Positions 1-33,482 of a stretch of DNA of 33,482 nucleotides are shown one piece after another. How positions within the stretch are numbered: position 1 is the first letter of the stretch; each line of letters opens with the position of its first letter. The notes under the pieces were generated by a model. That model saw only the letters and a program-made list of their open reading frames with translations. It was not told the DNA's origin and did no database searches. A program made the translations under genes and the position numbers. The DNA is from Deltaproteobacteria bacterium. GTDB taxonomy: Bacteria; Desulfobacterota; Syntrophorhabdia; Syntrophorhabdales; Syntrophorhabdaceae. The DNA is taken from positions 1-33,482 of the forward strand of contig JAKQBZ010000214.1 in NCBI GenBank assembly GCA_029559435.1, written 5' to 3'.

Positions 1-40
1 CAGTATGTATTTTCTCAACACTCCCATGAATATCCTAAAG

Positions 41-116
41 GCAGCTCATAGTTCTTAGCTCATGGCTCATGGTAAATCGCTCTTGCTATCAGCTACGAGC
101 TGTCAGCTATTAGCCA
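41..116. repeat. Intergenic word-type inverted repeat, family E copy 1
   Basis: This spacer follows the stop codon of cdaA. The left arm (43-72) is made of repeated AGCTCATAG/AGCTCATGG words. The right arm (85-115) is built from GCTATCAGCT/GAGCTGTCAGC words and is partly complementary to the left. The left arm matches a second copy at 3579-3606 with one mismatch in 28 bases. No gene is visible in 1-118. The role is unknown; a transcript would fold into a long imperfect hairpin. Confidence 0.6.
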
Positions 117-118
117 TT

Positions 119-859
119 TCACGCCAGTGCGTCCTTTAGCGTCTTTTTCAATACGTCGGAGTTCACCTTCGTAAAGAATTCACCCTTATAGGCGTACGAA
201 ATCGTGCCATGTTCTTCTGAGACCACAACGGCAAGGGCATCCGTTACCTCTGTGATCCCGATTGCCGCCCTGTGCCTCGTCCCCAGGCTTTTATCAAGGT
301 CCTCATCGGTGGTAAGGGGCAGGACACAGCCGGCGGCCCTGATCCTCCCCTCGCGGATGATCATCGCGCCGTCATGGAGCGGGGACACGGCCTGGAATAT
401 GCTGACGATCAGCTCGGTATTCACCTCCGCGTCCAGCCGGATCCCTATCTCCATAAACTCTTCGAGCCCTACCTCGCGCTCTATCACTATCAGCGCCCCG
501 TTCTTTCTTTTCCCCATGACAGTACAGGCATTCGTCAATTCGTCATAGAAAAGGGTTTCCTGCACATAGGTGATCTTTTTGAAAAAAGGGCTTCTGCCGA
601 GCGCTACCAGCACCCTTCTGATATCGCTCTGAAAAATGACGACAATGACAAGTATTATGGAGCCGACGAAGCTGTTGAAGATCCAGCTCAAGGTAAAAAG
701 CTCGAGCGTTTTTGCAAGATAAAAAACAAAAAGGACTATAATGAAGCCCACAATGAGCTGGATCGCCCTTGTTCCCTTGATCAGCAGAAAGGTTTTGTAG
801 ACGATAAAAGCAACTACGAGAATATCTAAGATATCCTGCCAGCGAAAATGGGTAATCAT
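119..859 (-). CDS. cdaA: Diadenylate cyclase CdaA (c-di-AMP synthase)
   Basis: A membrane-bound DAC-family enzyme that condenses two ATP into c-di-AMP. The N-terminus has three predicted membrane segments (about residues 9-27, 33-50, 58-77). The cytoplasmic DAC domain follows, with the catalytic DGA motif at residues 163-165 (LHDGAM) and the RHR motif at 195-197 (GTRHRAA). At 246 residues it is slightly short for the family but complete. Its ATG overlaps the folP TGA by four bases (ATGA), so it is probably translationally coupled. The usual downstream partner cdaR (ybbR) is not immediately next to it: the 118 bases left in the window are repeat. c-di-AMP typically controls potassium/osmolyte transport and cell-wall homeostasis. 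Identification is firm; regulation here is not visible. Confidence 0.96.
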   Translation of the reverse strand: MITHFRWQDILDILVVAFIVYKTFLLIKGTRAIQLIVGFIIVLFVFYLAKTLELFTLSWIFNSFVGSIILVIVVIFQSDIRRVLVALGRSPFFKKITYVQETLFYDELTNACTVMGKRKNGALIVIEREVGLEEFMEIGIRLDAEVNTELIVSIFQAVSPLHDGAMIIREGRIRAAGCVLPLTTDEDLDKSLGTRHRAAIGITEVTDALAVVVSEEHGTISYAYKGEFFTKVNSDVLKKTLKDALA

Positions 860-1698
860 GATCCTCTCACTGCGTGAACAAGGTTAAGCACCCTGTGAGC
901 TCTTTCCACATCATGAACCCGCACAATATCAGCGCCGTTCCAAAGGGAGATCGCGATGCTTGCGAGCGTCCCGTCGATCCTTTCTTCCATCGTAGCTTCG
1001 GTAACCGTTCCGATGAAGCTCTTCATTGAAGCGCCTGCAAGGACCGGCCTCCCCATATCCTTAAACGTGCCAAGCATCTTCAGTATCTTCAGGTTATCCT
1101 CAACCCTTTTTCCAAAACCGATCCCCGGATCAAGGATAATGTCGTCCTCCTTGATTCCGCGGTCTTTCGCGAACCGGACCCTCCCGACAAAAAAATCCTT
1201 TATCTCCGATATCACATCATCGTAAAAGGGCGCTTCCTGCATGTTCCCGGGGGTTCCCTTGATGTGCACGATCACCACATAGGCGCCAAGATCGCCCACC
1301 GTGCCGGCCATGTCGCGATCAAAGGTTAAACCGCTTATGTCGTTTATCATGTCGGCCCCTGCGTCGTGTGCTGCTCTGGCGGTTTTTGCTTTGTAAGTAT
1401 CTACCGAAATAAGGATGTCCGATCGGGCCCGTATTCCGCTGATGACGGGGAGGACCCTTTTCAGCTCTTCATCGGCAGGAACAGGCTCTGAATATGGCCT
1501 TGTTGATTCTCCACCCACATCTATGATATCCGCTCCCTCTTCAACCATCCTCAGGGCATGCTCTACGGCTTTATCGACGTCAAAAAATCTGCCTCCGTCA
1601 AAAAAGGAATCCGGCGTTACGTTGAGGACTCCCATTATCAGCGGCTTATCTTTACATCGCAGCTCCCTTTTCATCAATGCTTTCCCTGATAATGACAT
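856..1698 (-). CDS. folP: Dihydropteroate synthase
   Basis: Joins p-aminobenzoate to 6-hydroxymethyl-dihydropterin pyrophosphate in folate synthesis, in the cytoplasm. Family landmarks are in order along a TIM barrel: [11 protein letters not shown] near the N-terminus, [22 protein letters not shown] and a C-terminal R-HDV. Its 280 residues are normal for the family. The chosen ATG has an AGGAG a few bases upstream and lies inside the 3' end of ftsH; an ATG eight codons later (1674) is also possible. The ftsH overlap is 47 bases, and the cdaA start overlaps its stop by four. ftsH-folP-cdaA is therefore one transcription unit. Confidence 0.96.
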
Positions 1699-3481
1699 CG
1701 ATCTCCTGGCCGTCCAGGGCTTCTTTCTCCAAAAGCTTGCCTGCTATGCCATGGAGGGCGTTCATGCTTCCGGAGAGCAACCCCCTTGCCCTTTCATAAC
1801 AGCCCTGGACCATGCTATGCAGCTCTTTATCGATCTCCTGGGCGGTACTTTCGCTGAAGTCCCTCTGTCTTCCTATCTCTTTGCCGAGGAATATGTGCTC
1901 CTCGTTTTTTCCGTAGTTCAAAGGCCCGAGGCGCTCGCTCATCCCCCACTCGCAGACCATCTTCCTCGCGATCGCTGTCGCCCGCTCGATGTCGTTTCCT
2001 GCGCCTGTCGTTGAGTGGTTCAGGACAATTTCTTCCGCAGCCCTTCCGCCAAGCAGGATGGTTATGTTGTTGAGGAGATACTCTTTCGAATAGGTATGCC
2101 GTTCATCTATGGGGAGCTGCTGGGTGATCCCAAGGGCCCTGCCCCGGGGAATGATAGTGACCTTATGGATAGGGTCAGATCCCGGGATCATCTTTGCCAC
2201 AAGGGCGTGGCCCGCCTCATGGTATGCGGCGTTCTTCCTTTCCTCAAAAGGTATGATCATGCTCCTTCGCTCAACGCCCATGAGGACCTTGTCCTTGGCG
2301 TGCTCAAAATCGTCGTTCTCGATGGATTTCTTCGCCCTCCTGGCGGCAATGAGGGCTGCTTCGTTGACGAGGTTTTCAAGGTCTGCGCCCGAAAAGCCCG
2401 GGGTCCCTCTCGCAATTATCGATAGGTCTACGTCGTCTGAGACGACCGTTTTTCTTGTATGGACCTTCAGGATCTCCTCCCTGCCCTTCACGTCCGGCGT
2501 GGAGACAACGATCTGCCTGTCAAACCTTCCCGGCCTTAAAAGCGCCGGATCCAGAACGTCCGGCCTGTTCGTCGCGGACATGACGATAACCCCTTCGTTC
2601 GATTCGAACCCATCCATTTCGACGAGGAGCTGGTTGAGCGTCTGCTCCCTCTCGTCGTGTCCTCCGCCGAGCCCGGCGCCCCTGTGCCTCCCGACAGCGT
2701 CTATCTCGTCGATAAAGATAATGCAGGGCGCATTCTTTTTCCCCTGGTTAAAAAGATCCCGTACGCGTGAAGCGCCTACGCCTACAAACATCTCAACAAA
2801 ATCTGACCCGCTTATGCTGAAAAAGGGCACATTTGCCTCGCCGGCTATTGCCCGCGCCAGCAATGTCTTTCCTGTTCCCGGAGGGCCCACGAGGAGAACG
2901 CCCTTGGGGATCCTTCCGCCGAGCTTTGTAAACTTCTTCGGGTCAACCAAAAAATCTATGACCTCCTGCAGCTCCTCTTTCGCTTCATCGATCCCGGCTA
3001 CGTCATGAAAGGTCACCTTATTTTCCCTGCCGGTAAAAAGCCTTGCCTTGCTCTTTCCGAAGGCCATCGCCTTGCCGCCGCCGGCCTGCATCTGCCTCAT
3101 GAAAAATATCCACACCCCGATGAGAAGCAGCATCGGCAGCCACGATACGAATATGGACTGCCAGAAGCCTGATTCCTCATCAGGTTTTGCGGTAATGCGG
3201 ACGCTGTAATCGCGCAGCACTTTCATGAGCTCCTGGTCTTCAGGGGCATAGCTCCTGAATTCTTTGCCGTCTTTGTACGTGCCGATGATGTTCCTGCCCT
3301 GGATGGTAACAGAAGAGACCTTGTTTGCCTTGACCGCATCTATAAAATCGCTGTAGACCACGCTGTCAAGGATCTTTTTCGGCTTGTAGTAGACGTTGAA
3401 GATAAAAAGACCCAAAAGGACGACGAGGAGCCATACGAAGATGTTCCTGTTCATTGAATTTGGATTGGTTGTTTTCTGCAC
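1652..3481 (-). CDS. ftsH: ATP-dependent zinc metalloprotease FtsH
   Basis: A membrane-anchored AAA+ protease that degrades misfolded membrane proteins and short-lived regulators. Membrane segments are at about residues 13-30 and 108-128, flanking a short periplasmic domain. Then come Walker A GPPGTGKT (199-206), Walker B IIFIDEID (254-261), the second region of homology around RPGRFDR, and the zinc site HEAGH (421-425). The 609 residues are full length. The start codon is GTG with a close AGGA; an ATG at codon 10 lacks a ribosome site, so GTG is preferred. It heads the ftsH-folP-cdaA unit. Upstream lies a repeat-bearing gap shared with the divergent flavoprotein gene. Confidence 0.98.
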
Positions 3482-3746
3482 ACATCCTATTTACCATAGA
3501 ATCCCCTTAATTATCAATCATTTTTAGCAGATAAGCCAAAAGGGCGGTCAATAGTATATAGTATATCGAGAAAAAAGCAGCTCATAGTTCATAGCTCATG
3601 GCTCATAGCGAATATCGATACTCGACGCTGATGGCTGTATGCTGATAGCTGACGGCTTTCTGCCTTTCTGCCTCTTACCTTTCTTTTTGTTGCTTTGAGG
3701 CAGCGATTATGCGATAAAAGAACAAGGTTGGGCCCTCTTGAACGCG
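3482..3746. other. Divergent intergenic region with family E repeat copy 2
   Basis: The gap between divergent ftsH (minus) and the flavoprotein gene (plus). It contains short GTATATAG words at 3553-3566. A family E inverted repeat lies at 3579-3656: left arm of AGCTCATAG/AGCTCATGG words, right arm of GCTGATGGCT/GCTGATAGCTGACGGC words, and an AT-rich centre. No convincing gene is present; the short reading frames here are repeat-derived. Promoters for both flanking genes must lie here, but I could not identify convincing boxes. Confidence 0.55.
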
Positions 3747-4595
3747 ATGAAAGACACGGCTGAAAAACCAAGGCAGATCCTGGGCCTGATAGGCTCTCCC
3801 CGCAGGCTTGGCAATTCCGAGCTTATAACGAAGGAGATCTCCCGGCACATAACGGGCCCCCACACGCTGAGGCTTGTCCGCCTGCCCTCTTTAAACATAC
3901 TTCCCTGCAAGGCTTGCTACGGCTGCATCATGGACAACCCGTGCCCGCAACAGGACGATATGGGCCTCATCCTTGAAGAGCTTGTCCGGGCCGATGCGGT
4001 CATCGTGGCTTCGCCGGTCTATTTCCTTGGCGCCAACGCAATATTCAAAAAGATACTTGACAGGGGCTTTCTCTTCTTCGATATCCTGCAAAGGGTCTAC
4101 AAAAAACCGTCGGTACTCGTAAACCTCTACGGGATGAAAGGAAGGATCGGGGCAGCCCCGCATACCCTTTTGACCTTTGCGTCATTTCTCGGGCTTGATG
4201 TAAAGGCAAGCGTCGACATCCATGCGGCTTTGCCCGGGGAGGTGATCATGAACCCGCGCAATATAAACGTTGCCGGGCGTTTGGGGAGAATGCTCTTCTC
4301 AAAGAAAAAGGCCGGGGCCGGGGCCGGTTGCCCTTTCTGTGGGTGCGAGTTCGTCCGGATGAAAAGGCGTACATTCATCTGTACGCTCTGTCATGGGGAG
4401 TTCTCAATCGACAAAGATGGCGTCCGTGCCAGGATAAAGGAGGGCGACATCTTCGGCACACCGGAACACAGGCTTCTTCACAAGGAGTGGCTGAAGGGGA
4501 TGAAAGACAGGTTCTTCGATTCAAGAAAGGAGATCCTTCGGGCAGCCCTGCAGTATAAAGATGTTGGGGAATGGGTAACACCTGAGAAGGTATGA
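3747..4595 (+). CDS. Iron-sulfur flavoprotein (NADPH-dependent FMN reductase family) with C-terminal zinc ribbon
   Basis: A flavodoxin-fold protein. After the first strand (ILGLIGSPR, residues 11-19) comes the FMN phosphate loop RRLGNSE. The four-cysteine motif CKACYGCIMDNPC (C54, C57, C60, C66) is typical of iron-sulfur flavoproteins that bind a 4Fe-4S cluster and move electrons from ferredoxin to FMN. SPVYFLGANA is the usual flavin-contact loop. An extra C-terminal CPFCGCEF...CTLCHGEF segment (near residues 190-220) looks like a zinc ribbon or rubredoxin-like site, which is not standard. ATG at 3747 is preferred; an in-frame TTG three codons upstream (3738) is possible. Neither has a strong ribosome site. 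It is the only clear plus-strand gene in the left 30 kb. The electron partner and substrate are unknown. Confidence 0.85.
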   Translation: MKDTAEKPRQILGLIGSPRRLGNSELITKEISRHITGPHTLRLVRLPSLNILPCKACYGCIMDNPCPQQDDMGLILEELVRADAVIVASPVYFLGANAIFKKILDRGFLFFDILQRVYKKPSVLVNLYGMKGRIGAAPHTLLTFASFLGLDVKASVDIHAALPGEVIMNPRNINVAGRLGRMLFSKKKAGAGAGCPFCGCEFVRMKRRTFICTLCHGEFSIDKDGVRARIKEGDIFGTPEHRLLHKEWLKGMKDRFFDSRKEILRAALQYKDVGEWVTPEKV

Positions 4596-4677
4596 AGTTA
4601 AGAAGGTGAGAGGATAGGAGGATAAGAGGGCGAGAGGTTGATGAGCTCTTTTTTTCTCTTCTCACCTTCTTAACTTC
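4594..4677 (+). terminator. Long hairpin between convergent genes
   Basis: A perfect 18-base inverted repeat: GAAGTTAAGAAGGTGAGA at 4594-4611 pairs with 4660-4677. The left arm begins in the stop codon of the flavoprotein gene. The loop is a purine-rich tract of GAGGATA-type words followed by a pyrimidine run. T-rich sequence follows the right arm (TGCTTTTCTTAACC). It sits between convergent genes (plus gene ends 4595, minus gene ends 4713), so termination is a reasonable role. It also resembles the word-type intergenic repeats seen elsewhere. Confidence 0.5.
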
Positions 4678-4712
4678 TGCTTTTCTTAACCTCTTTTCGT
4701 TTTCTGCTACTG

Positions 4713-5354
4713 TTACGCAGTATATTCCCTTATGTCCGCCTCGTAGCCCAGTGTCTTTAATGCGGCCATGAGGCTTGTTACATCATCGGCGTCAAGATGG
4801 AGAACAAGATCGTTTCTATGCGGATCAGGGGGCAGCCAGAAGGTCTTGACCTTAAGCCCCGCCTTGTTCACCTGTTCTATAACCTTATGGTGGTCTTCCC
4901 TGTCGCCTGCTCCGTAAACAATGATCCTTTTTCCTTTTTCGCCGATGCCCAGTAAAGGATTGAGAATTTTATAAAAGACGTCGTTGGTGGTGACAATGCC
5001 GATAACCTTGCCGTTTTCCACGACAGGAAGGCACCCTACCCTGTTTTTCTGCGCTAACGCAACAGCCTTTTCTACGGTCTTATCGGGCGTGATCGTGACA
5101 ACGTTTGTTTTCATGATCTCTTTCACCGTCAGCTTCGACATAAGATAGAAAAGCTGACGCTGGTTAAAGGGAGTCGTCGACGAAGGGCTCGCCTTGAGCA
5201 GGTCATCTTTCGTTACGAGCCCGACAAGCTTTCCCTTATCAAGGACAGGGAGCCTGCCTATTTTGTGAGACTCCATGATGCGTTCCGCGTCGAGGACATA
5301 GGTGTCAGCCGGGATCGTGATCACGTTGTATATCATTATGTCTTTTACAAGCAT
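4713..5354 (-). CDS. CBS-pair protein with C-terminal ACT-like domain (AcuB-like)
   Basis: Two CBS motifs form a Bateman module: residues about 1-55 (VKDIMIYNVITI ... GRLPVLDKGKLVGLVTKDD) and about 75-130 (VKEIMKTNVVTI ... GCLPVVENGKVIGIVTTND). The remaining 80 residues resemble the ACT-like tail of AcuB-type proteins. Such proteins sense adenine nucleotides and modulate a partner enzyme or transporter; no partner is encoded next to it. The ATG has GAGAGG about seven bases upstream. It is separated from the upstream yacP-like gene by 87 bases containing a possible TTGACA box (5411-5416), so it may be transcribed alone. Family call firm, function unknown. Confidence 0.88.
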   Translation of the reverse strand: MLVKDIMIYNVITIPADTYVLDAERIMESHKIGRLPVLDKGKLVGLVTKDDLLKASPSSTTPFNQRQLFYLMSKLTVKEIMKTNVVTITPDKTVEKAVALAQKNRVGCLPVVENGKVIGIVTTNDVFYKILNPLLGIGEKGKRIIVYGAGDREDHHKVIEQVNKAGLKVKTFWLPPDPHRNDLVLHLDADDVTSLMAALKTLGYEADIREYTA

Positions 5355-5410
5355 ATCTTTCCTCTCTGTAATATAAATTTATTTAATATTCTCGGATTTT
5401 TTGATGGTGC

Positions 5411-5416
5411 TGTCAA
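5411..5416 (-). promoter_or_regulatory. Possible -35 box for the CBS-domain gene
   Basis: On the minus strand TTGACA occurs about 60 bases upstream of the CBS-domain start codon. A TATTAA lies 22 bases further downstream, which is too far for a canonical spacer, and no good -10 is at 16-18 bases. This is a weak call: consensus -35, poor -10. Confidence 0.3.
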
Positions 5417-5441
5417 GACCCTTTATGCCTATCGCCCCGGA

Positions 5442-5948
5442 TCACAGCTTACTGATAGTCTTTGAAGCCTTTCTCAACCTCTTCGGAAGCCTCCTGGGGT
5501 TTCCCTTCTTTGCCCCCTGCCTCATGCTCCCGCCACAATCTTCGTCTTTGCCTCCCCAGGGCTCAGCAGCCATCATCTCCCGCAGGCGGCCCGGCGTGAC
5601 AAAGGGGATGTCATGCCTCTTTGCCTCATCGATAATGGCCCTGTCTGAGCTGACCACTGCAATGCCAGCCCTTTTTGACCTGATGATCTCAATTATCACG
5701 TCGTCTGCCGTCTCCCCTTCCCTTGAATATACAACATCGATCCCCTTGAAGTCCTCTCTCTGGCGCCCCGGGGAAAAGCTGTTGTACGCATCAAAAACCA
5801 CGGTTATCTTCCCGCCGCGGCGTTTTTTGTATCCCGCCAGCTTTTCCAGTAAAGACCTCCGCAGGCCTTCAAGGTCGACGCCTCCGTGAATCCCGGTGTT
5901 CCCCGTTCTGCTTATATAGTTGTATCCGTCGATGACGATATGGATCAT
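5442..5948 (-). CDS. YacP/Rae1-like NYN-domain ribonuclease
   Basis: A PIN-like NYN-domain protein. HIVIDGYNYI at the N-terminus and VVFDAYN and VVSSDRAI further on supply the acidic metal-binding residues expected of this fold, and ETADDVI carries another conserved Asp pair. Relatives in Bacillus (YacP/Rae1) cleave mRNA on the ribosome. The 168 residues end in a very basic tail (KKGNPRRLPKRLRKASK), suggesting RNA or ribosome contact. It starts at an ATG without a clear ribosome site, just after a patch of AGCTCATGG-type repeat. Endonuclease activity is inferred from family. Confidence 0.85.
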   Translation of the reverse strand: MIHIVIDGYNYISRTGNTGIHGGVDLEGLRRSLLEKLAGYKKRRGGKITVVFDAYNSFSPGRQREDFKGIDVVYSREGETADDVIIEIIRSKRAGIAVVSSDRAIIDEAKRHDIPFVTPGRLREMMAAEPWGGKDEDCGGSMRQGAKKGNPRRLPKRLRKASKTISKL

Positions 5949-5997
5949 GGAATTAACTCATGGCTCATAGTTGATAACTCACAGCATAGCATAACTA

Positions 5998-6153
5998 ATC
6001 AATCACCAAACACCAATAACCAAGCTCCAATTAATCACCAATACCCAATATTCAATAACCAAACAAAAACTTGCCGGTATTGTTTCCCGTTTGGGTATTC
6101 GGTCATTGGTTATTGGGTATTCATTGGTGATTGATGTTTGGTGATTGGTTATT
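5998..6153. repeat. Word-type inverted repeat, family A copy 1
   Basis: A gap of 231 bases between nusB and the yacP-like gene. The left arm (5998-6063) is made of CAATCACCAAA / CAATAACCAA words. The right arm (6090-6153) is its approximate reverse complement (TTGGTTATTGGGTATT words). A 24-base segment, 6012-6035, is identical to the reverse complement of 21272-21295 in copy 2. The arms are conserved between copies while the central loops differ. No coding signal. A patch of family E words precedes it at 5958-5990. Confidence 0.75.
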
Positions 6154-6179
6154 CAATAAATCTGCTCCCCGCTGATGAC

Positions 6180-6605
6180 TCATTCTTCCTTCAATGCCTC
6201 ATCCCGGCAGTACTCCCTCATCACCTTATCGAGGACTCCGTTGATAAAGACCCTGGAGTCTTCATTCCCGTATTTCTTGCCAAGCTCTATGGCCTCATCA
6301 ATAGAGACCTTCGGCGGCACATCGGGGACAAAGAGCATCTCGTAGATGCCGACCCTCAGGATATTTTTGTCCACGTAGGTTATCCTGTCAAGCCTCCAGT
6401 GTTCGCAGGAAGCTGCGATCTTTGTATCGATCATATCCTGATGCTGCTTTATTCCGGACAGCAACCGGCGGGCATAATCTATGATGTCCTGCTGATAGGG
6501 GAAGATCTCACAGTATTTATTCAGGGCCGATTCGGAGTCATCATTGTTCGTTTCTCCCTGATAGAGCATCCGTAATGCTAATTCTCTCGCTTTCCGCCTT
6601 CGCAC
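6180..6605 (-). CDS. nusB: Transcription antitermination protein NusB
   Basis: Binds boxA RNA with NusE/S10 in antitermination complexes on rRNA operons. The all-helical family pattern is clear: [16 protein letters not shown] at the start, then DYARRLLSG, the conserved helix [22 protein letters not shown], and [28 protein letters not shown]. Length 141 is normal. The start is GTG with AAGGA nine bases upstream, inside the 3' end of ribH (28-base overlap). It is the last gene of the riboflavin unit, a common arrangement. Confidence 0.96.
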
Positions 6606-7066
6606 AAGTTGTTTTCCTTCAGAAGGTTGACCATTTCTATGACCGAAATTGCAGCGTCGTAGCCCTTGTTGCCGGACTTTGTCCCGGCCCTTTCTATTGC
6701 CTGCTCAATGTTCTCGCTGGTGATGATGCCGAAAGCGATAGGCTTTTCGATCTCGAGGGATGCCTGAGCGATGCCTTTTGTGACCTCTGAGGCAATATAG
6801 TGAAAGTGCGGCGTGGCGCCTTTGATGACAGTCCCCAGACAGATAACCCCGTCAATCTCCTTTTTCCCGGCAAGGAGCTTTGCGACGAGCGGTATCTCGA
6901 ATGCGCCGGGGACCTTGTAGATCATAACCTGTTTTTCGTCAGCACCGTGCCTCTTCAGTGCATCCAGCGCGCCTTCAAGAAGCCTGTCGGTAATAAAGCT
7001 GTTGAACCTGCTTACTACGATTGCGAACCTGAGCCCCTTTGCATTAAGTTTTCCTTCACGTACCAT
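6578..7066 (-). CDS. ribH: 6,7-dimethyl-8-ribityllumazine synthase
   Basis: Condenses 5-amino-6-ribitylaminouracil with dihydroxybutanone phosphate, the penultimate step of riboflavin synthesis; forms icosahedral or pentameric assemblies. Family motifs are visible: [33 protein letters not shown] with the catalytic His, and [12 protein letters not shown]. The 162 residues are full length. It lies nine bases after ribBA and overlaps nusB by 28 bases. Confidence 0.97.
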
Positions 7067-7075
7067 ATGCGCTCC

Positions 7076-8281
7076 TCATACGTTATTGAGAATATGGCCA
7101 AGCTTTTTCTGCTTGGTCTTAAGGTAGGCTATGTTGTCTTTCGTTGGCTCCATCTCAAGCGACGTGCGCTCAAGGACCTGGAGGCCATACCCTTCAAGCC
7201 CTTTGATCTTCTTGGGATTGTTTGTGAGCAGCCTCATCTTTCTCACCCCGAGGTCGTTCAAGATCTGGGCGCCGATACCATAATCCCTGAGGTCAGGGGA
7301 AAAACCAAGGGCAATGTTTGCCTCCACGGTATCGTGGCCATGGTCCTGAAGGTTGTATGCCTTCAGCTTGTTCAACAATCCTATGCCTCTTCCTTCCTGC
7401 CTCATGTAAAGAAAAACACCCTTTTTCTCTTTCTCTATCATCTTCAGCGCCGCGTGAAGCTGTTCGCCGCAGTCACACCGCAATGAGCCCAGCACGTCGC
7501 CGGTAAAACATTCTGAATGGACCCTGACAAGGACAACATCGTCAGGCATTATATCCCCTTTCACCAGGGCAAGGTGCGTCTCCTTATCGATATCGTTCTC
7601 GTACCCTATAAGCTTGAACTCGCCGCCGTAGCGCGTGGGAATCCTCGTTTCCGTAACCCTCCGGACGAGTTTTTCGTTCTTCATCTTATATTTGATAAGA
7701 TCTGCAATGCTCACGATCTTGAGCCCGTGGCGCTCTGCAAAGATCTCGAGGTCGGGAAGCCTCGCCATCGTACCATCCTCGTTCATAATCTCGCAGATAA
7801 CTCCCGCCGGCTTCAGCCCCGCAAGCCTTGCCATATCCACCGATGCCTCGGTGTGGCCGACCCTTACGAGCACACCGCCGTTCCTTGCCATAAGCGGGAA
7901 TATGTGGCCGGGTTTTGCAATATCGTCAGCGGTAGATGTATCGTCGATGGCAACCTGGACCGTTCTCGCCCTGTCATGGGCAGAGATCCCCGTCGTTACC
8001 CCGTGTTTTGCCTCTATGGAGACGGTAAACGCCGTATTGTATGGAGATGTATTCTTATCGACCATCAGGGGCAGATCCAGCTCCTTCACCCTTTCTTCTG
8101 TCAAAGAAAGGCAGATCAGGCCGCAGGCGTACCGCGCCATGAACGTTATAGCCTCAGGGGTAACCTTCTCTGCGGCGATCATTACATCGCCTTCGTTTTC
8201 CCTGTCCTCGTCATCGACGATGATCACCATTTTGCCTTTGCGGATATCGCGAAGCACGTCTTCGATCTTTGATATTGCCAT
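7076..8281 (-). CDS. ribBA: Bifunctional DHBP synthase / GTP cyclohydrolase II
   Basis: Supplies both riboflavin precursors. The N-terminal half (about 1-200) is 3,4-dihydroxy-2-butanone-4-phosphate synthase, with [15 protein letters not shown] and GHTEASVD. The C-terminal half (about 205-401) is GTP cyclohydrolase II, with the zinc cysteines in [20 protein letters not shown] and the RQEGRGIGL motif. Both sets of key residues look intact, so I infer both activities. Start and preceding ribE stop share one base (TAATG). Confidence 0.97.
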
Positions 8282-8931
8282 TATCTGTCCCCTTTTATAT
8301 ATCCATGATCAGAGAGGAAGCTCAGGTCTATTTCCTTCTGTTTGTTCCTGACCAGAAAGCTTTCAACGTATCTGCCGATAATATCGGTCTCTATGTTTAC
8401 TCTGTCCCGCAGGTTCTTTTCGCCTATGGTGGTTCTGGATGCAGTATATGGAATTATGTTAACTGTAAATGTATTACCATGTTGCTCATTGACTGTCAAG
8501 CTTATTCCATCGATCGCCACAGAGCCCTTTTGCACGAAATACCTTGATATATCAAGGGGTATCTCGACGCTGAACTGCCTTGAATCGCCTGCCTGCTTTA
8601 TATCCGTGATCGTTCCGATCGCGTCGACATGACCGGTTACAATGTGGCCTCCGAACCTTCCCCCGACGCCCATTGCACGTTCAATATTGACCCGCTGCGA
8701 CACCTTTGTTTCCCTCAGGGTAGTCCTGCTCAGCGTCTCGAGGGACGCGTCGGCGCTGAAAACCCCCTTGCCTGTCTTCGTGACCGTCAGGCATACGCCG
8801 TTGACGGAGATGCTGTCGCCTTCCCTGATGTCAAAGGGCGTGAGGCTCGTTCTGACGGCAAATTCCCATTTTCCGCCCATCTTGTTTATGCCGGTGATCG
8901 TTCCGATGTCTTCAATGATTCCTGTGAACAT
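8281..8931 (-). CDS. ribE: Riboflavin synthase, alpha chain
   Basis: Dismutates two lumazines to riboflavin. Two tandem lumazine-binding repeats are seen: the first begins [10 protein letters not shown] with [13 protein letters not shown], the second begins [14 protein letters not shown] with [12 protein letters not shown]. The 216 residues are normal for the trimeric enzyme. The start lies inside ribD (20-base overlap) and the stop abuts ribBA. No FMN riboswitch precedes the cluster, since all gene junctions overlap. Confidence 0.97.
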
Positions 8932-10015
8932 ATCCTTCTACGCAGATGTCCTCTTTGAACCTTTTGATGGTCTTTACATCGATCCTGTATGCATCCTTCA
9001 GGAAATCGATGCCCTTGCCGCCGACGAGGTTGAGGGCGTTCTTGCCCCCGATAATGATAGGGGCATAAAAGAGAACTACCTTATCCACCAGGTCTTCCTT
9101 GAGCAACGCGCTGTGGACCTCCCCGCCGCCTTCAACAAAGACGCTTACGATCCCTCTTTTATAGAGATCCTGGCATACGTGCTTTAGCGAGGTCCGGCCG
9201 TTCCCGTCATGAGGGATCCTGACAACCTCTATCCCCATGGACACCAGTTTTGCCTCCCTGTCTGCCCTGGAATCCTCCGAGGTAAAGACCAGCGTCTTGT
9301 ACTTGCCTGATGTCTTCACAATATCACAGGCAAGGGGTATCCTGAGCTTCGAGTCAAGGATGATCCTTGTGGGATACTTTTTCGGCCTTATGACCTTTGG
9401 AACCAGCAACGGATTGTCCGTTATAACTGTATTGATCCCTATCAGGATGCCATCCATGACAGACCGCAGCCTGTTGGCGTACTTTCTTGATTCTTCATTC
9501 GATATCCATTTTGAATCACAGGTCTTGGTGGCAATCTTTCCATCAAGGCTTACTGCCGCCTTCATGATGAAGAAAGGCCTTTTCTTTTCCATATAGACGA
9601 CGAAGGCCTCGTTGAGCCTTCTTGCCTCTTCGTCAAGGACGCCCACCTTTACCTCGATGCCGGCCTTCCGCAAGGCCTCTATGCCCCTGCCGTTCACTTT
9701 GGGGTTGGGGTCAACCATGGAAACGACTACCCGTTTGATGCCTGCCTGGATTATTGCATCAGTGCAGGGAGGGGTTTTCCCCTGATGTACGCAGGGCTCC
9801 AGGTTTATGTAAAGGGTAGACCCCCGCGCCTCCCCCTGCGCGTCGTTGATAGCAACGATCTCGGCATGGGCATGGCCGGCCTTTTTATGGTAACCCCTGC
9901 CTACAACCTCTTTGCCTTTTACAAGCACAGCGCCCACCATGGGGTTCGGCGATGTAGATCCAAAACCTTTTCTTGCGAGAGCAAGCGCCATTCCTATGTA
10001 CTGTTCTTCTTTCAC
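8912..10015 (-). CDS. ribD: Bifunctional riboflavin biosynthesis deaminase/reductase
   Basis: Deaminates and then reduces the pyrimidine intermediate. The N-terminal zinc deaminase has HAE at residues 50-52 and the [11 protein letters not shown] site with C75 and C84. The C-terminal reductase (from about residue 148) has the [12 protein letters not shown] and [13 protein letters not shown] segments and an EGGGEVHS motif. Length 367 is standard. ATGA four-base overlap with the upstream nrdR suggests coupled translation. Confidence 0.97.
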
Positions 10016-10476
10016 GCTTCATCCTTTTTAAGGAGCAGGTCTTTCAGCTCTTCCATGAATTCGTTAATATCTTTGAACTGCCTGTATACAGACGCAAACC
10101 GGACATAGGCTATCTCATCAAGCTTCCTCAGTTCGTCCATGACCAGCTGGCCGATCTCAGTGGCCTTGATCTCTCTATCGCCCTTTTCCAGCAGGATATA
10201 CTCGATCCTTGAAACGATCTTTTCTATATTCGTTATGCTGATCGGCCTTTTTTCACAGGCCTTGTTCAACCCGTTCAGGATCTTGGTCCTGTCAAAGACC
10301 TCCCGTCTGTCATCTTTTTTTATGACGAGCGGCAGCCCTTCCTCAAGCCTCTCCGCAGTAGTGAAGCGCTTCCCGCACTTGAGGCACTCCCTGCGCCTTC
10401 GAATCGTGTCCATCTCTTTGCTCATCCTCGAATCAAGGACCTTGCTCTCAGGGTCATTGCAAAAAGGGCATTTCAT
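10012..10476 (-). CDS. nrdR: Transcriptional repressor NrdR
   Basis: A zinc-ribbon plus ATP-cone repressor of ribonucleotide reductase genes. Zinc ligands are C3, C6, C31 and C34 (MKCPFCND ... ECLKCGKRF). The ATP-cone starts near residue 49 ([18 protein letters not shown]), which senses dATP/ATP. It is 154 residues, typical. It precedes ribD by a four-base overlap. It lies just after a dCMP deaminase gene, so nucleotide-pool functions are adjacent. No ribonucleotide reductase gene is in the window. Confidence 0.97.
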
Positions 10477-10483
10477 GATAGTG

Positions 10484-10516
10484 GCTCATGGCTCATAGCT
10501 GATAGCTCATAGCTGA
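10484..10516. repeat. Family E word repeat, short copy
   Basis: A 65-base gap between the dCMP deaminase gene and nrdR contains overlapping GGCTCATGG, GCTCATAGCTGATAG words identical in style to the longer family E copies at 41-116 and 3579-3656. Only one arm is present. Confidence 0.5.
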
Positions 10517-10541
10517 ATATAATATAAAATTATGGAAGCGT

Positions 10542-11057
10542 TCATTGCTTTACACTCCGTATCTTCAACCGGGCACCGGGAGCTTTCTTCCTCCCAGGGT
10601 TCTCCTTGATGACTACCTTCTTCAGGACAATGCCGGATTCTTTGATCAGCTGCATGGAAAGATCGTCCGGGTAGCCGTCGAGATAGTGAACTGTTCTGAT
10701 GCCTGCATTGATAACCATCTTCATGCAGATCGAGCATGGCAGGTGGGTTGAATAAAGCTGGGCGCCTTCGATGCTTACGCCGTGATATGCCGCCTGTATG
10801 ATCGCATTCTGCTCCGCGTGGAGGCCCCTGCAGAGCTCGTGCCGCTCGCCGGAGGCGATCTTCAGCCGTTCACGCATACATCCGAGGTCGATGCAGTGGC
10901 GCAGGCCTGTCGGCGCGCCATTGTATCCCGTGGCGAGAATCCTCTTGTTCTTCACGATGAGGGCGCCCACGTTCCTTCTTGTGCAGGTGGACCGCTTCGA
11001 AACAATGCTCGCAATCTCCATGAAATAAGAATCCCAGTCGGGACGGTGATTTTTCAT
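10542..11057 (-). CDS. Deoxycytidylate (dCMP) deaminase
   Basis: A cytidine/dCMP deaminase family zinc enzyme that converts dCMP to dUMP for dTMP synthesis. The zinc site is H80-A-E82 (GLHAEQNAI) with C108 and C111 (PCSICMK). The N-terminus ([27 protein letters not shown]) and the [13 protein letters not shown] loop are typical of the ComEB/dCMP deaminase group. It is 171 residues, with a basic tail. The start overlaps the glyA stop by four bases. Its position beside glyA, which supplies one-carbon units used by thymidylate synthase, is functionally sensible. Confidence 0.92.
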
Positions 11058-12304
11058 ATGTTAAAGATGCGGGAATAAAAAGGGAACCCGACGCAAAGCT
11101 CTCTGACTTTTTTCTTTATATCTTTTCGCAGCGGCCGCTCTCCAATGTTCCGCAGGACTGTATCGATGAGTTCAGCAATGATTTCCATCTCCCGCTCCTT
11201 CATCCCCCGGGTAGTAACTGCCGGGGTGCCGATCCGGATGCCGCTGGTCACATTGGGGCCTTTTGCGTCAAAGGGGATCAGGTTCTTGTTGATCATGATG
11301 CCGCTTTCTTCAAGGGCCTCCTGGGCCTCTTTGCCGGTCACATCCTTGCCGGTCAGGTCCACGAGAAAAAGGTGGTTGTCGGTCCCCCCGGAGACGATCC
11401 TGTATCCCAGGCCGTTCATGCGATCCGAAAGGTACCGGGCATTGGCTATGATCTGCCTCTGATATTCCCTGAATTCCCCGCTCATTGCCTTCTTCAGCGC
11501 AACCGCCTTTGCAGCGATAACGTGCATAAGGGGCCCGCCCTGGAGCCCTGGGAAGACCGCAGAATCGATGGCTTTTGCAAATTCCTTTGTACAGAGTATA
11601 AGCCCCCCGCGAGGCCCGCGGAGCGTCTTATGCGTCGTTGTTGTCACAAAGTGGGCATGCTCAACGGGGCTCGGATGGCAGTCTGCAGCGATCAGGCCGG
11701 CAATGTGGGCAATATCGACCATGAGGTAGGCCCCTACCTCATCGGCGATCTCCCTGAACTTCCTGAAATCGATCACCCTCGAATAGGCGCTCGCCCCCGC
11801 GATTATCAGCTTTGGATGTTCTTTGCGGGCAATATCCCTGATCTCGCCATAATCGAGCATCTCGTCCCCCGCAGAAACATTGTACGAGACAGCGTTGTAG
11901 TATTTTCCTGAAAAGCTCGCCCTGGCGCCATGGGTAAGATGGCCGCCGTGGGCGATATTCATCCCGAGGATCGTGTCCCCGTAGTTGAGAACAGCATAAA
12001 ACACAGCCATATTGGCGGCGGAACCCGAGTGGGGCTGAACGTTGGCATGTTCTGCCTTGAACAGCGCCTTCGCGCGTTCGATCGCCATGCTCTCTATATC
12101 GTCAAGATACCTGCAGCCGCTGTAATACCTTTTTGAAGGATAGCCTTCGGCGTACTTATTCGTAAGAACGCACCCCTGCATGGCGAGGATGTCTTCATCG
12201 ACATAGTTCTCAGAGGCTATAAGGACAAGGCTGTACTCTTCCCTTTCAAGCTCGCCCCTGACGAGTTCATAGATCTCCCTGTCGCTTCCGTCTAACTTCA
12301 TCAT
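11054..12304 (-). CDS. glyA: Serine hydroxymethyltransferase
   Basis: A PLP enzyme interconverting serine plus tetrahydrofolate and glycine plus methylene-tetrahydrofolate. The PLP lysine is K226 in [14 protein letters not shown]. Other landmarks are [28 protein letters not shown] and [12 protein letters not shown]. The 416 residues are full length. Four-base overlaps with rpiB upstream and the deaminase gene downstream place it in a tightly coupled run. It links to folP function but is encoded in a different operon here. Confidence 0.98.
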
Positions 12305-12753
12305 ATCTTTAGATGACCTTTCTCCCAGTCGGAGATCTTGTCGATCCTTTTCTGGTGACGCCCGCCTTCAAAAGGGGTATCAAGCCAGGCACGGACGATC
12401 TCCTCCGCAAGCCCTTTTCCCGTGATCCTTCCTCCCAGCACAAGGATATTTGCATCGAGATGCTTCCTGCTCTGCATAGCGGTATAAAGGTCAAATACAA
12501 GGGCAGCCCGTATCCCTTTTACCTTGTTCGCCGTTACGCTCATCCCTATGCCGGTGCCGCAGACGAGGATCCCTTTCTCTGCCTTTCCTTCAGACACGAG
12601 CCTCGCTGCCTCAATGCCGAAATCAGGATAATCGACGGAGCTTTCGGTGTCAGTCCCGACGTCGACGATTATATCCTTCCGGGCCTCCAGTATCTTCTTA
12701 ATATCTTCTTTTAATGCATACCCTGCGTGGTCGGAACCTATCGCTATCTTCAA
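12301..12753 (-). CDS. rpiB: Ribose-5-phosphate isomerase B
   Basis: Interconverts ribose-5-phosphate and ribulose-5-phosphate. From the TTG at 12753 the protein begins [12 protein letters not shown], the exact family N-terminus, and is 150 residues. The catalytic Cys is C65 in [18 protein letters not shown] longer frame (to 12870) would add 39 residues antiparallel to nothing in the family and would sit within fabF, so I reject it. The TTG overlaps the fabF stop (TTGA), with AAGAGG about nine bases upstream. It precedes glyA by a four-base overlap. Confidence 0.93.
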
Positions 12754-14000
12754 TCCTTGAACCTCTTGAACACCAGCGTTGAATTCGTGCCCCCGAAGCC
12801 GAACGAATTTGAGAGCCCTACATCGATAATGTGGCTCCTGGCCGAATTGGGAACATAATCGAGGTCGCAATCAGGGTCGGGCGTCTCGTAATTGATCGTA
12901 GGCGGGCAGATATTGTCACGCATGGCGAGGATAGTGAAGATCGCCTCGACCGCCCCTGCCGCGCCCAAAAGATGCCCTATCATCGACTTCGTGGAGCTCA
13001 CCGGTATTGTATACGCCTTTTCTTTAAAGACCTCCTTGATGGCGATCGTCTCTGTCTGGTCATTGAGGTCTGTCGATGTGCCGTGGGCGTTGATATAATT
13101 GATCTCTCCGGGCGACACGGCGGCATCCCGCATTGCCATCCTCATGCAGCGTATAAAGCCTTCGCCGTCAGGACATGGGGCTGTTATATGGTATGCGTCG
13201 CCGTTATATCCATACCCTGCGACCTCCGCGTAGATCTTCGCCCCCCTCTTTTTCGCGTGCTCCAGCTCTTCCATGATAATAATGCCCGAGCCTTCGCCAA
13301 CAACAAAACCGTCCCTGTCCTTGTCAAAAGGCCGGGATGCCTTGGCAGGTGCGTCGTTTCTTGTAGAAAGCGCCCTCATGGCGTTGAAGCCGCCGACTGT
13401 AAGGGGGGTCAGGTTCGCTTCAGTTCCTCCTGCCACCATCACGTCTGCGTCGCCGTACTGGATAACCCTCAAGGAGTCCCCGATGGAGTGCGCGCCCGTT
13501 GCGCAAGCGGTAACGATGCAGAGATTGGGACCCTTGATGCCGAACTGGATCGCTATATGTCCCGGCGCTTCATTTGCGATCAGCATGGGTATAAAAAACG
13601 GCGATATCCTTCCGGGCCCTCTTTCGAGAAGGATACTGTGATATTTTTCCAGCGTCGGCAGTCCGCCAAGGCCTGTGCCGACAATGACCCCCACTCTTTC
13701 CGCATCCTCTTTGCCCATATCAAGGCCGGAGTCTTCCATGGCGATCTTCGCCGCAGTGAGGGCATACTGAATAAAAAGGTCCATCCTTTTTATCTCTTTT
13801 GGCGAGATATAATCTTCAGGCTTGAACTCCCTGACCTCTGCGGCAAATTTTGTTTCATGCTGTGAGGCATCAAATCTTGTAATAGGCCCCACGCCTGATT
13901 CCCCGCGCAGGATACGCTGCCATACATTTTCAACGCCCACACCGAGTGGTGTAACAAGCCCCACTCCCGTGACAACTACCCTCCGTTTCAACGTACCCAC
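12750..14000 (-). CDS. fabF: 3-oxoacyl-ACP synthase II
   Basis: The elongating condensing enzyme of type II fatty acid synthesis. Catalytic triad context is intact: C166 in TACATGAH, the first His in [11 protein letters not shown], and the second in [11 protein letters not shown]. Length 416 is standard. It follows acpP by four bases, and its stop overlaps the rpiB start. In this operon it is the only visible ketoacyl-ACP synthase; the initiating KAS III (fabH) is absent from its usual slot. Confidence 0.98.
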
Positions 14001-14004
14001 CTCT

Positions 14005-14295
<291 letters not shown>

Positions 14296-14345
14296 TCAAT
14301 TCAACGATGCTGAATGCGTCATGATTATTACCTTATGCTCGCTGA

Positions 14346-15080
14346 TTACATATATAAACCGCCGTTTACGTTTATCACCTCCCCTGTTATGTATGATCCA
14401 TACCCCGAAATAAGGAAGTATGTCAGATATGCAATATCGGAAGGCTCTCCAAACCTTTTCAGGGGGATCGCCTTGAACATCTCTTCTTTTGTTTTATCAT
14501 CCAGCGCGTCGGTCATTTTCGTCCTTATAAAGCCGGGGGCGATGGCGTTCGCCCGTATCCCCCGCTCGCCATACTCTCTGGCGATACTTTTTGTGAAGCC
14601 GATGATGCCTGCCTTGCTGGCCGCGTAGTTCGCCTGTCCGGCGTTGCCCATGACCCCCGCTATGGACGAGATGCTGACGATGCTTCCACCGGTCTTCAGC
14701 ATGTGCCTGATCACTGCCTTCGTGCAGCTGAACACGCCTTTCAGGTTGACCCTGATCACCCTGTCCCAGTCTTCTTCTTTCATCCTCAGCAGCAGCTTGT
14801 CGGACGTTATGCCCGCGTTGTTGACAAGGTTGCTGACCTTTCCCATCTCCTTCACTACGCCGTCAACGGCCTCTCCAACCGCCTGGACATCTGCGACGTC
14901 AACCCGGTAAAATTGGCATCTCCGCCCTTTGTCCCTGATGATGCCGGCAGTCTCATCGCCATCGATAATATCGAATATCGCTATGTCGCCGCCTTTATCG
15001 GCCAGGAACTCAGCTATGGCCTTCCCAATGCCCTGGGCGCCTCCGGTCACTATGGTTACCGAATCTTTCATATTGTACAA
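14346..15080 (-). CDS. fabG: 3-oxoacyl-ACP reductase
   Basis: A short-chain dehydrogenase that uses NADPH to reduce 3-oxoacyl-ACP. The cofactor motif GGAQGIGKAIAE is near residue 13, NNAG near 87, and the catalytic Ser-Tyr-Lys is in SISSIAG ... YAASKAG. Its C-terminus, GEVINVNGGLYM, is typical. The 244 residues are full length. A 145-base gap from fabD contains an inverted repeat, unusual inside this otherwise tight operon. Confidence 0.96.
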   Translation of the reverse strand: MYNMKDSVTIVTGGAQGIGKAIAEFLADKGGDIAIFDIIDGDETAGIIRDKGRRCQFYRVDVADVQAVGEAVDGVVKEMGKVSNLVNNAGITSDKLLLRMKEEDWDRVIRVNLKGVFSCTKAVIRHMLKTGGSIVSISSIAGVMGNAGQANYAASKAGIIGFTKSIAREYGERGIRANAIAPGFIRTKMTDALDDKTKEEMFKAIPLKRFGEPSDIAYLTYFLISGYGSYITGEVINVNGGLYM

Positions 15081-15211
15081 ATCCTAATTTCTAAGCACCA
15101 ATCTCTAAACAATTTCAAATTTCAAATGTCCAAAATATATAGATGCTGTTTTTGTTTTGAACTTTGAACATTCTGATTTGTTTAGGATTTAGATATTCGG
15201 ATTTAGGATTT
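15077..15211. repeat. Word-type inverted repeat, family C
   Basis: Lies between fabD and fabG. The left arm (15077-15137: AAATCCTAATTTCTAAG and CAAATTTCAAATGTCC words) is approximately complementary to the right arm (15153-15211: TTTGAACTTTGAACATTC, GATTTGTTTAGGATTT words). It would form a long AT-rich hairpin within the fatty-acid operon transcript. A related single arm occurs at 29184-29240, and a fragment at 31607-31630. Confidence 0.65.
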
Positions 15212-15225
15212 TTCGTCCTCCTTCT

Positions 15226-16161
15226 TCACAGTATGCCTTTAACCGCTTCTATATCTTCCAAAGATTCCACATTGTAGCAGGGCACGCTCGGCTCTATTCT
15301 CTTGATAAGGTTGGCAAGGACCTTCTGCGGCCCGACCTCAAGAAAGACCTCTACCCCTTCGGCAACCATCCTCCTGACCGATGCCTCCCACAAGACCGGC
15401 GAGAACATCTGGCGATATAGCCTGTCGACAACGATGCCTCCGTCACCACTGGGCGTCGCATCGACATTAAATACGACGGGCGTGCCTATGGCGCCCCGGC
15501 TGATCTTTGCGAGCTCCTCTTTCAGCTTCTCCGCAGCGTCCTTCATGAGCGGGCTATGGAAAGGTCCCGAGACGTTGAGAAAGATCGCCTTCTTGTACCC
15601 GGTGCCCTTCAGCCTCTCAACGCCTTCTTTGAGGGCCTCGATGCTCCCCGAGAGGACCACCTGCTCGGCAGAGTTCAGGTTCGCCGGGACAGCTACGTAA
15701 TCATCGTGGGATATCTCCTGAAGGACAGGCGCTATCTTCGCCATATCCGCGCCGATAAGAGCGACCATCCCTCCCTTGCCTTTCGGGCATGCCTCCTCCA
15801 TGAGAAGTCCTCTCTTCCTTGTCATCCGCAGGGCATCCTCAAAGCTAAAGAAACCGCTCGCGCAGAGCGCCGTGTATTCTCCAAGGCTGTGCCCTGCGAG
15901 GAAGTACGGCGATATCCCCGTGGCCTTCCTGAGGGCCTGCCAGATAACGTAGCTGTTGAGAAGGAGCGACGGCTGCGTATTATACGTCTGCCTCAACTCA
16001 TCTTCCGGGCCGTTGAAACAGAGCTCCGTTATAGGAAAACCGAGGGCCTTGTCCGCAACGGCGAAATACCCTCTCACATCCTCAAGGGCATCGTACAGCT
16101 TTTTCCCCATTCCAACGTATTGCGAACCCTGGCCCGGGAAAACAACACCTGTTTTTTTCAT
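15226..16161 (-). CDS. fabD: Malonyl-CoA:ACP transacylase
   Basis: Transfers malonyl groups to ACP. Oxyanion motif GQGSQ (residues 10-14), nucleophile S92 in GHSLGEYTAL, and the catalytic His in GPFHSPLM around residue 200 are present. The 311 residues are normal. It follows the acyl-CoA dehydrogenase by 32 bases in the fatty-acid operon. Confidence 0.97.
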   Translation of the reverse strand: MKKTGVVFPGQGSQYVGMGKKLYDALEDVRGYFAVADKALGFPITELCFNGPEDELRQTYNTQPSLLLNSYVIWQALRKATGISPYFLAGHSLGEYTALCASGFFSFEDALRMTRKRGLLMEEACPKGKGGMVALIGADMAKIAPVLQEISHDDYVAVPANLNSAEQVVLSGSIEALKEGVERLKGTGYKKAIFLNVSGPFHSPLMKDAAEKLKEELAKISRGAIGTPVVFNVDATPSGDGGIVVDRLYRQMFSPVLWEASVRRMVAEGVEVFLEVGPQKVLANLIKRIEPSVPCYNVESLEDIEAVKGIL

Positions 16162-16193
16162 CTATGCTCCCTGCCCGCAGCGCATTGTTTATA

Positions 16194-17357
16194 TTACGAC
16201 CTTCTCTTCGAGGCAGCTTCCTTTATAAGCTCAAGGGCAATAACATTCCTCTGGATCTGGTTTGTACCTTCATAGATCTGCAGTATCTTTGCATCTCTCA
16301 TCATCTTTTCTACGGGGTATTCCTTCATGTACCCATATCCGCCAAAAACCTGCAAGGCATCGACGACCACTTTCATCGCCATGTCGCTCGGGAACACCTT
16401 GCTCATAGCAGAAACCTTCGAGAAATCCCTCGGGTTGCTGTCGATATATCTCGCCACGGCATAGACAAGCGCCCGGGCGGCTTCAACCTGCGTCGCCATA
16501 TCCGCAAGCATATGCTGTATCGCCTGGAAAGAGACGATCTTTTTCTCGAACTGCTCCCTTTCCCTGGCGTAGTGTACTGCTGCATCGAGGGCGCCCTGTG
16601 CGACCCCCACTGCCTGAGCGCCTATGCCAGGCCTTGTCCTGTCAAAGGTTCTCATGGCAAGGATGAACCCCATCCCTTCTCTACCTATAACATTTTCAGA
16701 AGGAACTTTGCAATCCTGAAATACCAGTTCCCTTGTCGCAGAAGCCCGTATCCCGAGTTTGTTTTCCTTTTTTCCAAAGGAAAAACCGTCCATGCCCTTT
16801 TCCACGATAAAGGCCGTTGCTCCCCTCCCGCCTTTTTTCCTGTCCGTCATGGCTATGACTGTGTATATCTCTGCCTCGCCGCCGTTCGTTATCCATTGCT
16901 TGGTGCCGTTCAGTATGTAATCGCCGCCGGACTTTGTTGCCTCGGTCCTTATGCCCTGGGCATCGCTGCCGGCATTTGCCTCTGTCAATGCAAAAGCGCC
17001 GAGCCTTTTGCCGCTCGCTATCTCCGTCAGGTATTTCTTTTTCTGCGCCTCTGAACCGCCAAGCAAGATAGGGTAGGCGCCCAGGAGGCTTGCAGCATAG
17101 CTGACAGATATGCCGAGGCAGGCCGCGCTCAATTCTTCCACGACGATACAGTTTTCGAAGCTGCCGCCGCCCATTCCGCCGTATTCTTCCGGGATGCTGA
17201 CGCCAAAGAGCCCCGTTTCGGCGCATGTCTTCATGACAGCCCAGGGGAACGCCCCCGTCTCGTCAAGCTCGGCCCTTACGGGGACCACCTTCTCCTCCGC
17301 GATCCTCCTGGCCAGCGCCTGGATATTCTTTTGCTCTTCTGTCAGAAAATAATCCAT
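16194..17357 (-). CDS. Acyl-CoA dehydrogenase
   Basis: An FAD-dependent acyl-CoA dehydrogenase (387 residues). The family signatures ALTEANAGSDAQGI and the C-terminal GGYGYMKEYPVEKMMRDAKILQIYEGTNQIQ are present, with catalytic Glu at residue 363 (YEGT), placed as in short/medium-chain and acyl-branched enzymes. Such enzymes form 2-enoyl-CoA and pass electrons to electron-transfer flavoprotein. It sits between plsX and fabD, 22 bases from plsX, the position normally held by fabH. Substrate cannot be read from sequence; a link to benzoate- or fatty-acid-degrading metabolism, or a role with the fatty-acid operon, is inference. Confidence 0.93.
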   Translation of the reverse strand: MDYFLTEEQKNIQALARRIAEEKVVPVRAELDETGAFPWAVMKTCAETGLFGVSIPEEYGGMGGGSFENCIVVEELSAACLGISVSYAASLLGAYPILLGGSEAQKKKYLTEIASGKRLGAFALTEANAGSDAQGIRTEATKSGGDYILNGTKQWITNGGEAEIYTVIAMTDRKKGGRGATAFIVEKGMDGFSFGKKENKLGIRASATRELVFQDCKVPSENVIGREGMGFILAMRTFDRTRPGIGAQAVGVAQGALDAAVHYAREREQFEKKIVSFQAIQHMLADMATQVEAARALVYAVARYIDSNPRDFSKVSAMSKVFPSDMAMKVVVDALQVFGGYGYMKEYPVEKMMRDAKILQIYEGTNQIQRNVIALELIKEAASKRRS

Positions 17358-17379
17358 ATCATCCTTTCTCCTTTATCCT

Positions 17380-18381
17380 TTATCCTTTGTATTGGTCGGT
17401 AACTTGCCAGAGCGTTTCTTTGATCGATTCGTTCAGCCCGTTCTCCACGAATCTCTTTGCAAGCAAAACGGCATTCCGTATAGCCTTTTCATCCGACTTG
17501 CCGTGGCATATAATGCACACCCCGTCGACACCCAGAAGCGGGGCGCCGCCGTATTCCGAAGGGTCCATCTTGCCCTTAAGCTCGTCAAAGACCTCTTTCA
17601 TCAGAAGGTGCCCCATCCTTGCCTTCAGATTTTTCTTGATGGCGTCCTTAAAAAACACCATCAATGATTCTGCCACCCCTTCAGTGATCTTAAGGGCAAC
17701 GTTTCCCACAAAGCCGTCGCTTACCACAACGTCTGCCCTGCCGTTGTGCATGTCGGTGCCCTCAACGTATCCGATATAGTTGAGGTCAAGGCCCTTTATC
17801 AGCGCGTGCGCCTCCCGCGTCAGCTCATTTCCCTTCGTCTCTTCCTCGCCGTTGCTTAACAGGCCGATCTTCGGCCTCTCCACGCCGAGGACGCAGCGGG
17901 CAAAGGCGTCTCCCATTACGGCAAATTGGGCGAGGTGGATGGGCTTGCAGTCAACGTTTCCACCGGCATCCAGAAGGATCGATATGCTGTTTCTCGTATT
18001 CGGGTGCAATGTTGCAATGGCCGGCCGGTCCACATACCCGATCCTGCCGAGCGTAAAGATCGCAAAGGCCATAGCGGCGCCGGAATTGCCGGCAGTAACG
18101 ACCGCCTGGACCTTCCCTGATTTCAAGAGCTCAAGCGCCTTATTGATCGAAGATTCTCTTTTTTTCCTCAGGGCCGATGACGGCGATTCCTTCATCTCCA
18201 CAAAAACCGGGGTGTGGATCACCTCGATGCCGTTCGAATCCTTCAGCAGCGGCCTTATCGCATCCTCGTTCCCGACAAGAACGATCTCCGCGATCTTATC
18301 CCTTGCCACAGACTCGGCGCCGCTAACAACTACAGCGGGCGCATAGTCACCCCCCATTCCATCCACAGCTATCTTGATCAT
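17380..18381 (-). CDS. plsX: Phosphate acyltransferase PlsX
   Basis: Makes acyl-phosphate from acyl-ACP for phospholipid synthesis. From the ATG at 18381 it begins MIKIAVDGMGGDYAP, the exact family start; a TTG six codons upstream (18399), inside rpmF, is less likely. Other matches are GVERPKIGLLSNGEE, ALINKALELLKSG-type helix and VSDGFVGNVALK. About 333 residues, normal. It starts five bases before the end of the overlapping rpmF reading region, in the conserved yceD-rpmF-plsX order. Confidence 0.96.
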   Translation of the reverse strand: MIKIAVDGMGGDYAPAVVVSGAESVARDKIAEIVLVGNEDAIRPLLKDSNGIEVIHTPVFVEMKESPSSALRKKRESSINKALELLKSGKVQAVVTAGNSGAAMAFAIFTLGRIGYVDRPAIATLHPNTRNSISILLDAGGNVDCKPIHLAQFAVMGDAFARCVLGVERPKIGLLSNGEEETKGNELTREAHALIKGLDLNYIGYVEGTDMHNGRADVVVSDGFVGNVALKITEGVAESLMVFFKDAIKKNLKARMGHLLMKEVFDELKGKMDPSEYGGAPLLGVDGVCIICHGKSDEKAIRNAVLLAKRFVENGLNESIKETLWQVTDQYKG

Positions 18382-18385
18382 TCCG

Positions 18386-18568
18386 TTAGAGTTCCTCAAC
18401 GTCTAAAAACTTCTTGCCCTTGTATGTTCCGCACTTGGGGCAAACAACGTGAGGCAATTTTGGCTCTTTGCAATTTGGGCACAAGACCACATTGACAGGC
18501 TGTGCCTTGTAATGTGTTCTCCGTTTGTCCCTTTTTGTCTTTGATGTCTTTCTTTTTGGAACGGCCAT
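18386..18568 (-). CDS. rpmF: 50S ribosomal protein L32
   Basis: A 60-residue ribosomal protein starting [17 protein letters not shown]. It is a zinc-binding (C+) form: CPNC and CPKC pairs (LCPNCKEP ... [10 protein letters not shown]). It lies 13 bases after the DUF177 gene and just before plsX, as in most bacteria. Confidence 0.97.
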
Positions 18569-18581
18569 ATATATCTCCTCG

Positions 18582-19097
18582 TTAGTTTAAAAAAGATTTC
18601 AGTTTTTCGCCCAGCAGCGTCTGGGTAGCAGCGCCACACTGACATTCTTCAACGTTTTTGTTCTTCCCGCATACCGGGCATAAGCCTTTGCAGTCTTCTG
18701 TGCAGACCGGCCTGATGGGCACGTTGAGCAGCACTTCCTCGTAGATAAAGGGATCAAGGTCGATCTCATCTCCTTCGTAATAATAGACGTCCAGGTCTTC
18801 GCTCTTCAGTTCGGCCTCGGATAGGCGCGGGGTTTTTATCCGTGGGGTCAGCTTAATATCCATAAAAGCTTTGAGGTTGAGGGTAAAATCATCGAGGCAC
18901 CTGGAACATGTTATTGACATGGTACATTCCAATGGCCCCTGAACGGTGACGAGGTTATCGAACTTCCTCACCGTCAGTTCATAGTCAACGGGCGTAACGA
19001 CCCGCATGCTCTTGTCTTCTACTTCGGAAAACCGTGACGCTTCCATGGAGCCTCTCGCAATAAACAGTTCTTCTATTTCAGAAAGCCGGATAATCAA
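18582..19097 (-). CDS. yceD: DUF177/YceD-family protein
   Basis: The YceD/DUF177 family, linked to ribosome biogenesis and always near rpmF. CSRCLDDF is in the middle, and [11 protein letters not shown] with CQCG at the C-terminus suggests a metal site. The open frame extends to 19154, but a near-consensus promoter lies at 19121-19150, upstream of the true start and inside that extension. I choose TTG at 19097 (AGAGGG five bases upstream), giving 171 residues beginning [11 protein letters not shown]. First gene of the fatty-acid/riboflavin superoperon. Confidence 0.85.
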
Positions 19098-19120
19098 AGC
19101 TGCCCTCTTTTGAGTCTGAT

Positions 19121-19150
19121 AATATAATGAGTTTGATGTTTCATTGTCAA
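19121..19150 (-). promoter_or_regulatory. Sigma70-type promoter for yceD-rpmF-plsX operon
   Basis: On the minus strand TTGACA (19150-19145) is followed after 18 bases by TATATT (19126-19121). Predicted transcription start is near 19114, 16 or so bases before the proposed TTG start of yceD. No other convincing promoter was found until nusB, so it may serve the whole run. Confidence 0.65.
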
Positions 19151-19216
19151 GCAAATTAACTTATCGTAACTCTTGCCTTTTTAGTTAATGGGGCTTACGT
19201 CGCCCCCTCTGTGAAC

Positions 19217-19300
19217 CAGCAGTCAGCGGTCAGCATACAGCAGTCAGCTAAAACAAAAAAGGCTTTAGGCTGATAGCTGATAGCTGTTGGCTGATAGCTA
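19217..19300. repeat. Word-type inverted repeat, family F copy 1
   Basis: Made of CAGCAGTCAGC / GGTCAGC words on one side and GGCTGATAGCTGATAGC words on the other, around a central AAAACAAAAAAGGCTTTAGG. It is the near reverse complement of 24663-24743. It supplies the TAG stop codon of the adjacent yggU-like gene at 19298-19300. Confidence 0.7.
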
Positions 19301-19549
19301 AGAATCATCAAGGGTGTCCAGTGCTGCTTCGTCGATATCGATGGAAACAACCTTGTTCCTTTCTTTCTCGCCCCGCAGGATGCGTACAGCTGACCTTTTT
19401 ACGCCGAAGACCCCGGAAAGGTATTCTATCAGTTCTTCGTTCGCTTTGCCGTCCCGTGGCTGAGAGACCAGCTTCACCTTCAGCTGCGAGCCCGCCCTGC
19501 TTATCGCCCGCTTTCGTGCATTTGGAATTACCCTGATCTCAACGTTCAT
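19298..19549 (-). CDS. yggU: DUF167/YggU-family protein
   Basis: A small (83-residue) alpha/beta protein of the UPF0235 family. It starts MNVEIRVIPNARKRAI, with the family pattern LKVKLVSQPRDGKANEELIEYLSGVFGV and the KERNKVV strand. Molecular function is not known in the family. It is 27 bases after yggT, a conserved pairing. The stop codon is formed by the start of an inverted repeat, which may have trimmed the end. Confidence 0.88.
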   Translation of the reverse strand: MNVEIRVIPNARKRAISRAGSQLKVKLVSQPRDGKANEELIEYLSGVFGVKRSAVRILRGEKERNKVVSIDIDEAALDTLDDS

Positions 19550-19576
19550 CCTGCACCGCCGCCTGCTTCCGCCACA

Positions 19577-19855
19577 TTACCCTATCCCCGCCCCTATATC
19601 GTAAAGGATTTTAATAAGTAATCTCTGAATAAAAACAACGACAACGATAAGGATCAGGGGCGCTATATCGAACATGCCGATCCTCGTAGGGACTATCCGT
19701 GAGATCCTGTACGTTACCGGGTCGACCAGCCGGCAGATGATCCTTACAACGGGGTTGTAAGGGCTTGGCCTGAACCAGGACAGGACAGCCCTGGCAATAA
19801 TAATCCACAGATACGCCTCAAGGAGCATATCAAGTATATGGGCGATACCGATCAT
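19577..19855 (-). CDS. yggT: YggT-family membrane protein
   Basis: A 92-residue integral membrane protein with two hydrophobic segments (about residues 5-25 and 65-85) around a conserved loop, LSWFRPSPYNPVVRIICRLVDPV. The family is associated with cell division and envelope functions near FtsZ in several phyla. Its ATG overlaps the mtaB stop by four bases. Confidence 0.9.
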   Translation of the reverse strand: MIGIAHILDMLLEAYLWIIIARAVLSWFRPSPYNPVVRIICRLVDPVTYRISRIVPTRIGMFDIAPLILIVVVVFIQRLLIKILYDIGAGIG

Positions 19856-21138
19856 AAAGTCCCTGTTGCCTCACCGACGAGAATTCCATCTTCTATCCCC
19901 TTAATTGTAACGGCGATACAATTATTTTCAAGGTTTTTCGTAAAAGGGATATGCACAGGCAGATAATTCCCTGTATAACCCCTCATATACTGTCCCCTGT
20001 AAAGCTTTCCCTCGGGGACGATCTCCATTGTCTTTCTCTGGAACCTTTCATAAAAGGCTTTTCGCTTGGCCATATCGAGCTGCCTGAGAAGCTTGACCCG
20101 CTCTTTTTTCAAAAAACCGGGAACCTGGTCCGGGAAAGTAGCGGCAAGGCTTCCCCTTCTCGCGGAGAAAGGAAAAACATGGAGATAATAGATGTTTGCA
20201 GACTCAATGAACCGGTATGTTTCCAGGAACTGCGCCTCGCCCTCACCGGGAAAACCGGCTATCACATCAAGGCCTATCCCCACGTCCTCCAGGTTCTCCT
20301 GCAATCTTTCCAGGACCTTCCTTAGGTATGCCTGGGTATACCGCCTGCCCATGCCCTCAAGCACTTTGTCGGAAGCGCTCTGCATGGGTATGTGGATGCT
20401 TCTCGCGAGCTTGCCCGACCCCGCGACAATGTGCACCAGTTCGTCATCGATATAGAGCGGGTCCACCGAGCTAATCCGTATCCGCTCCGGTGTTTCGCTT
20501 TTTTCGAGGCGTCTGAGCAACCCTTTTAGGTCGGCCCCCGTTCCGGGATCACAATACGCTGATATCTCGATCCCGGTCAACACCACCTCTTTTATCCCTT
20601 TTTTCTTCAATTGTTCCATCACGCGCAGAACATCATCGATCGGACGGCTCCTGGGCTTTCCCCTCGCATATGGGACAATGCAGTAGCTGCAAAACCTGTC
20701 GCAGCCGTCCTGAATCTTGAAAAAAAATCGCGTCTTGCCGGTCGGAAGGCCTCCAAGATGGTTATCCCCGGTCAACGGGCTGCTGCCCAACGACTTTAAG
20801 CTGGTTACAAAACGCCCTTTTTTCTGCAAATATTCATCAATGAGGAACTTATCTTCCTGCCCAAGAACAAGGTCTGCCCCATAGTCCCTGTCGGGGTACA
20901 CCTGGGCGTGGCATCCGGCGAGTATTATCTTTGCCTTCCCGTTTTTTCTCCTGCCCGTATTGATAAACCTCCTCACGTCCCTCTCTGCTCCGTCTGTGAG
21001 CGTGCAGGCGTTGATGACAATAAAATCGGCATCTCCTATGTGGCCGGGCGCAAGGCCTTTGTCTTTGAGCTTATTCGCAATAAGGCCGGAATCCCACTGG
21101 TTTGCCTTACAGCCTGTTGTGTGGATAAAGAATTTCAT
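19852..21138 (-). CDS. mtaB: tRNA t6A37 methylthiotransferase MtaB
   Basis: A radical-SAM methylthiotransferase that converts t6A37 to ms2t6A37 in tRNA. UPF0004 N-terminal domain with three cysteines (TTGCKANQWDS, INACTLTDGA, LAGCHAQ) for the auxiliary cluster; the radical-SAM site is CDRFCSYC; GFPGEGEAQF follows. A C-terminal TRAM-like segment is weakly visible. The ATG at 21138 gives the canonical MKFFIHTTGC start; the longer frame (21168) is rejected. It follows the cysteine desulfurase gene, which can provide sulfur for iron-sulfur clusters. Confidence 0.93.
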   Translation of the reverse strand: MKFFIHTTGCKANQWDSGLIANKLKDKGLAPGHIGDADFIVINACTLTDGAERDVRRFINTGRRKNGKAKIILAGCHAQVYPDRDYGADLVLGQEDKFLIDEYLQKKGRFVTSLKSLGSSPLTGDNHLGGLPTGKTRFFFKIQDGCDRFCSYCIVPYARGKPRSRPIDDVLRVMEQLKKKGIKEVVLTGIEISAYCDPGTGADLKGLLRRLEKSETPERIRISSVDPLYIDDELVHIVAGSGKLARSIHIPMQSASDKVLEGMGRRYTQAYLRKVLERLQENLEDVGIGLDVIAGFPGEGEAQFLETYRFIESANIYYLHVFPFSARRGSLAATFPDQVPGFLKKERVKLLRQLDMAKRKAFYERFQRKTMEIVPEGKLYRGQYMRGYTGNYLPVHIPFTKNLENNCIAVTIKGIEDGILVGEATGTL

Positions 21139-21150
21139 ATATCGAATGGC

Positions 21151-21306
21151 ACAATAACCAATAACCAAACATCAATCACCAATTAATAACCAATACCCAA
21201 TGACCGAATATCCAAAATAGAGGCGGTGCAGAAAAAAACCGGTTTGGTTATTGATAAATTGGTTATTGGGTATTAATTGGAGCTTGGTTATTGGTGATTG
21301 ATTATT
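21151..21306. repeat. Word-type inverted repeat, family A copy 2
   Basis: The gap between the nifS-type gene and mtaB. The left arm (21151-21214) carries CAATAACCAATACCC words; the right arm (21240-21306) carries TTGGTTATTGGGTATTAATT words. Copy 2 is close to the reverse complement of copy 1 at 5998-6153, but the central loop (about 21215-21239) is unrelated. No gene seen. Confidence 0.75.
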
Positions 21307-21353
21307 CATGAGAATCATCGCTCCTCTGCATTGCCCGATGACTGAACTATGAT

Positions 21354-22514
21354 CTATTTCCTGTAAAGCGGCGACATCGCCCGCAAACGGCTCACTGCCC
21401 CGGGAATGACGGACAGAACATAGTCTATGTCTTCTTCCGTGTTCTCTCTGCCGAGGCTGAAGCGGACAGCGCTCTGACATATTTCTGATGGAATGCCCAT
21501 GGCAAGGAGCACATGGGAAGGCTCCGTAGAGCCCGCGGAGCATGCCGATCCCGAGGAGACTGCGATGCCGTTCATGTCAAGGGCCATCAGCAATGATTCT
21601 GCCTCAACATACTCAAAGCTTATATTCAGCGTGTTCGGCAGCCTCATCGTTGGATGCCCGTTGAGCCTTATATCGTCGACTCTTTCAAGAATGCCTTCGA
21701 GCAGCCTTTTTCTCAGCGACTCTATCTTATTGTGCTCGCTTCGCATCTCTTTTTTAACGATCTCACATGCCGCACCGAAGGCAACGATCCCTATCACATT
21801 TTCTGTGCCGGCCCTCCTGCCGTCTTCCTGGTGCCCTCCATGGATAAGGTTATCGATCGCAAGCCCCTCTCTTATGTAAAGGGCCCCCACGCCCTTAGGC
21901 GCGTAAACCTTGTGGCCTGAAAAGCTCGCGAGGTCCACATTCAGAGAGCGCATATCGATATCGATCTTCCCCATCGCCTGCACCATATCGGAATGAAACG
22001 GAATGCCGCGTTCACGGGCTATCGCTCCGATCTCTTGTATGGGAAATACGGTGCCCGTCTCATTGTTTGCATACATGACCGAGATGAGTACCGTGTCCTT
22101 CCGTATAGCCTTTTTTACATCATCGGGTTCGATCTGCCCCTTACCGTCGACCGGGAGGTAGGTAACCGTAAATCCTTTGCCTTCAAGGTATTTACAGACG
22201 TTAAGCACCCCCGGATGTTCAACGGCAGTCGTTATGATATGTCTGCCCTTTTCGCTGTTCCCGTAGGCGACACCCTTTATGGCATGGTTATCGCTCTCTG
22301 TTCCGCAGCTTGTCACAACGACCTCTTCGGGGTGCACATGCATCATGTCCGCTATCTGCGACCGTGCCCTGTCATAATATATCCTTACGTCCCTGCCGGC
22401 CCAGTGGAGGCTTGAAGGGTTTCCGTATAATCCTGCCAGAAAAGGTGCTATCGCCGCAGCCACCTCTGGGTGGATGAAGGTCGTCGCGTTATTATCGAGA
22501 TATACCCTTCTCAT
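21354..22514 (-). CDS. nifS: Cysteine desulfurase (NifS/IscS type)
   Basis: A PLP enzyme that removes sulfur from cysteine for iron-sulfur cluster and thio-cofactor assembly. The PLP lysine is K202 in SGHKVYAPKG and the sulfur-carrying cysteine is C325 in SSGSACSAGST. It begins MRRVYLDNNATT. The 386 residues are full length. No iscU or nifU scaffold is nearby; instead a NIL-domain ferredoxin lies nine bases upstream. The symbol is by group; iscS is equally possible. Confidence 0.95.
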   Translation of the reverse strand: MRRVYLDNNATTFIHPEVAAAIAPFLAGLYGNPSSLHWAGRDVRIYYDRARSQIADMMHVHPEEVVVTSCGTESDNHAIKGVAYGNSEKGRHIITTAVEHPGVLNVCKYLEGKGFTVTYLPVDGKGQIEPDDVKKAIRKDTVLISVMYANNETGTVFPIQEIGAIARERGIPFHSDMVQAMGKIDIDMRSLNVDLASFSGHKVYAPKGVGALYIREGLAIDNLIHGGHQEDGRRAGTENVIGIVAFGAACEIVKKEMRSEHNKIESLRKRLLEGILERVDDIRLNGHPTMRLPNTLNISFEYVEAESLLMALDMNGIAVSSGSACSAGSTEPSHVLLAMGIPSEICQSAVRFSLGRENTEEDIDYVLSVIPGAVSRLRAMSPLYRK

Positions 22515-22523
22515 TTCTTTTCC

Positions 22524-22934
22524 CTAATCGAAAAAGACGCTCATCGCCTTTACGGGACAAACCTTTACGCAGAGTTCGCAGGCAACACACCGCTGGTAGT
22601 CGAATTCCACCTTCATTGTGCTCCTGTCCGGAATATATAGTGCTTCGGGGGCGCAGACGCTTGTACAGACGCCGCAGTGAACGCATTTCTGCTCATCCCG
22701 GTTTATGTCCTGCTCAATTGGCTCCGTACCGATATTCAGGTCCCCGAGGTAGCCCATTCCCTTTTCGAAGTCGCTTTCCCTGCCTTCAATTTCGACAACC
22801 ATCATAGACTCGGCCTTTGGAGAGATATTCGCCCTCAGGATATTCACGACGAGATTGTAATTCTTCACGAGTCCATATACTACCGGCTTGTCGATCGTGT
22901 TCCGCTTGAACCGCAAGATCATCCTTTTTTTCAT
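22524..22934 (-). CDS. NIL-domain ferredoxin (two 4Fe-4S)
   Basis: 136 residues. The first 75 form an NIL domain (KRMILRFKRNTIDKPVVYGL ... VEIEGRESDFEKG), better known as the regulatory tail of methionine ABC transporters. Two 4Fe-4S motifs follow: CVHCGVCTSVC and CVACELCVKVC, each with the final Cys-Pro/Ala. Proteins of this kind occur beside homocysteine or methionine sulfur-transfer genes in anaerobes, and several are inferred to serve assimilation of sulfide into homocysteine. Here it lies between UPF0280 and the desulfurase, so a sulfur-transfer job is plausible but not shown. Confidence 0.9.
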   Translation of the reverse strand: MKKRMILRFKRNTIDKPVVYGLVKNYNLVVNILRANISPKAESMMVVEIEGRESDFEKGMGYLGDLNIGTEPIEQDINRDEQKCVHCGVCTSVCAPEALYIPDRSTMKVEFDYQRCVACELCVKVCPVKAMSVFFD

Positions 22935-22987
22935 TCAATACCTCGCTTGCTGCATCCACAGGCTGTGAGGGTCAGACCTTCGGCCTG

Positions 22988-23710
22988 TCATATTTCTACT
23001 ATCTCCAGATCACCCCACACGCCAAGAGATTCTCCAAAGATGATCAGGATGCCTTTGACGCCGGGGAATGCCTTCCCTTTTTCGATTGCCGTAGATATAT
23101 CGTCCTTCTTTTTTACAATATTACCGATACAAGTTGCAAGCCCATCGGTAAAAAGCGAGGACTTTCCGATGACGCAGACCGCATCAGCCTTTCCGAAGCT
23201 TAAGGAATGACCGACCGTCCCTGAAGATGTACAGATCCCGTACGGCTCGTCACCGGGCTTTACCAAGATGCCGATCCTCTCGCTGAAGGGGGAATCTTTG
23301 GCATAAACCTCGATAACCCTTTCAACATCGGTCCTGAGAAAAATATCCCCGCCGTTCTCAATAATATACTCTTCTGAGAGCGGCGCGATGTCCCTCCCGA
23401 TGAACTCCGCGATCGCCCCTGCAACGGTTGCCATAGGGCCGATTCCAATGGTTCGTGAAGCCTCCATCATCTCCCTCGCAATGCGGGGCGCAAAAAGATC
23501 ATCTGCGACAGGCACGAGGCTGTCCCTGAATTCGGGCCTCGATTTGATATATTCTTCAATCTGGTTCCGGTAAAACAGTACCTTCCCCATAATAAAACCA
23601 TGGAAGTTCCCCCGTGTACAGCAAAAAAGGTCTGTTTCTCTGCATTGTACTTCATAGCAGTCGAGGTTGTCAGGCTTTGAGATGCTTCTGTAAAATCGCT
23701 CTTCGTACAT
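22988..23710 (-). CDS. UPF0280-family (ApbE-like) protein
   Basis: 240 residues, matching the UPF0280 group: LVPVADDLFAPRIAREMMEAS, GPMATVAGAIAEFIG, IIENGGDIFLR and ICTSSGTVGHS. The fold is ApbE-like, but catalysis is not established. In several anaerobes this family neighbours the NIL-ferredoxin, in agreement with the order seen here, and has been proposed to belong to homocysteine formation from sulfide. A repeat-rich 76-base gap separates it from cysE. The ribosome site is weak. Confidence 0.88.
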   Translation of the reverse strand: MYEERFYRSISKPDNLDCYEVQCRETDLFCCTRGNFHGFIMGKVLFYRNQIEEYIKSRPEFRDSLVPVADDLFAPRIAREMMEASRTIGIGPMATVAGAIAEFIGRDIAPLSEEYIIENGGDIFLRTDVERVIEVYAKDSPFSERIGILVKPGDEPYGICTSSGTVGHSLSFGKADAVCVIGKSSLFTDGLATCIGNIVKKKDDISTAIEKGKAFPGVKGILIIFGESLGVWGDLEIVEI

Positions 23711-23786
23711 ACCTTAATACAGTATATAGCAGATAGTATATAGTAGATAGTGCAGGCACTTCGTGCATTCTACATACTGCATACTT
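23711..23786. repeat. Short GTATATAG-type repeat in the cysE-UPF0280 gap
   Basis: The 76-base gap holds CAGTATATAGCAGATAG and GTATATAGTAGATAG words followed by TGCAGGCACTTCGTGCATTC and CATACTGCATAC, allowing an imperfect hairpin. The same GTATATAG words recur at 3553-3566. Confidence 0.5.
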
Positions 23787-24434
23787 CTACTTTTTCTCCT
23801 CTTTTTCGTTCACTGTGATCTTTTCTTCAAGCATCCTCACTCTCTCGAGAAGGGAGGCGATGGCCCTTGATTGCGGGTCAGGCATAAAACCGGTATCCAT
23901 CTGTATCCTTTTTTCTCCTTCAACGCGAAAGACGACCTTGCCGGGAATACCGACAACGATGGAGTTGGAAGGAACCTCGGTAACGACAACGGAGTTTGCC
24001 CCGATCTTCGTATTATCGCCGACCTTCACGGGGCCAAGGACCTTTGCGCCGGTTCCGATGACCACGTTGCTTCCTATGGTCGGATGCCGCTTTATCTTTT
24101 TCCACGTAGTGCCTCCGAGGGTTACGCCGTGGTATATGGTAACGTTATCGCCGATCTCTGCCGTCTCGCCGATCACCACCCCCATCCCGTGGTCTATAAA
24201 AAATCTTCTGCCTATTACGGCGCCGGGATGGATCTCGATCCCCGTCAGGAATCTCCCGATATGCGATATCAGCCTGCCCAGGAAGTACATCTTGCGAACC
24301 CATAGCCAGTGGCTGAGCCGGTAGAAAAGCACGGCATGGAACCCGGGATAGCAAAAGATGATCTCCATGACGCTTCGCGCGGCAGGGTCGTGCTCGAAGG
24401 TCGCCTCGATATCTTCGCGTATCGTGGATGCCAT
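23787..24434 (-). CDS. cysE: Serine O-acetyltransferase
   Basis: Makes O-acetylserine for cysteine synthesis. Short helical N-terminal region ([17 protein letters not shown]) followed by hexapeptide-repeat left-handed beta-helix. D81-H82 ([11 protein letters not shown]) and a conserved His in KRHPTIG are in place. At 215 residues it is of the short type, lacking the long N-terminal helix bundle of the enterobacterial enzyme. No ribosome site is present, and a good promoter (24441-24469) puts transcription start at about the ATG, suggesting a leaderless mRNA. It heads the sulfur cluster. Confidence 0.95.
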
Positions 24435-24440
24435 GGATGA

Positions 24441-24469
24441 AGTTTAACAACAGGCGGACTAACTGTCAA
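24441..24469 (-). promoter_or_regulatory. Sigma70-type promoter for cysE
   Basis: Minus-strand TTGACA (24469-24464), 17-base spacer, TAAACT (24446-24441), which matches the -10 consensus at four of six bases. The expected start is about 24434, the A of the cysE ATG itself. Confidence 0.55.
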
Positions 24470-24742
24470 TGGAACTTGAACCGGATACTGGCGATAAGAA
24501 TAGAGGATGGGAGGATGAGAGGATGGGACGATGAGAAGATGGTCGCTGGATACTGGATCCTGGATACTGGATCCTAGATACTGGTCAGACGCATTACAAG
24601 GAACGAGGTGCGAGGGACGAGGGACAAGTAAGCAGGTTTTCGCTGTGTGCTGACTGCTTCTTTAGCTATCAGCGATCAGCTTTCAGCCATCAGCATAAAC
24701 CTTTTTTGTTTCAGCTGACTGCTGTGTGCTGACTGCTGACGG
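24470..24742. repeat. Gene-free gap of concatenated low-complexity repeat words
   Basis: Four different repeat styles lie end to end: GAGGATGGGAGGATGAGAGG words at 24503-24541; CTGGATACTGGATCC words at 24546-24582; GGGACGAGGGACAAG words near 24600-24630; then family F copy 2 (24663-24743). No open frame worth calling, no RNA gene seen. Family F copy 2 runs into the TAG of the diguanylate cyclase gene. Confidence 0.65.
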
Positions 24743-27229
24743 CTATCTACTATTCACTGTCTTTATACCACCCTGTATCTCGGGGGAATAACGCCTGTGT
24801 TGGTTCCTTCCCGTCGCCTTCGCCGCGTACATGGCTCTATCTGCATATTTGATCAGGGTCTCCGCGTCCTTGCCGTCATGGGGATAGATCGCAACGCCGA
24901 CGCTTGTGGTGATGGAAAGATTCCTGCCGCCGATCATGAAAGCTTCCGTAAAAGCCTGAAGTATCTTGCCGGCAATAATATCTGTATCTTCGATATGATC
25001 GACCTCCGGTATCACGACAAGGAACTCGTCACCGCCCATTCTTGCAACGGTGTCGCTTTTACGCAGCGTGTTGGCCAGCCGCTCTCCCACCGTTTTCAGC
25101 AAAAGATCTCCTAATTTATGACCCCACACATCGTTGACCTGCTTGAATTTATCAAGATCGAGCATCATGACGGCAACCTTTTTTTGGTTGCGCTGCGCGT
25201 TCAATATTGCCATGCTGAGCCGGTCGTTAAACAACGTCCGGTTTGGAAGGCCCGTCAGCGCATCGTGGTAGGCCATGTGCCTGATGGTCTGTTCTGCCAG
25301 TTTTTCAGCGGTAATATCTCTGATGATGCCCTGGTATGCAACGACCCTTCCCTGGACATCTTTTTTTGTTGTGACGGTGAGGATGCAGTCCATGATAGTG
25401 CCGTCTTTCTTTTTAAGCTTCTGTTCGTAGGCCTTGACGTAGCCTTCCTTTTTAATGATCTTTTTGAAGCTCTCGACATCCTTTTCGTTGACATAGGCGA
25501 CCTTTGCATTGTTCCTCAGGATCTCGTCCCTTGAATAGCCAAAGAGATCGAGGAAGGATCTGTTCACGTCAACAAACGCACCGTATTGGGTGGTAATGTA
25601 AATGGCGTCCCGCGATTCGCCGAAAAGCGACCGGTATCGCGCCTCGCTTTCCTTCAGGTCATGCTCCCAATTTTTCCGTGCAGTGATATCCCTGATGATC
25701 GCCTGGAGCAGCGCCTCGTCAGCGATATCAATCCTGCTGAGGCTTACTTCCGTATCAAAAAGGATTCCATCGCCGCGACAGTGTCTTAATTCAAAATACC
25801 GGGGACTTCCCGATACGGCGGACAGCCCCTTCTCAAGGGCAATATCGCGCGACCTTCCTCCATCGGGTTGAAATTCCGGACAAAAATCATAGGGCGGTTT
25901 ACCCAGTATATCCTCTTTTGCGTAGCGAAACATCTCCAGCGCTTTCGGATTGCAGTCAATAAAAACCCCGTCTTTGATAATAAAGATGGCGTCATTGGCG
26001 CTCTCAAAAAGGGCCCGGTATTTTGCCGAGCCGTATTGTACGGCTTCGGCCGCCTTTTTCTGCGCCAGCGCATTGGCAACGATCTCGCCTACGATCTTCA
26101 GCAGCGATATGATGTTCTCGGGCCAGGTCTTTTTTGAACGGACGCTGTCAAACCCGAGAAATCCGATAAGGAGATTGTTCGATACGACGGGGACCACGAC
26201 GAGGGATCGGATGCCCTCGCGGATAAATTCCTCTTGTTCTGCCGCTGCTTCGGAAGGAAGCGATGCCACATCGGGGATATGGATCGTTTCGAACCTTTTT
26301 ATGTTCTCAAAGAACCAGGGCAGGTCGTTGGCGGTAATGCCCTGGAGCTTCTCCTTCTGTGACAATATCCCCTGGGCGCACCACTCGTGGGTATTGTTCA
26401 TCCTTGCCCCGTCCTCGCTAAACTGGAAGACATAGCTGCGGTCAACGTCTGCAAACTGTCCTATCGCCTTCAGGACGTCGTCGATGCCGTCATCGGTCTC
26501 TTCTGCGGGGAGGCAGATAAAATTTGTCGACAGGTTCAGGATCAGCCTCAGCAATGTTTCGTTCCTTCTCAGGGAATCCTCTGCCTGCCTGCGTTCGGCG
26601 ATCTCGCCCTGCAGCTGCTTCTTTGCGCCCTCAAGGTCTTCTGTACGTTCTCTTACGAGCTGTTCCAGGTTCTCGCGATACCTTTCGACCTCTTCTTCGG
26701 CACGTTTCCGTTCCCTGTTGTCCGTGAAACTTTCAAGGAGGTGCCTTCGGCCATTTACTACGATAGTGCTTACCGTTTTGATGATAGGTATAGCCCCTCC
26801 ATGCGGGCCAAGGAGAACGCGTTCTGAGCTGTCCACCGTCTGTCCCAGATCGGTAATAGGGCACTTGCCCGCCTCTGCGGGGCATACATATTTATGGCAC
26901 ACGGCCCCGATGATCTCTTTCCTCGTACGGCCGATCATCTTCTCTGCCGCCATATTGACGTCAACGATCCTGTGCTGTTCCGGATCTATAAGGAGGATCC
27001 CGTTCTGGATCGATTCAAAGATCGTCCTCAGGCGCGCTTCGTCTTCCCTGGCTGAGCCTATGCCGTCTATGTATCTGTCTGCCAGGTCTCCAAGCTCCTG
27101 CAGCTTCTTCCGGATCTCTGCGAGCTCCGCAGCAAGTTCTTCTTTGTTCTTCTGGTTACCTTCCTTTTCACTGTTGTCTTCGAGATTATTTACTGCCTTC
27201 ACTACGCTGAATATATTGTCACGCACCAT
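24743..27229 (-). CDS. PAS-GAF-PAS-PAS-GGDEF diguanylate cyclase
   Basis: A large (828-residue) soluble sensor protein. A PAS at about 64-180 carries a cysteine patch (HKYVCPAEAGKCPITDLGQ), followed by a coiled coil (about 180-225), GAF (about 230-390), PAS (about 400-520), PAS (about 525-645) and GGDEF at about 650-815. The active site GGDEF is at 732-736, intact, and RKSD five residues ahead is a product-inhibition I-site. So it should make c-di-GMP in response to small molecules or redox. No EAL domain and no transmembrane segments. Coiled-coil rich linkers. Neighbours do not tell which signal. Its stop codon lies at the edge of a repeat. Confidence 0.93.
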   Translation of the reverse strand: MVRDNIFSVVKAVNNLEDNSEKEGNQKNKEELAAELAEIRKKLQELGDLADRYIDGIGSAREDEARLRTIFESIQNGILLIDPEQHRIVDVNMAAEKMIGRTRKEIIGAVCHKYVCPAEAGKCPITDLGQTVDSSERVLLGPHGGAIPIIKTVSTIVVNGRRHLLESFTDNRERKRAEEEVERYRENLEQLVRERTEDLEGAKKQLQGEIAERRQAEDSLRRNETLLRLILNLSTNFICLPAEETDDGIDDVLKAIGQFADVDRSYVFQFSEDGARMNNTHEWCAQGILSQKEKLQGITANDLPWFFENIKRFETIHIPDVASLPSEAAAEQEEFIREGIRSLVVVPVVSNNLLIGFLGFDSVRSKKTWPENIISLLKIVGEIVANALAQKKAAEAVQYGSAKYRALFESANDAIFIIKDGVFIDCNPKALEMFRYAKEDILGKPPYDFCPEFQPDGGRSRDIALEKGLSAVSGSPRYFELRHCRGDGILFDTEVSLSRIDIADEALLQAIIRDITARKNWEHDLKESEARYRSLFGESRDAIYITTQYGAFVDVNRSFLDLFGYSRDEILRNNAKVAYVNEKDVESFKKIIKKEGYVKAYEQKLKKKDGTIMDCILTVTTKKDVQGRVVAYQGIIRDITAEKLAEQTIRHMAYHDALTGLPNRTLFNDRLSMAILNAQRNQKKVAVMMLDLDKFKQVNDVWGHKLGDLLLKTVGERLANTLRKSDTVARMGGDEFLVVIPEVDHIEDTDIIAGKILQAFTEAFMIGGRNLSITTSVGVAIYPHDGKDAETLIKYADRAMYAAKATGRNQHRRYSPEIQGGIKTVNSR

Positions 27230-27436
27230 ATATCGTCTTCACCATCTCGCGGCCTGTCCGGCTAAATTCACAGAAAAAACAACTGATCGGGCTCCAACAC
27301 ATATAGCCTCAATAACCCCTCATGCTCAATATTGCGCAACCGCGATAACGCTTTGTTGCGCTCCCGGCCGCTTCTCCCCAACCAGTTAGCTTATCGGCAC
27401 ATTTTATTGGATGATTAAGAAAAAAAACGGGCAAGG
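27230..27436. other. Gap upstream of the diguanylate cyclase gene
   Basis: Contains a small hairpin with perfect arms GCGCAAC (27334-27340) and GTTGCGC (27355-27361), then an A-rich run (27420-27427) serving as the T-tract of the sulfatase terminator. Promoter elements for the cyclase are expected here but none is convincing. No gene. Confidence 0.4.
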
Positions 27437-27474
27437 CCACTCTTCACCCCTTTTAGGAACGGGGCGAAGAGTGG
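27437..27474 (-). terminator. Rho-independent terminator after the sulfatase gene
   Basis: On the minus strand, CCACTCTTCGCCCC pairs with GGGGTGAAGAGTGG around a TTCCTAAAA-type loop with one mismatch, then after nine bases a run of eight T. It starts 15 bases after the sulfatase stop. Confidence 0.75.
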
Positions 27475-27488
27475 TAAAGAACAGAACT

Positions 27489-29129
27489 TTAGTGTTTTTG
27501 AGGAACCGGCGACAGCGTTTTTGTGGTAACCTTGGGCGGATATTTCTGAAGCGTCGCAAGATGTCCCTTAAGATAGCCGGTAAGGAATTCCACGTAGGGA
27601 AGTTTGCGTATCAGATAGCTGTGGTTTTCCTTTGGGTCTAAGTAGAGGTTGAACAACCTCCCGTAGCTATACCTCATCATCTCGCCCGAGAAACCACCGG
27701 GAGTGACGGTGTCCTGCACATTGTCGTTCTCGGCTGCCAACATGTATTTATACTCGCCGATCCGTATTCCCGAGGGGAACTGGTTGAGCCAGTAGTAGAC
27801 CGCCTTGCGGTTGGATTCCCCCTTATCGGCAAGCAAAAATGATGTCTGATCGATGCCGTCGATGAACCGGTCCTTCGGCATCTGGTCGTTTGCCCCTGCC
27901 AGGTTCAGCGATGTATTGAACAGGTCTGCGAGGTCAAAGATGCCGTCGGATATGCGGCCGGGTTTTATCATGCCGCGCCAGTAGACGATGCCGGGGACGC
28001 GCACGCCGCCTTCCCAGGTAGATCCCTTTGCGCCGCGGAACGGCGTATAGGCGCTGTCAGGCCACGTCTCCATCTCCGGCCCGTTGTCGGATGTAACAAA
28101 GATCAGCGTATTGTCGAGCTGGCCGGTCTCCTCGAGGGTTTTAACAAGGCGGCCCAGGATGTCGTCCATCTCGATCATCACATCCTTGTAAGGGTACTTT
28201 GCCGGCGATCTGCCCTTGTATTTATCGTTTGGATAGTTGTCGAAATGGCCGCCGCGCGTACAGTGGTAAAGCAGGAACGGCTTATCGCTCTTTGCCATCT
28301 TTTTGATGAACTTGACAGAGTAATCGGCCCATTTCTCGTCCAGCATAGAAAGAACGGGGATGGTGATCTCTTCAACGCTCTCCACCTTGCCGCCCTTTTT
28401 TGCATGGACGAGGTTCCTGTTCCACGGCCAGCTCTTTATCATTTCGGTGCGCTCTTTGCTGTACACGACTTCCGGGAAAAAGTAGGGATCACGCCATTCG
28501 GTATACATATCTGATACGCTCAGGAAGCCGTAGAAATCATCAAAGCCCACGTTCTGCGGATGCGATTCCTCGTTCTCACCCATGTGCCACTTCCCTACCG
28601 CCTGGGTGATATATCCGGCCTTGCTCAGGATGCTGGCCATGGTGATCTCTCCCCCCAGCCCGCCGGGCTCCCCGTACATGGGCGGGTGCAGGATGCCGTG
28701 CCTGATGGGCAGCCTCCCCGTCATGATCGTCGCCCTTGTGGGAGAACAGGACGGCTGCGCATATGCCGAGGTAAGCTGCAGTCCTTCGCGGGCCAGGCGG
28801 TCCATATTCGGCGTCGGCGCGCCTGCCATATGCCCGCCGCCATACGCCCCGAGGTCGCCCCATCCCACATCGTCCATGAGATAGATGAGGATGTTCGGCC
28901 TCTTGCCGGCCTTTTTCTGCAAGGCCTCGATCTTCTTCTTCGCTTCCGCCGCCTGTTCGGGATGAGGGATGACCGGCTCCATGTTCGGAGCGATCCGGAC
29001 GGTCTTCTGTACCAGCGGGTCTTCCCCATAAGCCGTTGTTGCGCCAGAAGCAACGATGATAAGACCGATCAACGCCACGCATAACAATACATCTCCGACA
29101 GAAACTGCTTTTTTAATGTGCTGCATCAT
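27489..29129 (-). CDS. Exported arylsulfatase, formylglycine type
   Basis: A 546-residue alkaline-phosphatase-superfamily sulfatase. N-terminal hydrophobic segment (residues 13-33) followed by TTAYGED suggests a signal peptide. The metal site D86-D87 is in LMDDVGWGDLG. The nucleophile C128 is in SCSPTRATIMTGRLPIRHG, a CxPxR motif needing conversion to formylglycine by a maturase not encoded here. DNGPEMETWPDS supplies more metal ligands. ATG has AAGGAGGTG seven bases ahead. It is flanked by its own terminator and by repeats, so is a single-gene unit. The substrate is unknown. Could also be a phosphonate hydrolase-like relative, but CSPTR favours sulfatase. Confidence 0.92.
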   Translation of the reverse strand: MMQHIKKAVSVGDVLLCVALIGLIIVASGATTAYGEDPLVQKTVRIAPNMEPVIPHPEQAAEAKKKIEALQKKAGKRPNILIYLMDDVGWGDLGAYGGGHMAGAPTPNMDRLAREGLQLTSAYAQPSCSPTRATIMTGRLPIRHGILHPPMYGEPGGLGGEITMASILSKAGYITQAVGKWHMGENEESHPQNVGFDDFYGFLSVSDMYTEWRDPYFFPEVVYSKERTEMIKSWPWNRNLVHAKKGGKVESVEEITIPVLSMLDEKWADYSVKFIKKMAKSDKPFLLYHCTRGGHFDNYPNDKYKGRSPAKYPYKDVMIEMDDILGRLVKTLEETGQLDNTLIFVTSDNGPEMETWPDSAYTPFRGAKGSTWEGGVRVPGIVYWRGMIKPGRISDGIFDLADLFNTSLNLAGANDQMPKDRFIDGIDQTSFLLADKGESNRKAVYYWLNQFPSGIRIGEYKYMLAAENDNVQDTVTPGGFSGEMMRYSYGRLFNLYLDPKENHSYLIRKLPYVEFLTGYLKGHLATLQKYPPKVTTKTLSPVPQKH

Positions 29130-29283
29130 ACTTACACCTCCTTAAAGAAAGACTGCTCATAGCTCATCGCAGACCCTACATCTGAATTTCTAAATTCTAA
29201 TATCGAAATCCTAAACAAATCCAAATATCAAATGTTCTAAACAAAAGTCTTTAAACAAATTTTTAAAATTGAAATATTCGTAC
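29130..29283. other. Sulfatase upstream gap with a family C repeat arm
   Basis: Includes the sulfatase ribosome site, a CTGCTCATAGCTCATCGCAG patch (family E words), then 29184-29240 with AATTTCTAAATTCTAATATC / AAATCCTAAACAAATCC words matching one arm of the family C repeat at 15153-15211, but without a clear second arm. AT-rich to 29283, where the 186-base element begins. Confidence 0.5.
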
Positions 29284-29469
29284 TTACGTAGAAAATAGCC
29301 TAAACCTAATGCGAGCATGGCGCCGGGATATCCCGGAGCAAACCGTCGTGAGGCAAGGAAGCTCGGTCTTTTGCGCAGCAAAAGTTCCGAAGCCGAACGC
29401 GAGCGAATGGAGCCGCAGGAGCGGAATGAGCGTGTTTGCGGGGGATGTCCCGACGCCATGCTCATCCTT
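29284..29469 (+). repeat. 186-base structured repeat element, copy 1
   Basis: Matches the reverse complement of 33297-33482 over 186 bases with about 13 differences and no gap. Imperfect terminal inverted repeats: 29313-29328 (GAGCATGGCGCCGGGA) pairs with 29448-29463. Inside are a CTTTTGC/GCAAAAG hairpin, CCGCAGGAGCGG and a CCGGGATATCCCGG palindrome. Stem differences between the two copies are compensatory. Reading frames through it are a by-product of composition. No transposase is nearby. Confidence 0.85.
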
Positions 29470-29494
29470 ATGGAGTACGGTCCGGGTCTGCTTT

Positions 29495-30160
29495 TCATTT
29501 CGTTCCTTTCTGTATCTTGTCTATGTTCTCTTTGAACTTCTCTGCCAGTTCAGTGACCGATTTCTTTGCGGCGTCCAGGCCGGTAAGGACCGTTGTAATG
29601 TCCATAGCGTTGGGAGCCTTCTTCGTGAGGAACGAAAAGACAAGGATGTTCGTGCCAGAGTCATACAGCTCCCCGGCAAGCGTCACCGAACCCATGAAAC
29701 TACCATTCATTCCGGCCGCGCTTTTGCCAAGATTCATAACAATCCCTATGGGGATCACGTGGGTGACGGTCGCCATTGCCGGATTGGTTTTTTCCAGGCC
29801 TGCCAGCGTGAACTTGAGGCGCAGGACATCGGGGCCGGGAGCGTTGACGACCGCATAGCCGTCCTGCATGACCCTGGTGAACTCCGTCTTCACAAAATCA
29901 GCGATCTTTTGCTGGTCCTCCGGCGATACCCCGTCAAACCGTGCGTCTTCCCCCTTGTAGATCTCAACGGGGTCGATGATGAACTTTATATATTTCCTTC
30001 CATCAACGCCAGGCCTCTTGTAGATCAATGTGTGCGGAAAATCAGCGCTGGGCTGCAGCCTGGATGCGGATTCAAGGCCTTTATACTCCTGGGGCCCGCT
30101 CGCGCAGCCTGCTGCGCAGAAGGCCATTGCCAACGCAATAATAAAACATAATCTCTTCAT
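29495..30160 (-). CDS. DUF3313-like outer-membrane/periplasmic lipoprotein
   Basis: 221 residues with a lipoprotein signal: KR start, hydrophobic CFIIALAMAFCAAGC, with lipid-attachment C19. The mature part has a conserved-looking DFPHTLIYKRPGVDG ... YIKFIIDPVEIYKG pattern and VTLAGELYDSGTNILVFSFLTKK, typical of the DUF3313 family as I remember it. Function unknown. AAGGAG is seven bases upstream of the ATG; the preceding small gene ends 15 bases before it, so both form one operon. Confidence 0.82.
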   Translation of the reverse strand: MKRLCFIIALAMAFCAAGCASGPQEYKGLESASRLQPSADFPHTLIYKRPGVDGRKYIKFIIDPVEIYKGEDARFDGVSPEDQQKIADFVKTEFTRVMQDGYAVVNAPGPDVLRLKFTLAGLEKTNPAMATVTHVIPIGIVMNLGKSAAGMNGSFMGSVTLAGELYDSGTNILVFSFLTKKAPNAMDITTVLTGLDAAKKSVTELAEKFKENIDKIQKGTK

Positions 30161-30175
30161 ACCGGACTCCTTTTT

Positions 30176-30373
30176 CTATTCGTTCGATATATCTTTTTTC
30201 CGCTCTTCCCATTTCACTATCTTCAGGTCAAGGACGGATATCGCATAGAGCACGGGGACCAACATAAGCGTTTCAGCTTCAGAAGGTACGGTTCCCTGGC
30301 CCCGCACGCCTGAGCTGAAGGCCTGCAACACAACAATGAGAACAACAAGAACAGCTCCCGCCCGTAATTTCAT
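30176..30373 (-). CDS. Small membrane or exported protein, unrecognised
   Basis: 65 residues from ATG 30373, with AAGGA eight bases upstream. The start MKLRAGAVLVVLIVVLQAFSS is a signal peptide or membrane anchor; a second hydrophobic stretch (LMLVPVLYAISVLDLKIV) follows and the tail is charged (KWEERKKDISNE). A longer frame to 30472 has no better ribosome site. Located 15 bases ahead of the lipoprotein gene, so co-transcribed. I do not recognise a family. Confidence 0.6.
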   Translation of the reverse strand: MKLRAGAVLVVLIVVLQAFSSGVRGQGTVPSEAETLMLVPVLYAISVLDLKIVKWEERKKDISNE

Positions 30374-30388
30374 GCTGTAAATCCTTAT

Positions 30389-30400
30389 GCAAAATTTTGC
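30389..30400. promoter_or_regulatory. 12-base palindrome upstream of the small-protein/lipoprotein operon
   Basis: GCAAAATTTTGC, a perfect palindrome 16 bases upstream of the small-protein ATG. It would lie in the leader or core promoter and could be an operator. Chance is possible given AT richness. Confidence 0.3.
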
Positions 30401-30519
30401 GATGCGGATAGGTACAACAATAAACCTTTTTTTGTATGATACTACCATAGCAGTGAAACAAATTTTTGGCAATTAAAAAGTGGCCTGAGGCGCTGAGAGG
30501 GCTGATCCACGTCAAAAGT

Positions 30520-30564
30520 GGAGGCACACTCTGCCGGAGGAGCAACTGGCAAGGGTGTGCCTCC
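30520..30564 (-). terminator. Hairpin after the HU gene
   Basis: Perfect 10-base arms GGAGGCACAC (30520-30529) and GTGTGCCTCC (30555-30564) with an inner TGCC/GGCA pairing, nine bases beyond the HU stop codon. Weak T-tract (ACTTTTGAC). Likely terminator or RNA-stabilising hairpin. Confidence 0.6.
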
Positions 30565-30572
30565 TGAAGGTA

Positions 30573-30845
30573 CTACTTGACCGTTTTCCTGAACAACGGC
30601 GATGCTGAAAACTTTGGCACCTTCTTTGCTGCAATCTTCATCGGTTTTCCGGTTCTTGGGTTCCTCCCGTTACGGGCCTTTCTTTTCGCTACCGAAAAGG
30701 TTCCGAAACCAACGAGACTGAGCTTATCGCCTTTCTTCATAACTTCTTTCAGCACATCGACAACGCAGTTTACCGCCTTTTCTGCCTGCGCTTTGCTGAA
30801 TTTTGTCTTTGCCGCTACTTTTTCGATGAATGCTGCCTTTGTCAT
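30573..30845 (-). CDS. hup: DNA-binding protein HU
   Basis: A 90-residue HU/IHF-family nucleoid protein with MTKAAFIEKVAAKT start, GFGTFSVAKRKARNGRNPRTGKPM and the DNA-minor-groove arm, and a basic C-terminus. AGGAGGTGA lies seven bases ahead of the ATG. The gap upstream holds a 20-base palindrome (30905-30924). It shares its neighbourhood with two other basic small proteins, the 18-residue microprotein and the RHH protein. Confidence 0.96.
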   Translation of the reverse strand: MTKAAFIEKVAAKTKFSKAQAEKAVNCVVDVLKEVMKKGDKLSLVGFGTFSVAKRKARNGRNPRTGKPMKIAAKKVPKFSASPLFRKTVK

Positions 30846-30904
30846 CTATTGCTCACCTCCTTTCCTGTGGTTTTGTATTGCATGCTCTATCACATCTGCC
30901 CTCC

Positions 30905-30924
30905 TTCGAAACCATAGTTTCGAA
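30905..30924. promoter_or_regulatory. 20-base palindromic operator candidate upstream of HU
   Basis: TTCGAAAC (30905-30912), CATA spacer, GTTTCGAA (30917-30924): perfect 8-base arms, about 60 bases upstream of the HU ATG. It has the size of a dimeric repressor site. No T-tract follows, arguing against a terminator. The nearby RHH protein is one possible binder; inference only. Confidence 0.5.
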
Positions 30925-31019
30925 TAGTTGAACGTCATGGTTCACAGAAAAGCACTCACTGTGCGCTCCAAGAGATTCCGCAAGTAATACCCGCCGCCGC
31001 GTGAACGTGAGGTTGGGGT

Positions 31020-31042
31020 GGGAAGGGGCTTTCGCCCCTCCC
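31020..31042 (-). terminator. GC-rich hairpin after the microprotein gene
   Basis: On the minus strand GGGAGGGGC, GAAA loop, GCCCCTTCCC starting directly after the microprotein TAA. The stem has one bulged base and a stable GAAA loop, but no T-tract, so it may act as an mRNA 3' stabiliser rather than a terminator. Confidence 0.5.
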
Positions 31043-31099
31043 TTATTTCTTCTTACCTGTTGCTTTCTTCTTTGTTGCTGCTTTCTTCTTTGTTGCCAT
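31043..31099 (-). CDS. 18-residue lysine-rich microprotein
   Basis: The complete product would be MATKKKAATKKKATGKKK: nine lysines, with an ATKKKA repeat, resembling the basic tails of histone H1-like and HU-type bacterial proteins. Evidence that it is a gene: GGGGGTGAT, an almost perfect anti-16S match, is five bases ahead of the ATG; it starts 19 bases after the RHH stop; and a hairpin follows the stop. Likely to bind DNA or RNA electrostatically, perhaps modulating HU or RHH. No family is recognised. Too short for usual gene finders. Confidence 0.6.
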   Translation of the reverse strand: MATKKKAATKKKATGKKK

Positions 31100-31118
31100 T
31101 ATGTATCACCCCCTTTCC

Positions 31119-31301
31119 TTAGAGTTTTTGCTCCCTTTCGTCCAGCTCGATCCTTCCTCTGCGTATCAGTAATCTCAGGAACGTTGATACATTCATCCCG
31201 AGAGTGGAAGCCCTCTTTTCCAGAATCTCAAACTCTTCCTTGCTCAGTCGAACTATAACCGGAACCGATTTCTTTTCTGCCTCTGCCTTTTTCTTCCCCA
31301 T
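31119..31301 (-). CDS. Small ribbon-helix-helix-type regulator
   Basis: 60 residues: a lysine-rich head (MGKKKAEAEKKS), a strand VPVIVRLS, then two helices (KEEFEILEKRASTLGM and NVSTFLRLLIRRGR). The pattern fits the MetJ/Arc (RHH) fold, in which a strand pair enters the DNA major groove. GGGAT lies six bases upstream of the ATG. It is first in an operon with the microprotein, driven by a perfect consensus promoter. Target sites are unknown; autoregulation is plausible. Antitoxin-like, but no toxin gene is adjacent. Confidence 0.82.
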   Translation of the reverse strand: MGKKKAEAEKKSVPVIVRLSKEEFEILEKRASTLGMNVSTFLRLLIRRGRIELDEREQKL

Positions 31302-31326
31302 TTCATCCCTATTCTTATACGTTTAC

Positions 31327-31356
31327 ATTATAAATATATTAAAAATATCTTGTCAA
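31327..31356 (-). promoter_or_regulatory. Perfect consensus promoter of the RHH-microprotein operon
   Basis: Minus strand: TTGACA (31356-31351), 18-base spacer, TATAAT (31332-31327). Start site predicted near 31320, giving a leader of about 19 bases. TTATA and TATAA half-sites overlap the -10 region, compatible with repression. The strongest promoter match in the window. Confidence 0.75.
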
Positions 31357-31678
31357 TAAAATAATAATTTTTTTTTATATAATATTTATATTAAAATAAT
31401 TTTTATATATATTTTATATATTATTTTACTTATTTTTTAAATCTATTATATATTTAATTAAAGTTTATATTATACTTATTAGTAAATTTAATTATATTTT
31501 ATATAATTATTTTATATTTATTTTTAATATTTTATATATTTTTTGTTATACACTATATATGAGAAAATGCATTGCGCGTAGCGTAAAAAAGTTCATAGCT
31601 GATCGCAAATCCTAAATAGGATTTCGATATTAAAATACTTTAGAGTTTCATAAGCTGATAGCTGTCTTTAAAATATCT
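31357..31678. other. Extreme AT-rich tract plus repeat fragments
   Basis: From 31361 to 31540 there are only five G or C in 180 bases, in a genome of about half GC. It consists of runs of T, TATAT and TTTAAT words, with no coding potential. From 31590 to 31668 follow fragments of the E and C repeat families (AGTTCATAGCTGATCGC, AAATCCTAAATAGGATTTCG, CATAAGCTGATAGCTG). The plus-strand gene promoter should be here. No gene. Confidence 0.8.
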
Positions 31679-31852
31679 ATGGCGTTTGTTCCAGGATGCT
31701 GCTACATTTATTACAAGAATGTTCTGCCGATACCTGGCAAGGTTCGCTATGGCGGTGATCCCGTGAACCCCTGGATGACACAGCTACAGGAAAAGCTTGC
31801 CGCAGAGGGCATCCTGTCGGATCCTCAAAAGGCGCTGTTTGTGCCGCAGTAG
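31679..31852 (+). pseudogene. In-frame N-terminal fragment of the dehydrogenase-like gene, ending at TAG
   Basis: 57 codons from ATG 31679 to TAG 31850-31852: begins MAFVPGCCYIYYKNVLPIPG, and includes YGGDPVNPWMTQLQEKLAAE. The TAG is in the same frame as the 440-codon dehydrogenase-like frame downstream (31889), with 12 further sense codons between (HYADTVDEFIGQ). The CAG preceding and a likely CAG origin of the TAG make a single C-to-T nonsense change the simplest explanation. No ribosome site is obvious upstream, and the left flank is repeat. I do not recognise the fragment itself. Confidence 0.45.
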
Positions 31853-31888
31853 CATTATGCTGATACTGTTGATGAATTCATAGGTCAA

Positions 31889-33211
31889 TTGAAGGGCTTC
31901 GTAGGTTCTGCCCTGCAAAATAGTAAAGACCTCACTGTCTTTGTCGATGGCATGCCGAAGGAATGTTCCGAGAAGGGCGCTCCTGACGTTGATCGGGCCG
32001 TCCGTGACGCCCTTAATAATGCAGGCCTGTCTCCTGACTGGGTTATCTTGTCAGAGCGCCTGGGCATCCCTCCCACCGATCTCCATGCGTCCCATCACCT
32101 CGTTGAAGATACCAGGCACATCGTTCGTGCATGCAAGCCCGGCATTTTCGTTGTCCTCGGCTCGGGGAGCATTACTGACGTTGTAAAACAGGCGCTCTTT
32201 CTCGAAGGCACCGGGTCGCCCTTTATATCAATACCCACCGCCCTCACGGTAACTGCCTTCACGTCCGCATTCTCTGTCATTGATTTTTTTGGCGCAAAAC
32301 GGACCGGGCTTTCCCGCGAGATCGCTGCCACGTTCTGGATCAGATCGATCCTCGAATGCGCTCCTCCGCGCATGTCCCGCGCAGGCTACGGCGACCTGCT
32401 CGCGCGGTTTGTCGCCTACGGCGACTGGTATCTCGGAAAATGCCTTGGCGTCATGGACCGTTACGACGAAACGGCCTTCCGGCTTATGGAGCCTTTCGTG
32501 GAAGGCATCAAAAAAAGCGCCGACGGTTTTGCCCGATCCCCCCTCCCCGGAGAGACGATCAGGTGCATCTCGGCGTCCCTTGCCATGGCTGGGATAGCCA
32601 TGTCGGTAAGCGGCGAGACGACGCCGTTGTCCGGCTTCGAGCACGTCATCAGCCACGGCCTCGACTTTCTGAGGCTTGCCTCAGGGAGAGAGCTCGTTTT
32701 TCACGGGGAGCAGGTGGCCCTTGGGTGCCTTACAAGCGCCCGCGCCATTGACTGGCTGCTCGGGAATAATAGCATCGATGGTGTGCTCTGGCTGCAGGAG
32801 CCCGAGAACGAAGGGCTGGTCATCCTCAACGATCTTATTGACAGGGCACCTTTGCCTCCGGCGCCGGACCGGGTCGAAAAGGCGCGGCAGGAGTTTATTC
32901 GTGAATACATGAAGAAATCCGGTCGGTGGAAAGGAGAGCTGGCGCTGGGAAGGATCGGAGCGTTCACAAAGGAATGGCCGGAGATACAAAGGAATCTCGC
33001 GCGGCTCACCCAGCGCACCACGGAGATCGCTTCCCTGATGAGGCTCGCCGGGCTTCCCCTCACGCCGGCCGCAACGACGCCCCCCACGTCGGACGATGAA
33101 TACGGGTGGGCGGTCCGCTTTTCCCCTTTTGTCCGCTCCCGCATGAACATCTCAGACCTCATCTTCTGGATGGGTAAAGATGTGGCACGATTTATCTATA
33201 AACCTGACTGA
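31889..33211 (+). CDS. sn-glycerol-1-phosphate dehydrogenase-like (Fe-ADH superfamily), possibly disrupted
   Basis: 440 residues from a poor TTG start. The core matches the glycerol-1-phosphate dehydrogenase/AraM group: nucleotide loop VVLGSGSITDVVKQA, PFISIPTALTVTAFTSAFS, metal-site Asp in GYGDLLARFVAYGDW, and histidines in SGFEHVISHGLD and VFHGEQVALG. G1PDH makes sn-glycerol-1-phosphate from dihydroxyacetone phosphate with NAD(P)H. The TTG start lacks a good ribosome site (only AGGT), and the upstream in-frame TAG suggests the true N-terminus is lost. Either a pseudogene or a recoded gene. A different long-chain dehydrogenase role is possible. Confidence 0.75.
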   Translation: MKGFVGSALQNSKDLTVFVDGMPKECSEKGAPDVDRAVRDALNNAGLSPDWVILSERLGIPPTDLHASHHLVEDTRHIVRACKPGIFVVLGSGSITDVVKQALFLEGTGSPFISIPTALTVTAFTSAFSVIDFFGAKRTGLSREIAATFWIRSILECAPPRMSRAGYGDLLARFVAYGDWYLGKCLGVMDRYDETAFRLMEPFVEGIKKSADGFARSPLPGETIRCISASLAMAGIAMSVSGETTPLSGFEHVISHGLDFLRLASGRELVFHGEQVALGCLTSARAIDWLLGNNSIDGVLWLQEPENEGLVILNDLIDRAPLPPAPDRVEKARQEFIREYMKKSGRWKGELALGRIGAFTKEWPEIQRNLARLTQRTTEIASLMRLAGLPLTPAATTPPTSDDEYGWAVRFSPFVRSRMNISDLIFWMGKDVARFIYKPD

Positions 33212-33296
33212 TCCAGCGGTCATCAAATCAACAACAGCTCATAACAAAACAATTACCCATACCGCTCTTTGCGCGTTATCCTCTACTTTCCTCCGC
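33212..33296. other. Short gap after the dehydrogenase-like gene
   Basis: 85 bases between the stop codon and element copy 2, with no clear terminator hairpin and no repeats of the E, A or F families. Nothing else seen. Confidence 0.3.
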
Positions 33297-33482
33297 AAGG
33301 ATGAGTATGGCACAGGGACATCCCCCGCAAACACGCTCATTCCGCTCCTGCGGCTCCATTCGCTCCCGTTCGGCTTCGGAACTTTTGCTTCGCAAAAGAC
33401 CGAGCTTCCTTGCCTCACGACGGTTTGCTCCGGGATATCCCTGTGCCATACTCTCATTAGGCTCAGGTTATTTTCTACGTAA
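33297..33482 (-). repeat. 186-base structured repeat element, copy 2 (inverted)
   Basis: Reverse-complement copy of 29284-29469, about 93% identical over 186 bases, ending at the window edge, so it may continue. Its terminal stem is perfect: GAGTATGGCACAGGGA pairs with TCCCTGTGCCATACTC. The loop of the inner CTTTTGC hairpin differs (GAA instead of GCA). Frames on either strand here are repeat-derived. Confidence 0.85.

Follow-up and report, generated by a model that had tools for sequence, protein, structure and literature searches.

A lysine-rich 18-residue open reading frame conserved behind a ribbon-helix-helix gene in Syntrophorhabdus-like bacteria

The minus strand of positions 31099-31043 of the window, the 33,482-nucleotide stretch of DNA analysed here, carries a microORF of 18 residues, MATKKKAATKKKATGKKK, nine of them lysine, that ends in a TAA stop. 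A sequence-only reading had placed an unannotated lysine-rich microprotein at these positions; the reading frame does exist, but its strand, which had been left unstated, is the minus strand. The plus strand across the same interval translates as LFLLTCC... and not as the microprotein. The microORF lies behind a gene for a ribbon-helix-helix (RHH) protein in a two-gene operon; the features of the region are:

31340-31560, no strand: very AT-rich region upstream of the operon, 80-95% AT per 100 bases
31327-31356, minus strand: sigma-70 promoter of the RHH-microORF operon, TTGACA-18-TATAAT, 12/12 matches
31119-31301, minus strand: RHH protein, 60 aa, NikA-like, PF21983 at 39.1 bits against a cut-off of 27
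31105-31115, minus strand: Shine-Dalgarno sequence of the microORF, AAGGGGGTGAT, replaced by AAGGAGGTGA in some relatives
31043-31099, minus strand: microORF, 18 aa, MATKKKAATKKKATGKKK, stop TAA, intact at 15 loci in 14 genomes
31021-31042, minus strand: hairpin directly 3' of the microORF stop, -19.2 kcal/mol, z -2.7
30573-30845, minus strand: HU-family protein, 90 aa, PF00216 at 104.8 bits, at this place in the window's family only

The remaining features that had been read from the window were borne out. Half of the residues (9 of 18) are lysine, the ribosome site described as near-perfect differs by one base from the anti-Shine-Dalgarno complement AAGGAGGTGAT, the ATG at 31099 follows the RHH stop at 31119 after a short gap of 19 nt, and the hairpin (GGGAGGGGC-GAAA-GCCCCTTCCC) begins at the very next base after the stop. 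On the minus strand this hairpin (31042-31021) lacks a T-run and therefore does not qualify as a classical intrinsic terminator; hairpins of differing sequence occupy the same place in other genera. The lysine fraction of 0.50 is an extreme outlier among the 95 Shine-Dalgarno-preceded ORFs of 10-60 aa in the window, where no other ORF of 15 aa or longer exceeds 0.20, and 60 simulated second-order Markov windows reached 0.30 at most.

Two further observations concern the DNA upstream of the operon. One is an AT-rich stretch of about 220 bases, with AT reaching 95%, which most members of the window's family (f1) share, locus L004 less strongly. The other is a TAG in frame, at about 31850-31852, within a divergent gene related to Fe-ADH_2 (PF13685; 31679-33211, plus strand). 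The relatives L004 and L005 have Gln at this position; the TAG is likely a nonsense change or an assembly error, or else the gene starts later.

Relatives were surveyed by a DNA search of 60 relatives and by an RHH profile search of the order (46 genomes). Together they found the RHH gene in 15 genomes, one of them as a contig-end fragment. An intact microORF follows this RHH gene at 15 loci in 14 genomes, spanning seven genera (g1, g6, g7, g13, g14, g17 and g18) and three families. Every RHH gene with enough sequence 3' of it is followed by a lysine-rich microORF that has a strong Shine-Dalgarno sequence, the copy in genome G038 being eroded. The pair occurs in Syntrophorhabdus-like bacteria, and the RHH gene is a reliable anchor for finding further copies, the peptide sequence itself being uninformative.

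Most g1 loci carry MATKKKAATKKKATGKKK; the other versions are MATKKKAAPKKKATGKKK, MAVKKKVATKKKVTGKKK, MAVKKKAAAKKKATKKK, MATKKKATTKKKATGKKK, MAEKKKAAEKKKAAKKKK, MPAKKKAPAKKKAPAKKK (family f2), MPTKKKAAPKKAAPKKKAPAKKK and MPTKKKAPAKKTATKKAPAKKK. They are 17, 18, 22 or 23 aa long, and all changes in length are multiples of three. Triplets of lysine that recur about every six residues, with small residues between them, are conserved, and the non-lysine positions are limited to small or H1-tail-type residues (A, T, P, V, G, E). All nine lysines and all lysine triplets are kept in every 18-residue version while codons drift synonymously; of the five variable columns within g1, four are third positions. 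The same base changes were placed at random in a composition-controlled test and the amino-acid changes compared: five base changes between L021 and L012 cause no amino-acid change (P=0.002), L014 and L016 differ by 5 amino-acid changes against 8.8 expected (P=0.007), and L003 and L014 by 1 against 3.3 (P=0.04), the pairs being partly non-independent and single within-genus pairs too alike for significance. Judged from these substitutions, the lysines are under purifying selection.

The comparison of codons with the ribosome site that had been proposed as a check thus finds lysine kept through synonymous drift and the strong Shine-Dalgarno sequence kept as well. TTGACA lies upstream of the RHH gene in every relative whose upstream sequence was inspected, and both it and the strong Shine-Dalgarno sequence are retained while the adjacent DNA drifts. 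Conservation across three families settles the existence of the microORF. The proposal of an unannotated lysine-rich microprotein is upheld by a frame that is conserved, by length changes that preserve it, by synonymous drift and by retention of the ribosome site and promoter; from this pattern it is very probably a real protein-coding gene. That the frame is instead spurious, lying in a conserved RNA element with no peptide made, is very unlikely. Within the genus the region is conserved at the DNA level, as such an element would require, but third positions drift with lysine kept, lengths change only in multiples of three and the strong Shine-Dalgarno sequence persists. We rejected this candidate, as an Rfam search of the region returned chance-level scores only and no family.

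Frame-breaking changes among relatives with conserved surroundings had been named as the observation that would speak against the microprotein. The single broken frame is in G038, where ssb on the flank and the der-like segment that comes next are still in place, and the RHH gene is eroded there too: it lacks residues inside the conserved FLRLLIR segment and matches the RHH profile at E 6.5e-19, against 1e-31 or lower for full-length copies. This joint decay supports linkage of the RHH gene and the microORF and does not speak against the gene; the frame break may be a sequencing error in an A-run. We also rejected the microORF as a C-terminal tail of the RHH protein reached by readthrough or frameshifting: the distance from the RHH stop to the ATG varies and the frame is not fixed. 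At L010, the 3' half of the RHH gene is partly repeated downstream of the microORF (G011:C28:4505-4591), which suggests a partial duplication.

The genes that follow the pair differ between families (names of context genes are from inspection of translations). Nearly every f1 copy examined is followed by HU, whose gene in the window (30845-30573) starts 197 nt after the microORF stop; in f2, a convergent cysK-like or MBL-fold hydrolase gene comes next; and in f3, the pair stands alone between ssb (divergent) and der (convergent). Because the pair recurs in unrelated contexts across families, the RHH gene and the microORF form, on this comparative evidence, a conserved unit of which HU is not part. 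The earlier suggestion that the peptide tunes HU is weakened accordingly by the confinement of HU to the window's family, and we have low confidence in an HU-specific role. The constant pairing of the two genes makes the companion suggestion, that the peptide tunes RHH, possible. The palindrome TTCGAAACTATGGTTTCGAA (30905-30924), which lies upstream of HU, is a possible operator.

The same contexts bear on a cis-acting role, in which the nine lysine codons and the hairpin would control HU transcription or translation and the peptide itself would be inert. A run of lysine codons, a stable hairpin at once and then HU is the order seen in the window's family. A leader or attenuator implies a regulated gene on the same strand after every copy, however, and in f2 and f3 the next gene is convergent, leaving nothing to attenuate, yet the peptide is still kept. 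No hairpin directly follows the stop in f2, and attenuation needs no restriction of the non-lysine residues to A, T, P, V, G and E. We therefore rejected an HU attenuator and regard cis-acting control as very unlikely.

As a NikA-like RHH protein above the Pfam cut-off, the constant upstream partner is expected to be a DNA-binding dimer, and its N-terminus is lysine-rich. An RHH gene followed by a small ORF is also the order of many type II toxin-antitoxin operons, which raises the prospect of an RHH antitoxin with a cationic mini-toxin that could be harmful in excess. The RHH fold, the patchy distribution within the family and the existence of a genome with several RHH copies, of which two have a microORF in view, would fit. 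No type II toxin is known to be so small or so low in complexity, however, and the peptides are 17-23 low-complexity residues, the 23-aa variant matching no NCBIfam model. The RHH protein passes the NikA-like cut-off but reaches only 15.8 of 28 bits for the Pfam CopG_antitoxin model, and has no match in plasmid, phage or viral collections. A toxin-antitoxin pair is thus highly improbable. An origin in a mobile element was rejected: besides the lack of an RHH match in those collections, the neighbours are chromosomal (sulfatase, GGDEF, DUF3313).

Elsewhere in the phylum, other families have short lysine-rich ORFs (L017, L060, L065, L066, L077 and L078) that lack an RHH neighbour and were rejected as orthologues; outside the order, at L077 (MATKKKAAKKPAKKTSKK), inspection had suggested a possible pairing with an RHH remnant, but a profile search gave no match and the pairing is not claimed. 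Three of these loci (L017, L065 and L066, from one other family) carry a 20-21 aa ORF of the MPTKKKAAKKKAKKPAKKKK type with a strong Shine-Dalgarno sequence, flanked by the inverted repeat GGTCGCCCGGGGTAATC ... GATTACCCCGGGCGACC and present essentially once per genome. Another small K/A/P-rich protein, of 29-59 aa (MATKKAAPKKAAAKKP...), lies downstream of a VTT/DedA-looking gene at L002 (G000:C77), L023, L026 and L019; its repeat number varies between species, and the gene after it at L002 encodes a 64-aa protein whose tail is similar and whose end is Cys-rich. The separate 59-aa K/A/P protein scored 22.7 of 80 bits for NF038053, below the cut-off.

We consider it somewhat more probable than not that the microprotein is a free, H1-tail-like polycation that binds nucleic acid beside the co-made RHH protein, a reading favoured by its H1-tail-type composition and by parallels with AlgP and Hc2. 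It would be made abundantly from the strong sigma-70 promoter of the two-gene operon, which the RHH protein probably autoregulates. No fold is expected, as 18 residues leave no room for one; the peptide would be disordered and act by charge, about +9 over its length, as a free-standing counterpart of the lysine/alanine/proline tails that bacterial H1-like proteins carry. It may bind DNA (or RNA) non-specifically, neutralising or bridging nucleic acid, and may help the RHH dimer, with its lysine-rich N-terminus, to coat or compact DNA. The condensation of nucleic acid put forward in the sequence-only reading could fit, given the H1-tail-like composition of the variants. KPAA peptides of AlgP bind DNA in vitro (PMC9239181), and Hc2, which carries lysine pentamers, varies in length by whole repeat units without loss of frame (PMC2848022).

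Against this weighs the simplicity of the sequence, for which rRNA, mRNA or polyphosphate is chemically as plausible a partner as DNA. It also counts against it that most genera in the window's family lack the pair, which is therefore dispensable at that level. The peptide could be real and yet serve the ribosome, RNA or polyphosphate as a counter-ion or chaperone, its link to the RHH gene being one of shared regulation only. Composition by itself does not single out one polyanion, AlgP, itself H1-like, is associated with polyphosphate granules (PMC9239181), and the affinity of Hc2 for RNA is higher than that of Hc1 (PMC2848022). That the gene stays paired with one for a DNA-binding RHH protein across unrelated contexts instead favours a joint role on DNA, and we rate a target other than DNA as unlikely, if well short of negligible. 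Returning to the nucleic-acid binder, a more specific form of it is offered tentatively, as possible but rather doubtful: a detached histone tail acting in trans, in which the RHH dimer reads sequence and a separate polylysine-type gene neutralises charge. If it does work in trans with RHH, the peptide would be an unusually small DNA-packaging factor and would offer a clean way to ask if a basic, disordered tail must be covalently joined to its DNA-binding domain. A limited literature search found no described lysine microprotein of comparable kind; annotation pipelines generally skip 18-codon genes, and a charge-only protein kept in three families would normally be missed.

Among known systems, the RHH partner belongs with the NikA-like and CopG-type proteins (PF21983, PF01402), but here it has chromosomal neighbours, with no relaxase among those scanned, and a lysine-rich N-terminus; this form was found only in the window's order in a sample of 395 genomes of the phylum. 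The C-terminal KPAA domain of Pseudomonas AlgP and PhaF consists of Lys-Pro-Ala repeats, to which the f2 variant MPAKKKAPAKKKAPAKKK is similar in composition, but it is a 154-aa tail on a folded protein, whereas the microprotein is without any folded domain. The H1-like proteins (Chlamydia Hc2 and Bordetella BpH1; NF038053 and NF038052) have the same lysine repeats with Ala, Thr, Pro and Val, and the microprotein versions likewise are Lys/Ala/Pro-rich repeats whose lengths shift by repeat units; the 23-aa variant, however, matches no curated model of this family. At 18 residues, against 165-237 for C. trachomatis Hc2, the microprotein is far shorter than any H1-like protein cited, which counts against the H1-tail reading, and its gene sits instead in a constant operon with an RHH gene.
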